Positions 1 to 53,844 of a stretch of 53,844 nt of DNA are shown here, in pieces (within the stretch, counting starts at the first letter, position 1; each line of letters opens with the position of its first letter). The DNA lies in assembly GCA_026388545.1 (NCBI GenBank), contig JAPLJS010000047.1:1-53844 (forward strand), in the 5' to 3' direction. The position numbers were made by a program, and so were the translations under genes. The notes below the pieces were generated by a model, which was not told where the DNA came from, did not search any database, and was given only the letters and a program-made list of their open reading frames with translations. Source of the DNA: Deltaproteobacteria bacterium. GTDB taxonomy: Bacteria > Desulfobacterota > Syntrophia > Syntrophales > UBA2185.

Positions 1-128
1 CCTTGCCTTTTCCTTAACGCTCACCACAATGGCTCTTTACCACTGCAGCTTAAGGTGGTTTGAAGCCAGTTCCTGCAAACCGACTCCGAGGGACCTACCC
101 TCATCTTCCATGCACCTTCGTGGCGCAC
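1..128 (-). mobile_element. Probable group II intron 5' end (partial)
   Basis: Read on the minus strand from position 128, the sequence begins GTGCGCC, matching the GUGYG 5' end of bacterial group II introns. It then folds into plausible domain I helices: a 5-bp stem with a 5-nt loop at 88-102 (GAGGG/CCCTC) and a 6-bp stem with one G-U pair at 27-32 and 40-45. No protein frame stays open across it. The intron would run off the left edge, so the reverse transcriptase cannot be seen. The assignment rests on the boundary motif and secondary structure only; another structured RNA or an insertion sequence end is possible. Confidence 0.42.
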
Positions 129-443
129 TTACGTATAGGTAGGTGTAATTTCGTCAAGGCTCAATTCAACAGATTATCAACTCAAAAGTACGCATGAACC
201 GGATGAACCTGTTTTTCTTGACTTTCGATTTGCTTTATCACAGAATCCGCAGATAAAAATGTCATCAATCAATTCCCTTACCGAACAGCAACTATCGGAT
301 GTTAATGAGGCACAGGCGTGCGGTAGCAAAAAACAATTAACGATAGCAGAATAAACATCAAGATAAAAAATGGAAATCATTTCCTCAGTGTTAAAATATT
401 ACCAATTATGAGATATATAAGAAAAATTTTAAGGAGGCAGATT
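129..443. other. Intergenic stretch, no convincing gene
   Basis: This 315-base stretch lies between the probable intron end and the first lipoprotein-like gene. A plus-strand frame is open without an early start codon from 139 to 354 (about 71 codons, first ATG near 262), which could be the 3' remnant of a gene cut by the insertion. I do not recognise its translation. A Shine-Dalgarno sequence AAGGAGG at 431-437 serves the gene starting at 444. Confidence 0.3.
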
Positions 444-1354
444 ATGAAGTCGCAGTATAAGGGAGTAATCTCATTTATCGTAGGTGTAATTTTTCTGTGT
501 GCCGGGATCGGCTTTTGTCAGGAGAGCAGCGAAGGCAAGGTAGGCATGACAGATTGGACGAAGATCATCGAATCGAAGGTGACCGACAAGGTGGGCGACA
601 AGGGATTGGTTAACTACGAGGAAGGTTATATTGAAGCCGTAGGTACGGGCGCACCGCCTGAGCAATATTACGGAAAACCCCAGGCGCGCCCCATGGCTTT
701 GAGGGCGGCCCAGGTCGACGCGTATAGAAATCTGTTGGAAACCGTTCAAGGAGTACAGATTGATTCTAAAACAACGGTAAAGGACTTTGTGGTGGAGAGT
801 GATGTAATCAACGCCGCGGTTTCAGGCCTTGTCAAAGGTGCTGCTATGGTGAACAAGGCATACCTGTCTGACGGTACGGTGGAGGTGACGGTAAGAATGC
901 CTCTCTCCGGTCTCGCCAAAGCGGTCATTCCCAAGGCCATTGCCGATGATAAGAAGACTGACACAAAAGAACATAAGCCGGTACCCTTCTCCAAAAAAAG
1001 GCGCCTGCTGATGAGGTATATACGGGATTAGTAGTGGACGCACGAGGCCTCCAGGGACGACCCGCCATATCCCCAAAGATTTTTGACGAGAACGGCGCCG
1101 AGGTCTATGGTACTCTGCTTGTAAAAAAGGAATACGCCATGCAGCAGGGAATCTGCGGTTACGCCCGCGATCTGACAGCATCCCAAAGTAACCCCAGAGT
1201 CACCAACAACCCATTGACCGTAAAGGCCATCACTGCGGAAGGTGCGAGTATGACGGAATTCAAGATCAGCAATGAAGACGCCAAGCAGATCAGGGCAGCG
1301 AAGGACAACTTGACCTTTTTGCAGAAATGCCGCGTCATGATCGTTTTAGACTGA
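444..1354 (+). pseudogene. LPP20-like exported protein, frameshifted
   Basis: This is a paralogue of the intact gene at 3539-4426, split in two frames. The start at 444 follows AAGGAGG by 6 bases and gives an N-terminal signal segment (VGVIFLCAGIGFCQ). Frame one carries the conserved ARPMALRAAQVDAYRNLLE block and the VTVRMPLSG strand, then ends at 1031. The second frame picks up at about 1001 with YTGLVVDARGLQ and runs to QKCRVMIVLD at 1354, matching the paralogue's C-terminus. The break falls at a run of seven A (993-999) in the linker between the domains. It could be a real one-base indel, an assembly error or -1 slippage. LPP20-type proteins are envelope (lipo)proteins; the exact role is unknown. 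Confidence 0.7.
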
Positions 1355-1373
1355 GAAGATATTATCGATGATT

Positions 1374-1445
1374 GTTACCACTGATCCTAACTCCACCTTT
1401 CAACACTGAAAAAACATTATGGACAGTTGGTGAATCGGTGGTAAC
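1374..1445. repeat. 12-bp inverted repeat
   Basis: GTTACCACTGAT at 1374-1385 pairs with ATCGGTGGTAAC at 1434-1445 with one G-U mismatch and a 48-base loop. It lies between the convergent ends of the LPP20-like gene and mutL. There is no T-run, so its role as a terminator is uncertain. Confidence 0.35.
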
Positions 1446-1500
1446 AGTCCGACGATAGCGATCAGGCGGGATTTACTGTCGTTTATACCAATTATATATA

Positions 1501-3318
1501 TTATCTTTTAAACATCCTTTCCATGTCCCTGATGGTGAATGATATAAACACAGGTCTCCCATGGGGACAGGTGGAGGAAAACGTTGTGGCATCCAGATCC
1601 CTGCAAAGCATTGCCACCTCTGATTCCGAAAGTTTCTGATTCGCCTTAACCGCCCCTTTGCAGGCTAAAAGGGCAAACATTTTTTCCTTCCGCTCTTCCA
1701 ACCCCAGAGATCGTTCCGTCTTCGAAAATTCCTCAAGGATCTCAAAAAACAATTCCTTGGGTTCACTATGAGACAGCATGGCAGGTACAGATTTCACAAT
1801 AACCGTCTTTTCTCCAAAGGGTTCCACCTCTATGCCCGCATCTTCAAATATTTTTGCATATTCCATCAAGGTATCGTACTCACCGTGCGCAAGGCTCACA
1901 AGCTCCGACATCAGCAGCCGCTGGCTGATCACTTTTTCACCCGGCGCAGACGATCCCTTCTTAAGTTTATCAAACAAAATCCTTTCGTGAGCCGCATGCT
2001 GGTCAATGAGGGTCATGCCTGCGGGTGAAGAAAAAGCGAGGTACGTGCCGGCAATCTGTCCGATATATTCAAGGTCGGCAAAATTCAACCGTTCGCATGA
2101 AATCTCCTGTTCTCCGTGACTTTCTTCCGACAATCTGTGTAATTGTGTAACATCCTTCTCCTGATCTTTCCCGGTTAGGGGTTCGGGCATCACGGAGTCA
2201 CGAACACCTTTGTTAAAAAACAGCTTCTCACTCCCTGATGATATCGTGTATCGCTTCAGCGCTTCTCGAACTCTTTCACTATATCCATCGGGCATCATCG
2301 GGCCCCTCTCTCCTGATGAAACGGGGGCAATATTGGCCAGGGCAGTAGCCAGAGTCTCAACGATACTATCATAAACTTCCTTCGGATTTCTGAAACGAAC
2401 CTCCATTTTTGCGGGATGGACATTGACATCGACATCTTCGGGAGGAAAATCAACAAACATAATTACAGCGGGATATCTCTTTGCCTCGATCAAACGCCGA
2501 TACGCTGTCATTACGGCATGGTTTAAAAGATAATCCCTGACAAATCGTTTGTTCACATAATAATACAATTGCTTCGCCCCGGATCGGCTGTACTCGGGTT
2601 TAGAGGCTAATCCCGTGAGCGTTATGCTCCCCTTAACGCCTTTAACCGATACCATATGGTCCATGAAATCCGTCCCCAAAACAAGAGAGACTCTCTCTGA
2701 AATATCCCTGGCCGCAGGTATATTCAAAATCTCCCTGCCGTGAGCAACGACTCTCATTCTGATTTCAGGACGGGAAAGGGCAATTCTTGTCATCACATCC
2801 ATACAATATCCCTGCTCCGTCATCTCTTTTTTGAGGAACTTTTTACGTACGGGAACGGGATCAAAGATATGACTCACCAGGATAGAGGTTCCGACCGGAC
2901 ACCCCGTATCGGTAACAGTCTTGACTTGTCCTGCTTCTATAATCACTCTTGTGCCCGATAAAGCGGGCTGTTTCCTCGTAACCATCTCGACCCGGGAAAC
3001 CGCGGCAATACTCGGAAGCGCCTCCCCTCGAAAGCCATACGATCTTACCTTATAAATATCATCAAACTGGTATATCTTACTTGTAGCAAAACGTTCAAAA
3101 GCACGCGGAACATCTATGCTCTCTATGCCTTCACCATTGTCGACAACCTTGATTGATCCACAGCCTCCTTTTTCAAGCTCAATGGTAACATCCGTAGCAC
3201 CGGCATCGACGGCATTTTCCAGGAGTTCCTTGAGAATGGATGCGGGTCTCTCGACAACCTCTCCCGCTGCAATTTTACTGGATAGACTTTCAGGTAGAAC
3301 AATAATTTTCCCGGCCAC
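1501..3318 (-). CDS. mutL: DNA mismatch repair protein MutL
   Basis: MutL couples mismatch recognition by MutS to strand removal. The 605-residue protein has the GHKL ATPase N-terminus: ELLENAVDAGAT (about residue 31), DNGEGI and RGEALPSIAAVS. The transducer domain follows (VNVHPAKMEVRF near 315). The C-terminal dimerisation domain carries DQHAAHERILFDKL (about residue 440), ACKGAVKANQKLS and CPHGRPV, the metal-site motifs of endonuclease-type MutL, although the last acidic residue of DQHA(x)2E(x)4E is Asp here. The start is GTG after AGGTGA. The gene stands alone; mutS is not in the window. It is flanked by two inverted LPP20-like paralogues. Confidence 0.97.
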   Translation of the reverse strand: MAGKIIVLPESLSSKIAAGEVVERPASILKELLENAVDAGATDVTIELEKGGCGSIKVVDNGEGIESIDVPRAFERFATSKIYQFDDIYKVRSYGFRGEALPSIAAVSRVEMVTRKQPALSGTRVIIEAGQVKTVTDTGCPVGTSILVSHIFDPVPVRKKFLKKEMTEQGYCMDVMTRIALSRPEIRMRVVAHGREILNIPAARDISERVSLVLGTDFMDHMVSVKGVKGSITLTGLASKPEYSRSGAKQLYYYVNKRFVRDYLLNHAVMTAYRRLIEAKRYPAVIMFVDFPPEDVDVNVHPAKMEVRFRNPKEVYDSIVETLATALANIAPVSSGERGPMMPDGYSERVREALKRYTISSGSEKLFFNKGVRDSVMPEPLTGKDQEKDVTQLHRLSEESHGEQEISCERLNFADLEYIGQIAGTYLAFSSPAGMTLIDQHAAHERILFDKLKKGSSAPGEKVISQRLLMSELVSLAHGEYDTLMEYAKIFEDAGIEVEPFGEKTVIVKSVPAMLSHSEPKELFFEILEEFSKTERSLGLEERKEKMFALLACKGAVKANQKLSESEVAMLCRDLDATTFSSTCPHGRPVFISFTIRDMERMFKR

Positions 3319-3370
3319 AATTAATCACCTATCATTAAAAAAATGAGTGTCTTCCCTCTTTGCTGTAAAA

Positions 3371-3436
3371 AGGATTCAAGGGGTCAAGGGTATGGTCTAT
3401 TCACTTGAATCCTTGACCACTGGACCCCTTGACTCC
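3371..3436. repeat. Nested inverted/direct repeats of a 'ccttga' type
   Basis: The unit AGGATTCAAGGGGTCAAGG (3371-3389) is followed by inverted copies of its halves, CTTGAATCCTTGACC (3404-3418) and CCCCTTGACTCC (3425-3436). Together they can form an extended hairpin between mutL and the downstream terminator. It looks like a degenerate intergenic repeat; its function is unknown. Confidence 0.5.
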
Positions 3437-3479
3437 GTGAGATGCCAGCAACTTTTTTAGCATATACACTATACGAAAA

Positions 3480-3512
3480 GACCGCAGTTACCAGGATGTG
3501 GCAACTGCGGTC
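3480..3512 (-). terminator. Hairpin terminator of the LPP20-like gene
   Basis: A perfect 10-bp stem, GACCGCAGTT (3480-3489) and AACTGCGGTC (3503-3512), lies 26 bases downstream of the stop at 3539. It is followed on the minus strand by a short CTTTTC tract, so termination is likely but the U-tract is weak. Confidence 0.65.
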
Positions 3513-3538
3513 AAATAGTGATCAATTATCGTATCAGA

Positions 3539-4426
3539 TCAATCCAGAACCACCATAACCCGGCATTTTTTCAAAAAGATCAGGTTTTCTGAAGTACCTC
3601 TGATCTTTTCCGCATCGGCATTACTGATAACAATGTCGGACTTGCCGGGGCCTTCGGTTTTAATTCCCTTAACACTGACCGGATTGTTTGTCACCCTTGG
3701 ATTACTCTGGGCTGCCGTAAGATCTCTCGCATAACCGCTCATGCCCTGTTGAACGGCATACTCACGATCCACATTCATGGATCCATAGACTTCCTTTCCA
3801 TTTTCATCAAGAACCTTGGGGGACATGGCAGGTCGTGCTTGAAGACCTCGGGCATCAATTACCATTCCCGTGTAAACGACCCCTGCTGCCGGAACTGGTG
3901 CTGCCGGAGCTGCCGGTGGTATGACGGGAGGCGCCATCTCACGTCTCCTGTCGAGGGCCTTGGGTATAATGACTTGTGAAAAATTACCCGACAAGGGCAT
4001 TCTGACCGTCACTTCCACAGTTCCATCAGACATGTACTCCTGATTTATTACCTGAGCACCTTTAACAAGGCCTTCGACCTGTGCATTAATGACATCACTC
4101 TCGACCGTAAAATCCTTGACGACCGTCGTGGAATCAACACGCACTCCTTTTGTTATCTCGAGTAAATTGCGATAGGCATCAATCTTGCCTGCTCTCAAAG
4201 CCATGGGACGGGCATTGGGTTTCCCTATATACCTCTCGGGAGGGGCGCCGATCCCCAGAGCTTCAATATAGCCTTCCGACCAGTTAATCTTCCCTTTATC
4301 ACCCATCTTTTCGATGATCTGTGTCCATTCCGACCCGCTCACTTTTTCCTGACAAAAACCGACTCCCGAATAAAGGAGCACCATGCCGGCGATGATCCCT
4401 ACTGCAACAATTATTTTCGACCTCAT
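3539..4426 (-). CDS. LPP20-like exported protein
   Basis: This 295-residue protein has an N-terminal signal segment (about residues 3-25, ending GVGFCQ). Its first domain has the RPMALRAGKIDAYRNLLE and VTVRMPLSG features of LPP20/FlgP-like envelope proteins. An Ala/Pro-rich linker near residues 165-182 leads to a second domain of about 110 residues (MVIDARGLQARPAMSP to KKCRVMVVLD). The Cys of GFCQ is not in a clear lipobox, so lipidation is doubtful. AAGGAGG precedes the ATG. It lies 144 bp downstream of the beta-helix lipoprotein gene and may be the last gene of the exported-protein cluster. Its role is unknown; family placement is by motif resemblance. The frameshifted paralogue is at 444-1354. 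Confidence 0.7.
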   Translation of the reverse strand: MRSKIIVAVGIIAGMVLLYSGVGFCQEKVSGSEWTQIIEKMGDKGKINWSEGYIEALGIGAPPERYIGKPNARPMALRAGKIDAYRNLLEITKGVRVDSTTVVKDFTVESDVINAQVEGLVKGAQVINQEYMSDGTVEVTVRMPLSGNFSQVIIPKALDRRREMAPPVIPPAAPAAPVPAAGVVYTGMVIDARGLQARPAMSPKVLDENGKEVYGSMNVDREYAVQQGMSGYARDLTAAQSNPRVTNNPVSVKGIKTEGPGKSDIVISNADAEKIRGTSENLIFLKKCRVMVVLD

Positions 4427-4570
4427 ATTATCCTCCTTGCTAATGGTTTTGGAAATGCATCCAAAAAACTAAATAATCATCCTTGTTTCAAATTGATTGA
4501 CGTACCTTTCATTTAAAAATACGAACGTAAAATAGCAGAATACCTCAAAGGTTTCAATGATGAAATCATG

Positions 4571-7333
4571 TCATTTTTTTTCAGCAAATGCTTTACCTTC
4601 CGGAGCCTGCAACCACGGTGTAACGTTGATGCTATCGTCGTTGGTCTTAAAAATATTCCTCTCGTCGGGTGCTGCCTTCCCCCACCAGTTGTTTGTAGCA
4701 TCAACTCGTATGGTGGAGAAGGCCTGAATATCTACAATATCATTTTTTATGAAATTATTATAGTTGATCTTCGGTCTGGACATCCCTCTGACTATGATTC
4801 CACCCTCTCCAAAATTTTCTGTGATTGTGCAGTATGATATTTTGGGCGCCGCATCGTTTCGGCAAAACACACCCGTATGTGCATTTTTAGCAATGTGGCA
4901 ATAGGAAATTTCCGGTGTGCCGTAATGGATGTCAAAGGCCGTATCGGCATATTTAACGACACAATATGCAAAGGCGCTATTTACCTTGGTGGATTTCGTA
5001 AATCGAACTGCATTGGTGTAAAACCCGGGAGATGGTGAAGTCCCAGAAGCCGTAAATATAATTGGAAGACCTTCCGTGCCTTTAGCCATGATGCCGCCAT
5101 CTTCCGTAATCATGGATGTATTCTGGTCGTACTGGATTATCACTCCGGGTTCAATATACAGGGTCGCTCCACCATCAATGATAACATCCCTTGTAATGCG
5201 GTAAGGACTGTTAGAAAGGACAAGAAATGCATCCGACTTGATGGCCCCCCCACTCAGCACATGGGAAAGTATGGGAAGTTCAAGTGGCTTCCCATCGGGA
5301 TAAGGGGCATTTAATACCGACTTGATGTTGACTTTCCCTTGTATTCCCGCAAGAATTTCAAGACCTTTGGAAGAACCCCACCAGTTGTTCAGGGCATTGA
5401 CCGCCTCCCCTGTTATATTACTCACGATATCAAAGGGTTTGTTGTCATTGATATTGTTCTGTGTGATTGCGGCCTGACTGTTCTTTACGGTAATTCCCGG
5501 CCCCTGGTTATGTGTGATCCTGTTATAAAGTATTACCGGTGCAGATGACTGAATGAGAATGCCTTCCTTCGCGTTATTCTGGATATTGTTTTCCGTTAGT
5601 TTCGGCTGGGCTCCATCCGCAATTGAAACCGCGGCTTCTCTGTTTTTATGGATTGTATTTTTCACCACCCGTGGCTTTGAAAATGCACCTAAAATCATTA
5701 TTGCAGTACCGTTTTCAAGGAGTTCACATGCCTCAACACGCGGTGAAGACGCCTGGCAAAGGATTCCCGTTACCGCATTCCTGATACGGCAGAACTTGAC
5801 CAGATTTTCCTTTTCCTTAACACTATTAAAAATTAACCCTACCCAGGATTTTACACCTTCCGCGGCGTCAAGAACTACAATGTGCTCTTCATCCCCCTGG
5901 GCATTAAGACGTCCTTCAATCACAAGGGCGCCACCCTTTGACCGGATCTCCGTGCCCGGTTCAATGGTGAGAATGGCCTTATCTTTAACTACAACTGTAT
6001 TTTCGATTATATAGGGACTGGCGCCCGCATACCAGGTAGTATCAGATTCAATGATCCCTGATACAGGTGTTGGCCCAGGCGCCACAGGCATCCCGGTTAT
6101 TGCATCCGCTCTTTCACTTTCGTTACCGGCCCAGTCTATGGCAGTGACCTGATAGTAATACTTCTGTGTATTGACCAGTTTATCATCACGATACTCATTC
6201 AATTCCGTCTTCGCAATTTGCTGAAAACCGCTGAGCGGAGTGTTGCTGCGGTAGACCCGGTATCCTGCCAGATCTAAGGCTGATGATTTATCCCAGTTCA
6301 GAAGAACCACGGCGCTTCGTCCTACTGTTTTGACGGTTTTAATTTTTTCAGGCGGTATGGTATCGAGGGTTACCGTCCCCACGGCGTCAACCCACTCAGC
6401 CGTATTCCCGGCTTCGTCCCTGAGATAACCGGTAATCATTGCATTGGTGATATTGTCACCGGGGATGACCTTATAGACACCCAGATATCCTCCCGGTTCA
6501 ACTTCCTGCATGTCTATATTCTTTTTGAACTCACCAATATTGAAGTATGCCTGCATCTTGGGCGCACCCTGAATGACCACTTTAATTTCATCACCTGCCT
6601 TTTTCGGCTGATTTTTCGTATCCTGGGTAAGCAGAGTGATTACAGGTGGCCGGAGGGCTTCGGCTATGGCCGGAACGGGGATTGTCTTGACCATGTCCCG
6701 GAACAGATCGTCACATGCCCTCAGGAGCTGAATATCTCTCACGTTCATGGCAGTGGCAACTATCGTCGCAATAAGTCCGATGGGATTTGTAGAAATACCA
6801 CCCTCCTGGATACGGGTTACATGCTTGCCGCTCCAGAGAAAATTTCCCGTCTTTGTATCATACATCTTAATCTCAGCCCCCACCGAGACGGAAGAATAAA
6901 CAACGGCAAATAACTTGTCAAAATCTGAAATACTGCCATAGATCACAGCGTCCACATCAAGTATCCTGCCCAATTCCTTTGGGGAAATCTTATTGATGGC
7001 TTCAGCATCGGTTAGCCCGGCCTTCCTTAAAATATTATCCACGCTATAGAGTTTCATGCTTTTATAGGGCAACGAACTGAAATGATTGTAAAATCCCCTG
7101 CGAACCTCATCGGATCCCAACTGGCTTTTCGCCTGATTAAAAAAAGGCAGAACCGCCACGGTATTTGGCTTGTGTTTATCCATGAAGGGATCAATGTTGT
7201 AAGTCCCTTTAAATAAGTCCCGGATTTGAGGAGTAATGGCGGTTCCTTTTGTGGCAATCACACAGCTTTGGATCATAAAAAGTAAAGGTAGCAATACAAT
7301 GATTAATATGGATCTTTGCAATCCCTTTTTCAT
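4571..7333 (-). CDS. GNA1162/DUF799-like lipoprotein with FN3 and beta-helix domains
   Basis: This is a large lipoprotein of about 920 residues with a lipobox at FMIQSC. Residues about 40-230 resemble the GNA1162 (DUF799) family: VAVLPFFNQ, VDAVIYGSI, and MYDTKTGNFLWSG. A short beta-rich segment follows, then one FN3 domain (about 335-425, GYRVYRSN and YYYQVTAIDWAGNE). Two right-handed beta-helix units complete it, each opening with an IEPG turn and closing with NNWWG. The ATG at 7333 is chosen over a TTG 15 bases upstream because GGGGAGGCC precedes it correctly. GNA1162-like lipoproteins often co-occur with CsgG-like lipoproteins, as here. The beta-helix suggests binding of a polymer or surface carbohydrate, which is inference. 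It is probably in the outer membrane, facing an unknown side. Confidence 0.8.
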   Translation of the reverse strand: MKKGLQRSILIIVLLPLLFMIQSCVIATKGTAITPQIRDLFKGTYNIDPFMDKHKPNTVAVLPFFNQAKSQLGSDEVRRGFYNHFSSLPYKSMKLYSVDNILRKAGLTDAEAINKISPKELGRILDVDAVIYGSISDFDKLFAVVYSSVSVGAEIKMYDTKTGNFLWSGKHVTRIQEGGISTNPIGLIATIVATAMNVRDIQLLRACDDLFRDMVKTIPVPAIAEALRPPVITLLTQDTKNQPKKAGDEIKVVIQGAPKMQAYFNIGEFKKNIDMQEVEPGGYLGVYKVIPGDNITNAMITGYLRDEAGNTAEWVDAVGTVTLDTIPPEKIKTVKTVGRSAVVLLNWDKSSALDLAGYRVYRSNTPLSGFQQIAKTELNEYRDDKLVNTQKYYYQVTAIDWAGNESERADAITGMPVAPGPTPVSGIIESDTTWYAGASPYIIENTVVVKDKAILTIEPGTEIRSKGGALVIEGRLNAQGDEEHIVVLDAAEGVKSWVGLIFNSVKEKENLVKFCRIRNAVTGILCQASSPRVEACELLENGTAIMILGAFSKPRVVKNTIHKNREAAVSIADGAQPKLTENNIQNNAKEGILIQSSAPVILYNRITHNQGPGITVKNSQAAITQNNINDNKPFDIVSNITGEAVNALNNWWGSSKGLEILAGIQGKVNIKSVLNAPYPDGKPLELPILSHVLSGGAIKSDAFLVLSNSPYRITRDVIIDGGATLYIEPGVIIQYDQNTSMITEDGGIMAKGTEGLPIIFTASGTSPSPGFYTNAVRFTKSTKVNSAFAYCVVKYADTAFDIHYGTPEISYCHIAKNAHTGVFCRNDAAPKISYCTITENFGEGGIIVRGMSRPKINYNNFIKNDIVDIQAFSTIRVDATNNWWGKAAPDERNIFKTNDDSINVTPWLQAPEGKAFAEKK

Positions 7334-7490
7334 GAGAGGCCTCCCCAAATGGCGCTTTCTGTAATCAACGGCGACAACCCCAACGGGTCACTTTCACCAC
7401 TTTTCTGACCAGAATTTAAAATCCTGCCCTCGCACAATCACCATGCGGGGCGGAGTGAACCATATCCGAATCTTGCTGATTCAGAAATAG

Positions 7491-7835
7491 TTAAGGTTTC
7501 TCACCTGGCGGCATTGAAGCTCCTTGAACAGTCTCAACCAGGAATTCTTGATGACTTTTTGGTGATATTTTTATGAATTTATAGGGTATCGCTATAGGTT
7601 CCCGTCCGGTGGCCAGTGTCCGATAGGTCAGGACCCATACAGCCCCCGTTGTCGTATCAACAAGATACGCCTTGTCATCACTGCCGGGAACCACCTGATA
7701 TTTCATAATGTCAGCAGCAAAGGATGAAGTACAAAGAAAAAGAAACGCAATAACAAGAAAGATCAATTTCTGCCCACCAGTGATTGTATCTGACCTCGTT
7801 TTTTGCCATAAACCGGTAAATTGCCAAAAGGCCAT
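7491..7835 (-). CDS. Small exported protein of unknown function
   Basis: This 114-residue protein has a hydrophobic segment LIFLVIAFLFLCTSSFAAD ending in a good signal peptidase site. The mature part is about 65 residues and contains KAYLVDTTTGAVWVLTYRTL, a short beta-hairpin-like motif of the kind seen in proteins that report stored values. I do not recognise a family. The ATG at 7835 is chosen because GAGGAGG lies 8 bases upstream; a longer frame begins at 7925 without such support. The gene sits between two large exported-protein genes of the same strand, so it is probably co-transcribed with them. Confidence 0.65.
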   Translation of the reverse strand: MAFWQFTGLWQKTRSDTITGGQKLIFLVIAFLFLCTSSFAADIMKYQVVPGSDDKAYLVDTTTGAVWVLTYRTLATGREPIAIPYKFIKISPKSHQEFLVETVQGASMPPGEKP

Positions 7836-7930
7836 TGTAAATACCTCCTCATCACATTCAAAAGGGCAGATGCCTTTTCCTCTGCAACATGGGCGGTTTC
7901 CCGCAGTGAAACAGTCTTTATGCATTCTGC

Positions 7931-10219
7931 CTATTTTCCGCTAATCGTTACCTCCTGGCTTGGTTCACTCTCAAGACCATCCTTGTCGACGGAAGTCACA
8001 GCATATGCCTTGCTCTTTCCCTTTACCAGACCAGTCTCACTGAAATTTGTTATTTTTACCGTATCAATCTTTTCAAGACCAAAAAAACGCTTCTCATACA
8101 CAGTATAATGGGAAATATCACGTTCATTCCCCGCTTTCCAGGTAAGCTCAACCTTCCCTTGACGGACTTCAGCGGTTAATCCTTCAGGACTCTTAGGCTT
8201 GGGCTTTGTCTGAACAGTGATTGTATTTGAAAAATCACTGAGTAATTCATCTTTGTCCTCTGCCTGGATCCTATACCTGTATGCATACCCATCTTTCAAT
8301 TCTTTATCTTTATAACTGGTCGTACCCTGAACCTTTGTGATCCGGGAAAAGTCTTCTTCGGAACCTGTAGCGCGATAGATATGATATACGGCGATATCTT
8401 TTTCAGGATTTGGAAGCCATGTAAGAGGCACTTCCTTAACCTTTAACTCATCTCCCTTCACTCCTGTGGGTTTTGTTGGTCGTGGCTTCGTCGTAGCGAA
8501 GGCTGTCTCGGACAGATCACTTTCCACATCCACCTTGTTGAAGGCTGTTATCGTGTAGTAATATGTATTATTATCATCGAGTTTTTCAAAACCCCCTCCG
8601 CCATGTGAAAAGCTATTTATCGTCCGGCCGTCAATCCGCTTCAGTAACGAATATTTACCCACCTTTTCCTTAGACCAGTAGAGATTATAGCCTTCGACTT
8701 CTTCATATGGACTTACCGTCCATGTCACTTCAACTTTTTTGACAAGCCCATTTTGTGCCTTCAATCCTTGTGGAGTTGGCGGCTTACCCTTTGTAACGGC
8801 CGACACCGCCACAGATAGTGACGTTTCTGTATCCGGGTTCTCAATAGCAGTTATCCGATAAAAATATCGGGTCTTATCTCCCAGCCCTTCTTTATCTGTA
8901 TAATATAGTTTTTCCCCGCTCCCTGCGTCAGATGCATCAACCTTTTTTATTTTAGTAAAATTTCCACTTTCTAATGTACTCCGGAAAATATAATACCCCT
9001 TAATAAATAGTGAATCAATGGGACTCCAAGACAATTTAATCTCCCGTATCATATCCCCCTGTGCGAAAAGGGAACCGACAACGGGTATTGTGGTGCTTTT
9101 AATACAGGTAGAAAAATCACTCTCCAGGTTTTTCTCATTATAGGCAGTCACTTTATAATAATAGTCCTCCCCATCTGCAAGCCCCCTATCCACATAGGTT
9201 ACCTTAAACAATTTATCAAGGGTTGTCGTGGAATCTACACCAATACCGATATCTTTACCCAAGATATCGGCAACCTCTTTAAACGGCCCCTGCGGTGTTT
9301 TAGCTCTATAGAGTTTATATCCCTTTAGTTTTAAAGGGTCTTCGCTGGTAATCGGGCCGGGCGACCAGGTCACTTCGATACTTTTTACATGACCCTCCGT
9401 TCTTAAAATAACGGGAGGATTAGGAGTCAATGCTGTTTCGGCAGGAATAATGGCTGAAAAATCACTCTGAATACCTTTGCTACTGAAAGCCCTTATTTTA
9501 TAATAGTAGATGGTATTCCTGTCCAGGTCTTGATCAAGATGTTCCGGTCGATTTACCTGCGCAATTTTGACAAACGGTCCGGATTCAGCATTGCCGCGAA
9601 ATATTTCATATCCGGATGCGCTCACCCCCGGCGGATCTTCCCAGCCTAGATAAACCCGCTTATTGCCCGATCGTTTTTGCACATTAACAGGACATGACGT
9701 TTCTTTCTTTTCCACATCCTTCTGTTTCAAGGCATAACTTGATATGGCCGTAGTGATCGAAGCACTAAGCTTCCTTATTTCACTCATAAGGCCGGCATCA
9801 CCAAGGGATCTTGCCTGGGCATCAAGGATAACCCTTTTTTGCTCAACATTGATGACTTTACAATTAATTACAATTATCGATCCATTTTTCCGCACGTTAC
9901 CGACAACGATTACAGTAAGGCCCAATCTTGAACCAATACTGACGACGTTCTCCAGATTATCATCCTGCTGAAGGTCATTGAGACTCAAAAAAGCCTCAAG
10001 CTCCTTACGATCAAGCAACGCAAAAGAAGGCTCAGAACTCAAGGTATTTATCAACATATTGGTGACCGTTGTATTGTAACCCGATGCCTCCAGATTTATT
10101 GTGCCGAAATTAAAAACGGATAACTTGACTTGAGGGGTTGCTTCAGTAAAAGCTACAGCGGGATAGACGAGTATCATCAGAAGAAATACACATAAATAAT
10201 GGACGACCCTTTTCTCCAT
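7931..10219 (-). CDS. Exported protein: CsgG/FlgO-like domain plus six FN3 domains
   Basis: This 762-residue protein has a signal peptide ending VAFTEA. Residues about 30-165 form an alpha/beta domain (LSVFNFG, LLDRKELEAFL, GNVRKNGSIIVI) resembling the CsgG/FlgO type that helps assemble outer-membrane complexes. Six fibronectin type III repeats follow, roughly 175-265, 268-380, 382-480, 482-580, 582-675 and 676-760. Each has a GY.IYR-like strand and a YYY.ITA-like strand. FN3 strings usually serve as extended binding or spacer modules. The ATG has GGAGGG upstream. It lies 51 bp after the CsgG/TPR lipoprotein gene on the same strand. No enzymatic motif is visible. Confidence 0.75.
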   Translation of the reverse strand: MEKRVVHYLCVFLLMILVYPAVAFTEATPQVKLSVFNFGTINLEASGYNTTVTNMLINTLSSEPSFALLDRKELEAFLSLNDLQQDDNLENVVSIGSRLGLTVIVVGNVRKNGSIIVINCKVINVEQKRVILDAQARSLGDAGLMSEIRKLSASITTAISSYALKQKDVEKKETSCPVNVQKRSGNKRVYLGWEDPPGVSASGYEIFRGNAESGPFVKIAQVNRPEHLDQDLDRNTIYYYKIRAFSSKGIQSDFSAIIPAETALTPNPPVILRTEGHVKSIEVTWSPGPITSEDPLKLKGYKLYRAKTPQGPFKEVADILGKDIGIGVDSTTTLDKLFKVTYVDRGLADGEDYYYKVTAYNEKNLESDFSTCIKSTTIPVVGSLFAQGDMIREIKLSWSPIDSLFIKGYYIFRSTLESGNFTKIKKVDASDAGSGEKLYYTDKEGLGDKTRYFYRITAIENPDTETSLSVAVSAVTKGKPPTPQGLKAQNGLVKKVEVTWTVSPYEEVEGYNLYWSKEKVGKYSLLKRIDGRTINSFSHGGGGFEKLDDNNTYYYTITAFNKVDVESDLSETAFATTKPRPTKPTGVKGDELKVKEVPLTWLPNPEKDIAVYHIYRATGSEEDFSRITKVQGTTSYKDKELKDGYAYRYRIQAEDKDELLSDFSNTITVQTKPKPKSPEGLTAEVRQGKVELTWKAGNERDISHYTVYEKRFFGLEKIDTVKITNFSETGLVKGKSKAYAVTSVDKDGLESEPSQEVTISGK

Positions 10220-10270
10220 TTCTTCCCTCCAAATACAAGTTCCGGCTACATTCCGGAGTTTTCTTAAAAC

Positions 10271-12259
10271 TTACCTGTTTTGTATCAATTTATCAATCCA
10301 TTCCAATGAGTTCTGGGAAATCGGGGTAGAAATGCCCTTTGATTTCTCATCATAAATGGCATCCGTATATCTTTCAATGGCAAGCTCAGGATTGCGTCGT
10401 TTCAATCTTTGTTGCTCACCCTGATTGAAATATTCAACCTCAAGGCTCTGAAATTGTTTGAGTACGCTTCGTCCCACTTCAGAAATCTTTTCATTGGTTA
10501 ATTCATCAAGGGCCTCTGATTCGGTTGGAAGTTCCAAGGGATCATGGGGTATATTGGCAGCCGGCACAGCATCCTGATACTTATCCTCCCTGATCATTCT
10601 CCCCGGTATAGTATTGGCATAAATGTTCTCCCCTGTTGCCGTATCCACGAGTTTATAGGATACTTCTATCAATGCGTTGATTTTGGCAGTTCCCTGTCGG
10701 TAAGAGATAAATTGATAGATTCTTTTCTTCACCGTCATGGGAGGCATAGACTTCCTATCCTCCTCGGATGGTCTAGGGTGCATCATTCGCCACAGCTGAA
10801 ACTCCGGATTGGGCTCATCCTGCTCGTCAACGAGGACTTTCACCTGACTGGTGCTCGGGTGGTCGGTGAATTTGGAGGTGAATTGGAGAACATCACCCAT
10901 GATAAACGTGTCAATTCCTCTCATTTTGGCCGTCTGAGCTGATTTTACATCGACAATACCGGTTTGCCCAAGCTGCATCTCCCTTAAGATAGACTGCAAG
11001 TTTTCACGTTCGATAATTCGAAGGTCACCACTGGCATTTCTATGAAGATACGTTATCAGCTTGTTGGCAACAATTTTCCCCGCATCTTTGTTATTGCTGG
11101 GGCTGCCGAAATCGAACACTGCAATGGATTTTCTGATTCGTTTGTTGATTTGATCCCTGAGTTCCAATACTTTCTGGAACAACTCCGGATACTGCGGGTT
11201 TAATGCTTCTACTTTCTGGTACCAGATCAATGCGTTACCCCACATTTCACGCTCACGATATTTATCAGCCCTATCCATCACCTTTGTAGAGAACTTGCTG
11301 ATAAATTCCTTGTAACCGGCATCTCCCTGCACTGAGGGTTTGTAAGACTTTACAATTTCTGCCTTTTTTAAAGCCGTATAAAATTTTCCCTGATCCAAAA
11401 GCTTACCGGCGTCGTCAAAGTATAGTTGTCCGACCTTCGCCTTGAGATTATCCAGTTTTTTCAAGAGCGGCTGGTTTTCCGGCTGATATTCAGCTGCTTT
11501 TTCATACATGAAAATAGCCTTCCCCCAGTTTTTCGCCTGTTCCGCCTTTTCAGCCACGGTCACGAAGTAGCCCGCATTATCCTTGGACTTTGCATCCTGG
11601 TAGAGCTTTGCAACATCATAATAACCGGGATTAATATCCATAGCGGTCTTAAATGCCTGGGCCGCCATTTTCCAATCCTCCTGTTTACTCAACGTGAGAC
11701 CCTGCTGATAAAACAACTTGGCGCCTTCCTGCTCGATTTTGGCAAGCTTCGCACCTGTATCCTCGTAATTGAGGAACATCTTGTTGACCTGTTTCAATTT
11801 CGCCAGTGCGGCCGTCCAGTCCTCTTTTTGCATATCCACATCGGCCTGGCTGTACAGCGATTTCACTGTTATATTAAGGTTATTGATCTTTTCCCTGAGA
11901 CTATCATGGAAGGATTTGATATCTTTATTGTTAGGATCAAAATTATATGCAAGGCCACTCTCTTTTGAAATCTGCTCAAGAGCCGGCACATTCTGCTCCG
12001 GGGCTTTAGCCAATGCTGATTTGGCTTTTTCGTAGTGTATTTTGGCTGCCTTCTGCTTGGCTTCAAGCAGGGCATCTTTATACTCCTGTTTATCGGGGCT
12101 CTCCTTCAATGCAGTCTCAAAATAGCCAATTGCCTCCTCCCATCGATTTACGTTGCTCAATTCCTGACCGGTTTTGTAACTCTCACTTACCGCACAACCC
12201 GCCAGAAAAATCAGAATAAGCAAACCGATTAGAGACATCCGATATTTTTGTATCTTCAT
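10271..12259 (-). CDS. CsgG-family lipoprotein with TPR repeats
   Basis: This 662-residue lipoprotein has a clear lipobox (IFLAGC at about residues 17-22). Residues about 25-370 are helical TPR-like repeats (NRWEEAIGYFETALKESP, EDWKMAAQAFKTAMDINPGY, NWGKAIFMYEKAAEYQPEN and others). Residues about 375-600 form a CsgG domain: SIAVFDFGS, RIIERENLQSILREMQLG, and GIDTFIMGDVLQ. CsgG itself is the curli secretion pore, but many family members are not pores. The TPR block probably binds partner proteins in the periplasm. The ATG has GGGAGG upstream. It is 36 bp downstream of the FlgT-like gene, indicating an operon. No curlin genes are in the window. Confidence 0.85.
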   Translation of the reverse strand: MKIQKYRMSLIGLLILIFLAGCAVSESYKTGQELSNVNRWEEAIGYFETALKESPDKQEYKDALLEAKQKAAKIHYEKAKSALAKAPEQNVPALEQISKESGLAYNFDPNNKDIKSFHDSLREKINNLNITVKSLYSQADVDMQKEDWTAALAKLKQVNKMFLNYEDTGAKLAKIEQEGAKLFYQQGLTLSKQEDWKMAAQAFKTAMDINPGYYDVAKLYQDAKSKDNAGYFVTVAEKAEQAKNWGKAIFMYEKAAEYQPENQPLLKKLDNLKAKVGQLYFDDAGKLLDQGKFYTALKKAEIVKSYKPSVQGDAGYKEFISKFSTKVMDRADKYREREMWGNALIWYQKVEALNPQYPELFQKVLELRDQINKRIRKSIAVFDFGSPSNNKDAGKIVANKLITYLHRNASGDLRIIERENLQSILREMQLGQTGIVDVKSAQTAKMRGIDTFIMGDVLQFTSKFTDHPSTSQVKVLVDEQDEPNPEFQLWRMMHPRPSEEDRKSMPPMTVKKRIYQFISYRQGTAKINALIEVSYKLVDTATGENIYANTIPGRMIREDKYQDAVPAANIPHDPLELPTESEALDELTNEKISEVGRSVLKQFQSLEVEYFNQGEQQRLKRRNPELAIERYTDAIYDEKSKGISTPISQNSLEWIDKLIQNR

Positions 12260-12295
12260 TACGGCCTCCCTCGCGTCATAATTTTAAAAATATAA

Positions 12296-13414
12296 TCAAT
12301 GCAGTACCTTAGCTTCAATCTTGTTTTGTGTTATTTCTAATATTTTTATTTTTCTGCCATTCATTGTGATTGCAGCGACATCATCGGCCAAGCTCTGCGT
12401 ATTCCCCTTGATCTCAACATCCAATTCAACCTCCCCGTTAGTATGAGAATAAGACCGCTGATGCATTTGTCTAAATCCCTTTACTTCCGCGGCTAAAAGT
12501 TCTTTGAAACGTGACAGCTCTTTAAAAGTATTTAAACCTGAAACCTCCAGCTTGACTGTCGCTACATTTGTCAATTCCGATGACCACCGCTCCAGTATCT
12601 CTTCTTTCATTCCTTTAGCCAGATCTTTAGCTGCTTCTTCGGCAGTAACGTTTATGTCACCTTTGCGTGTCTTGCTATCCGTTGCAATAACTTCTCCCGT
12701 ATCACCATTTATAACCTTTCCCGACACAGTAACTTCGTTGGAAGACACCTCTACATCGCCCATCTTAAAAGATTTTGTTATTATTTCCACTTTACCGAGA
12801 ATAACGACCTCTGCTCCATAGCGGCGAGCGATATTCGAAACTTCTTTTCGATCATTGCTAAGAGCCTGGAAACGCCCTTGTCCCCTGTTTTTTTTGACAG
12901 AATCGGCATCTACAAGCTTAAATCCATGAGAGAGGAAATACTTGGCCATAGCTGCTTCCGCTATGGCATCTTTCCGGGCTTTCTCGCTGAATATCATCAT
13001 CAAACGGGGCTTAGACTTCCTGGTCATGATAAGGTCTATCGCCGTCATGCGATCTTTCAATCTGCCGACAACGACATCGGCTTCAATTGTCACCTTGTAG
13101 TTATTCCCTGCTCTCCCCTCTGAAATTATTTTATAGGAATTGATAAATCCCTTGGATTCTGACAGTATCTGATCCATTTTTACCTGAAAATTCTCAACTT
13201 CTGAAAAGCTGGTTATCATGACGCCCACTTTCTCTTCCACAGCATTACGCTGAGCATTATCAATTGCTTTATCTCGGGCAATATCAATTGCATCCTCATG
13301 GATGGTAGCCATACCCACTACCCGGATTTTATCCTGGGCATAGGCATATGCCGTAAAGAGTGAAAATATAAGACTAAGACCAGCTACCGTAATAAATAAA
13401 ACCAATTTTTTCAT
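12296..13414 (-). CDS. FlgT N-terminal-like exported protein
   Basis: This 372-residue exported protein has a signal peptide (LIFSLFTAYAYAQD). Residues about 25-115 (VVGMATIHEDAIDIARDKAI and YKVTIEADVVVGRLKD) resemble the N-terminal domain of flagellar assembly protein FlgT, a fold related to LPP20. The middle (MMIFSEKARKD, RRYGAEVVILGKVE, NGDTGEVIATDSK) resembles the FlgT middle/CsgG-like domain. The C-terminal part (VATVKLEVSGLNTFKELSRF) is another beta-alpha module. The ATG at 13414 is chosen because the upstream GTG overlaps the AGGTGGGTG ribosome binding site. It is the first gene of the exported-protein cluster, and its promoter probably lies in 13415-13500. No flagellar genes are nearby, so flagellar function is doubtful. 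Confidence 0.75.
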   Translation of the reverse strand: MKKLVLFITVAGLSLIFSLFTAYAYAQDKIRVVGMATIHEDAIDIARDKAIDNAQRNAVEEKVGVMITSFSEVENFQVKMDQILSESKGFINSYKIISEGRAGNNYKVTIEADVVVGRLKDRMTAIDLIMTRKSKPRLMMIFSEKARKDAIAEAAMAKYFLSHGFKLVDADSVKKNRGQGRFQALSNDRKEVSNIARRYGAEVVILGKVEIITKSFKMGDVEVSSNEVTVSGKVINGDTGEVIATDSKTRKGDINVTAEEAAKDLAKGMKEEILERWSSELTNVATVKLEVSGLNTFKELSRFKELLAAEVKGFRQMHQRSYSHTNGEVELDVEIKGNTQSLADDVAAITMNGRKIKILEITQNKIEAKVLH

Positions 13415-13780
13415 AGAATCACCCACCTACTTTATTACCTTCTTGATGATCAATGTGAGTCTACTATCCCTATAACAGAAAACCTCTAAAATTTGTATAA
13501 CATTCTAATGTTTTTGAACCGCCACTCGGCAAAATGATTAACTAACTCAACTCTGCGGGCCTTTCATAACTTATTACAAGGATGTCAAATATGTTTCAAG
13601 AGTAAAAGATTTTTACGAATACAGAGATTCACCATTTAGTCCGATCTTTACCCATGTTACAGATAAGGTAATAAATTTATGAAAATATACTGAAATCACT
13701 TTAGGGTGTCAAGATTATTTCCGGTAACCATTAAAGTAATAATAACGGTTTATCGCAACTTCGACACACCATATAACATC
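13415..13780. other. Non-coding stretch
   Basis: This AT-rich stretch lies between the start of the exported-protein cluster and the 3' end of the broken rfbD. I see no credible gene. It must hold the promoter of the minus-strand cluster, but no clear -35/-10 pair could be fixed by eye. Confidence 0.4.
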
Positions 13781-14442
13781 CTAATACCCCATTTTGCCGA
13801 TATAGTCATCCAGGGAAACTTGCCAATATCTCATGGTTTTTCCCGTAGTTTCAATGAATTTTCGACAGCCAAGGACACTGTAATGCGGGCGGCTCGCCGG
13901 CCTTGCCAGATCATCAGATTTTATAGGCTTCACGGTAACATCAGTGATACTGGCAGTTTTCAATATTTTCAGAGTGAATTCATACCAGTTGCAACTCCCC
14001 CTGTTTGTTATATGAAAGATCCCGGAATATTGACCTTCAATCAATAGTTGAACAGCACCCGCCAGATCCCACGTGAATGTTGGAGAACCGACCTGATCAT
14101 CAACGACTTTGAGCGTTTTTTCCGTTTTTGCCTTTTCGATAATGGTATTAACAAAGTTTTTCCCGTTCCTCCCGTAAAGCCATGCCGATCGTATGAGGAG
14201 AAAATTGTCGGAATGACCGAAAAGCACTGTTCTCTCTTCGATTCACATCCATCAACATCGGTGTAAGCAGCCGCATTAATAACAACATCCGGATTGTCTT
14301 CTGAAATGACTTCCTCACAAGACGCTCGTGAGGCAATATCAAAATCTTCTATATCCTTACCATTTACTTCATGAAAGGGAATAAGCCGCAGTAAAAGATC
14401 ACTGCCCAGCATACCTTTATACCCTAATATCAAAATCTTCAT
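13781..14442 (-). pseudogene. rfbD: dTDP-4-dehydrorhamnose reductase, internally deleted
   Basis: The N-terminal frame from 14442 gives MKILILGYKGMLGSDLL (Rossmann glycine motif) and VVINAAAYTDVDGCESKRE, typical of RmlD/RfbD, which makes dTDP-L-rhamnose. At about 14225-14235 the reading jumps frame into SDNFLLIRSAWLYGR, then KVVDDQVGSPTFTWDLA and the normal C-terminus ending at 13781. The total is about 220 codons against a usual 290. The missing middle contains the catalytic YxxxK segment, so an internal deletion of roughly 200 bp plus frame loss has destroyed the enzyme. It overlaps the truA stop by TGATG, so it was once translationally coupled. No other rhamnose genes are in the window. 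Confidence 0.85.
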
Positions 14443-15179
14443 CAGTATCTCACTTCCTTTAAGAATAGTCCATGAGCAGGCGCCGTTATACCCGCTCGTC
14501 TTCTGTCCTTTGCTTCCATGATGCCCGTTAACTCTGTTACGGATATCTTCCTCTTCCCGACATCAACAAGTGTACCGACTATATTTCTTACCATATATTT
14601 CAAGAAACCATCGGCTTCTATACAAATTTTCATCATACCGCGGTGATTCATTTCTATATTAATGTTTTTCACAGTTCTTATATGACTCTTAATACCGCAA
14701 TTAGCGGCACAGAAGGAAGAAAAATCAAACGTTCCTTTAAGAAGGAGAGCCGCTTCCTTCATCCTGCCAATATCGAGAGGTTCACGGATAAACCAGGCGT
14801 TGTGCCTGTACAAAACCGATCGAACCGGCCTGTTGTATATCTGATATAAATACACTTTACATTTCGCATTATACCGTGCATGAAAATCTTTATCTGTCTC
14901 GATCAGTTCTTTAACCACAACATCCAACGGCAGAAGACTATTTATCCCATTAAGGAGGTTTCTCACCTCTATATTCGAACTCGTCATGAAATTCGCTACC
15001 TGACTAATAGCATGAACACCGGCATCCGTTCTCCCTGAACCCATTACCCTGATGTCTTCCTGCGTTATAGTACTGATGCTTTCTTCAAGAACCTTCTGGA
15101 TTGTAGCCATGTCACCCTGCCGTTGCCATCCATGATATCTTTTCCCATCATATTCCAGAATCATCTTTATATTTCGCAT
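14442..15179 (-). CDS. truA: tRNA pseudouridine(38-40) synthase TruA
   Basis: TruA isomerises uridines 38-40 of the tRNA anticodon stem. The 245-residue protein begins with ILEYDGKRYHGWQRQ and has GSGRTDAGVHAISQVANF, in which the Asp is the catalytic nucleophile. FSSFCAANCGIKSHIRTV and FLKYMVRNIVGTLVDVG are the family C-terminal motifs. The length is normal. The stop overlaps the start of the broken rfbD. It is separated from pgk by a strong hairpin, so it probably has its own promoter in the 90-bp gap or depends on read-through. Confidence 0.97.
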   Translation of the reverse strand: MRNIKMILEYDGKRYHGWQRQGDMATIQKVLEESISTITQEDIRVMGSGRTDAGVHAISQVANFMTSSNIEVRNLLNGINSLLPLDVVVKELIETDKDFHARYNAKCKVYLYQIYNRPVRSVLYRHNAWFIREPLDIGRMKEAALLLKGTFDFSSFCAANCGIKSHIRTVKNINIEMNHRGMMKICIEADGFLKYMVRNIVGTLVDVGKRKISVTELTGIMEAKDRRRAGITAPAHGLFLKEVRY

Positions 15180-15225
15180 GTAACTTCTCTGCCCTATTTG
15201 CCCTTTTAATAATCATCTTTAAATA

Positions 15226-15254
15226 AAAAAGGGGGTTCACCTCCCCCCTTTTCT
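15226..15254. terminator. Bidirectional rho-independent terminator after pgk
   Basis: An A-run, GGGGG, a short loop, CCCCCC and TTTT form a strong hairpin with poly-A and poly-T on its two sides. It sits just downstream of the pgk stop on the minus strand. Confidence 0.85.
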
Positions 15255-15269
15255 TATTCCGATTCATAA

Positions 15270-16463
15270 TCAGCGTGGGCTGTCAGTACCATCAAGGGCC
15301 TCAATGGCAGGGAGTGATTTGCCTGCCAGAAGTTCAATGGAAGCTCCACCACCGGTTGATATATAGGTAATTCTATCGCTTTCACCGGTTTTATGAATTG
15401 CCACATCCGTATCGCCTCCCCCGACGATGGTAATTGCATAGGAATTTGCCACACTGTGTGCCAATGCCGAAGTCCCCCTGCTGAATGCATCAATTTCAAA
15501 AACTCCCATCGGGCCATTCCATAAAATGGTTTTGGCATTACTGAGCGCTTCGGTAAAAAGAGTAATGGTGGCAGGACCGATATCAAGCCCCTTCCACTTG
15601 GCATTGATTTCCTGCACGGGTACAATCTTGGTTTCCGCTTCGGCGCTCATATCTTCAGCGATGACACAATCAACGGGTAAATAAAATTTCACTCCCAGTT
15701 GCCTGGCTGTCTCCATGATCTCCTTCGCTATTGACAACAGTTCCTCTTCAAAAATGGATTTACCAATTTCATTCCCCAGAGCTTTCAGGAAGGTAAAAGC
15801 CATGCCTCCCCCAATAATCATTTTATCGACTTTTTTGATGAGGTGAAGCAGGGCTTCAAGTTTACCGGATACCTTCGACCCTCCAATAATAGCAACGAAA
15901 GGCCTCGCTGGATTTTCTACCGCCTTCTTCAAATAATTCAATTCCTGCTTTATCAGGAAACCAGCGCCATATTCCTTAATATACTTGATAATTCCCACGT
16001 TCGAAGCATGTTTTCTGTGAGCATTTCCAAACGCATCATCAATATAGACATCCCCCAGGCTCGCCAGTTCTTTTGCAAATTCGTCAGAATTCTTTTCCTC
16101 TTCAATATGAAACCTCAGGTTTTCGAGAAGCACAACGCATCCCGGAGGCATTCCTTCAACCAATTTTTTGACTTCATCGCCGATACAGTCACTCGCCAAC
16201 ACTACCTCTTTATTAATAAGTCGCGACAACCTTCTTGCCACCGGAGCGAGGCTGAACTCAGGTGCTGACTTCCCCTTGGGACGTCCCAGATGCGACATAA
16301 GGATCACTTTTGCTCCCTCATCGAGGGCATAATTAATCGTCGGAAGTGCTGCCCTTATGCGTATGTCATCAGTTATTATTAAGGAATTGTCCAAAGGAAC
16401 ATTGAAATCAAACCTGAACAAAACTCTTTTTCCCTTGAGATCGATCTCATCTATAAATTTCAT
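15270..16463 (-). CDS. pgk: Phosphoglycerate kinase
   Basis: It transfers phosphate from 1,3-bisphosphoglycerate to ADP in glycolysis, or works in reverse in gluconeogenesis. The 397-residue length is normal. It has [12 protein letters not shown] near the N-terminus, the substrate-binding [47 protein letters not shown] and the nucleotide-binding GGGDTDVAI near the C-terminus. A GGGGGA ribosome binding site precedes the ATG. No gap gene is adjacent in the window, unlike the common gap-pgk arrangement. Confidence 0.98.
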
Positions 16464-16895
16464 AGATCCCCCTTTCGCTCATTATTAAAATTAGTTTGAC
16501 ATACCATGAAAACAATCGCAGTAATTATATCTTATGGACTCCTTCTGGTCAAGATAGAAATCTTAATGTTATCATTGCTTCAGACACTGAAACGCCACAC
16601 TTTGCAGGCTGTGTCTTCACCCCTACGATAAAATATTTTCTTGATTTTTGAACTCATTGAGAATATTTTATCATACATAATTTCGATTATTATCGGTCGC
16701 AAAGCAGAAAAACTTTATAAGGCCAATGGTAACAAATCTCCCCGTACTATACATCCAAATTTTCCCAGGGGGCTGTTAACCTTCACAAATCGATCGGAGG
16801 CGTATCCCACAAGCCACGACATGGGGTCGGGGCGCTTTACTGAATGTATTTATTAATAATTATCGACTAGACGCTTCCTTACGAGGGAATGCAAT
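16464..16895. other. Divergent promoter region
   Basis: These 432 bases separate pgk (minus) from the deacetylase gene (plus) and should carry both promoters. A TTGACA occurs at about 16496 on the plus strand, but its -10 partner is poor. A 71-codon plus-strand frame at 16641-16856 has no ribosome binding site and looks spurious. No RNA gene was recognised. Confidence 0.4.
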
Positions 16896-17999
16896 TTGAA
16901 GGCATTTAGATTCACATCCGGATATCCATTACCAAATCGGGGCATCCGTCAAATTGCTGCAGGAACATTCACCGGGTTTAAAACATCCGACCATCCGATT
17001 TTTTCAATAATCAATCGCATTTTGCTTATCACATTTCTTCTTCTCATAAGCGGTTGTGCCGCCCCTTCAAAAGAAATGGTTAAAGAAACGGCCGTTCGGC
17101 CTGAAGTAAGCGACAGGGCAAGGATTTCAGAGGACTATGCCGTCGTTCTTGCGAATTCTTCCGACACCTATGAGTCGCTCGCAGAAAAGTACTATGGGGA
17201 CAGACGGCTTGCTTACATTATAGCTGAATTTAATAAGAATAAAAGTATTGTCCCGGATCAGGATATAGTAATTCCCCTGAAACCGGCTAACCCTGGTGGG
17301 CTTTATCCAGGAAGATATCAAACGGTAACCGTTCTTTGTTACCACCAGTTCAGCAAGAAAAAAACCAGCACAAAAATAAGTATATCTGAAGAGATGTTTG
17401 ACCAACAGATGGCGTATCTCAAACAGAACGGCTATAATGTAATCTCCCTCAACACTCTCTATAATTTCATTAACTACAAGAGGCGACCACCCAAAAATTC
17501 GGTCGTTATAACCATTGATGACGGGTGGAAAACTGCCATGACTATAGCTGCACCACTTCTCAAAAAGTACGGGTTTAAAGCCACGCTGTTCGTTTACACA
17601 GCTTTGATCAAAACAAAACCCAATAATGTGACTCTCTGCTGGGATGAAATTAAGGAAATGATCGATGAAGGAGTCATCGAGGTACAATCTCATACGGTCA
17701 GTCATGCCGACCTGACAAAAATAACGAAAGAGTCATTAGAGAGAGAATTGGAAGAATCTCAACGGGTCATTAAAGAGAATCTTGGTATTAATGCCACCAG
17801 CCTTGCGTACCCATATGGAAATTTTAACACCGAAGTTGTAGAAAAACTAAAAAAATTCGGCTACGAAAGCGGATTCACTGTGATTAAAGGCAGCAATCCA
17901 TTTTTCACCAACAACTTCTCCCTGAACCGATCAATGATATTCAACAGTGATGACATAGACGACTTCACACAGTCGCTGCAGACTTTTAGACAAGAATAG
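16896..17999 (+). CDS. Polysaccharide deacetylase (NodB) lipoprotein
   Basis: This is a carbohydrate esterase 4 family enzyme expected to remove N-acetyl groups from an envelope polysaccharide or peptidoglycan. The NodB domain (about residues 145-365) has VVITIDDGW (motif 1, metal and base Asp), EVQSHTVSHADL (HxxxH metal motif) and SLAYPYGNF (motif 3). A lipobox LLLISGC sits near residue 54, preceded by an unusually long N-region from a TTG start at 16896 after GAGGG. Residues about 85-130 (SSDTYESLAEKYYGDRRLAYIIAEFN) look like a LysM-type module. It is followed 2 bp later by a TPR lipoprotein gene. Confidence 0.88.
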   Translation: MKAFRFTSGYPLPNRGIRQIAAGTFTGFKTSDHPIFSIINRILLITFLLLISGCAAPSKEMVKETAVRPEVSDRARISEDYAVVLANSSDTYESLAEKYYGDRRLAYIIAEFNKNKSIVPDQDIVIPLKPANPGGLYPGRYQTVTVLCYHQFSKKKTSTKISISEEMFDQQMAYLKQNGYNVISLNTLYNFINYKRRPPKNSVVITIDDGWKTAMTIAAPLLKKYGFKATLFVYTALIKTKPNNVTLCWDEIKEMIDEGVIEVQSHTVSHADLTKITKESLERELEESQRVIKENLGINATSLAYPYGNFNTEVVEKLKKFGYESGFTVIKGSNPFFTNNFSLNRSMIFNSDDIDDFTQSLQTFRQE

Positions 18000-18001
18000 G
18001 T

Positions 18002-18922
18002 ATGATTTCATCGGGTAAAATAACACACACCATGCAGGGGTTTTTTCAGTATTTTTTCCTGCTCCTGTCATGTGCTGTTCTCCTCAATGGATGCGCCCCT
18101 GCATTCAAACATACCCTTCCTGAAGAGCATATGAAAAAATCATCCAGCCTCGAACAAACAGGAGACATCGCAACGGCCATCGAGGAGCTTAAAATTGCCC
18201 TTACTATTGACCCGGCAAACAGTTCCGCGAAAGAACAATTGAATAGGCTTTCCCCAATACGTGATCAGGAGGCGGAAAAGCATTATAAAGCCGGATTGTC
18301 ATTAAAAGAGAGTGATTCTTCGGCTGCCATAAAAGAATTTCTCACTGCCCTTCGTATTAAACCGGATTACCCGATAGTTGTGAATGAACTAAAAAATCAA
18401 AACATTGCACTTGCAGAATCAAAGTTGCGATCACGTACAATCGTACGCAGAGACAGCGCCAGAGGAAGAGGCGAAGAAAGTAGAGAATATGAGGAAAGCG
18501 ATTATCCTAACATCGCCATTTCATTTTATGAAAGCGGCGAGTATCAAGCTGCAATTGATGAGCTCTTAAAGGCGAAATCAAAAGATCCCAGGAACTCCGA
18601 GATAGCAAAATATCTTAACCTATCGTATTACAACCTGGGAGTTTTTTATTATAACAAAAAAGATTACATGAAAGCATTGAATATGTTTACAAAGGTGAAA
18701 AGGGGATTCGGAAATACTGAACCCTACGTAAGAAAAACCAGAACTATGTTGAAGAATATGGCAGACAATTTTTACAGAGCAGGGCTTAAATTCTTCAGGG
18801 AACAGAAGCTCCATGAGGCAATTGCGAAATGGAATACTGTTCTTGAGATCGACCCAAACCACCATAAAGCAAAAGAATATATACAGAGGTCAAAAAGATT
18901 GCTGGAGGCCCTCAAACAATAG
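18002..18922 (+). CDS. TPR-repeat lipoprotein
   Basis: This 306-residue lipoprotein has a lipobox LLNGC (about residues 28-32). It carries TPR-like repeats, such as GDIATAIEELKIALTIDPAN, SAAIKEFLTALRIKPDY, GEYQAAIDELLKAKSKDPRN, and KLHEAIAKWNTVLEIDPNHH, separated by a charged low-complexity stretch near residues 140-165. TPRs mediate protein-protein contacts, here in the periplasm. The ATG is 2 bp after the deacetylase stop, so the two are co-transcribed and may act together on a cell-surface polymer. No catalytic motif is visible. Confidence 0.8.
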   Translation: MISSGKITHTMQGFFQYFFLLLSCAVLLNGCAPAFKHTLPEEHMKKSSSLEQTGDIATAIEELKIALTIDPANSSAKEQLNRLSPIRDQEAEKHYKAGLSLKESDSSAAIKEFLTALRIKPDYPIVVNELKNQNIALAESKLRSRTIVRRDSARGRGEESREYEESDYPNIAISFYESGEYQAAIDELLKAKSKDPRNSEIAKYLNLSYYNLGVFYYNKKDYMKALNMFTKVKRGFGNTEPYVRKTRTMLKNMADNFYRAGLKFFREQKLHEAIAKWNTVLEIDPNHHKAKEYIQRSKRLLEALKQ

Positions 18923-19000
18923 CAAAACAGGTCACAAAAATCACTCTCATTAAGATCACAACTAACAATACAGCCATTTACGAAAATTCAATGTTCTGGT

Positions 19001-20626
19001 TTAGCAAACGTGCTGATTTATACCCTTCACCCTGTATATTTTGACAGGTGCACTTTTTCCTTTAACCATAACCGGATCGAGTTCTTCCACAATGACAAAT
19101 TCACAAACCTTCTGATATACGGAATCACTGATAATAATTTCATCCGGCCCCGCTAAGCTTGTCAGACGGGAGGCGACATTTACCGTATCACCTATTACCG
19201 TATATTCCATTCTTTTTTTTGAGCCTATGTTCCCCACAATCAATTCTCCAACGTTTATGCCGATACCAACTTTCACCGGTTTTTTCCCCGAGCTTTCCAA
19301 TTTAAGGTTTACTGTATTGAGCTCTTTCTGTAAGGCTACAGCGGCCATTACCGCCCTGGCTGGGTGATCCTCATGTTCTAAAAGCACTCCAAACACCGCC
19401 ATAACTTCATCCCCAATAAACTTATCCACATGCCCGTCATACTGAAATATTATCTCAGTAGCCAGGGTAAAATAATTATTCAAAACGGCAATAACCTCTT
19501 CGGGAACCGTATTTTCCGAAAATGAAGTAAACCCCCTTATATCCGCAAACATCACTGTGGCTTCAAGCTTTTCTCCCTTTAACCATTTCTCATCCGGATG
19601 CTTAAGGATCATATCGACAACCTCAGGCGCCACATATTTACCGAACGCGTCCTGAATAATTTCTTTTTTCCTTAAACCCTCCGCCATATCGTTAAAAGAA
19701 GCCGTCAGATCACCAAGCTCATCATTACTCAAAAGGTCTATCTTGAAATTATAATTCCCATTTTTAATTTCTCTGGTCCCGTTCACAAGCATGTAAATGG
19801 GCTTTGAAAATTTTGTGCTGATGAAGAATGATATTCCGATACCGGCCGATATGATTAATAACGTCAGAGATATAACAAATAGTCGTGTCTCTGATATCTT
19901 TTTTTGTAGCGTTTCGAGGGAGATTCCCACGTGAATACCCCCCACCTTAACCTTATTGAATTCCACTGGCATATAAAAATCGAGTATTTCTTTCGTCTTG
20001 TCATAATATCTCTTTATTTCCAATTGATCGTCGCTCCGCAAAACCGTTGCACCATATATATAATCATACGGTTGATTGACTTTATTTATATCCGTATGTG
20101 CTCTGATAAGCTCCGTTTTACCAAGGATCATGGCATATTCGATATCCTCTATCTTGGATACTTCTTCCAACAAAATGTGAAGGTTTGCTTCATCATCCTC
20201 AAGAAGAGGAACAGAACTGTTATAAGCCAGATTGACGACTATAGCTTTACCAAGACGCACCGTCTGAGAAATAAATTCATCCCTTTGACTCCGGAAGTAG
20301 AAGAAGCTCAAGAAGGCCATAATTATTACTACCAAAAGAGTTATGAAAACAGACAATCGGACTTTTATGGGTATCCTCGTATTTTTCAATCTGTCAATGA
20401 ACGATAGAGTTGATCTCTTTATCTCGGTCTGAGTACTATGGGTGAGTTTAAGGGAAAGGGCATTGAGGATATCGGTCGGAGAAGCTTTACCTTTGCCGAT
20501 CAGTATCTTACCAAGGCGCTTTTTACTTATTTTTTGTTCATCCAGGGCATCCTGGAGATCGGCTTCCGTGATTACCCTGCGCTCAACGAGAATCTCTCCC
20601 AACAGATTTTTTTTATCTTCAGGCAT
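19001..20626 (-). CDS. Membrane adenylate cyclase with MshEN-like N-terminus and HAMP
   Basis: It probably makes cAMP. The 541-residue protein has residues about 8-60 forming two LxxALxxQ-type motifs separated by exactly five residues (KISKK), with RLGKIL opening the second. This resembles the c-di-GMP-binding MshEN domain. A transmembrane helix (about 92-112), a periplasmic sensor domain (113-245), a second helix (about 248-268) and a HAMP domain follow. The class III cyclase domain (about 345-530) has VMFADIRGFTSF (metal Asp), VDKFIGDEVMAVFG (metal Asp and substrate-selecting Lys) and YTVIGDTVNVASRL (substrate-selecting Asp, transition-state Asn and Arg). The Lys/Asp pair points to ATP rather than GTP. 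Confidence 0.9.
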   Translation of the reverse strand: MPEDKKNLLGEILVERRVITEADLQDALDEQKISKKRLGKILIGKGKASPTDILNALSLKLTHSTQTEIKRSTLSFIDRLKNTRIPIKVRLSVFITLLVVIIMAFLSFFYFRSQRDEFISQTVRLGKAIVVNLAYNSSVPLLEDDEANLHILLEEVSKIEDIEYAMILGKTELIRAHTDINKVNQPYDYIYGATVLRSDDQLEIKRYYDKTKEILDFYMPVEFNKVKVGGIHVGISLETLQKKISETRLFVISLTLLIISAGIGISFFISTKFSKPIYMLVNGTREIKNGNYNFKIDLLSNDELGDLTASFNDMAEGLRKKEIIQDAFGKYVAPEVVDMILKHPDEKWLKGEKLEATVMFADIRGFTSFSENTVPEEVIAVLNNYFTLATEIIFQYDGHVDKFIGDEVMAVFGVLLEHEDHPARAVMAAVALQKELNTVNLKLESSGKKPVKVGIGINVGELIVGNIGSKKRMEYTVIGDTVNVASRLTSLAGPDEIIISDSVYQKVCEFVIVEELDPVMVKGKSAPVKIYRVKGINQHVC

Positions 20627-20632
20627 AACCTT

Positions 20633-20773
20633 TCAAACCTCTTCATCCAGTTGCCGTTCGTACATAAGATATTCCTGATACTCTCTTACAACGGCATCAT
20701 ACGGTGATCCTGCACGGTACAAAATTATGCCAGCCCTCGCCACAAGAGGACTTACATAATATAAGAGATTCAA
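20633..20773 (-). CDS. Small hypothetical protein between gltX and the cyclase
   Basis: This 46-residue frame starts at TTG 20773 with GAGGA 6 bases upstream and ends 7 bp before the cyclase start. It fills the gap between two same-strand genes almost exactly. The sequence is rich in Tyr, Val and Glu (AVVREYQEYLMYERQLDEEV at the C-terminus) and suggests an amphipathic helix. I do not recognise a family. The good Shine-Dalgarno and tight packing favour a real gene; the TTG start and small size argue for caution. Confidence 0.45.
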   Translation of the reverse strand: MNLLYYVSPLVARAGIILYRAGSPYDAVVREYQEYLMYERQLDEEV

Positions 20774-20787
20774 ATGATTCCTCAGGC

Positions 20788-22230
20788 TTATGTTACTATG
20801 CTCTCAACCCTTTTGAGGATCGATTCTTTTCTTAGGATGGAAAATATCTTTTCGAGTTCCGGCCCCGAAGTCCTTCCGGTTAAAGCAGCCCGGATCGGCA
20901 TAAAAATATCCTTCGCCTTTAAACCCGTCTTTCTCCGGACTATATCGATTAGATGAGAGTAGAAGTGTTCATGAGAAATGCTATTTTGATTCAGCACCTC
21001 GTGAAGGACTTTCAAAACAGTAGTAGCGGTATCCCCCCGAAGAATCGCTGTTGCTTCTTCCGAAATGTGGTATTTTTCATCAACAAAGATATCTAAGTAT
21101 TCCCCGATATCGGCCAATGTCACAAGATTATCCCTGAGGGCCTCCACAACCTGATAAAGCCACCCACGATCAAGGAGACCAGGGTCATATCCAGCCTCTT
21201 CAATAAAGGGAATGAGCAATTCCGTCAGCTTATTAACGTCATAATTCCTGATATATATGGCGTTTAGCCATCTTAGCTTACTTTCATCAAAAATGGCGCC
21301 GCTTTTGCCTGCCCTATCAAGGGAAAATACATTGATGATCTCGTCTATGTCAGCAACTTCTTTCCCCTCCCCAAGGGAGCTACCGAGAAGCGATAAATAG
21401 TTTAAAAGCGCCTCAGGCAGGATACCTTTACTCCTGAATTCCCGAACGGAGACCGACCCATGACGTTTACTTAACTTTGCTCGGTCTTTACCCAGAATGA
21501 GTGAATGGTGTGCAAATACAGGAGGGGCAAAGCCAAGAGCCCGATAGAGAAGTTTCTGGGTGGCTGTGTTGGAAAGGTGGTCTTCTCCGCGGATAACATG
21601 GGTAATTCCCATGAGGTGATCATCGACGACCACGGCGAAATTATAGGAAGGAATACCATTGGAACGGACTATGATAAAATCACCAATCGCCTCACCGTCA
21701 AATTTCATTGATCCCCGAATCAGGTCGATAAATTCAATAGGTCCTGCATCCACTTTGAAACGAAAGGCCGGTTTCCTCCCTCCTTCTTCATGTTTTTTTC
21801 TTTCGTTTTCCGCCAGATACCTGCATTTTCCCATGTACCTCGGCATCCTTTTCATGGCAAGAAGGCTGATACGCTGTTCCTCCAATTCTTCTTCCGTACA
21901 ATAACAGGGATAGACCCGGTCAGCTTTAATCAATTCTTTCAGGTATTTTTTGTAGATATGAAGCCTTTCAATCTGATGGTAAGGACCGAATTCGCCGCCT
22001 TTTTCCGGCCCTTCATTCCAGCCTATGGAGAGCCATTTCAGATCTTCTAAAAGGTTTTTTTCAAAAACAGAGGAAGTCCTTTCCTGATCCGTATCTTCTA
22101 TCCGGAGGATAAAATCACCCCCATAGCGTTTGGCAAAGAGCCAGTTAAACAGGGCTGTCCGTGCATTACCGACATGGAGATCTCCCGTCGGCGACGGTGC
22201 AAATCTGACTCTCGGTCTAAGCGGCATCAT
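20788..22230 (-). CDS. gltX: Glutamate--tRNA ligase
   Basis: It charges tRNA-Glu with glutamate, and in many such bacteria also tRNA-Gln for later amidation. The 480-residue class I synthetase has RFAPSPTGDLHVGNARTALF at the N-terminus (HIGH-type motif HVGN), IEDTDQERTS, HLSNTATQKLLY and KLSKRHGSVSV (KMSKS-type). The C-terminal anticodon-binding domain is present (GLKAKDIFMPIRAALTGRTSG). Its start overlaps the ispF stop by 4 bp, so it is translationally coupled to ispD-ispF. Discriminating and non-discriminating types cannot be told apart by eye. Confidence 0.97.
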   Translation of the reverse strand: MMPLRPRVRFAPSPTGDLHVGNARTALFNWLFAKRYGGDFILRIEDTDQERTSSVFEKNLLEDLKWLSIGWNEGPEKGGEFGPYHQIERLHIYKKYLKELIKADRVYPCYCTEEELEEQRISLLAMKRMPRYMGKCRYLAENERKKHEEGGRKPAFRFKVDAGPIEFIDLIRGSMKFDGEAIGDFIIVRSNGIPSYNFAVVVDDHLMGITHVIRGEDHLSNTATQKLLYRALGFAPPVFAHHSLILGKDRAKLSKRHGSVSVREFRSKGILPEALLNYLSLLGSSLGEGKEVADIDEIINVFSLDRAGKSGAIFDESKLRWLNAIYIRNYDVNKLTELLIPFIEEAGYDPGLLDRGWLYQVVEALRDNLVTLADIGEYLDIFVDEKYHISEEATAILRGDTATTVLKVLHEVLNQNSISHEHFYSHLIDIVRRKTGLKAKDIFMPIRAALTGRTSGPELEKIFSILRKESILKRVESIVT

Positions 22231-22709
22231 CTGTTGCCCTTCTCGCTGATTGTAACCACCGCAAAGGCGGCAATACCTTCGTCACGTCCCAAAAACCCCA
22301 TCCCTTCATTGGTCTTGGCTTTGACATTAACCCTGTCAACAGAAATATTTAATACATTCGCAACATTCAACGCCATCTCATGCGTATAACCCATCAATTT
22401 CGGCCTTTCCAGAATGACCGTAGAATCTATATTGTTTACTACAAATCCCTTTTCTCCTGCCAAGACACCAACCTGATGAAGCAGTTTCAGACTGGATATA
22501 CCCGTATAAGTGGGATCTGTGTCGGGAAAATTCCTGCCAATATCGCCCCCTCCGATGGCGCCAATAATGGCATCGCAGACGGCATGGACAAGAGCATCTG
22601 CATCAGAGTGGCCCAAAAGCCCCTTTTCATGGGGTATCTCCATTCCTCCAAGGACTAATCTTCTTCCCTCAACAAGCCGGTGGCTATCATATCCAAAACC
22701 GATTCTCAC
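22227..22709 (-). CDS. ispF: 2-C-methyl-D-erythritol 2,4-cyclodiphosphate synthase
   Basis: It catalyses the fifth step of the MEP isoprenoid pathway, cyclising CDP-methylerythritol phosphate and releasing CMP. The 161-residue trimer-forming enzyme has RIGFGYDSHRL (zinc-binding Asp and His), GLLGHSDADALVHAVCDAIIGA and DIGRNFPDTDP, plus the C-terminal KAKTNEGMGFLGRDEGIAAFA. The GTG at 22709 is chosen because AAAGGA lies 5 bases upstream and the protein then starts like the family; an upstream ATG would add 16 residues. It is between ispD and gltX in the same orientation. Confidence 0.96.
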   Translation of the reverse strand: MRIGFGYDSHRLVEGRRLVLGGMEIPHEKGLLGHSDADALVHAVCDAIIGAIGGGDIGRNFPDTDPTYTGISSLKLLHQVGVLAGEKGFVVNNIDSTVILERPKLMGYTHEMALNVANVLNISVDRVNVKAKTNEGMGFLGRDEGIAAFAVVTISEKGNR

Positions 22710-22804
22710 TTTAGTCCTTTCTTTCGTTATGCGTCTGTCTATCGCATTACCGAGCACTATGAATTATATATATTAACTCCAAATAGTATGCACTCACCAA
22801 TGGA

Positions 22805-23503
22805 TTAGCCATCTGATTTAAGTCTTTTTACGAGTACCTCCGCCAGCATAATGTCGTCTTTTGTTGTAATCTTGATGTTATCATAGGAGCCGCAAATCAT
22901 CTTCACAGTGATGCCTAGCCTCTCAACGAGTGAGGCGTCATCAGTCCCATAGTAATTATCCCTATATGCAGTTTCATAGGCCTTTTTTATAACATCCCGT
23001 TTAAATGCCTGAGGTGTTTGCGTCAGCCACAGACTGTCGCGGTTGAGAGTTTTTAAAATCTCCCCATGACCATCAACTGATTTCACAGTATCTTTGACCG
23101 GCACACCAACCGTCACGGCCGCCTGCTTTAATGCTTCAAGAATGGCGAAATGGACTAATCTTTCTGATATGAACGGCCTGACACCATCATGAATGACAAC
23201 AATATCATGATCACTTCTCAAAATATCAATCCCATTTCTTACCGAATCCTGTCTTTCCCTTCCTCCTGCCACTATGCGGCTGACTTTCGAAATACCAAAT
23301 TTCTCAACGATACATTCTCGAGCATACTTGATATCATCCCCCGGCACGATGAGAAATATTTCATCTATCTTTGGCGATCCCTGAAATACTCTCAGAGTAT
23401 GCGCAAGCACAGGGATACCATCCAGTAAAAGATACTGTTTTGATAGATTTTCCTGCATTCGTTTCCCCGAACCGCCGGCAGGGATAATCGCAACCGCTTT
23501 CAT
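22805..23503 (-). CDS. ispD: 2-C-methyl-D-erythritol 4-phosphate cytidylyltransferase
   Basis: It is the third MEP pathway enzyme, transferring CMP from CTP to methylerythritol phosphate. The protein from ATG 23503 is 232 residues, normal for the family. It has AIIPAGGSGKRM (CTP-binding glycine-rich loop), SKQYLLLDG, IVVIHDGVRPF and TQTPQAFKRD. An in-frame upstream extension to 23560 would read through a transcription terminator and is rejected. It pairs with ispF 95 bp downstream. The usual ispE is not in the window. Confidence 0.95.
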   Translation of the reverse strand: MKAVAIIPAGGSGKRMQENLSKQYLLLDGIPVLAHTLRVFQGSPKIDEIFLIVPGDDIKYARECIVEKFGISKVSRIVAGGRERQDSVRNGIDILRSDHDIVVIHDGVRPFISERLVHFAILEALKQAAVTVGVPVKDTVKSVDGHGEILKTLNRDSLWLTQTPQAFKRDVIKKAYETAYRDNYYGTDDASLVERLGITVKMICGSYDNIKITTKDDIMLAEVLVKRLKSDG

Positions 23504-23519
23504 CGACACATCCATAAAT

Positions 23520-23553
23520 AAAAAAAGCCCGGCGCTTTTGAGCTCTCCGGGCT
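23520..23553 (-). terminator. Rho-independent terminator after the PIN-TRAM gene
   Basis: On the minus strand AAGCCCGG, a 14-nt loop and CCGGGCTT are followed by a T-rich tail. It lies 12 bases after the PIN-TRAM stop and immediately before the ispD start, so ispD-ispF-gltX needs its own promoter or read-through. Confidence 0.85.
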
Positions 23554-23564
23554 TCAGCATAGTT

Positions 23565-24584
23565 CTATTGTTTTACACTTAACCCGTAGGCTTTCTTCTC
23601 TGCAATCGCCTCCTTCAATTCCGAAAATATCATCCTGCCCGCTGTCGTTTGCAGTACGCTGGTTACAATAACATCGACATTTGATCCCTGGTACTTCTGT
23701 GCATTATCGACAATTATCATAGTTCCGTCATCAAGATACGCTACCCCCTGTCCGGGCTCTTTTCCATCTTTAATAATCTTCACCTTCATTATTTCACCGG
23801 GTAATACAACTGGCTTCAGGGCATTTGCAAGTTCATTGACATTTAAAATTTTTATGCCTTGCAATTCGGCAACTTTATTCAAGTTAAAATCATTTGTCAC
23901 AATTTTACCATTCATTTTTTTTGCCATTGCCACGAGCTTCGCATCAACACCCTTAAGCTTCGGGAAATCCTGATCGACTACCTCAATATTAATACCGTTA
24001 CTTCTTTGCATCCGGTTCAGGATATCGAGCCCCCTCCTGCCACGAGAACGTTTCATAGAATCGGAAGAGTCGGCAATGTACTGTAACTCATCTAAAACAA
24101 ACCGGGGAACCACTAGGGTACCTTCGATAAAGCCGGTATCGCAAATATCTGCAATCCTGCCGTCAATAATAACGCTCGTATCAAGAATCCTATAATCAGA
24201 ATTTTCTTTTGTCTGACTAAAGCTAAATAAACTAAACTCCTCAATTTTTTTTGATCCAAGAACAAGGCCAAGATATCCCATAATACCTGTCAGAAGGGCA
24301 TATATCCATGGGGCAACCTGCTGCTTCTCCCACGTAACACCTACAAAATTGAGACCATAGGCCAGAAAAAAGGCAATGAAAAGACCGATGATCATACCCA
24401 ATACACCACCAAATATAACTCTGAGTGATACCTTTCTTATGGCCTGTTCAGCTTGTATGACAGAAATCGCAATTAATAATCCTAAAAATAATCCTATCAG
24501 TGCTAGAGGAAATCCATAATACGTAAATGCAATGAAATAACCGCTCATTGAACATGCTGCCATGAGAAGAATTTTTACAATCAA
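23565..24584 (-). CDS. Membrane PIN/TRAM domain protein (YacL family)
   Basis: It is a putative membrane-anchored nuclease. Residues about 1-115 contain four transmembrane helices ([37 protein letters not shown] and others). The PIN domain (about 132-255) has [26 protein letters not shown], and [13 protein letters not shown], with the acidic residues for metal binding. A TRAM RNA-binding domain follows (about 270-330, [15 protein letters not shown] and [14 protein letters not shown]). The TTG at 24584 is chosen because AAAGGAGG stands 8 bases before it; an upstream GTG overlaps that site. It is located between carD and ispD, a common gene order in related bacteria. Confidence 0.92.
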
Positions 24585-24699
24585 TAGTATCACCTCCTTT
24601 CTTATCCAATTATGTTGCTTTTATACCGACTCGCTTTCCGCAAAAATTTTATTTTAAAAAAGTATAACCGAAATTACACATTACGCTATTCCTTGAAGC

Positions 24700-25185
24700 T
24701 CATTGCACAGTTAATATCGTTTTAAGATCTTGTTCTACCTTTGTTTCTTCTGCGTGACTCGCAACTGATATTTCTTTAACTAATAAGCTCTTTGCCGTAT
24801 CCATCATCTTCCTTTCACCGAAGGAGAGATTTTTATCAGACTTTAAAATAAAAAGATCTCGCAATACTCTCGCAATTTCAAATACTGATCCCGTCTTAAT
24901 CTTATCCAGGTATTCTTTATATCGCTTGTTCCATGTCTGCTTATCGATAGTAACGTCCTTGTTTCGAAGGATCTCATACACTTTGGGAATTTCTTCTTCC
25001 GCGATGATCTCTCTGAGACCAACGGATTCCGCACTATCTGTGGGAATCATTATTTTCATATCATTGCTCATGATTTTCATAACGTAAAACAGCTGTTTAC
25101 TCCCCATATATTCTCTGCTCTCAATTGCTTCGATAACTCCAACGCCTTGAGCCGGATAAACCGCTAAATCTCCTACCTTAAACAT
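24700..25185 (-). CDS. CarD family transcriptional regulator
   Basis: CarD/CdnL proteins bind RNA polymerase beta and stabilise open complexes at rRNA and other promoters. The 161-residue protein has the N-terminal Tudor-like RNA polymerase interaction domain (FKVGDLAVYPAQGVGVIEAI; LFYVMKIMSNDMKIMIPTD). The C-terminal helical DNA-binding domain (WNKRYKEYLDKIKTGS to LSFGERKMMDTAKSLLVKEI) follows. The start could be GTG 25194 or ATG 25185; the ATG gives the usual family N-terminus, with GAGG close upstream. The PIN-TRAM gene follows after 115 bp. Confidence 0.93.
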   Translation of the reverse strand: MFKVGDLAVYPAQGVGVIEAIESREYMGSKQLFYVMKIMSNDMKIMIPTDSAESVGLREIIAEEEIPKVYEILRNKDVTIDKQTWNKRYKEYLDKIKTGSVFEIARVLRDLFILKSDKNLSFGERKMMDTAKSLLVKEISVASHAEETKVEQDLKTILTVQ

Positions 25186-25274
25186 CTCCCTCACCCGCTA
25201 ATTAATTTAAAACTATTCTTTGTATCACATTTTAAAATAATAGTCAATATACATCCATTATGGTCGGGAATGTG

Positions 25275-26432
25275 TTATTGTATGTATGTATTCATTATTT
25301 TTAATAAATCTTTATCCAGCTGACCCTGGTTCTGCGATCTGTATTGATCAATAATACTCGTTACCCTACTGTACATGCTCTTATCCGAAAGGTCGGCGAG
25401 CCTCGTATACATTCCAATTCTTCTCCCAATCCTGTATATGAGCCTTTCTTCTTCAGATAGAGAAAAATACCCGTCGATGATTCCCAAAAGTTTTTCTTTA
25501 TCTTCCGGAAGCTTCCCGTTTAATTCTTCGATGAGGTTCAGAATATGATCACTCACTATGGTTGTTTCAATGCCATCAAGATTTTCAATAAATTTTCTTA
25601 TTTCTTTCAGGACGTCTTCTTCACCGATTGGATTGAAATCACCCCTAAGCATCATTTCAAAAAGATCCGTTCCTTTTACAACATGAAGAGACCTTAATCT
25701 GACAAAGTCGGGATTTATCTGATTGATAGCTTTCGCCGTTTCCTCGGCATGTTCATTTGACCACCGGTCTCCACCAAGGCCCGGCATTACATATTCGCAG
25801 AGTGAAATTCCTGCTTCCATTATCCTACGGCCTCCTTCTATGTGCTCACTGGCCGTCACTCCTTTTCTTATTAATTTCAAGAGAGGATCATACCCGCTTT
25901 CCATACCTATGTGAATTCGTGAAAGGCCGGCTTCTTTCAGCATTTTAAATTCCTCGACAGATTTCCTGGTCGCTGTTTTTGACCGGCAGTATGAGGTAAT
26001 TCTATTTACAGACGGAAATTTATCTCTAATAAACGATAGTACGTAAACAAGATCATCCGTCTTCATGATGATCGAATTTGCATCCTGAATAAAAACAGAC
26101 TCACCACCATAATAAAGCCATGCAGCTATCGATCTGAAACTATCGTTATAAACATCTTCAGAACTGTATATGAGATTCACGATTTTTTTTCCGACATGCC
26201 CACCCTCTCCATGTTTCCAGGATAGTTCCCTTATGTAGTCCGCTATATCTCTCGCCTTCTGAATATCGTCTTTTATTTCTTCAACAGATCTCAGTTCAAA
26301 TTTTGTATTGCGATACGTGTGGCAAAAAGCACACTTATTCCAAGGGCAATTCCTTGTTGCCCGTATGAGAAGGCTTTTCGCCTCACTGGGTGGTCTTATC
26401 GGACCCTGTTCAAATGAATAATTTTCTTGCAT
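25275..26432 (-). CDS. Radical SAM protein with CX4CX2C cluster motif
   Basis: This 385-residue radical SAM enzyme has its cluster cysteines in RNCPWNKCAFCHTYR (about residues 28-41). The spacing is C-x4-C-x2-C rather than the usual C-x3-C-x2-C. Further family features are LSRIHIGMESGYDPLLKLI and the GLGGDRWSNEHAEETAKAI loop. The C-terminal 100 residues are charged and helical. AAGGAG precedes the ATG. The substrate is unknown; Elp3/HemN-like annotation would be superficial. It stands alone on the minus strand between carD and the LysM/M23 gene. Confidence 0.85.
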   Translation of the reverse strand: MQENYSFEQGPIRPPSEAKSLLIRATRNCPWNKCAFCHTYRNTKFELRSVEEIKDDIQKARDIADYIRELSWKHGEGGHVGKKIVNLIYSSEDVYNDSFRSIAAWLYYGGESVFIQDANSIIMKTDDLVYVLSFIRDKFPSVNRITSYCRSKTATRKSVEEFKMLKEAGLSRIHIGMESGYDPLLKLIRKGVTASEHIEGGRRIMEAGISLCEYVMPGLGGDRWSNEHAEETAKAINQINPDFVRLRSLHVVKGTDLFEMMLRGDFNPIGEEDVLKEIRKFIENLDGIETTIVSDHILNLIEELNGKLPEDKEKLLGIIDGYFSLSEEERLIYRIGRRIGMYTRLADLSDKSMYSRVTSIIDQYRSQNQGQLDKDLLKIMNTYIQ

Positions 26433-26611
26433 TTTTTAACTCCTTACACACAACGAAGCCCCATCCATTGTAGACACCGTTGCAGATACATGAATATCAC
26501 CTTTCACCCCAGGGAAGTTCACTTTTTTCCAGGCATCCATCGAAATGTTAAACGGCTGATAGATTATAACAACAGAAAATTGGAAGGCGGTCATCTGATC
26601 AATCTTAAGAA

Positions 26612-27562
26612 TCACGGAAGAAAAAAAAGGGGGTTTCGGGCCTTATTCTGATGACGGATTTCGAAGTTCAGGTAAGCTTCCCCTTTTTTCTCGGGTTTAC
26701 CCGGAAAGGCTATACGACCTCCCTTTGTAACCTGATCATACACTTTTACCATTCTATTGCTTAAATTTGTATAAACTGTGGCGTAATTGTCTTCATGCTT
26801 AATTATAATTGTTTCTCCATAATCCTTCAAAGGATCAGAAAAAATCACTGTCCCGCTTGCCGCAGCGAGCACAGGTGTTCCTTCCCTTGCTGCTATTTTA
26901 ATCCCGTTATAATACATACCCATCGGTTGGATACCGAACTTTGATCGGACCTTCCCCTTAACGGGCCATATGAATCGTTCCTTGTCGAACTTTATCTTTT
27001 CAGACTCTCCCCCGTTATTCCTTTCTCTACTTTTCTGTTCAACCTTTTTTCCTGTCTCCTGCTTTGATGGTATGTGGCCCGTTAAAGCGGAAACACCTTC
27101 TTTACTTTTGGCTGTCATACCCTTTGATTCTTCTTTTGATGACACCGCCACTTTACCCTTGGAAACGTCCCACGGTGATACAACATCTCGTTTCAATGGT
27201 ACTTTATCATTTGATAGCGCTTCTTTACCAGGCCTGGATGCTGATATTTTTTCTTCTTTTTGTGTGGTTTTTCCAGGAGACTCCATTTTGCTGACCGAGG
27301 ACATAACATCATCGATAACCTGATCTGCCTCAGGAATAAATAGAACACTGTCGAACCCTAACAGCTTCTGATCTGTGATATTATTTATCTCAGCCAGTTC
27401 CTGGACATTGATATTATAAGCCTTGGCGATGCTCCAAAGGGTGTCTCCACTTTTCACTCTATGGTATACACCTTTCGTTTTTACGGTCTTGGTATAATGG
27501 CCTGTACATGCGTATAAGAGATTTACTAAAAGAAGCGGGATAATGAGTAGTCGCCAGGACAT
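26612..27562 (-). CDS. LysM/M23 lipoprotein, NlpD-like, degenerate active site
   Basis: This peptidoglycan-associated lipoprotein has a lipobox LLYAC about 19 residues from the ATG at 27562; a TTG at 27592 is an alternative start. A LysM domain follows (YHRVKSGDTLWSIAKAYNIN). A long charged linker (about 75-190) leads to an M23/LytM domain (WPVKGKVRSKFG to LNFEIRHQNKARNPL). The zinc ligands are largely lost: the usual HxGxDIA site reads NGIKIAA, and HLHFEIR reads YLNFEIR. It therefore probably activates amidases, like EnvC/NlpD, rather than cleaving. The gene lies 39 bp after pcm, the same pcm-nlpD order as in E. coli. Confidence 0.85.
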   Translation of the reverse strand: MSWRLLIIPLLLVNLLYACTGHYTKTVKTKGVYHRVKSGDTLWSIAKAYNINVQELAEINNITDQKLLGFDSVLFIPEADQVIDDVMSSVSKMESPGKTTQKEEKISASRPGKEALSNDKVPLKRDVVSPWDVSKGKVAVSSKEESKGMTAKSKEGVSALTGHIPSKQETGKKVEQKSRERNNGGESEKIKFDKERFIWPVKGKVRSKFGIQPMGMYYNGIKIAAREGTPVLAAASGTVIFSDPLKDYGETIIIKHEDNYATVYTNLSNRMVKVYDQVTKGGRIAFPGKPEKKGEAYLNFEIRHQNKARNPLFFLP

Positions 27563-27601
27563 ATTAATTAGATCGGGACAAAACACTTTCAAGATGTAAT
27601 T

Positions 27602-28255
27602 TCAATACTCCCATCCGTATTCTCCGATAAGATCCACAAAACGGCATCCACCGAGGTCTTCTTTTTTTACATCATTCACATCCACGGATAACCGGGTCAA
27701 TTTAATAAGCACCTGAGAATGGCGGCCGCCGAAAGGGATAACAAGTCTTCCTCCAACAGCAAGTTGTTCCACTAAGGTTTTTGGAATGTTCGGAGCACCG
27801 GCTGTTACCATTATGGCGTCAAAAGGGGCTTCATCTCTCCACCCTAATGTTCCATCTCCCACTCTGATTGCCACGTTATAATAATTGAGGGATTCAATAA
27901 GTTTCCTTGCCCCACCTGCAAGTGATGCGATACGATCGATGGAAAACACATGATCGGCAAGTTCCGCTAATATGGCGGTTTGATACCCGGATCCCGTTCC
28001 GACTTCAAGAACCTTTTCATTCCCCTCAAGCTCCATGGCTTCCGTCATGAGAGCCACGATATAAGGTTGAGATATAGTCTGCCCTCCGTCTATGGGGAGT
28101 GGATTATCATTGTACGCCTGGTCTCTCAAAGCTTCATTTACAAAGAAGTGTCGGGGAACCGTTTCCATAACCTTTAAAACTCGTGGATCCCTTATCCCCC
28201 TTGCTCTTATCTGGGATTCCACCATCTTCATTCTCTGTTTTATATATCGGTCCAT
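27602..28255 (-). CDS. pcm: Protein-L-isoaspartate O-methyltransferase
   Basis: It repairs age-damaged proteins by methylating L-isoaspartyl residues with SAM. The 217-residue protein has RMKMVESQIRARGIRDPRVL, DNPLPIDGGQTISQPYIVA (substrate loop), the SAM motif VLEVGTGSGYQTAILAEL and FDAIMVTAGAP. The length is normal. Its start overlaps the stop of the upstream 136-residue gene, and the NlpD-like gene follows, so the three are one transcription unit. Confidence 0.97.
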   Translation of the reverse strand: MDRYIKQRMKMVESQIRARGIRDPRVLKVMETVPRHFFVNEALRDQAYNDNPLPIDGGQTISQPYIVALMTEAMELEGNEKVLEVGTGSGYQTAILAELADHVFSIDRIASLAGGARKLIESLNYYNVAIRVGDGTLGWRDEAPFDAIMVTAGAPNIPKTLVEQLAVGGRLVIPFGGRHSQVLIKLTRLSVDVNDVKKEDLGGCRFVDLIGEYGWEY

Positions 28256-28665
28256 TATCCGTCTCTAAAATATTTTTTCCTTGGAGGAATCCTGTATGAT
28301 TCTTCGACCCAGTGATGACGCCGCATACCCATTGCTTCTCTGGTTACAATTAGATAGTAATACCTCAATTTGGCATACTCTCTTGCGTGATTAAATTTAC
28401 CAATCTCGCCATTAATTTCTCTGATTATTTTCTGCCCCAAGAAAACAAGATCACCGTTGTCACATTCACCGTTGCATTTTTCGACAATAGCGTGGAAATC
28501 TTTTAACCGCTCTTCAATAACCCGCTCAATTTTACTTATTTTTTCAATGGCATCAGACAATTTTTCACCGGCGCGACCGAGAACTTCCGCCCTCTCCTTC
28601 ATCATTTCTTCCCGCAGGATATTTTCGGGATCTTTTGCCTTGTCTATCTTTAACATAACAAACAT
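28255..28665 (-). CDS. Conserved-looking protein of unknown function
   Basis: This 136-residue protein is mostly helical. A coiled-coil-like stretch spans about residues 20-60 (AGEKLSDAIEKISKIERVIE), and a basic aromatic tail contains REAMGMRRHHWVEESYRIP. Two cysteines occur in KCNGECDNG. I do not recognise the family. Its stop overlaps the pcm start, which supports it being real and co-transcribed. The start is uncertain (ATG 28665 or ATG 28656); neither has a clear Shine-Dalgarno. Confidence 0.6.
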   Translation of the reverse strand: MFVMLKIDKAKDPENILREEMMKERAEVLGRAGEKLSDAIEKISKIERVIEERLKDFHAIVEKCNGECDNGDLVFLGQKIIREINGEIGKFNHAREYAKLRYYYLIVTREAMGMRRHHWVEESYRIPPRKKYFRDG

Positions 28666-28813
28666 TTTCTGATTGTTTAATCTTTATAGTATATCATTTA
28701 AATACGGAATTTTCAATATAAAAGGCCTTTTCATAAAGGAATCATAAAGTTTCACTTTACAGTTTTATAATATTACATTAAAAATCAACCGTTACTGTAT
28801 CATCCTGCTCACT
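28666..28813. other. Divergent promoter stretch
   Basis: This very AT-rich gap lies between the minus-strand pcm unit and the plus-strand macro-domain unit and presumably holds promoters for both. No element was resolved by eye. Confidence 0.3.
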
Positions 28814-29020
28814 ATGATTCACTGCAAAGTGATGCCGGCAAGCGGGGCAGTTTATATCGAAAAAGGTGAAAAAGGAGCTAAAGAAATCAATCGGGAAAAG
28901 GTTGTCTCGGTAATCGGAAGTTGCTGGTCAATGGACCGTAAGGAAAACTGTACCAGGATTGAAAAAACATACCATCTGCTCGTCTACGGGGATACAATCC
29001 CCGTGGCGGAAAGGAGTTGA
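28814..29020 (+). CDS. Possible small protein upstream of the macro-domain gene
   Basis: A 68-codon frame ends 3 bp before the macro-domain start and contains that gene's AAAGGAG ribosome binding site. The translation has normal composition and ends YHLLVYGDTIPVAERS, but no family is recognised and the ATG lacks a Shine-Dalgarno. It may be a real coupled leader gene or a chance open frame. Confidence 0.35.
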   Translation: MIHCKVMPASGAVYIEKGEKGAKEINREKVVSVIGSCWSMDRKENCTRIEKTYHLLVYGDTIPVAERS

Positions 29021-29023
29021 ATC

Positions 29024-29554
29024 ATGGAAGTAAAAATTAACAATGCTACTCTTGCCCTCGCTGAAGGAGATATAACCAACGAGGAAACGGATGCAATCGT
29101 AAATGCCGCCAACACAAGACTCGCAGGGGGTGCAGGAGTGGATGGCGCCATACATCGGGCGGGCGGACCATCCATTATGGAAGAGTGTCGAAAAATCGGA
29201 GGATGCCCCACGGGGCAGGCGGTGATCACCGCCGGGGGGAATCTCAAGGCAACATATGTCATCCATACCGTTGGTCCCGTCTACCAGGATGGTACGAAAG
29301 GTGAGGCAGCATTTTTGAAAAGCGCCCATCTGGAGAGTCTCAAACTCGCATCTGCAAGGAAGCTGAAAAGCATAGCCTTTCCTGCCATCAGCACAGGCGT
29401 CTATGGCTATCCCGTAAACGAAGCGGCACACATCGCACTCAAGACGTCCATCGATTATCTCAAGGAACACAGTGATATTGAGCTGGTTCGTTTTGTCCTC
29501 TTCGGCCGCAAAACATATGATATCTTTGCCGAGGAACTGAAAAAACTTACGTAA
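29024..29554 (+). CDS. Macro domain ADP-ribose hydrolase
   Basis: This is a MacroD-type protein likely to hydrolyse O-acetyl-ADP-ribose or mono-ADP-ribosyl esters. The 176-residue single domain has ALAEGDITNEETDAIVNAAN, GGAGVDGAIHRAGG (the catalytic loop), ATYVIHTVGPVY and IAFPAISTGVYGYPVNEAA. The length is typical of bacterial YmdB-like proteins. AAAGGAG precedes the ATG. It may be preceded by a small gene and is followed by a convergent hairpin terminator. No ADP-ribosyltransferase partner is adjacent. Confidence 0.95.
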   Translation: MEVKINNATLALAEGDITNEETDAIVNAANTRLAGGAGVDGAIHRAGGPSIMEECRKIGGCPTGQAVITAGGNLKATYVIHTVGPVYQDGTKGEAAFLKSAHLESLKLASARKLKSIAFPAISTGVYGYPVNEAAHIALKTSIDYLKEHSDIELVRFVLFGRKTYDIFAEELKKLT

Positions 29555-29565
29555 ACTCCGGTGAA

Positions 29566-29596
29566 ATGGGATCAGGTTTTAATGGCCTGATCCCAT
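29566..29596. terminator. Convergent hairpin terminator
   Basis: A perfect 11-bp stem, ATGGGATCAGG (29566-29576) and CCTGATCCCAT (29586-29596), lies between the convergent ends of the macro-domain gene and the MoaE-like gene. There is no long T-run. Confidence 0.65.
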
Positions 29597-29600
29597 GCTC

Positions 29601-29978
<378 letters not shown>

Positions 29979-30020
29979 TCAGAAATTACTAGCCATTTAG
30001 TGAGAGCTTTGAAAAAATCC

Positions 30021-30108
30021 CACTTTGTCATTTCGACTGAAAGGAGAAATCTTACAACCTATATATAGCAAACAAGACTCCTCGTCGCTTTGCTTCTCGG
30101 AATGAAAC
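30021..30108. repeat. Dispersed palindromic repeat, copy 1
   Basis: CACTTTGTCATTTCGACT, two variable bases, then AAGGAGAAATCTTA opens the element. It closes with CTCGTCGCTTTGCTTCTCGG and AATGA. The two ends are roughly inverted (TCATTTCG and CGGAATGA). A second, oppositely oriented copy lies at 39309-39399. Such 'gtcattycga...gaaatct' elements are common intergenic repeats in many bacteria. Confidence 0.6.
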
Positions 30109-30190
30109 AAAACGTATATTTTCAAAAGTATTATCGTAAATAAAAAAATAGTGTCCTTGACCTGAACATGAAACTATGTAAGAAAAAACT

Positions 30191-30700
30191 ATGCGTAAAA
30201 GAAGAAAGCAAGCAAATCTTCAAAAACTCGGCGACATACTGCAAGGCATCCTGAAAAAGCACAACATCTTTTTCAATTCCGAGGAACAGCGTTTGCTGGA
30301 AGTCTGGTATAAAGCTGTAGGTCCACAGATTTCAGCACAGACCCGCCCTGATAAGCTCAAAAGAAATACCCTGTTCGTTAAAGTTTCTTCTTCCGTATGG
30401 ATGCAGCAGCTTCATATTCTTAAGCACGAAATTATTGAAAACTTCAACCAGATCCTGGGGAAGGAATTAATCAAGAACGTCCATTTTTCCATCGGTGAAT
30501 TTTCTTCTTCCGCCTTGGCGAAGAATTCGGATCCACCGTCATTTTCTCCAGAGTCCTATTCCCTGAGGGATAAAGACAAAAAGATGGTCGAAAGGAGTGT
30601 CTCTTCTGTTGCAGACAAGGAGTTGAAGGAAATCCTGAAAAGAGTAATGACGAAAAATATTATTCGGAGGAGGCTTTCTGCAACCCGGAAAGCTCCCTGA
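30191..30700 (+). CDS. DUF721 protein, DciA-like helicase loader
   Basis: DUF721/DciA proteins help load the replicative helicase DnaB in bacteria lacking DnaC/DnaI. The 169-residue protein has the N-terminal domain (LQKLGDILQGILKKHNI; VWYKAVGPQISAQTRPDKLK; TLFVKVSSSVWMQQLHILK) and a charged, probably disordered C-terminal third. The C-terminus overlaps the convergent tRNA methyltransferase gene by 41 bp. The ATG has no strong Shine-Dalgarno. Confidence 0.85.
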   Translation: MRKRRKQANLQKLGDILQGILKKHNIFFNSEEQRLLEVWYKAVGPQISAQTRPDKLKRNTLFVKVSSSVWMQQLHILKHEIIENFNQILGKELIKNVHFSIGEFSSSALAKNSDPPSFSPESYSLRDKDKKMVERSVSSVADKELKEILKRVMTKNIIRRRLSATRKAP

Positions 30701-31448
30701 AAATGCAGGTCATCTCTTCCGTATATTTGCCCCCCTCCGAATAAATAAATAGAGGGGGCAGAACCTCCAGCTCTTCACGCCCGCCTTTTATCCCTTCCAC
30801 CAGGACAAATTCTCCCCGGGAAGCACCAAATGAATGTACTATTTGCATTCTTTTTGGTTCGATACCTGCCATACTCATCGATGACAAAAGCTCCACCATC
30901 CTTGTCGCAGGGTATATAATGTAGGCATGTCCCGATTTTTTTAAAACATATCCCGATGCTTTGAGAAAATCGTGCACCGTTCCTTCGATCTCGTGCCGTG
31001 CCACAGATTTCTCATTATTCGGATTAATTCTGCCTGATTTCAGTTTTCTATAAGGAGGATTAAAAATAACGACATCAAAGGACTGAGAATTGAAAAGTTG
31101 TTCAATCTTCCTGACGTCTCCCCAGCGTATCTCAACCGTATCACTGAGCGTATTTACTTCTACGCTTCGTTTCGCCATGTCAACCAGTTCTTCCTGAATA
31201 TCAACACCGACGACTTTGCCGCATTCCCAACGCTTGGCCATTATGACGGCTATCACCCCACTCCCCGTTCCCAGGTCAACGATATAGTCTCCTTTTTTCA
31301 GGCGAACAAAATGGGTTAAAAGAAGAGCATCAATGGAAAACCGATATCCCCTCTTTTTCTGAAAAATCCTGAGACTCCCTCCCAGGATATCATCGACTGT
31401 CTCCCCTTCTTTTTGTAACGTTGAGACGTCAGGAGCGGTCTTTTTCAT
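30660..31448 (-). CDS. tRNA1(Val) adenine-37 N6-methyltransferase-like
   Basis: This 262-residue SAM-dependent N6-adenine methyltransferase is of the TrmN6/YfiC type. It has YRFSIDALLLTHFV near the start, VDLGTGSGVIAVIMA (SAM motif I), VVGVDIQEELVDMAK, and the catalytic FDVVIFNPPYRK (NPPY). In E. coli this enzyme modifies A37 of tRNA1(Val). Its ATG overlaps the DUF1015 stop by 4 bp, so the two are co-translated. Confidence 0.88.
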   Translation of the reverse strand: MKKTAPDVSTLQKEGETVDDILGGSLRIFQKKRGYRFSIDALLLTHFVRLKKGDYIVDLGTGSGVIAVIMAKRWECGKVVGVDIQEELVDMAKRSVEVNTLSDTVEIRWGDVRKIEQLFNSQSFDVVIFNPPYRKLKSGRINPNNEKSVARHEIEGTVHDFLKASGYVLKKSGHAYIIYPATRMVELLSSMSMAGIEPKRMQIVHSFGASRGEFVLVEGIKGGREELEVLPPLFIYSEGGKYTEEMTCIFRELSGLQKASSE

Positions 31449-32689
31449 GATGTTAGGAGATGCACAAATATGCCGCTGCGGAGTTTTGGTTCAAACCAGG
31501 TAGATTTGGGGGGCATGATTTTGTCGGCATCCGACACAGCCATGAGTTGTTCCATACTTGTCGGATACAGGGAAAATGCAACAGCAAATTCTCCTGAATC
31601 AACCAGTCTTTCCAATTCTTTCATTCCTCTTACACCACCTACATATTCAATCCTTTTATCTGTTCTCGGATTTTGAATCCCCAGAACAGGCTTTAACAGA
31701 TTATCCTGAAGGATAGAAACATCAAGACTCTTAAAGGGATCATCTTTGTCATAGCTGCCATCTTTCGCCCTTAGTTTGTACCACTTGTCTCGTAAATACA
31801 TCCCGATTTCATGGCTTTGCCCGGGTGATTTCTTCACAAAATTTTCAGAAACAAAAAATTGTTCACCAACCTTGCGAAGGAATTCCGGCTCGTCCAAGCC
31901 GTTCAAATCACTCACAACCCGATGATAGCCCATGATCTTAAGATGATTATGGGGAAATAAAACAGCCATTACATAGTTATATGCTTCATCTCCACGGCTT
32001 CCGGGATTCTGTTCCTTTTTCAATTTTCTCACCGTTGCGGCAGCGGCGGCCCGATGGTGGCCATCTGCGATGTAAAGGGTATCAACCTTTGCAAATGAGC
32101 TTGTTACTTCTGCAATATCTTTTTCATCACTGATAACCCAGACTGTATGAGATATCCCATCGTCGGCGACAAAATTGTATTCAGGATCACTGCCGACTAT
32201 TTTTTCAACCAGGCGATCAATAAAATCCTGAGCCCGGTATGCCATAAATATCGGCCCCGTATGGGCATTTACTGTGAGAACATGGCGGGTACGATCAAGT
32301 TCTTTATCCGCCTTTGTCAGCTCATGTTTCTTAATATGATTTGATTCATATTCGGCCAGGCTTACCACCGCGACGATACCGTACTGCTCATGAGAACCAA
32401 TTTTTTGTCGATATATATAAAAGCACGGTGTTTTTTCCTGAAACAAAACCCCACCTCGATTGAGTTTTTCAAGATTTGATTTTGCAATCTCATACGCACG
32501 TTCGTCATGTTCATCCACATGAGGCGGCAAGTCAATCCCCGATTTCTCTACATGCAAAAAGCTCAAGGGATTGTCTTTGACAATCTCCCGCGCCTCGTCA
32601 TTGTTCAACACATCATAAGGGTATGAGGCAACCGCCTTAATACATTGTTTCTGCGGCCTGAGTGCTTTAAAAGGGTGAATGGTGGACAT
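31445..32689 (-). CDS. DUF1015 family protein
   Basis: This 414-residue cytoplasmic protein starts with HPFKALRPQKQCIKAVASYP and YDVLNNDEAREIV, the family signature. It carries YIADGHHRAAAAATVRKL, a ParB/sulfiredoxin-like DGHHR motif. An ATP-dependent small-molecule kinase activity is known for related ParB-fold proteins, but function here is unproven. The ATG at 32689 is chosen because AAGAGGAG precedes it; a frame extends to 32746 without support. It is coupled to the downstream tRNA methyltransferase gene. Confidence 0.9.
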   Translation of the reverse strand: MSTIHPFKALRPQKQCIKAVASYPYDVLNNDEAREIVKDNPLSFLHVEKSGIDLPPHVDEHDERAYEIAKSNLEKLNRGGVLFQEKTPCFYIYRQKIGSHEQYGIVAVVSLAEYESNHIKKHELTKADKELDRTRHVLTVNAHTGPIFMAYRAQDFIDRLVEKIVGSDPEYNFVADDGISHTVWVISDEKDIAEVTSSFAKVDTLYIADGHHRAAAAATVRKLKKEQNPGSRGDEAYNYVMAVLFPHNHLKIMGYHRVVSDLNGLDEPEFLRKVGEQFFVSENFVKKSPGQSHEIGMYLRDKWYKLRAKDGSYDKDDPFKSLDVSILQDNLLKPVLGIQNPRTDKRIEYVGGVRGMKELERLVDSGEFAVAFSLYPTSMEQLMAVSDADKIMPPKSTWFEPKLRSGIFVHLLTS

Positions 32690-32824
32690 AAAAAAATCTC
32701 CTCTTGTGAAATTTTTAACACACTGCCATACTGAAATCAATTTCAAAAGTACCTGTCGTAAAAAAATCTCAATCTATTTTCGATTTGTATGCAAAATACT
32801 AAAATAATTAAGAAAGGAGCTATT

Positions 32825-33307
32825 ATGGGTTTGACAAGAGTTTTTATACACGGGCTCGAAAGTTCAAGTCAGGGGGCGAAAGGTGTATTTTTCAGATCAA
32901 AATACCCGGACATGATTATTGAAGATTTTATCGGCACCTTTCAAGAAAGAATGAACAAATTGAATAACCTCCTCATCAATAAAACAGACTTGGTCTTGGT
33001 CGGCTCCAGTTACGGGGGATTAATGGCCACCGTATATACATTCAATAATGAAGAGAAAATCAAGAAGCTCATTCTCCTGGCGCCTGCCCTTAATATCGAA
33101 GAATTCACAATGGTGTATTGTAAGAAGAAGCTCCATATTCCTGTGGTTATTTATCATGGGAAGAATGATGATGTAGTTCCTCCATTTTCCGTGAAGAACG
33201 TTTCCCAAACGATTTTTACAAACCTTTACCATACTATGGTTGATGACGATCATTCCCTCCACAGGACTTTCAGTCTCATGGACTGGGATACGCTGCTCGA
33301 CGCATGA
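32825..33307 (+). CDS. Alpha/beta hydrolase (YqiA-like esterase)
   Basis: This 160-residue small alpha/beta hydrolase has RVFIHGLESSSQGAKG (oxyanion region), the nucleophile elbow LVGSSYGGLMA, the acid YHGKNDDVVPP and the His in DDDHSLHR, a complete Ser-Asp-His triad. The short length matches YqiA/YcfP-type esterases. The ATG at 32825 follows AGGAG; an upstream ATG at 32789 has none. It stands alone on the plus strand. Confidence 0.88.
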   Translation: MGLTRVFIHGLESSSQGAKGVFFRSKYPDMIIEDFIGTFQERMNKLNNLLINKTDLVLVGSSYGGLMATVYTFNNEEKIKKLILLAPALNIEEFTMVYCKKKLHIPVVIYHGKNDDVVPPFSVKNVSQTIFTNLYHTMVDDDHSLHRTFSLMDWDTLLDA

Positions 33308-33352
33308 AAAAAATTGGTCTGATTCACACACGGCAACAGAACAACTAATTGC

Positions 33353-33381
33353 TTGACAAGGGTTCTGTGTTCTTTTAACAT
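33353..33381 (+). promoter_or_regulatory. Sigma-70-type promoter of the NIL-ferredoxin gene
   Basis: TTGACA (33353-33358), a 17-base spacer and TAACAT (33376-33381) lie about 30 bases upstream of the ATG at 33412. The AGGAG at about 33395 is the ribosome binding site. Confidence 0.55.
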
Positions 33382-33411
33382 CTACGAAAAGTTAGGAGAT
33401 TAAAGAGACGT

Positions 33412-33822
33412 ATGTATTCAAAGAAAGTCGTTATTCGTTATACAGCAGACAATGTGGACCAGCCTATAATATGTCAGCTCGTAAAAAAACACGATCTCGA
33501 CTTCAACATCCTCAAGGCTCAGATCCTACCCCGAAGAGAAGGGGTTATTGTCGTTGAATTGAGTGGTTTGAAAGAAAATTTTGATAAAGGCATCCGCTTT
33601 CTAAAAGAAAAGGGCCTTAAAGTCGAACCTGTTTCAAAAAACGTCAGCCAGAATATCGACAAATGCGTACATTGTGGCGCCTGTACGGCATTCTGTCCAA
33701 CTGATGCCCTCTCTCTCGAAAGACAATCTATGAAAGTCCTGTTTGATCCGGAAAAATGCAACGGATGCGAACTGTGCGTTTTAGCCTGCCCCCCAAGAGC
33801 GATGGTGGTTAATATTTTCTGA
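33412..33822 (+). CDS. NIL domain protein with two 4Fe-4S clusters
   Basis: This 136-residue protein has an N-terminal NIL domain (about 1-75, VVIRYTADNVDQPIICQLVK and GVIVVELSG), a small ligand-binding fold also found on methionine importers. A ferredoxin domain follows with CVHCGACTAFCPT and CNGCELCVLACPP, eight cysteines for two 4Fe-4S clusters. NIL-ferredoxins are common in anaerobes and have been linked to sulfur amino acid metabolism. It is monocistronic with its own promoter. Confidence 0.95.
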   Translation: MYSKKVVIRYTADNVDQPIICQLVKKHDLDFNILKAQILPRREGVIVVELSGLKENFDKGIRFLKEKGLKVEPVSKNVSQNIDKCVHCGACTAFCPTDALSLERQSMKVLFDPEKCNGCELCVLACPPRAMVVNIF

Positions 33823-33901
33823 GTGAGTCTCTCTCTTAAGTCTATAACCGTATGTCTTCTTTAATTTCCCATAGAGCAAATTCGATTCAACGGTGGACGT
33901 T

Positions 33902-34255
33902 TTATTTCTCCTTGGGGGTTTTTTTGTCCGGTTCCATATACTTATCTAAATCTTTAGTCACCAGTTTTTCGCCCTTTTTATATATCCCCTTTACACTATC
34001 ATATACACCCCTGCCCTTTTCCACCACACTCCCCGTTTCCTCCTTGGCCTTTTGCATAGTCTCTCCAATATTTTTGGGCATTTTTTGAGGATCTTTAAAA
34101 TAAACATATCCGGTGAAAACCAAGAGTCCAATAATAAATAACAATGCAAGCTTGATAAGTTTCTTGAAAAGAAAATATATTATTAAAATTGCAACAAAAG
34201 CGCAAACCCCAACGGTAAATTGATGGGTTGCTATGTAGTCTGCAATGTTTTCCAT
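33902..34255 (-). CDS. Small membrane protein of unknown function
   Basis: This 117-residue protein has two transmembrane helices (about 12-30, VGVCAFVAILIIYFLF, and 35-52, ALLFIIGLLVFTGYVYF) and then a charged, Lys-rich C-terminal tail with KKGEKLVTKDLDKYMEPDK. No family is recognised. The ATG at 34255 is chosen because GGAGG stands 7 bases upstream; the longer frame from 34306 lacks support. It is convergent with the NIL-ferredoxin gene. Confidence 0.65.
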   Translation of the reverse strand: MENIADYIATHQFTVGVCAFVAILIIYFLFKKLIKLALLFIIGLLVFTGYVYFKDPQKMPKNIGETMQKAKEETGSVVEKGRGVYDSVKGIYKKGEKLVTKDLDKYMEPDKKTPKEK

Positions 34256-34388
34256 TGTTAAACCTCCGTAATCGATATATATAAAGTCTACCGCATATTT
34301 TGGCAAAAATCCAGCAATCCTTTAACTGGCCTTGACAAATACCGCTTAAGGCGCTTAAATTTAAAAAGGCACAGTATCGATAGAGGCA

Positions 34389-35708
34389 GTGAAATTGATT
34401 AAAGTTGCCATATCAACTCTCGGTTGCAAGGTTAATCAGTATGAATCGGCAGGTATTTTAGAGAAGCTCGACAAGAGTATCTTTTCACCAGTGCCATTTA
34501 ATACAAAGGCCGATTGTTACATCATCAATACATGCACAGTTACAGGCCGGACGGATTACCAATCACGGCAGCTTATCAGAAGAGCAATCCGGACAAATCC
34601 TGATGCATCCATTATCGTTACGGGTTGTTATGCCCAGGTCGCACCTGAAGATATCGCTCGAATTCCCGGTGTGACACTCATCGCAGGAAACGTAGAAAAA
34701 GATCATATTCCCCGGATTATGGAGCATTTAGTGAAAGGAAATCCGCAAATACTCGTAAGCGATATCTGCACAGCCAGAGGTTTTTCAGGGCTTTGCCCAT
34801 TAAAATTCCCTGGACACACAAGGGCATTCCTTAAAATCCAGGATGGGTGTAACAGTTTTTGTAGCTACTGTATCGTTCCTTACGCAAGAGGTTCAAGCAG
34901 GAGTCTTCCCGAACGTGAGGTTTTAAACAAAATCGAAGCGCTGGCCCGGTCCAACTATAGAGAAATAGTCCTTACAGGTATTCATCTTGGGGTCTATGGC
35001 CAGGACTTAGTTACCCCTTCAAATCTTTTCACCTTACTGGAATATGTTGAGAAGAACAAAATCGTGGAGAGATTGCGCATCAGTTCTTTAGAGATCACGG
35101 AAATATCGGATGATATGATTCAACTGATGAAAGAAGCCGTCATCATTTGCAGGCACCTTCACATTCCTTTACAGAGTGGGGACGACAGGATACTTTCCGC
35201 CATGAGAAGGAATTATGACTCAGCGTTCTTCAAAGATCGCATGGAAGAAATCCGTGAGGCAGTTACCGATATTGCCCTCGGCGTTGATGTCATGGTCGGA
35301 TTCCCCGGTGAGGGCGAGGAAGAATTTAACAACACACTCCGGTTAATTGAGGAACTCCCCGTTGCTTACCTTCATGTATTCCCCTATTCAGAACGACCTG
35401 GCACTCTCGCCTCAAAGCTCCCCGGAAAAATTAATGATGCCGTTAAAAAGAGGCGTAGTGAACTACTGAGGAACCTCGGAAAAAAAAAGAGAAACGCCTT
35501 CGCTGAAAGGTTTATAGGGAAAAAGCTGACTGTTCTTTTTGAGGATAAAAAAGACAAAAATACAGGATATATGAAGGGATTTTCTGACAATTACGTACCC
35601 ATCTTTGTACGAAATGGCAACTCTTCACTGGCAAATCGTATGGTAAACGTGATACCGGAATCTTCTCGAGACGGAAAACTGTATGGAAGGATTATCACCG
35701 ATGACTGA
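34389..35708 (+). CDS. mtaB: tRNA t6A37 methylthiotransferase MtaB
   Basis: This radical SAM enzyme adds a methylthio group to t6A37 of tRNA. The 439-residue protein has the N-terminal MTTase domain with three cluster cysteines (STLGCKVNQYES, IINTCTVTGR, IVTGCYAQV). The radical SAM motif is CNSFCSYCIVPYARG, and a C-terminal TRAM domain follows (FIGKKLTVLFEDKKDKNTGY). The start is GTG 34389; an in-frame TTG 6 bases later has slightly better spacing from GAGG. It overlaps rnc by 8 bp and opens the mtaB-rnc-radical SAM-era-radC run. Confidence 0.95.
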   Translation: MKLIKVAISTLGCKVNQYESAGILEKLDKSIFSPVPFNTKADCYIINTCTVTGRTDYQSRQLIRRAIRTNPDASIIVTGCYAQVAPEDIARIPGVTLIAGNVEKDHIPRIMEHLVKGNPQILVSDICTARGFSGLCPLKFPGHTRAFLKIQDGCNSFCSYCIVPYARGSSRSLPEREVLNKIEALARSNYREIVLTGIHLGVYGQDLVTPSNLFTLLEYVEKNKIVERLRISSLEITEISDDMIQLMKEAVIICRHLHIPLQSGDDRILSAMRRNYDSAFFKDRMEEIREAVTDIALGVDVMVGFPGEGEEEFNNTLRLIEELPVAYLHVFPYSERPGTLASKLPGKINDAVKKRRSELLRNLGKKKRNAFAERFIGKKLTVLFEDKKDKNTGYMKGFSDNYVPIFVRNGNSSLANRMVNVIPESSRDGKLYGRIITDD

Positions 35709-36438
35709 TGAAAGACTTACAAGCCTCAGGTATTTTCAGCAGACACTTGCCAGCAACTTCAACGATATCCATCTGCTCAATAACGCGTTGATACACCGGT
35801 CTTTTGTCAATGAAAATCCGACTCTTTCCTGTAAAGACAATGAAAGGCTTGAATTTCTGGGAGATGCCGTCATTGGGCTATCCATCAGTGATATATTGAT
35901 AAAAAAATTTCCCGATTATGCAGAGGGTCAGCTCTCAAAACTGAGGGCCTATGTTGTGAACGAACACTCACTTGCCGACCTGGCCCGGAAACTTAATATC
36001 GGAGATTACCTCCTCCTCGGTAAGGGGGAAGAAAGCTCAGGGGGAAGAACGAAGACATCTATCCTCTCGAACGCCTTTGAAGCGGTTACAGCGGCCATAT
36101 ATCTCGATTGCGGATTTGGAAAGGCATACAAATTCCTGGAAAACATCTTTGAATCTTTGATAGAGGAAGGAACAAAGAGCCTTGTCTATAGAGATTATAA
36201 AACAGCTCTCCAGGAAATCTGCCAGAACCGGTTTAAAGAGACGCCTAAGTATACCATGATCAGAGAAATCGGTCCCGATCATGACAAAGTTTTCGAGATT
36301 GGTCTCGCTGTCGCGGGCATGATCACGACCACGGGCACAGGAAAAAGCAAAAAGGAAGCGGAACAACGGGCAGCACAGAAAGCCCTGGAAGAGCTCGCGA
36401 AACTTCAGAATACGCCCCCTTCCCCTGATGAAGAATAG
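35701..36438 (+). CDS. rnc: Ribonuclease III
   Basis: It cuts double-stranded RNA in rRNA processing. The 245-residue protein has the endonuclease signature NERLEFLGDAVIGL (about residues 38-51), SNAFEAVTAAIYLDCG with the second metal-binding acidics, and a C-terminal dsRBD (DYKTALQEICQNRFKETPKY; GKSKKEAEQRAAQKALEEL). The ATG at 35701 is chosen because GGAAGGA lies just upstream. It overlaps the mtaB stop by 8 bp. The rnc-era proximity is widespread. Confidence 0.97.
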   Translation: MTDERLTSLRYFQQTLASNFNDIHLLNNALIHRSFVNENPTLSCKDNERLEFLGDAVIGLSISDILIKKFPDYAEGQLSKLRAYVVNEHSLADLARKLNIGDYLLLGKGEESSGGRTKTSILSNAFEAVTAAIYLDCGFGKAYKFLENIFESLIEEGTKSLVYRDYKTALQEICQNRFKETPKYTMIREIGPDHDKVFEIGLAVAGMITTTGTGKSKKEAEQRAAQKALEELAKLQNTPPSPDEE

Positions 36439-36450
36439 CGATGGGCTGTA

Positions 36451-37518
36451 ATGACACAGATGATTATCCCATTTTTTATTGTATATCAAGGCTGTCCGAA
36501 CCGATGTATTTTCTGCAATGAACATAAGACCGCCGGGAATTATACCGGGAGGATTACAGAAAGCATCTTCCGGGAAACGGTATACAAATACCTGAGTCAT
36601 ACAAAACGGAAGAGGGATCGCGTCCAGATTGCTTTTTACGGCGGCAACTTCACCGGTATGGAGAGAGACTACCAGGCTGAACTCCTGGGGTATGCAAGTC
36701 CGTTCATCGAAAAAGGGCAGGTGCACGATGTAAGGGTATCCACAAGACCTGACAACATTGACAATGAACGCCTGGATCTGCTCGAACGCTTTGGTGTTAC
36801 AACCGTCGAAATCGGCGCCCAGTCCATGGTAGATGAGGTACTGAACCTTTCCAACAGAGGTCACTCATCCTCTGAAGTAATGAGTGCCATGGAGATGCTC
36901 AAGGATCGCGGATTTAAAACGGGGATACACCTCATGGTGGGGCTTCCGGGGGATAGCCGTCCGGGATTTGAATATACAATTAGTGAGACAATTGCCCTGA
37001 AGCCCGACATGGTCAGAATTCACCCCACTGTTGTCTTTCAGGATACAGGTCTTGCGGAACTCTTTTTCAACGGAGCCTATACCCCTCTCTGCATGTCTGA
37101 CGCCATCGAAATGTGCAAGCACGCTTTAACAAAGTTTGAAGAAGCCCGTATCCCTGTCATCCGTCTCGGTCTGCAGACAACCCGGGAAATGGAGAAGGCG
37201 GGCAGCATCATCGCAGGCCCATATCATCCGGCATTCCGCTCACTGGTCGAAGAATCCATGTTTTTCGATATGGCTTCATCATTGCTCATCACCAGACAGG
37301 TCAGCAACAAAGAAGTACTATTTTCAGTGTCTCCAAAAGATGTATCTTCGTTCCGCGGCCATGGAAATAAAAACATGCACACACTGAAAGAGCTGTACAA
37401 CCTGACCACAATTGTTGTTTCCATTGACTCAAACCAGGAAAGAGGAACTCTTTCCATGACTGCGGATGGAAAGAAATCAAAAATAAACAGATTCAATCAT
37501 CAAAAGGATTTATATTAG
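36451..37518 (+). CDS. Radical SAM protein, Elp3-like without acetyltransferase domain
   Basis: This 355-residue radical SAM enzyme has the cluster motif QGCPNRCIFCNEHK (C-x3-C-x2-C) at about residues 14-27, then IAFYGGNFTGM, STRPDNIDNERLDLLERFGV and VEIGAQSMVDEVL, as in the catalytic half of Elp3. It lacks the GNAT domain of Elp3 and ends with a unique C-terminal part. It sits between rnc and era, suggesting a role near RNA modification, but the substrate is unknown. It starts 12 bp after rnc. Confidence 0.88.
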   Translation: MTQMIIPFFIVYQGCPNRCIFCNEHKTAGNYTGRITESIFRETVYKYLSHTKRKRDRVQIAFYGGNFTGMERDYQAELLGYASPFIEKGQVHDVRVSTRPDNIDNERLDLLERFGVTTVEIGAQSMVDEVLNLSNRGHSSSEVMSAMEMLKDRGFKTGIHLMVGLPGDSRPGFEYTISETIALKPDMVRIHPTVVFQDTGLAELFFNGAYTPLCMSDAIEMCKHALTKFEEARIPVIRLGLQTTREMEKAGSIIAGPYHPAFRSLVEESMFFDMASSLLITRQVSNKEVLFSVSPKDVSSFRGHGNKNMHTLKELYNLTTIVVSIDSNQERGTLSMTADGKKSKINRFNHQKDLY

Positions 37519-37571
37519 TACTCACAACCGTTCTGCACCATATACGTTAACTCTGCAGGGAGAAATCACAG

Positions 37572-38465
37572 ATGTTCAAATCAGGATTCATCGGCATTAT
37601 CGGCAGACCGAATGTGGGAAAGTCGACTCTTCTCAATGAAATCATCGGTGAAAAGATTGCCATTACCACCCATAAGCCCCAGACCACGCGAAACAGGATC
37701 ATGGGCATCAAGAATATCGAAAGCGGGCAACTGATCTTCCTCGATACACCGGGCATTCATAAGGCGACAACACCGCTGAATCAATTCATGGTAGCCACGG
37801 CAACGGATACCTTCAGAAGTGCCGACATTCTTCTGCTGCTTGTGGAAGCCACTGAAGGTGTTCATCGCGACGACCAGTTGATTATTGATTCCCTTAAGAA
37901 CGTCAGACTGCCCGTAATTCTGCTTATCAATAAAATCGACCTTGTGCGGAAGGATAATATTCTCCCCTTTATCGACCAGTTGCAGCGACTTTTTCCTTTT
38001 TCCGAGATTATCCCGATCTCCGCCCTGACCGGTGATGGCATCTCCATCCTTATAGAACAGATATGGAAGCTTCTGCCTGAAGGCCCCAGGTACTTTCCTG
38101 ATGATGTGATGACCGACCGAACCGAACGTTTTATTGCTGCAGAGATCATCAGAGAAAAGATCATCCTTTTCACCCATCAGGAAATCCCCTATACAACAGC
38201 AGTTGTCGTGGATTCATTCAAAGAAGATGAAGAGAAAAACCTGATACGCATCCAGGCAACGATCAATGTGGCGAAAGACTCACAAAAAGGGATTCTTATC
38301 GGCAAAAAGGGCTCCATGCTCAAAGAGATCGGCACGCGTGCACGGCTGGACATGGAAAAATTCTTTGCCTCAAAGATTTACTTAGAATTGTTTGTCCGAG
38401 TGAGTAAAGACTGGACCCATGATGCACGGATGCTCAAGGAATTCGGATATACGGACAAAACATAA
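37572..38465 (+). CDS. era: GTPase Era
   Basis: This ribosome assembly GTPase binds the 3' end of 16S rRNA. The 297-residue protein has G1 GRPNVGKSTLLNE, G3 FLDTPG, and G4 INKID, with the switch region TTHKPQTTRN. The C-terminal KH domain has GILIGKKGSMLKEIGTRAR. The length is normal. GGGAG precedes the ATG. The end is followed closely by radC. Confidence 0.97.
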   Translation: MFKSGFIGIIGRPNVGKSTLLNEIIGEKIAITTHKPQTTRNRIMGIKNIESGQLIFLDTPGIHKATTPLNQFMVATATDTFRSADILLLLVEATEGVHRDDQLIIDSLKNVRLPVILLINKIDLVRKDNILPFIDQLQRLFPFSEIIPISALTGDGISILIEQIWKLLPEGPRYFPDDVMTDRTERFIAAEIIREKIILFTHQEIPYTTAVVVDSFKEDEEKNLIRIQATINVAKDSQKGILIGKKGSMLKEIGTRARLDMEKFFASKIYLELFVRVSKDWTHDARMLKEFGYTDKT

Positions 38466-38478
38466 ACTTGAAGGAAAA

Positions 38479-39192
38479 ATGAAGAAATCAAATATCAATA
38501 GCAACGCAAAAGGTATCAAAGGCTGGCCTGAATCGGAACGACCCCGGGAATTGTTACTGGAGAAAGGACCGGAATCGGTCTCCGATGCTGGGTTGGTGGC
38601 AATTCTGCTCCGTAGCGGCATAAAGGGAAAGGATGCAGTCACGTTAAGCCGTGAATTGCTGCAACATTTCGGCGGCTTGAAGGGATTGCTCAGTGCTGAC
38701 AGCGAAGAACTGAAAAAGATAAAAGGTTTAGGAACGGCCAAGGTGGCTCAGCTGCTTGCCGCAACTGAGATGGCCAAACGCCAGTTAAAAGAGCAGGTTC
38801 TAAGAAAAACGGCTATTCATGGTCCGGAAGATGTCGTCGAATATCTTTCTCTCTCCATGGCCGATTTAAAAGATGAGGTCTTTAAAGTCATCTACCTGAA
38901 TACTGCCCATATTGTTATTACGATTGAAGACCTGTTCAGAGGAACTGTTGATCAGTCTGCCGTCTATCCCAGGAAAATTATCAAACGAGCCTTGGAATTG
39001 AATGCGTCAGGACTCATCTTCGTCCATAACCATCCCTCCGGTGATTTAAAGCCAAGCCAGCATGATCTATCATTGAACCGAAAACTGGTTAAAGCCTGTC
39101 TTACCGTAGATCTAACACCTCTCGATCATCTGATTATTGGGCCTACAGGTTATGTATCCCTGAAAGATGATGGTGTGTCATTTAATGAATAA
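38479..39192 (+). CDS. radC: RadC family JAB/MPN protein
   Basis: RadC has a JAMM metalloprotease-like fold; its role in DNA repair is disputed. The 237-residue protein has an N-terminal UPF0758 helix-hairpin-helix region (RPRELLLEKGPESVSDAGLV; LKKIKGLGTAKVAQLLA) and the JAMM motif FVHNHPSGDLKPSQHD. The ATG at 38479 is chosen because AAGGA lies 5 bases upstream; a frame extends upstream into era without support. It is the last gene of the run. Confidence 0.95.
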   Translation: MKKSNINSNAKGIKGWPESERPRELLLEKGPESVSDAGLVAILLRSGIKGKDAVTLSRELLQHFGGLKGLLSADSEELKKIKGLGTAKVAQLLAATEMAKRQLKEQVLRKTAIHGPEDVVEYLSLSMADLKDEVFKVIYLNTAHIVITIEDLFRGTVDQSAVYPRKIIKRALELNASGLIFVHNHPSGDLKPSQHDLSLNRKLVKACLTVDLTPLDHLIIGPTGYVSLKDDGVSFNE

Positions 39193-39203
39193 CCCTGTTA
39201 ATT

Positions 39204-39236
39204 TAGTTTATCATCATATTAATTGATGTTAAACTA
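39204..39236 (+). terminator. AT-rich hairpin after radC
   Basis: TAGTTTA, ATCA and their partners TGAT, TAAACTA form an interrupted hairpin 12 bases after the radC stop. It is AT-rich and lacks a T-run, so termination is only possible. Confidence 0.35.
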
Positions 39237-39251
39237 TAATATTAATAATTA

Positions 39252-39280
39252 TTGACATACTTTATTTTCTCAGGTACATT
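39252..39280 (+). promoter_or_regulatory. Candidate promoter of the hsd operon
   Basis: TTGACA (39252-39257), a 17-base spacer and TACATT (39275-39280) lie about 185 bases before hsdM. A 6-bp inverted repeat, TCTCAG (39268-39273) and CTGAGA (39284-39289), spans the -10 and is a candidate operator. The repeat copy 39309-39399 lies between this promoter and the gene. Confidence 0.45.
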
Positions 39281-39308
39281 TCTCTGAGATTTTTGAAAAT
39301 TTTCACGC

Positions 39309-39399
39309 CATGTCATTGCGAGGAACAAAGTGACGCGGCAATCTTATTGTTTATCAATAACTTATAAGATTTCTCCTTATAGTCGAAATGACAAAGTGG
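39309..39399. repeat. Dispersed palindromic repeat, copy 2
   Basis: Its minus strand reads CACTTTGTCATTTCGACT, two variable bases, AAGGAGAAATCTTA, matching copy 1 at 30021-30108. Its other end (TGTCATTGCGAGGAACAAAG on the plus strand) corresponds to the second half. It lies in the 5' untranslated region of the type I restriction-modification operon. Confidence 0.6.
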
Positions 39400-39465
39400 A
39401 AATATTTAAAGCTTTCTCATTATATACAAATGCAATCGTGAATTTTAAATTTTGAGGTCAATATT

Positions 39466-40956
39466 ATGTCTAAAATAGACCTGGAGAAATTGAAATCCCA
39501 TCTATGGGAGTCGGCCAATATCCTTCGGGGGAGCATTGATGCGGCAGACTACAAGAATTACATCTTCGGAATGCTCTTCCTGAAGCGTCTCTCCGACGTC
39601 TTTGAAGAGGAGGGTAAGAGGATTGAAAAGGAAACGGGAAACAAGCAACTGGCCTGGGAAGAGCGTGATGAACATGAATTTTTCGTTCCGGATATCGCAC
39701 GGTGGGATCACATCAAGACCCATACTCAGGATTTAGGCACGGTCATCAATAAAGCCAATGATGCACTGGAAGAAGCGAATACGGCGACATTGGAGGGTGT
39801 GCTTGCAGTCACGGATTTCAACGACAAAGACCGGTTACCGGATGTTACCCTTTCGCAATTAATCACCCATTTTTCCAAAATCCGCCTGCGGAATGAAGAT
39901 TTAAGCGAACCCGATATTCTGGGACGGGCCTATGAATACCTGATTGACCAGTTTGCCGATGACGCCGGGAAGAAGGGAGGCGAATTTTACACACCCAAAG
40001 AAGTCGTTACGCTTCTCGTGGAGACTCTCGATCCCCAGGAGAAGATGAGAATCTGTGATCCGACCTGCGGCTCCGGCGGGATGCTTATTCAATCATTCTA
40101 TCACCTCCGGGACATTGGACAAAATCCAAGAAACATCACTCTGCGTGGACAGGAAAGAAATATCGGCACCTGGGCAATTTGCAAAATGAATATACTCCTT
40201 CATGGACTTTCCGATAGCCGCATAGAAAAAGGTGACACGCTCAGATCACCGAAACTTCTTGAAGCAGACGGAAAACTCATGACCTTCGACATCGTCATTG
40301 CCAATCCCCCCTTCTCTCTCAAGAACTGGGGTTATGAAGAGGCACAGCATGATCCCTATCGACGGTTTCGTTACGGCATCCCGCCGAAGGGCTATGGGGA
40401 TTACGCCTTTGTCCAGCATATGATCGCTACACTGACTGTCAACGGACGTGCCGGTGTCGTCATGCCGCACGGGGTTCTCTTCCGGGCTGGCGCCGAGGGT
40501 AAAATCAGAAAAGGAATCCTGGAAGATGATTTGCTGGAGGCCGTTATCGGACTCCCTTCCAATCTATTCTTTGGCGCAAGCATTCCTGCCTGCCTCTTCA
40601 TCATCAACCGGGACAAGCCAAAGGTGCGCAAGGGAAAGGTTTTCTTTCTTTACGGGGCAAACGATTACCTTGAAGGAAAGAATCAGAACAAGCTGCGGAA
40701 AGAAGACATTGAAAAAATCGCCAGCGCTTACCGGGAATACCGAACTGTCGAAAAATACTGCCGGCCTGTACCCCTTGATGAGATACGCGCCAATGACTAT
40801 AACCTGAACATCACCCGCTACATTGACGTCACGGAAGAAGAAGCCCTCATTGACATTCAGCAAGTCATCGATGAGCTGTTCACACTGAAAAAGGAGCGTA
40901 CAGTGATCGAAGAAAAGATGAATTCATTTCTCAAAGAATTAGGATACAAGGCATAA
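39466..40956 (+). CDS. hsdM: Type I restriction-modification methylase subunit HsdM
   Basis: It is the N6-adenine methyltransferase subunit of a type I restriction-modification system, working with HsdS. The 496-residue protein has the helical N-terminal domain (SHLWESANILRGSIDAADYK, FGMLFLKRLSDVFEEEGKR), then AKKGGEFYTPKEVV, the SAM motif ICDPTCGSGGMLIQSF and the catalytic IVIANPPFSLKNWG (NPPF). The length is normal. It is followed after 2 bp by a nucleotidyltransferase gene rather than hsdS. Confidence 0.97.
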   Translation: MSKIDLEKLKSHLWESANILRGSIDAADYKNYIFGMLFLKRLSDVFEEEGKRIEKETGNKQLAWEERDEHEFFVPDIARWDHIKTHTQDLGTVINKANDALEEANTATLEGVLAVTDFNDKDRLPDVTLSQLITHFSKIRLRNEDLSEPDILGRAYEYLIDQFADDAGKKGGEFYTPKEVVTLLVETLDPQEKMRICDPTCGSGGMLIQSFYHLRDIGQNPRNITLRGQERNIGTWAICKMNILLHGLSDSRIEKGDTLRSPKLLEADGKLMTFDIVIANPPFSLKNWGYEEAQHDPYRRFRYGIPPKGYGDYAFVQHMIATLTVNGRAGVVMPHGVLFRAGAEGKIRKGILEDDLLEAVIGLPSNLFFGASIPACLFIINRDKPKVRKGKVFFLYGANDYLEGKNQNKLRKEDIEKIASAYREYRTVEKYCRPVPLDEIRANDYNLNITRYIDVTEEEALIDIQQVIDELFTLKKERTVIEEKMNSFLKELGYKA

Positions 40957-40958
40957 AT

Positions 40959-41558
40959 ATGATCCGCAATGAGAAAGATGTCGATGTTATCCTGAGCGCG
41001 CTGGGAGAGCATCTGGCATATTCGGTAAAAGAACCGGTAGAGCTTCTCGTGTGCGGCGGCTCGGCCCTGCACGTTCTCGGTCTCGTAAAACGAACTACAA
41101 AAGATGTGGATGTGCTGGCCTTTGTAAAAAGGGATAAGGCCGGTAATATAGATCTTATCAAAGCCGAGCCATTGATCCCTGAACTAACCGCGGCCGTGAG
41201 AAAAGTCGCCCGCGATTTCAACCTCCCTGAAGGCTGGCTCAATGCGGGACCAGCCTCGGCTGTCGATCTCGGTCTCCCAAAAGATGTAATGGAGAGGGTC
41301 ATCACCCGGCAATACGGGCAGAAGCTGATCGTTCATTTTCTCGGGCGCTACGATCAGATACATTTTAAGCTCTATGCCGCTGTGGACCAAGGAACTGGAA
41401 AGCATCTTGACGATTTGATTGCCCTGAATCCAAGCGCGGAAGAACTGGAGCAGGCGGCACGGTGGAGCATGACACACGACATATCGGATGGATACCGGCA
41501 GACTCTGAAGAATCTTCTGGACTACCTGGGATATAAAAATGTCTCTGAAAGAATTTAG
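40959..41558 (+). CDS. Nucleotidyltransferase-fold protein (DUF6036/AbiEii-like)
   Basis: This 199-residue protein has CGGSALHVLGLVKRTTKDVD followed by VLAFV, a GG[S]-x(n)-DxD motif of the DNA polymerase beta-type nucleotidyltransferase superfamily, and FLGRYDQIHFKLYAAVDQ near residue 130. KHLDDLIALNPSAEELEQA follows. DUF6036-like and AbiEii toxin-like proteins share this pattern. The next gene, a winged-helix protein, overlaps it by 20 bp. It lies inside an hsd operon, 2 bp after hsdM. A toxin role is inferred only from the pairing; the third catalytic carboxylate was not pinned down by eye. Confidence 0.75.
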   Translation: MIRNEKDVDVILSALGEHLAYSVKEPVELLVCGGSALHVLGLVKRTTKDVDVLAFVKRDKAGNIDLIKAEPLIPELTAAVRKVARDFNLPEGWLNAGPASAVDLGLPKDVMERVITRQYGQKLIVHFLGRYDQIHFKLYAAVDQGTGKHLDDLIALNPSAEELEQAARWSMTHDISDGYRQTLKNLLDYLGYKNVSERI

Positions 41559-42597
41559 AAACATATTCATGGAAAATATTTTCTCTTTCCTCTGGCGTCA
41601 GTGGTCGGCTTTAGGGGTGCTGGGTGAAGCCAGGTCTGATGATCCCTGGGTTATCGATCCCGAAGCCTTATTGCTCTTTACCCTCGAAATGGGGAGGTAT
41701 GAACCGAGGCTCTTCGATGAGGTGATGGACTGGCTGGTTGTCAACGGCTACTGGATTGACTTGCAGAGATTAAGAGGAATTTTAAGAAAACAAGAGGCAG
41801 CAAAATGCATGCTCATGGGGGCCGTAGCCGCCTGGCTCGCAGTGAACAGCGACGATAGAAAATGGATGAATCTCGCTAATCTCTATAAACCATCTACAGC
41901 CGCAGAAACTGGACATGCAACCCCTCTCTTTTATCAGAAGGACGGTCAACCCTATCCCACGATAGGGAATCCCGATACTGCATTTATGGCCTATGGCTTT
42001 TATCGCCCCATGTTAACGCTCCGTAAATTAACAAGACAGGTACCCATTACATCGCATACGACCTTACGCTTCCTGTTGCGGGTGCTCTTCGGCGTCAGCT
42101 CACGGGCGGAGTGCCTGACATATTTGCTTACGCATGACGGCGGCCATCCCTCGGAGGTGGCAAAATCAATCGGTCTTTCACTCCGGGGAACGCAGGACGC
42201 CCTGATTGACCTTTCCCGCTCCGGTCTTGTCCTCACCCGTATAAAAGGGAAAAGGAAAACAGAATACTGGCTGTCCCAGGAGCGGTGGTGGGAATTTTTA
42301 TCGAAAGGCAGTATCACAGAGGTCAAAAGACCCCTCTGGATCGACTGGATGGCATTGTATTCGGCCCTCGCCCAGTGCTGGACAGCACTCAATGAGGTGA
42401 ACCGGGAAGATTTAAGTGATTATATGAGAAGTTCGCGCCTCCGGGATTCTTTTGAATTAGTGGCAAACGAATTCTCCCGAAGCGGCCTGGACATTCCCTC
42501 ATTGCCGGGAAGTGACGTAAGTCCACAGGAATATGAAAAGGCCTTTGAATCCTTCATTCTCCAGGTCTTCGGAGCACAATCATGGCAGAGCAGGTAA
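41539..42597 (+). CDS. Winged-helix protein paired with the nucleotidyltransferase
   Basis: This 352-residue protein has a central winged-helix domain (about 190-265): ECLTYLLTHDGGHPSEVAKS and SLRGTQDALIDLSRSGLVLT, then a basic wing with KGKRKTEYWLSQERWW. The N-terminal part (residues 10-160) is helical and rich in Trp (FLWRQWSALGVLGEARSDDP). The C-terminus is acidic and helical. It is probably DNA-binding, the antitoxin/repressor counterpart of the preceding nucleotidyltransferase, in the manner of AbiEi/AbiEii. It overlaps hsdS by 16 bp, so it is coupled to restriction-modification expression. The family assignment is tentative. Confidence 0.65.
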   Translation: MSLKEFRNIFMENIFSFLWRQWSALGVLGEARSDDPWVIDPEALLLFTLEMGRYEPRLFDEVMDWLVVNGYWIDLQRLRGILRKQEAAKCMLMGAVAAWLAVNSDDRKWMNLANLYKPSTAAETGHATPLFYQKDGQPYPTIGNPDTAFMAYGFYRPMLTLRKLTRQVPITSHTTLRFLLRVLFGVSSRAECLTYLLTHDGGHPSEVAKSIGLSLRGTQDALIDLSRSGLVLTRIKGKRKTEYWLSQERWWEFLSKGSITEVKRPLWIDWMALYSALAQCWTALNEVNREDLSDYMRSSRLRDSFELVANEFSRSGLDIPSLPGSDVSPQEYEKAFESFILQVFGAQSWQSR

Positions 42598-43892
42598 GCA
42601 GTTTAAAAACGGGTATTAAATATAAGGACACGCCTATCGGCAAGATTCCGGTGGATTGGGAGCTTCTGAGTTTGGAAGATGTATGTGATGAAGTTTACAG
42701 ATACCCAACATATTACAACATCGAATATGTCGATCCACATCAAGGTGTGCCTGAAATAAGAGGAGAATTGATAAAGGGTAATGGTGAACTTTCAAATAAT
42801 ATGTCGGAATATCGTTATATTGCGAAAGAAACATCTCTCAAATTTCCCAAAACTATTTTACATGAAGGAGATTTTGTTCTCTCCGTAAGGGGTACGATGG
42901 GGAAAATAGGATATATTTCAAACAGTTTAGAAAATGCTAACATGACAGCCAATCTTATGAGGATCTCTCCAAATCATAACAAGGTATATCCCTTGTGGAT
43001 GAAACAATTTCTTCTAAGTGATTTGTTTCAAAAACGTCTGAATGATGCATCATCAGCAACAACTATTAAGACTATTAAGGCCCCAGAACTAAAAGCACTT
43101 GAAATTTCGCTACCCCCACTTCCCGAACAAAAAAAGATTGCAGAAATTTTAACAACCGTTGATGACGCAATTGAAAAGACAGCCCAGATCATCGAAAATA
43201 CCAAAGAAGCGAAAAAAGGCCTGATGCAGCGCCTCCTGATCCGCGGCATCGGTCATCAGAAATTTAAGAAGACTGAGATTGGGGAGATACCGGAAGAATG
43301 GGAAGTCAAGCGATTAGGAGACCTTTGTGATGGTAAACCAGAATATGGGGCAAACGTAGCTGCTATAGATAGGAATGACCGTCTGCCGCGATATATCCGC
43401 ATAACAGATGTAACAGAAGATGGAAAATTATCAGCAGCTACATGGCAAAGTATAAGACAAGATGTTGCTGGACCATATCTTCTCAATAAAGGCGATTTTC
43501 TATTCGCCAGAAGTGGCGCAACGGTCGGAAAAACTTATCTATACAGAGAGGAAGATGGTTTATCTGCATTCGCAGGATACATGATCCGTTTCCGACCAAA
43601 TCCCACAGTGCTTTTACCAGAATTTCTATTCCATTATACTCACTCTATTCTTTACTACAATTGGGTTAAAGGTATACTTAGAGCGGGTGCACAGCCAAAT
43701 ATCAATGGGCAAGAGTATGCCAATATGCCCATAATAAAGCCAACGATAGGCGAGCAGAAACAGATCGTAGATATCCTAAATTCTCTTGACGAAGACATTA
43801 AAAAAGAGTCAAGTTACAAAGACCAACTGGAATCATTGAAAAAAGGCTTGATGCAGGTATTGTTAACCGGTAAGGTTCGGGTGAACGTGTAA
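42582..43892 (+). CDS. hsdS: Type I restriction-modification specificity subunit HsdS
   Basis: It gives the DNA sequence specificity of the complex. The 436-residue protein has two target recognition domains: TRD1 opens with DTPIGKIPVDWELLSLEDV, TRD2 with KKTEIGEIPEEWEVKRLGDL. Each is followed by a conserved coiled-coil spacer (EQKKIAEILTTVDDAIEKTA; EQKQIVDILNSLDEDIKKES) and a KKGLMQ[RV]LL motif. The TRDs read different half-sites. The recognition sequence cannot be read from the sequence. Confidence 0.96.
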   Translation: MAEQVSSLKTGIKYKDTPIGKIPVDWELLSLEDVCDEVYRYPTYYNIEYVDPHQGVPEIRGELIKGNGELSNNMSEYRYIAKETSLKFPKTILHEGDFVLSVRGTMGKIGYISNSLENANMTANLMRISPNHNKVYPLWMKQFLLSDLFQKRLNDASSATTIKTIKAPELKALEISLPPLPEQKKIAEILTTVDDAIEKTAQIIENTKEAKKGLMQRLLIRGIGHQKFKKTEIGEIPEEWEVKRLGDLCDGKPEYGANVAAIDRNDRLPRYIRITDVTEDGKLSAATWQSIRQDVAGPYLLNKGDFLFARSGATVGKTYLYREEDGLSAFAGYMIRFRPNPTVLLPEFLFHYTHSILYYNWVKGILRAGAQPNINGQEYANMPIIKPTIGEQKQIVDILNSLDEDIKKESSYKDQLESLKKGLMQVLLTGKVRVNV

Positions 43893-43894
43893 CC

Positions 43895-46800
43895 ATGAAG
43901 CCGATATTTAACGAAGATACCCTCTCCGAAAGCCCGGCGATCGCGCAGTTAAAACGCATGGGATACGGGTACATCCACGGCGATGAGTTGGACCCGGAAT
44001 TGCGGGATGACTGCGAACGGGCATCCCGGAGAGAAGTAGTGCTTGTATCAAGACTCAAGAAAACGCTTGCCGAGATCAACCCCCGCCTTACCGAAGAGAG
44101 CATCAACAAGGCCGTCCGCAGAATCACCCACATCCATGCCGAAAATCTGATCGAGGCAAACCGTACCTTTCATCAGGATTTGGTAGCAGGGATATCCATT
44201 AACCAGGATATTGGGGCTAAACGTCAGAAACTGACCGTTCGTTACATAAACTTCGATGATCCGAAAAAGAATGAATTTCTTGCGGTCAATCAGTTCTGGG
44301 TAAAAGGTCCGAAACAGACAGACCGCCCGGATATTGTGATCTTTATCAACGGCATCCCCTTTGTTGTGATTGAATGCAAAAGCCCTGTAGCCAAACAGAT
44401 GGGCATTAGTGAAGGGATCGTACAATTACAACGTTATCAGGAAGAAATCCCAAACCTTTTTCACACGAACCAGATACTCATCGCCCTCAATCTTTTCGGC
44501 GCAAAGTATGGAACAATTCTATCCAGTGCGGAATTTTCCCACGAGTGGAAAGCCCCAGGCAAGGAAAAGTTTCCCAATATGGCGGAGCATCCCTCGGTTC
44601 AAGAGATGCTCAAACTCGATCTGATCAAAAAAGATGATCTTTCGGAGCGCCCGACACAGCAAGAGGTGCTGATCGCAGGCATCCTGAACAAAAGAAACCT
44701 CCTCGACATAATCCAAAACTTTATCGTCTTTGAAAAGGAAAAGGCGAAAACGGTGAAGAAGGTCTGCCGCTATCAGCAATTTACGGCTGTGAATAAGATT
44801 CTGAAAAGGGTTACGACAGAAGAGGAAAAGAAGGGAATCATCTGGCACTGGCAGGGATCAGGCAAATCTCTCACCATGCTTTTTGCCGCCGTCAAGCTCC
44901 GGCGGGAGGAAGAAAAACTGAAAAACCCCATTATCCTGGTGGTAACGGATCGCATAGACCTGGACGACCAGATCAGCAAGACCTTTCGCAATTGCCGCTT
45001 CCCCAATCCCATACAGATAAGGGAAAAAGGCGGCACCCACAGGAAACTTTACGAGCTGCTGAGTCAGGACGTTGGACAGACGATTTTGACCACGGTGCAT
45101 CTGTTCCGGAAGCCTCCCGATAAACCCCTCTCTGAGGCGGAAAATATCATTGTCCTGACCGATGAAGCCCACCGTACCCAGTACGGCTTTTATGCTCTCA
45201 ACCTCCGTCGCGCCCTGCCCAATGCCTCTTTCTTCGCTTTCACCGGCACCCCGCTCAGCAAGCGGGACCGCAATACCTACCGTCATTTCAGCCCGCCGGG
45301 GGAGCGTTATCTGGATGCCTACACAATTCATAATGCGGAAGAAGACCAGGAAATCGTACCAGTGCGTTACGCAAGCCGCCTGGCGAGACTACAGGTCGTC
45401 GGCAAATCCCTGGATCAGTTATTTGAAGACCTTTTTCAGGATAAAACAGAAGAAGAGAAGGCCATCCTCAAAAAGAAATACGGCACAGCGGCGACCATTG
45501 CCAGGGCTGACCGGCGGATTGAAGGCATCGCCCATGACATGGTGGAACATTTCAATGACAAGATCAGGCCGAACGGCTTCAAGGCGCAGATCGTGGCTGC
45601 GGACAGAGAGATGGCCATTCGCTATAAAGAAATAATGGATAAGCTGATCGGCCCTGAGCGATCCGAAATTGTCATCACCATAAACAATGGCGACCCAAAG
45701 GAATGGAAGGAAAAGTATAGGCGCACAAGGGAAGATGAGAAACAAATCAAGGAGGCCTTCAACGATCCGCGGAATCCGCTTCAGTTCCTGATTGTCTGCG
45801 ATAAGCTGCTGACCGGTTTTGATGCCCCGGTTGAGCAGGTCATGTATCTGGATCAGAGGCTCAAGGAGCACACCCTGCTTCAGGCCGTGGCCCGGACGAA
45901 TCGTACCTATCACCGGAAAGAATTCGGTCTCGTTGTTGACTATGTGGGAATCGGGCGGGAACTGGCCGAGGCGCTGGTCATCTTCGAGAAAGAAGACCTG
46001 GAAGGCATCTTCGGTGTGGACGACATCTCGCGAGAGCTTGCCAATTTAGATTACTGGCATAAAAAGACTCTCAGTTTCTTTGAGAAGATAGACCGCACCC
46101 GGGAAAAACCGGAAGATATTCTCCAGCAATGCATGGAGATTCTTAAGCCGAAAGATGTCCGGGCGGATTTCGACGCCGCATTTCTGAGCATGGCGAAGAG
46201 TATGGATTTCCTCATGCCGGACCCGAAGGCGGCGCCGTATTTAGCAGATTTTAAATTTTTCGGCACCATCCGAGAAGGCGCGAGAAACCTCTATCGCGAT
46301 GAGCGCCTCAGTCTCATTGAGTGCAGCCGGAAGGTGGAAGCCCTTATCCATGCGCATATCGCCGAAACGGGAATGGAACAGATTTTAGAACCCATCAATA
46401 TCACAGCCCCTGATTTCCGGGAAAAACTGGAAGTTAAGGGAAGTTCAAAAGCAAAGGCCAGCCATGTAGAATATGCCATCCGTCAGACCATCACAGAAAA
46501 AATTGCCACCGATCCTGCCTTCTACGGTTCTCTCAGAGACCGGCTGGAAAAACTGATAGAAGAAGACAGGAAAGAGCGGCAGGACGAGGCAAAATTACTC
46601 TTGGACCTTCTGGACATGAGCAGCCAGGAAAAACAACGAGAGGTTTATGCACACTCACTGGGTTTGCAAAATGTGAAGGAATTTTCTTTCTACGGTGTGC
46701 TTTCTCCATTCAGAGAATCCCTATTTTTAGCTTCTGAGAAAGAGCAGGCATCCTTTACCGGAGAGGTGATTGAGGCCATCAAGGCCAAGACGGTCATCGA

Positions 46801-46945
46801 CTGGACGGAAAAAAATGATGTTCAAAGAGAAATGAGACGAGAGATCAAGAGCCTTTTGAGACAAAGGGGATTTCAGGAAGAGCAGGTAGAGCCTCTCACC
46901 GGCGAGATTATGAACCTGGCCAGGATTCACCTGAAAGAAACTTAA
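43895..46945 (+). CDS. hsdR: Type I restriction enzyme subunit HsdR
   Basis: It is the ATP-dependent translocase and nuclease subunit. The 1016-residue protein has the N-terminal PD-(D/E)xK nuclease (DRPDIVIFINGIPFVVIECK), Walker A WQGSGKSLTMLFA, DEAH-type box VLTDEAHRTQYGF, motif III AFTGTPLSKRDR and motif VI LLQAVARTNRTYHRKEFG. The C-terminal 250 residues are helical, for assembly with HsdM/HsdS. It begins 2 bp after hsdS and all motifs are intact. Confidence 0.97.
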   Translation: MKPIFNEDTLSESPAIAQLKRMGYGYIHGDELDPELRDDCERASRREVVLVSRLKKTLAEINPRLTEESINKAVRRITHIHAENLIEANRTFHQDLVAGISINQDIGAKRQKLTVRYINFDDPKKNEFLAVNQFWVKGPKQTDRPDIVIFINGIPFVVIECKSPVAKQMGISEGIVQLQRYQEEIPNLFHTNQILIALNLFGAKYGTILSSAEFSHEWKAPGKEKFPNMAEHPSVQEMLKLDLIKKDDLSERPTQQEVLIAGILNKRNLLDIIQNFIVFEKEKAKTVKKVCRYQQFTAVNKILKRVTTEEEKKGIIWHWQGSGKSLTMLFAAVKLRREEEKLKNPIILVVTDRIDLDDQISKTFRNCRFPNPIQIREKGGTHRKLYELLSQDVGQTILTTVHLFRKPPDKPLSEAENIIVLTDEAHRTQYGFYALNLRRALPNASFFAFTGTPLSKRDRNTYRHFSPPGERYLDAYTIHNAEEDQEIVPVRYASRLARLQVVGKSLDQLFEDLFQDKTEEEKAILKKKYGTAATIARADRRIEGIAHDMVEHFNDKIRPNGFKAQIVAADREMAIRYKEIMDKLIGPERSEIVITINNGDPKEWKEKYRRTREDEKQIKEAFNDPRNPLQFLIVCDKLLTGFDAPVEQVMYLDQRLKEHTLLQAVARTNRTYHRKEFGLVVDYVGIGRELAEALVIFEKEDLEGIFGVDDISRELANLDYWHKKTLSFFEKIDRTREKPEDILQQCMEILKPKDVRADFDAAFLSMAKSMDFLMPDPKAAPYLADFKFFGTIREGARNLYRDERLSLIECSRKVEALIHAHIAETGMEQILEPINITAPDFREKLEVKGSSKAKASHVEYAIRQTITEKIATDPAFYGSLRDRLEKLIEEDRKERQDEAKLLLDLLDMSSQEKQREVYAHSLGLQNVKEFSFYGVLSPFRESLFLASEKEQASFTGEVIEAIKAKTVIDWTEKNDVQREMRREIKSLLRQRGFQEEQVEPLTGEIMNLARIHLKET

Positions 46946-46947
46946 AT

Positions 46948-47679
46948 ATGAATATCATTCAATTTGGTAACAAGCAGATTAACTATGAAATCGTCCATAG
47001 TAGCCGGAAAAAGACCGTGGCTATCTATGTAGAACCAACAATTGTAACGGTCCGCGCACCGAAGCGGCTCAGTGGGGAAAAAATACGTTCACTCGTGGAG
47101 AAAAAGGCCCGATGGATTTTCGACAAGCAGGAGCGAATAATACGTGAGCGCAGGCTTCACCCCCCGAAGGAATTTGTAAGCGGTGAGTCATTTCCGTATT
47201 TGGGCAGGCAGTATCGCCTGAAAGTTCTTAGATCGGTCAACAGACTGAGTAATACATGCCACCTCATAAGCGGTCGTCTTCAAGTGGAGATCAGCAAAAA
47301 CCTGCAAGAGAAAGATGCAGGAATGGCGGTAAAGGAATCTTTAATAGAGTGGTACCAGGAACATGCAAAAAAGAAGATTGATGAACGATTACCTCGCATT
47401 GCCCATCAACTGGGCAGATGGCCAGTTTCTATCCAGATCAAGGATCAGAAAACTCGCTGGGGCAGTTGCTCCCGTTCGGGTATTGTCCGCTTCAACTGGA
47501 AAATTATCATGGCATCTATTTCCGTTCTTGATTACATAATCACCCATGAACTCTGTCACCTCTTTTATCAAAATCATTCACCCGAATACTGGAAAAAAGT
47601 TCAGTCAATTATTCCGGACTACAGGAAAAAGCGTGATTGGTTAAGGGATCACGCCTTCATCATGGGCAATTTCGCCTAA
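46948..47679 (+). CDS. YgjP-like zinc metallopeptidase (DUF45)
   Basis: This 243-residue protein of the YgjP/SprT-like DUF45 family has VTVRAPKRLSGEKIRSLVEK, RWGSCSRSGIVRFNWKII and the zinc-binding ITHELCHLFYQNHSPEYWK (HExxH with downstream residues). It begins 2 bp after hsdR. DUF45 genes are frequently found beside type I restriction-modification genes, but their role there is unclear. It is probably the last gene of the operon. Confidence 0.93.
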   Translation: MNIIQFGNKQINYEIVHSSRKKTVAIYVEPTIVTVRAPKRLSGEKIRSLVEKKARWIFDKQERIIRERRLHPPKEFVSGESFPYLGRQYRLKVLRSVNRLSNTCHLISGRLQVEISKNLQEKDAGMAVKESLIEWYQEHAKKKIDERLPRIAHQLGRWPVSIQIKDQKTRWGSCSRSGIVRFNWKIIMASISVLDYIITHELCHLFYQNHSPEYWKKVQSIIPDYRKKRDWLRDHAFIMGNFA

Positions 47680-47794
47680 ATCATCCCCTATATTAAGCCG
47701 CACTCAAAGCACATGCCCCACCACCCGTACAATGTGTTATGCACAAGTACTGACAAACCCACATGATTATTGAAACATAAATCCCCAAGAAATA

Positions 47795-47848
47795 ATACAA
47801 CAATATGTTGTATCTATACTTGACATTAACCACTATATATTGTATTAG
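47795..47848 (+). promoter_or_regulatory. Promoter with an upstream palindrome
   Basis: ATACAACA (47795-47802) and TGTTGTAT (47806-47813) form an 8-bp inverted repeat with a 3-base centre, a likely operator. It is directly followed by TTGACA (47820-47825), a 17-base spacer and TATTAG (47843-47848). The promoter reads toward the deacetylase gene at 47977. The palindrome lies just upstream of -35, suggesting an activator or repressor site. Confidence 0.55.
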
Positions 47849-47976
47849 CTTGAAAAAGTGCTTCTTGGTTTAATCAAACCTATTATACAGAATGTGCAAT
47901 CAGAAAGTTCAGATAGTTTTGCAGGCGCCGAGCGAAAAGCATATGGTAATTTTTAAGTCTGAAAAAGAGGAGACTA

Positions 47977-48756
47977 TTGGATAGAAGGAGCTTTCTATTA
48001 AAAGGCGCCTCTCTGCTGGGAGGTTATCTTTTAGGTCTCAGCGGCTTCTCACACGTCTTCGCCTACGAGAAACGCACCGCCGGCTCTTCCCTGAACCCTT
48101 CCATTGCGCTGATTATCGATGATATCGGACACAGTGTATCCCAAACCAGACAGTTTTTGAAATTGAACATTCCCCTGACCTTTTCAATTCTTCCCCGGCT
48201 GAGATATTCCAATATTCTGGCTGAAAAAATTAATCATTACGGGCACGAGGTCATGCTTCACCAGCCCATGGAGCCTTCCGATCCGAGACTTGACCCGGGA
48301 CCCGGAGCCCTTTATGTAGGAGACGGTCCGAAAAAGATAAACAGAATCATAGAAGAGAATATTGCCGGCTTGTCACTTGCGACAGGAATCAACAACCATA
48401 TGGGCTCACGATTTACAGGATCACATGAAAAAATGACGGAAACCCTCAGGATTATTAAAGACAGCGGGCTGTTTTTTGTCGATAGCCGTACTTCCCTGCA
48501 ATCACAGGGATACAAGATTGCCAGAACACTGCATATGCCTGCAGCGTACCGGCACTATTTTCTGGATACCATTCCCTTCGAACCGGCCATCCTTTTACAA
48601 CTCCGCAAATTAAAACAATGTGCTCTGCACTACGGAACCGCCATCGGGATTGGCCATCCTTTCCCCCAAACAGCACGTGCTCTCAGATTCTTCATGGAGG
48701 AACACAAAAATGCAGAGGTTTCATTTGTTCATGTTTCAAAGGTTCTGAACAACTGA
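47977..48756 (+). CDS. Divergent polysaccharide deacetylase, Tat-exported
   Basis: This 259-residue protein of the divergent polysaccharide deacetylase family (DUF610/YibQ type) has ALIIDDIGHSVSQTRQFL and PLTFSILPRLRYSN, HEVMLHQPMEP, and NNHMGSRFTG with the candidate metal residues. A twin-arginine signal (DRRSFLLKGASLL) directs export in folded form, which suggests cofactor or metal loading in the cytoplasm. The start is TTG after AGGAG. It is monocistronic with its own promoter. The substrate is unknown, probably envelope polysaccharide. Confidence 0.88.
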   Translation: MDRRSFLLKGASLLGGYLLGLSGFSHVFAYEKRTAGSSLNPSIALIIDDIGHSVSQTRQFLKLNIPLTFSILPRLRYSNILAEKINHYGHEVMLHQPMEPSDPRLDPGPGALYVGDGPKKINRIIEENIAGLSLATGINNHMGSRFTGSHEKMTETLRIIKDSGLFFVDSRTSLQSQGYKIARTLHMPAAYRHYFLDTIPFEPAILLQLRKLKQCALHYGTAIGIGHPFPQTARALRFFMEEHKNAEVSFVHVSKVLNN

Positions 48757-48895
48757 AAGAATCCTATCATGATGCCTTAGAATAATACTAAGAGAGCCTA
48801 TTCAATAATTCAGTTTTTAGATAAGTCCTTTTCCTCCAGCCGTTCACTACTGATGTTCAATATCACGGAGAAGCACATAAACTTTGAACGATTTC

Positions 48896-49147
48896 TTATA
48901 TCAACCCGAGTTCGATGAGTTTCTCGTTTGTCGGAATGCCGTCCCGGTTCCATTCCCGTAAATCGTAGAATGTATCAAGCATTGCATCCAAGTCTTTTTT
49001 CGAGCAGTACCTCCCTTTTGCCGGTCCATCCGGGATGGGCTGTGGCGTAATTTGGCCTGCCGTCGTGGTGACTGCCTCCCCTCGTGGAAGTGGAATAAGA
49101 AAGGGACATCCCTCGTAAGCCCCGTGCAGAATATCCCGCAACTTCAA
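48896..49147 (-). pseudogene. Aldehyde:ferredoxin oxidoreductase C-terminal remnant
   Basis: The last about 48 codons (PIPDGPAKGRY, DLDAMLDTFYDLREWNRDGI and PTNEKLIELGLI) match the C-terminal end of tungsten/molybdenum aldehyde:ferredoxin oxidoreductases. The remaining 550 or so residues are absent, and the preceding 35 codons do not resemble the family. This is a degraded remnant of an enzyme common in anaerobes. Confidence 0.75.
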
Positions 49148-49426
49148 GCCCTTTGCTTTGGACTAAACTAAACGAGGAAAGAATTGTTATCGTTAGCCGA
49201 ATATGCTACTGAACATCATTAATAATAGATCAATCATCTAAGAGATAAAATGTAACACTCTCAGATAGAATTGCAACAACGGTGATCTTCTTCAGTTTTG
49301 GTTTCAATGAAGATCACTCCCGGAGGTTACCCCCAGTAAGCTTGTCCCCGCCGACGGCGGGGATACGAAGGGGTTGAAATGACAAGGATATTGCGAAATG
49401 AAGTACTGTTATGAGGTTAATGTCGA
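49148..49426. other. Intergenic stretch with a GC hairpin
   Basis: I see no gene here. CCCCGCC (49346-49352) and GGCGGGG (49356-49362) form a perfect 7-bp hairpin with a 3-base loop, 65 bases before der. It could influence der transcription or translation. Confidence 0.4.
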
Positions 49427-50755
49427 GTGAAACCTGTTATTGCCATCATCGGCAGGCCCAATGTCGGGAAATCGACGCTTTTTAATCGCCTGTCAGAGAA
49501 AAACAAGGCTATTGTCATTGACGAGCCGGGCGCCACGAGAGATCGGAACTATGTGGATTGCACATGGTATGATAAAGATTTCACACTGATCGATACGGGT
49601 GGATTTGAGCCGACATCTACAGATACAATTCTTACACAGATGCGAGAGCAGGCACATTTAGCCATTGAAGAGGCTGATATCATTATCTTTCTCATGGATG
49701 GCAGGGAAGGTTTAACACCATCCGACAGGGAAATCACAAATATCCTCAGAGAGTTTGAAAAACCGGTCTTCTTTGTTATCAACAAGATCGACGGTCCGAA
49801 GCACGAAAACCATATTTTTGAATTCTACGAACTGGGAATTGAAAAGGTTTACAGCATCTCCGCACAGCACGGCCTGGGAATTCACGAATTAATGGATGAT
49901 GTAGCTCTCTCTCTTTCATCTCCCGCTGAAGAACATCTTCACGGGGAAAAGCGGATCAAAATAGCGGTGATCGGGAAACCGAATGTCGGAAAATCCTCGT
50001 TAGTGAACAAAATCCTCGGATATGAAAGAACCATCGTTAACCCTATACCGGGCACAACAAGAGACGCCATAGATACCCCCTTCGAGTTGAACGGTAAAAA
50101 ATATCTGCTGGTCGACACGGCAGGCATCAGGCGAAAAAGCAGAGTAAGCCTTACTCTCGAAAAATACAGCATTGTCCAGGCTCTTAAAGCCATAAACCGC
50201 TGTGATATCGCTCTTCTTCTCATTGATGCCGAGGAAGGCATGACCGAACAGGATGCAAAAATTGCAGGGTTGACACTCGAAAGTGGGGTTGCCTGCGTCA
50301 TTGTCGTCAATAAATGGGACGCCGTAAAGAAAGATAACGCCACGGTGGGAAATTATGTAAATAATATCAAAGATACGGTTAAATTTATGGACTATGCTCC
50401 TATCATCTTTGTGTCGGCACTCACCGGGCAGCGGGTATCCAAAATCTTTGACATCATTGAAACGGTTTTAAGCCAGTATACAAAACGTGTCAGCACCGCC
50501 GAACTTAATAGCGTTGTCAGAAAATTAGTCGAATTGACCCCCCCACCGCGCCACCAAAACAGATCAAATACCTTCAGCTATACGACTCAAGTAGCCGTCG
50601 CTCCACCCACGTTTGTTTTTTTTATCCGTGAACCCGGCGCCGTTCACTTTTCATACAGGCGCTTCCTGATCAACAGGATCAGAGAGGCATTCGGTTTTGA
50701 TCAATCACCAATCAGGGTTATTTTCAGAAAGAAGAGCAGATCAAAGGAAGAATGA
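49427..50755 (+). CDS. der: Ribosome biogenesis GTPase Der (EngA)
   Basis: It is a double GTPase essential for 50S subunit assembly. The 442-residue protein has two G domains: G1 GRPNVGKSTLFNRLS and DTGGFEP (first), and GKPNVGKSSLVNKILG with DTAGIRRKSRVS (second). NKID and NKWD are the base-recognition motifs. A C-terminal KH-like domain follows (PPRHQNRSNTFSYTTQVAVA). The start is GTG with GAGG about 9 bases upstream. The length is normal. Confidence 0.97.
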   Translation: MKPVIAIIGRPNVGKSTLFNRLSEKNKAIVIDEPGATRDRNYVDCTWYDKDFTLIDTGGFEPTSTDTILTQMREQAHLAIEEADIIIFLMDGREGLTPSDREITNILREFEKPVFFVINKIDGPKHENHIFEFYELGIEKVYSISAQHGLGIHELMDDVALSLSSPAEEHLHGEKRIKIAVIGKPNVGKSSLVNKILGYERTIVNPIPGTTRDAIDTPFELNGKKYLLVDTAGIRRKSRVSLTLEKYSIVQALKAINRCDIALLLIDAEEGMTEQDAKIAGLTLESGVACVIVVNKWDAVKKDNATVGNYVNNIKDTVKFMDYAPIIFVSALTGQRVSKIFDIIETVLSQYTKRVSTAELNSVVRKLVELTPPPRHQNRSNTFSYTTQVAVAPPTFVFFIREPGAVHFSYRRFLINRIREAFGFDQSPIRVIFRKKSRSKEE

Positions 50756-50776
50756 CGGGGAAGATAGAGAAATTAA

Positions 50777-50817
50777 AAAGGGATCTTTATGAACGTAATG
50801 TCCCAAAAGATCCCTTT
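50777..50817. terminator. Bidirectional terminator between der and the ferritin-like gene
   Basis: A perfect 12-bp stem, AAAGGGATCTTT (50777-50788) and AAAGATCCCTTT (50806-50817), lies between two convergent genes. On the minus strand it is followed by TTTTTAATT, so it best serves the ferritin-like gene and may also stop der transcripts. Confidence 0.75.
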
Positions 50818-50868
50818 AGGTATCTCAATCACATGAAGAACCAGCGGGGAAGAAATCCCACAGTATGA

Positions 50869-51387
50869 TCAGGCTCCGTCCAAGCCTGTATTTTCCTTCT
50901 TTCTGAACCAGGACACGGGGTCAGTCATATATTCTTCCGTGTCTTTGAGAGACACGTAGTGTTCGTGTTCAATATTAGCAAGAAGATTAAAGAACGCCTT
51001 TTCTTTTGGATCGGAGACTTCGTCGCGGAGTTTTGCATAATACTCCGCACCTTTACCCTCAAATTCGATCGCTGTACGGATTGCCTTTAGATCATCAGCA
51101 TCGCCCTTCGCTGTCTTGGGCGCTTTTTGTGCCGCAATCTTCAGAACATTTTTAACAGTGGTATCTTTCACCTTCAGGGGAACGGTGTCGGGCCATTTCT
51201 TTTCCTTTTCCCAGTTCCCGTGGAGCTGTTTCAGCCTCTCGTGGTGCTCCAGTTCCTCTCCGGCTATCTGCTGAAACATTGCCTTCCCGACGGGATTCTT
51301 GGTTCTCTCAGCATTTTTTAAATAAAACTCATGTTCTTTCATCTCGTTGTTCAAGGCAACCTGTAGTGCATTCATCCGATCTTTCAT
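50869..51387 (-). CDS. Rubrerythrin/ferritin-like diiron protein
   Basis: This 172-residue ferritin-like four-helix protein lacks a rubredoxin domain. It carries ALNNEMKEHEFYLKNAERT, EELEHHERLKQL, EFEGKGAEYYAKL and NIEHEHYVSLKDTE, giving the Glu/His ligands of a diiron site in duplicated ExxH arrangement. Such proteins reduce peroxide or store iron in anaerobes. The ATG at 51387 is chosen because GGAGG stands 6 bases upstream; a longer frame starts at 51450 without support. Confidence 0.9.
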   Translation of the reverse strand: MKDRMNALQVALNNEMKEHEFYLKNAERTKNPVGKAMFQQIAGEELEHHERLKQLHGNWEKEKKWPDTVPLKVKDTTVKNVLKIAAQKAPKTAKGDADDLKAIRTAIEFEGKGAEYYAKLRDEVSDPKEKAFFNLLANIEHEHYVSLKDTEEYMTDPVSWFRKKENTGLDGA

Positions 51388-51709
51388 AATCAGCCTCCTT
51401 CGTGATGTTTCCGTGATGTTCAAGTATTTTTCGTTAATCGATCTTCTCACTTATCTGTAAATATAATATCATGATCCCGGATTGTCAAGAAGACAGAAGA
51501 CAAAAATGATTGCAGTAGTGAAGATATGGCGGCATACTGCATGTTCAACCATCTGCCTGGCGGAGTGTCGGTAACACTCTCCGTCCCTCGGAACGATGCC
51601 TGCATAGATGTACGCAGCCGTGATGAAAGATGCACAACACATTAGGAATCTGCCTTTGCCCCTGCCGTCGCGGGGGAAAGCTCCGGCAAAAGGACTTTTT
51701 GCGAAAGCG

Positions 51710-52519
51710 TCAGTATTTTCCGGGAAAATTTGGTTTACGTTTCTCCTTCTGGGCAAGAATGCCCTCACGTGCATCAGCACTCCCGAATATCGGTAAACCG
51801 ATCTCGATTTCTTTCCTGAAGGCTTCTGCATAAGACATATCCCGGGTTTCCCGGAAGCATTGAATTATTCCTTGAACTGCAAGGGGACCATTGCCGGCAA
51901 TTTTGTCCGCCATATCCATAGCCTTCTTCATCAGGTCATCCTGTGATGGCACCACATGGTTGATAAAACCCCACTCACACAAAGTCCTTGCACGGAAATT
52001 CCCTGATGTAAGAAGGATTTCGAGTGCCCTGCAGGGTGTCAAAATGTGAGGCAGATAAACGTTCGAACCACCAACCGGCATGATCCCCAGACTAGCTTCC
52101 CTCATTTGAAAAACTGCATTTTCCGAGGCGATCCTGAGATCAGCACCCATCACCATCTCAAACCCTCCCGTCAGGCAATAACCGTTAATGGCCGCAATTA
52201 CCGGCTTTTTTACAATGTTGGGTTTCAGCATGGCTTCCCCCACATGCGGTCCCACCTGTATCAGCCATCGTTCTGCATCGTTCTCAGGTTCTCTGGCCTT
52301 TGTCAGTACTGGAATAGCCGTTTTTAGATCCATCCCGGAACAGAAGATCTCAGGCAAACAGGAATAGAGAATAACTACTCGCATCTTCTCGTCCTGATTG
52401 ACGTCCGTCCACGCACGATGCAGGTCCATCAAGATTCCGGGATCAAGAGCATTCTTTTCCTCAAGGCGATTGAGACCTACTTTTGCAATATGCCCTTCCT
52501 TCTCATAAACTAATCCCAT
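51710..52519 (-). CDS. Enoyl-CoA hydratase/isomerase (crotonase) family
   Basis: This 269-residue crotonase-fold protein hydrates or isomerises an acyl-CoA. The oxyanion-hole residue stretch EIFCSGMDLK and the second hole in NGYCLTGGFEMVMGADLRIA are present. The Glu of FEM and the Glu of MREASLGIMPVGG match both catalytic glutamates of enoyl-CoA hydratase. The C-terminal helix is normal. It stands alone, with no other beta-oxidation genes nearby. Crotonase substrates cannot be read from sequence. Confidence 0.9.
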   Translation of the reverse strand: MGLVYEKEGHIAKVGLNRLEEKNALDPGILMDLHRAWTDVNQDEKMRVVILYSCLPEIFCSGMDLKTAIPVLTKAREPENDAERWLIQVGPHVGEAMLKPNIVKKPVIAAINGYCLTGGFEMVMGADLRIASENAVFQMREASLGIMPVGGSNVYLPHILTPCRALEILLTSGNFRARTLCEWGFINHVVPSQDDLMKKAMDMADKIAGNGPLAVQGIIQCFRETRDMSYAEAFRKEIEIGLPIFGSADAREGILAQKEKRKPNFPGKY

Positions 52520-52899
52520 TACACTCTCCTTTCAAAATATTAAAAATGAAGTCCCTAGAAAAAGAGGCTCCTTCGGCAGAGAAAAAATTCGCACAAGGCG
52601 AGGCTTGCGCACTAAGCTCCTGGTCTTTGCTATGGATATAAAAAGATTTTATCAGATTTACGCTTCTTCCTCAAGACGAATGTAATTCGGCCTTCACGCT
52701 TTCATTGAAGGCCTCTCTCACAATTGACGTTACCCGCTTTTTCGAGATGGCAATTAACGGGCAATACTTCAGTGATGACAAAGGCGGACGCTGCCCTTCT
52801 GCAAGTCATCCCCTATTTCGATGATTAGGGTGAAGGATAAAAAAGAAAGATATAAAATATTTGACATACTTGCATATATTTAGTATCATACGCGTCCGC
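52520..52899. other. Intergenic stretch beside the IS element
   Basis: These 380 bases between the crotonase gene and the transposase contain no convincing gene. A short minus-strand frame near 52680-52760 could be a degraded C-terminus, but frames conflict. The outer end of the IS, with its inverted repeat, should lie in roughly the last 60 bases, and was not resolved. Confidence 0.35.
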
Positions 52900-53844
52900 T
52901 TAATAGTCGAACAAATTTAGTTGGTTACATGGCTGCTCTTTTAAATCCGGCATTTTTTTGTAATCGTAATTTGTAAATAGCTGATCAAGTTGCACTTTTT
53001 CGAAGAGGGTGACACTCAGGATCTGCAAAATTGTGTAGAGATTCATCTCCAAGTGGAGGCGTTTTCGGATGATGGCAACAAGGACGTAGGTAGAAACGGC
53101 GATCCAGATCTGAGTTTTTACTGCATTGTCGGATGTTCCGTAGAAGGCCTTTATACGAAGATGTTGCTTGATCCATTTGAAGAACAATTCGATTTGCCAT
53201 CGGCACTTGTAGAGTTTGGCGATAGTCAATGCGGGAAGGACGAAATTATTTGTGAGAAAAACGAGCTGTTTCTCTCGCTCGGCATCGAAGTACTTTACGC
53301 GGCGGAGTTTCTCCGGATAACCCGCCAGTGATTGGGGCGTGATCAGCATTACTGTCTGGTCGTATCGAAGACCGTTGGTTCGATCCACCGGATGGGAGTA
53401 GACTCTCCGGACCTTGGTGTTTTTCTTGGTCCGCGTAACGAAGAAGGCAAGAAGTTGGGTAAAAACGTAGAGTCTTTCAAAGTCCAGGTAACCGCGATCC
53501 ATGATATAGAAAGATCCCGGTTCCGGAACCAGGATGTCAAGGATATTGACGTCATGGAGCGTTCCCTCGGTAATCTCGATGAACGAGTGGATGTTGCCGC
53601 GAAGATCCAGGAGAGTATGCATTTTGACGGCAGCTTTATGCTTGCGGAAAGACGCCCAAGGGAAAAGCGATAGGCAAAGGTCGATAGTAGTTGAATCCAA
53701 AGCGTAGGCGGTTTCTTTGAGTTCGACACCGAAGTCTTCATCGGCATAAAGGGAGCGTGCTTGAGAAATCAGAATTTGGCAGAAGTCGGCATACATTCGC
53801 CAGTCCCGTTTTTCGTTTGCCTCTGCAAGGGTGCTTCGCGATAC
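52900..53844 (-). mobile_element. IS4-family transposase, partial at window end
   Basis: The coding frame is open from the stop at 52900 to the window edge, so the N-terminus lies outside. The visible 314 residues have the DDE motifs: DSTTIDL, DRGYLDF, and the Y-x2-R-x3-E-x6-K signature YKCRWQIELFFKWIK, as in IS4-family (ISPepr1/IS4Sa-type) elements. The frame continues past the first visible ATG (53796) with STLAEANEKRDWR, typical of the family N-terminal region. It appears intact as far as seen. Confidence 0.9.

Follow-up and report, generated by a model that had tools for sequence, protein, structure and literature searches.

FlgP and FlgT are known from flagellar motors, where they are accessory components. 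Together with FlgO they belong to the H-ring and outer-membrane disc of Vibrio, and FlgP makes up the basal disk of Campylobacter. Ring oligomerisation in the FlgP (LPP20/SHS2) family correlates with a hairpin insert, and FlgT has the fold of the same family (PMC12222027). Homology searches are reported to have found none of the accessory proteins in delta-proteobacteria (PMC5758724). Other described systems with parts resembling those treated here are the CsgG curli secretion channel, the PelC collar of the Pel exporter and the GNA1162 lipoprotein of Neisseria. Searches of the literature for the combination of genes at this locus returned nothing relevant and no description of the set.

The window, that is, the whole stretch of 53,844 nucleotides that was analysed, is contig JAPLJS010000047.1, positions 1-53,844. 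A preliminary description had reported six co-oriented genes for exported proteins at 3539-13414, and all six open reading frames were confirmed on the minus strand, the first beginning with ATG at 13414 (Table 1). Judged from the sequence, they look like one transcription unit bounded by a conserved promoter and a conserved terminator. The promoter lies in an island, TAATCTTGACAC...TTTCAGTATATT, that is conserved in six genomes with diverged flanks. The terminator hairpin, GACCGCAGTT...CTGCGGTCTTTT (3512-3480), exceeds every other terminator-like stem of the region in length and occurs at the same place in loci L037, L038 and L039 (four genomes in all), and not in the more distant L040. Separate transcription of each gene, named in the preliminary description as grounds for abandoning its view, is not what this arrangement suggests. 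Gaps of about 150 bases ahead of the GNA1162-beta-helix gene and the FlgP-type gene could hold internal promoters.

Table 1. Coordinates of the operon, its signals and neighbouring features, and of PilT-type ATPase genes beside the triad (FlgT-type, TPR-CsgG and CsgG-FN3 genes) in related loci.
Feature	Locus	Position	Strand	Remarks
Sigma70-type promoter, TTGACA-17-TATATT	Window	13684..13712	-	Upstream of FlgT-type gene; 11/12 consensus
FlgT-type periplasmic protein	Window	12296..13414	-	Signal peptide; FlgP/SHS2-like N domain with hairpin; TolB-N-like M domain; further C domain
TPR-CsgG lipoprotein	Window	10271..12259	-	Lipobox Cys22; TPR solenoid about 24-370; CsgG-like domain 371-600
CsgG-FN3 protein	Window	7931..10219	-	Signal peptide; CsgG/TolB-N-like domain (residues 28-175), then FN3 string
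Small exported protein, family-less	Window	7491..7925	-	Slot homologues in many relatives
GNA1162-FN3-beta-helix lipoprotein	Window	4571..7348	-	Lipobox Cys29; GNA1162 58-202; FN3-like about 325-425; right-handed beta-helix 430-920
FlgP-type (LPP20 superfamily) exported protein	Window	3539..4426	-	Ring-hairpin insert and conserved C-terminal domain
Intrinsic terminator	Window	3480..3512	-	14-bp stem, T tail; directly after FlgP-type gene
Second FlgP/LPP20-type gene	Window	408..1354	+	Inverted across mutL relative to operon copy; two ORFs in different frames
PilT-type ATPase gene	L061	12956-14227		
PilT-type ATPase gene	L062	5289-6563		
PilT-type ATPase gene	L111	6195-7355		
PilT-type ATPase gene	L113	6226-7383		
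PilT-type ATPase gene	L112	6858-9309		

Ring-forming ancestry is supported, by sequence or by fold, for two of the encoded proteins. The product of the last gene had been called LPP20-like; its Pfam match to LPP20 was weak (0.17), yet a profile of its orthologues matched FlgP chains of known structure with E values from 6e-20 to 2e-10, among them Campylobacter FlgP 9hmf (E 6e-20) and 8z5n, the FlgP of the LPHT ring (2.2e-12). Both alignments ran ungapped over the ring hairpin, and the protein has the SHS2 core with a hairpin insert between the helix and the second strand that marks the ring-forming subset of FlgP proteins (PMC12222027). It differs from flagellar FlgP in having no clear lipobox. 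The product of the first gene matched FlgT_N in Pfam (2.8e-10), and NCBIfam added a similarity to LipL46 and otherwise little across the six genes. As in FlgT, a signal peptide precedes an SHS2-like N domain and then a TolB-N-like M domain; the N-domain profile matched FlgP 9hmf at 1.7e-8 and the FlgP-type protein of the operon itself at 3.6e-8. In a structure model with a mean pLDDT of 70.7 and a poorly modelled hairpin, the best PDB match by Foldseek was Vibrio FlgT 3w1e (E 1.2e-11, Z-score 11.8), aligned mainly over residues 28-281, followed by chain 0 of the LPHT ring (2.8e-11, Z-score 12.6). The locus has in common with the Vibrio and Campylobacter structures a FlgP-type protein with the ring hairpin, and with Vibrio a FlgT-type protein whose first two domains correspond. 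It differs from them in the added FN3 and beta-helix arms and in occurring also in genomes without a flagellum, and the role of FlgO in the Vibrio disc would be taken, if at all, by the TPR-CsgG and CsgG-FN3 proteins. That operon members share ancient folds (SHS2, TolB-N) with proteins of non-ring roles counts against a ring reading.

The families represented here had been connected with secretion pores as well as with rings. A CsgG-like secretion pore is not supported. The TPR-CsgG protein was confirmed as such by Pfam (TPR 5e-13; CsgG, PF03783, 3.3e-10, 40.1 bits against a cut-off of 20.8), with the CsgG homology confined to the globular core (profile positions 31-104 of 210) and an E of only 0.22 for this domain against PDB sequences. 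A long hydrophilic insert with a conserved N-P and W separates the core strands. A crude score gave no run of alternating hydrophobic residues at the second membrane hairpin (0.76 vs 2.54) and was ambiguous for the first. AlphaFold, run on seven sequences, modelled the TPR solenoid well; the CsgG domain failed, at pLDDT <50, so no conclusion about a pore was drawn from the model. What the protein shares with the curli channel is the core of the CsgG fold within a lipoprotein, whereas the TPR fusion, the insert, the lack of a clear second hairpin and the absence of curlin repeats from the genome set it apart. The next protein does carry the FN3 string previously recognized (3.1e-22), and also an N-terminal CsgG/TolB-N-like domain that had been missed; Pfam gave a weak CsgG match (0.016), and profile-to-profile comparison matched the domain of the TPR-CsgG protein at 9e-8 and E. 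coli CsgG at 4e-5.

An alternative is an export function, in which a CsgG/PelC-fold lipoprotein and its partners would ring the space below an outer-membrane exporter of polysaccharide or protein, as PelC does for PelB, while the TPR and FN3/beta-helix parts handle the chain. In the FlgT-type model, PelC dodecamers, PelBC and CsgG are among the matches to the M domain, the gene rfbD adjoins the operon in many relatives, and in two loci (L067, 1882-8697; L068, 2208-8678) the FlgT-type and TPR-CsgG genes flank a gene for an exported PKD-repeat protein of about 2200 residues. The PelC likeness, however, is that of a common, widespread fold, which TolB and GNA1162 also matched; beside the operon there was no sign of a PelB-like gene or of another conserved gene for a beta-barrel porin, a synthase or a substrate, and the TPR-CsgG protein again offers no evident second membrane hairpin. 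We regard such an exporter collar as unlikely. In L067 an RHS-repeat gene lies downstream of the PKD-repeat gene.

The lipoprotein encoded by the fifth gene matched GNA1162 in Pfam (1.3e-18, 67.6 bits against a cut-off of 25.9), the GNA1162 structure 4hrv (1.5e-10) and the Pfam beta-helix (1.3e-23), in agreement with its earlier assignment. It has the N-terminal domain and the lipobox of Neisseria GNA1162 and differs from it in the fusion to FN3-like and right-handed beta-helix domains and in its partner genes. Its lipobox Cys29 is invariant in 28/28 orthologues, and so is Cys22 of the TPR-CsgG protein in 38/38. Under the E. coli lipoprotein sorting rule, absence of Asp at position +2 fits an outer-membrane destination; the residue found here is V, L, A or T and never Asp, which is consistent with sorting of the GNA1162-beta-helix lipoprotein to the outer membrane. 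The small exported protein had no match in Pfam or NCBIfam; its homologues, where present, occupy the equivalent slot and are absent from other relatives. Lipoproteins of the TolB-N/LpoB type could also reach cell-wall synthases and regulate peptidoglycan synthesis, using FN3 domains and, as LpoA does, TPR domains as spacers. LpoB models weakly matched GNA1162- and CsgG-type members of these loci and TolB was among the structure matches, but the LpoB score of the window protein was far under the cut-off, no role of this kind is known for FlgP- or FlgT-type proteins, and a set so patchy within one order would be odd for a growth function; this makes the cell-wall role decidedly improbable.

The association of the genes goes beyond chance, as about 30 genera preserve the gene order and co-occurrence holds even without linkage. 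An order-level search covered 149 genomes, with neighbours fetched around the matches. The TPR-CsgG gene was found in 48 of these, 45 of them with close orthologues, and the named relatives with the locus are Syntrophaceae and other Deltaproteobacteria/Desulfobacterota metagenome-assembled genomes. The triad kept its order and strand in every order-level locus whose contig covered both sides, and among the close orthologues no complete genomes were seen that had one triad gene but were missing the rest. Other Desulfobacterota families also have the triad, at about 30% identity (L108, L110, L111, L113); more distant copies (L115-L120) comprise the TPR-CsgG gene only. The GNA1162-FN3-beta-helix gene and the FlgP-type gene form a further unit, which in genomes without the triad often stands alone between rfbD or truA and mutL (L123, L126 and L127; on one side in L128 and L131), the same position that the operon occupies in this genome; in some relatives only the GNA1162-type gene is at this site.

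The GNA1162-type gene was present in 66 of the 149 genomes and in 43 of the 45 with the triad, both exceptions having contig ends near the cluster (odds ratio 76, Fisher P 4e-18, kinship ignored). Where the triad is located elsewhere, the GNA1162-type and FlgP-type genes were still present (8/8 genomes). Since 23 of the 66 genomes keep the GNA1162-beta-helix unit without the triad, the six genes are not an obligate set, and the triad appears to depend on the pair and not the reverse. Six separate exported proteins might be neighbours simply because this part of the chromosome rarely rearranges: the pgk-truA-rfbD and mutL flanks are conserved too, and the pair stays at rfbD-mutL without the triad. 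Such an accident of position is very unlikely, given that the order of the triad is preserved in several unrelated settings and at about 30% identity, that co-occurrence survives unlinking and that one conserved promoter and terminator enclose the genes. The earlier suggestion of an uncharacterised outer-membrane assembly has thus withstood both objections raised against it in advance, failure to co-occur in other genomes and separate transcription; lipoprotein signals are invariant in two further members, and the pore part is not supported.

The preliminary description had found no flagellar genes nearby, which is correct for the locus; the genome does encode a flagellum, with FlgH, FlhA and FlgI on contig C19, away from it. 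Together with the FlgP and FlgT homology, this would allow the operon to provide an H-ring or basal disc to a flagellum encoded elsewhere. Fifteen carriers (thirteen genomes of good quality plus G007 and G008), however, have none of FlgH, FlgI and FlhA, whereas three flagellated controls have all three. Presence of the triad showed no association with FlgH, carriers and non-carriers being alike (17/30 vs 25/62, P 0.18). Across seven flagellated genomes no FlgP-type gene shared a contig with the flagellar genes or, in the closed genome among them, lay close to these, the nearest being about 660 kb from FlgH. On these three observations a general link of the operon to flagella was rejected; a flagellar accessory as its general function is largely refuted, and we give it hardly any credence, although in flagellated carriers alone the flagellum may use the operon. 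Because the FlgP-type gene occurs in carriers that lack the three markers and is never beside flagellar genes, its product is better called FlgP-like than flagellar FlgP.

As relatives of flagellar ring proteins are kept in many bacteria without flagella, the operon probably builds an undescribed envelope ring or scaffold. We put at about even the chance that its products assemble, independently of flagella, into a ring or disc scaffold that is anchored in the outer membrane, consists of two units and carries binding arms. The first unit would be the GNA1162-FN3-beta-helix lipoprotein with the FlgP-type ring former, and the second the triad, kept almost only with the first. The FlgP- and FlgT-type proteins may oligomerise through their hairpin inserts into rings beneath the outer membrane, where the two lipoproteins would anchor them; the TPR solenoid could connect the layers, and the FN3 and beta-helix arms may bind peptidoglycan or surface polysaccharide. 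Ring and complex formation, the ligands of the arms, a client and any pore are what we infer beyond the genes themselves. The missing clear lipobox of the FlgP-type protein and the genomes that keep the first unit without the second speak against this reading. More tentatively, and at somewhat less than even chance, concentric FlgP/FlgT-type rings with such arms may lie under the outer membrane of flagellum-less bacteria and serve another filament, for example the type IV pilus, or form a stand-alone surface organelle. If so, flagellar discs would have been recruited from a wider family of ring assemblies, or would be held in common with it. An operon that is conserved, independent of flagella and equipped with both FlgP and FlgT types offers a way to test how flagellar outer-membrane discs originated, and it suggests that a large group of mostly uncultured bacteria has an envelope structure not yet seen.

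The type IV pilus as a possible client is weakly suggested by PilT-type ATPase genes that adjoin the triad in three contexts unrelated to one another (L061/L062, L111/L113 and L112), a post hoc hint and a lead only. Presence and absence were uninformative in this respect, with PilM in 144 of the 149 genomes, and no client machine is encoded beside the operon in the window, a further point against the scaffold reading. TsaP was considered as a precedent for a FlgT domain, was not confirmed by search and was set aside. In L108 (1226-19900) the module is extended by an SLH lipoprotein, a probable transglutaminase (identified through its L110 homologue), FecR, DUF4384 and a CHASE2-adenylate cyclase, and a variant in L081 adds GNA1162, CsgG, PEGA and FecR; these additions fit an envelope structure linked to cell-wall or surface-layer anchoring.

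Several smaller features accompany these loci. The broken second FlgP/LPP20-type gene of the window either is a pseudogene or owes its break to an error of assembly. The FlgT-type gene of the closed genome G042 (L049, 11148-12316) spans two overlapping reading frames and may be broken. A recurrent extra gene, whose product looks by eye like a hydrolase of the metallo-beta-lactamase fold, immediately precedes the GNA1162-beta-helix gene in several relatives, namely in L040 (10687-11454), L049 (5278-6090) and L043 (13859-14551). The genome that contains the window also has, on a short contig (G000 contig C83, 1-3738; L074), a second FlgT-type gene with two CsgG-type genes after it.

Follow-up and report, generated by a model that had tools for sequence, protein, structure and literature searches.

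The window, by which we mean the whole stretch of DNA analysed, comprises 53,844 nucleotides (positions 1 to 53,844 of contig JAPLJS010000047.1) of the 3.28-Mb genome of a Deltaproteobacteria bacterium (GCA_026388545.1). Between positions 39466 and 47679, six genes are packed on the plus strand in the order hsdM, nucleotidyltransferase (NTase), winged-helix (wHTH) protein, hsdS, hsdR and YgjP/DUF45 peptidase, with 2-nt gaps or short overlaps between them; our check of the open reading frames agrees with the operon described in the first-pass annotation. The features of the locus are the following.

39205–39235, no strand: 31-bp palindrome AGTTTA-N19-TAAACT, putative operator of the wHTH protein, from its conservation and uniqueness
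39252–39280, plus strand: sigma-70-like promoter of the operon, TTGACA-N17-TACATT, 10/12 consensus matches
39466–40956, plus strand: hsdM, type I DNA adenine methyltransferase subunit, 496 aa (Pfam N6_Mtase, E 4e-104; HsdM_N, E 1.9e-29; TIGR00497 above cut-off)
40959–41558, plus strand: DUF6036/MenT-like NTase, proposed toxin/effector, 199 aa (Pfam DUF6036 above cut-off; AF2/Foldseek)
41539–42597, plus strand: wHTH protein, proposed antitoxin and transcription regulator, 352 aa (AF2 model)
42582–43892, plus strand: hsdS, type I specificity subunit with two target-recognition domains, 436 aa (Pfam Methylase_S in two stretches, E 2e-39)
43895–46945, plus strand: hsdR, type I restriction/translocase subunit, 1016 aa (HSDR_N, SWI2_SNF2, T1R_D3-like, T1RH-like_C; TIGR00348 above cut-off)
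46948–47679, plus strand: YgjP-like (DUF45) metallopeptidase, 243 aa (Pfam YgjP-like, E 2.3e-59)

From hsdM to the peptidase gene, the junctions are a 2-nt gap, a 20-nt overlap, a 16-nt overlap and two further 2-nt gaps. The hsd motifs, previously reported as intact, could all be read in the translations: DPTCGSGGM and NPPF in HsdM, and PD-x-ECK, GSGKS, DEAH and TGTP in HsdR. The locus is a type I restriction-modification (RM) operon, with hsdM, hsdS and hsdR assigned by Pfam and TIGR models and carrying intact catalytic motifs in one operon. The peptidase gene is linked to hsdR and not to the NTase/wHTH pair: across the clade it lies 3' of intact hsdR, and it is absent where hsdR has been lost.

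The nucleotidyltransferase and its winged-helix partner

The window NTase scores just above the cut-off of Pfam DUF6036 (PF19502; 24.6 bits against 23.6), which is matched at E ≤ 0.01 by 77 of its 78 relatives, and below that of AbiEii (16.1 bits against 22.5), matched at the same level by 45 of the 78. The function of the DUF6036 family is not described, and the literature searched does not mention it. With the AF2 model of the NTase (pLDDT 95), the nearest solved fold of known role found by Foldseek is the tRNA-modifying toxin MenT1 (8an5 and 8an4, probabilities 0.98 and 0.96), with weak E-values (0.01–0.03) and a TM-score of about 0.4. Sequence searches of solved structures with the NTase and the wHTH protein singly gave no useful match, and the NTase profile returned only a weak match to 5uvd.

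The residues R45, T47, D49, D51, K137 and D152, as well as the glycines of motifs I and II, are conserved in the alignment of the 78 relatives. T47, D49, K137 and D152 correspond to the catalytic residues T39, D41, K137 and D152 of MenT1 (PMC10435456), K137 and D152 being matched by spacing and conservation, without superposition, while R45-x3-D49-x-D51 corresponds to R63-x3-D67-x-D69 of AbiEii (PMC3985639). K137 constitutes motif III and D152 motif IV; the NTase has no equivalent residue at the spacing of the AbiEii motif III arginine, and a comparison with the profile of the genome's own AbiEii proteins aligned motifs I–II alone, at 15% probability. This full set of conserved residues indicates a catalytic site that appears complete.

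The wHTH protein matches no Pfam family above cut-off and none of the AbiEi models. Matches of its AF2 model (pLDDT 91) to solved structures cover the winged-helix part alone, about residues 173–245 of 352. We also considered a HEPN/MNT (type VII) identity for this partner, and rejected it, since the fold is helical plus wHTH and Pfam HEPN is absent; the consensus of the partner's alignment contains no conserved copy of the R-x4-6-H motif.

A two-gene cassette in the hsdM–hsdS slot

In each of 90 loci, drawn from many phyla, the wHTH gene comes next after the NTase gene, mostly with an overlap of 20–32 nt, and dN/dS values of 0.03–0.29 in near pairs indicate purifying selection on both. Most copies lie outside RM operons, alone among unrelated genes, and the neighbourhood of these standalone cassettes is random as a clue to function: among 102 neighbours, at most two share any one Pfam family. 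About one third are found in type I operons, each time directly 3' of hsdM. The link to hsd genes is thus repeated rather than random: hsdM is immediately upstream in 26 of the 80 loci gathered by NTase homology, far above chance. Most of the relatives come from metagenome bins. There is no sign of carriage by phages or plasmids, since plasmid collections hold no relative of either protein, and viral contigs, searched with the NTase alone, hold no confirmed one. Judged from these sequence comparisons, the two genes are an autonomous, apparently mobile, toxin-antitoxin (TA)-like cassette. We found no description of the pair in hsd operons in the literature searched, which covered few subscription papers.

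The HsdM tree, on which the cassette-bearing proteins require at least three separate changes (parsimony 6), suggests that the cassette entered the hsdM–hsdS slot several times. Close cassette-less sisters carry Bro-N or other cargo, and in related operons that lack the cassette the slot holds RhuM, DUF1016/YhcG, Bro-N, Schlafen AlbA, Fic, HigB-like, Abi_2, PDDEXK and others. The many unrelated genes accepted by the slot, and the mobility of the unit across phyla, would suit a selfish TA-like module that sits in an insertion-tolerant gap without functional coupling to restriction. We consider such a passenger improbable, however, because the HsdM clade around the window bears the cassette in 19 of 19 rows from at least five phyla (rows mostly chosen by NTase), and because the palindrome described below has relocated to the promoter of the operon, where it has been retained. 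Matches of at least 77% identity obtained with HsdM as bait are all cassette-bearing where the contig continues.

The first-pass annotation had suggested that the pair could be a guard that loss of RM expression would set free. Direct restraint of the NTase by HsdM, HsdS or HsdR, as in PrrI/PrrC, would free the toxin upon loss or inhibition of restriction; PrrC offers a precedent, as a toxin in a type I locus that the Hsd complex keeps latent (PMC3506569, PMC12707154), and the position beside hsdM and hsdS is constant across several independent captures. However, L025, L028 and L030 have lost hsdR through deletions that left different scars, L044 has no hsdR, and L035 and L045 lack all hsd genes, while the NTase and wHTH genes are intact in each of these loci, with dN/dS of 0.24 and 0.14, respectively, between the hsdR-deleted L028 and L030. 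Release on loss of RM is disfavoured because the pair has survived these deletions, and most cassettes never adjoin hsd genes at all. The survivors may carry compensating changes, and a signal could still come from an RM system that is inhibited rather than lost, so we regard a guard as distinctly unlikely rather than refuted. A back-up abortive defence, the other possibility raised in the first-pass annotation, is the function that we prefer for the NTase, as a prediction from sequence.

A palindrome at the operon promoter

The first-pass annotation did not mention a palindrome at the operon promoter. The 31-bp element at 39205–39235 occurs as a single exact copy in the whole 3.28-Mb genome and lies just upstream of the −35 box, the promoter starting 16 nt past it. 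Of 18 cassette-bearing loci tested from the window's clade, 15 have it upstream of hsdM, at a fixed length of 31 bp and with 0–2 mismatches, and it precedes the NTase gene in two cassettes without hsd genes (L035, no mismatch; L045, one mismatch). With 0–1 mismatch, it was found at none of 81 cassette-less hsdM genes and in 4 of 3073 background tiles. A similar −35/−10 box follows the palindrome by 6–20 nt in 17 loci. The motif is absent from L040, L046 and L029, in the last case only because the contig ends, and covariation of the inner arms is not significant (P 0.22). In other cassette clades the NTase is preceded by a palindrome particular to the clade, in standalone and embedded copies alike (for example L055 with L067/L068, and L023 with L082/L084), and inverted repeats upstream of cassettes exceed those of control genes (Mann-Whitney P 4e-5). 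The palindrome accompanies the cassette and is clade-specific.

That a conserved promoter palindrome travels with the pair suggests control of the whole restriction system by the wHTH protein, and we infer that this protein is probably autoregulatory and has come to control the restriction operon. Repression is not certain, because the palindrome of the window's lineage lies upstream of the −35 box, unlike those of the TTAGG group, which overlap the promoter.

Nucleotidyltransferases of the same superfamily can modify proteins, as do type VII MntA and GlnE, and the pair could accordingly be a regulator and not a toxin, the NTase tuning operon transcription by nucleotide transfer to the wHTH protein or to HsdM. 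A putative operator at the hsd promoter, associated with the cassette, is consistent with this, and its position upstream of the −35 box suits an activator. Nevertheless, a TA-like unit agrees better with the fact that most cassettes are solitary and have no other genes to control, and the closest solved fold of known role is that of a toxin. We therefore consider a purely regulatory pair unlikely.

Proposed mechanism and relation to known systems

We propose, with a probability of about 0.5, that a mobile TA-like cassette of a DUF6036/MenT-like NTase and a wHTH protein was captured between hsdM and hsdS, where it regulates the operon and backs up restriction. The wHTH protein would bind the 31-bp palindrome and autoregulate; because the palindrome is at the hsd promoter in the window's lineage, it would set the transcription of hsdM, NTase, wHTH, hsdS, hsdR and peptidase genes together. 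The NTase would be kept inactive by the wHTH protein until infection upsets the balance, whereupon it may modify tRNA, or another target, so that growth stops and restriction is backed up. More tentatively, and at somewhat less than even odds, the TA module may serve as a dedicated transcription controller of the type I operon, with restriction and growth arrest joined in one switch through the toxin/antitoxin balance.

In the immunity-suicide coupling hypothesis, RM loci carry toxins without typical antitoxins, and Hsd proteins are the inhibitors (PMC3506569). In contrast, the hsdM–hsdS slot would here hold a full TA-like pair, a toxin candidate with its own regulator, apparently captured more than once. 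With the putative operator at the operon promoter, this is a directly testable case of coupling, in which a type I RM operon may have a dedicated transcription regulator. Furthermore, the pair gives a functional handle on DUF6036, and the slot, which related operons fill with a dozen different types of toxin/Abi cargo, provides a route to new effectors.

The resemblance to AbiEi/AbiEii noted at first holds in that the pair is a TA/Abi-like NTase with a wHTH protein, and does not extend to the NTase family (DUF6036), the gene order, the unrelated wHTH partner or the location, mostly outside RM operons. AbiE (a type IV TA system of an AbiEi wHTH antitoxin and an AbiEii DUF1814 NTase) likewise pairs a wHTH protein with a pol-beta NTase in a unit of two genes, and shares upstream palindromes and, but for the motif III arginine, the motifs G-G...R-x3-D-h-D, K and D. 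However, the regulator gene comes first in AbiE (PMC3985639), whereas the NTase comes first in all 90 cassettes; the wHTH is N-terminal in the AbiE antitoxin and central (about 173–245) in the 352-aa partner, and the window pair neither reaches the AbiEii Pfam cut-off nor matches an AbiEi model.

MenAT1 of Mycobacterium tuberculosis, with its tRNA nucleotidyltransferase toxin, has the T/D/K/D set at matching spacing, including K137 and D152 in both proteins. It differs in its small, unrelated antitoxin MenA1 and in having no link to restriction, and the PDB search detected no sequence match to the NTase. PrrC, the anticodon nuclease of the EcoprrI type IC locus, is similar as an effector gene among hsd genes, predicted to block translation and to back up restriction. 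Yet PrrC consists of one HEPN/ABC-ATPase protein under restraint by the Hsd enzyme, whereas the NTase of the window has its own wHTH partner, in a pair that also occurs outside RM operons and has a putative operator at the promoter.

Operon composition and its nucleotidyltransferase

The first-pass annotation had described six plus-strand genes in tight packing with intact hsd motifs, and both points were confirmed: all junctions at 39466-47679 are 2-nt gaps or 16-20-nt overlaps, and the catalytic motifs are complete in translation. Pfam and other family models identify HsdM, a DUF6036 nucleotidyltransferase (NTase, 40959-41558), a protein without a Pfam family (the winged-helix, or wHTH, protein, 41539-42597), HsdS, HsdR and a YgjP-like/DUF45 metallopeptidase. 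The middle genes had been likened to AbiEi/AbiEii; the NTase match to AbiEii is under the Pfam cut-off. The peptidase gene (46948-47679) comes after hsdR in those relatives whose operon is intact and is absent from loci with a deleted hsdR; it is thus tied to hsdR and not to the pair. Elsewhere in the window's genome five AbiEii-family genes exceed the Pfam cut-off (contigs C54, C114 (two), C121 and C59; L001-L005), making this genome rich in NTase toxin-antitoxin-like loci.

The AlphaFold2 model of the NTase is confident (pLDDT 95), and its first Foldseek match in the PDB is 5uvd, followed by Mycobacterium tuberculosis MenT1 (8an5 and 8an4, with probabilities of 0.98 and 0.96, E 0.02-0.03 and TM ~0.4). 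Residues invariant or near-invariant in 78 sequences include G33, G34, R45, T47, D49, D51, K137 and D152. The catalytic residues of MenT1 are T39, D41, K137 and D152 (PMC10435456), and motif II of AbiEii is R63-x3-D67-x-D69 (PMC3985639). With equivalence taken from motif order and spacing, not structural superposition, the core catalytic set of the NTase appears complete; no residue at the corresponding spacing matches the motif III arginine of AbiEii. We consider it fairly probable that the NTase is a toxin. The predicted model of the wHTH protein is also confident (pLDDT 91); only the winged helix in its middle (about 173-245) is similar to solved structures, and the N-terminal helical part, with its conserved WRQWSALG motif, has no match among the solved structures listed.

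The cassette inside and outside restriction operons

An alignment-based scan across genomes found 180 NTase relatives, of which 80 were kept; together with the window and nine loci from a phylum search they give 90 loci, and in all 90 a gene for the same wHTH protein lies directly 3' of the NTase, mostly overlapping it by 20-32 nt. In every close pair that gave a usable estimate, both genes show purifying selection. The hosts are Thermodesulfobacteriota, Nitrospirota, Verrucomicrobiota, Spirochaetota, Actinomycetota, Bacillota, Acidobacteriota, Omnitrophota, Elusimicrobiota and one archaeal bin. A plasmid collection contained no relative of either protein, and a scan of viral contigs confirmed none for the NTase. 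Standalone copies make up roughly two thirds of the cassettes, and their neighbours are unrelated: among the 102 nearest genes, each Pfam family is seen at most twice. The association with hsd genes, sought through gene order in other genomes, was found in 26 of the 80 loci, where hsdM is immediately 5' of the cassette; hsdS follows wherever the contig continues, and in L065 one small gene intervenes. The two genes form an autonomous unit. At L171, in a Verrucomicrobiota genome, the hsdM slot holds a divergent NTase-wHTH pair whose model scores are weak, which suggests a wider family.

The cassette is also mobile. For the hsd label the NTase tree requires nine changes, gains or losses, eight of them forced by well-supported branches; for the cassette label the HsdM tree, built by a quick method, requires six, three of them forced. 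The window's HsdM clade bears the cassette in 19 of 19 members, a count subject to sampling bias because most were found through the NTase; HsdM-only matches of at least 77% identity (G068, G093 and G479) carry it too, and in a fourth (G192) a contig end interrupts the gene, whose other fragment has the pair. The remaining cassette-bearers are scattered (L055, L065, L062/L103/L104, L096 and L171), and their close HsdM relatives carry other cargo: for example, the partner of L065 on the tree is L181, L055 falls into a group with L132, and L181 and L132 each have a Bro-N gene.

In 43 cassette-less relatives hsdM is immediately followed by a gene other than hsdS, and Pfam assigned this cargo to RhuM (7), DUF1016_N (5), Bro-N (5), Schlafen AlbA_2 (4), YhcG, KilA-N, Fic and a HigB-like toxin (3 each), PDDEXK_3 (2), and also Abi_2, GmrSD, patatin and GIY-YIG. 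Toxin/Abi-like genes have therefore settled repeatedly at the hsdM-hsdS junction. Between hsdS and hsdR, a second cargo position, Nitrospirota members have a further gene (L038:6993-8339, L039:9506-10912) with an N-terminal SEC-C motif and a C-terminus like Xre/MbcA/ParS toxin-binding proteins, and two loci have IS200-like Y1 transposase-related genes (L027:6733-7401, L032:10180-10668). Many operons of the cassette-less and Verrucomicrobiota types have, ahead of hsdM, a gene of ~200 aa that belongs to no Pfam family and resembles the HsdS model weakly (L103:5862-6452, L117:917-1498 and similar).

It had been suggested that the pair acts as a guard, freed when restriction-modification is lost, and the surviving loci speak against this. 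Of hsdR, only N-terminal scars of about 21, 42 and 73 residues are left in L025, L028 and L030, and a search of L044 found none; L028, L030 and L044 have a shortened hsdS, and L035 and L045 lack all hsd genes. NTase and wHTH genes are intact in all six. Toxin release on simple restriction loss would not easily leave such survivors, though compensating changes are possible.

Palindromes upstream of the cassettes

Aligned hsdM upstream regions of the window's clade share an inverted repeat, a 31-bp operator-like palindrome (AGTTTA-N19-TAAACT), which in the window precedes the promoter of the plus-strand operon.

Features at the operon promoter (window coordinates)
39205-39235, operator-like palindrome
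39252-39257, -35 box
39275-39280, -10 box

A dispersed repeat, CATTGCGAGGAACAAAGTGACGCGGCAATCTT, lies between this promoter and hsdM (39314-39345) and extends the leader, which measures about 185 nt here and some 30-55 nt in most relatives; the window's genome has four more copies at up to 3 mismatches.

The operator is associated with the cassette. All collected DNA contains 16 exact sites, nearly all 5' of a cassette-bearing hsdM, and of the 18 upstream regions tested for cassette-bearing hsdM genes, 15 show the fixed geometry with 0-2 mismatches (a strict count without duplicates, at 0-1 mismatch, gives 12 as a lower bound). At 0-1 mismatch it occurs in 0 of 81 cassette-less regions, one having it at 2 mismatches, and in 4 of 3073 background tiles. 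The window's 3.28 Mb genome contains a single exact copy, at the promoter site, and the chance expectation in the window alone, with up to 1 mismatch, is 0.11 matches. A TTGACA box begins 6-20 nt 3' of the operator in 17 of 17 loci examined. Although without hsd genes, L035 (0 mismatches) and L045 (1 mismatch) keep the operator 5' of the NTase; these two loci, L039 and L043 are outside the motif-defining alignment and so support the operator independently.

In other cassette clades, palindromes particular to each clade lie right 5' of the NTase, and embedded cassettes retain them between hsdM and the NTase. Each of five motif types was confined to one clade (the motifs were defined on the same sequences, so that within-clade counts are not independent). 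The last 60 nt of upstream sequence are 78-80% identical between L055 and standalone L067/L068, and 75-77% between L023 and L084/L082, above every shuffle; further upstream, identity does not exceed the shuffles, and most comparisons for L103/L104 and all for L062 and L065 are within the shuffle range. Upstream inverted repeats with z > 2 are found for 39% of standalone cassettes vs 15% of control genes (Mann-Whitney P 4e-5). The operator very probably belongs to the cassette and not to hsd. On the most economical reading its binder would be the wHTH protein, since this is the sole DNA-binding-like protein common to all these loci. From the site at the operon promoter and the gap of only 2 nt between hsdM and the NTase in the window's lineage, we infer operon-wide control.

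Proposed mechanism and known systems

In the mechanism we propose, the wHTH protein would bind the operator and thereby control the operon, the NTase and wHTH protein would act as toxin and antitoxin, tRNA would be the putative target, and the pair may serve in phage defence; we give this whole chain a probability of about one half. The literature searched describes no DUF6036-wHTH pair as a unit, no repeated capture of such a pair into the hsdM-hsdS slot and no cassette-linked operator at a type I promoter. Toxins embedded in restriction-modification loci, type I systems included, are already known (PMC3506569, PMC3710099, PMC12707154), with PrrC as the worked example, and so are the NTases of AbiE and MenAT.
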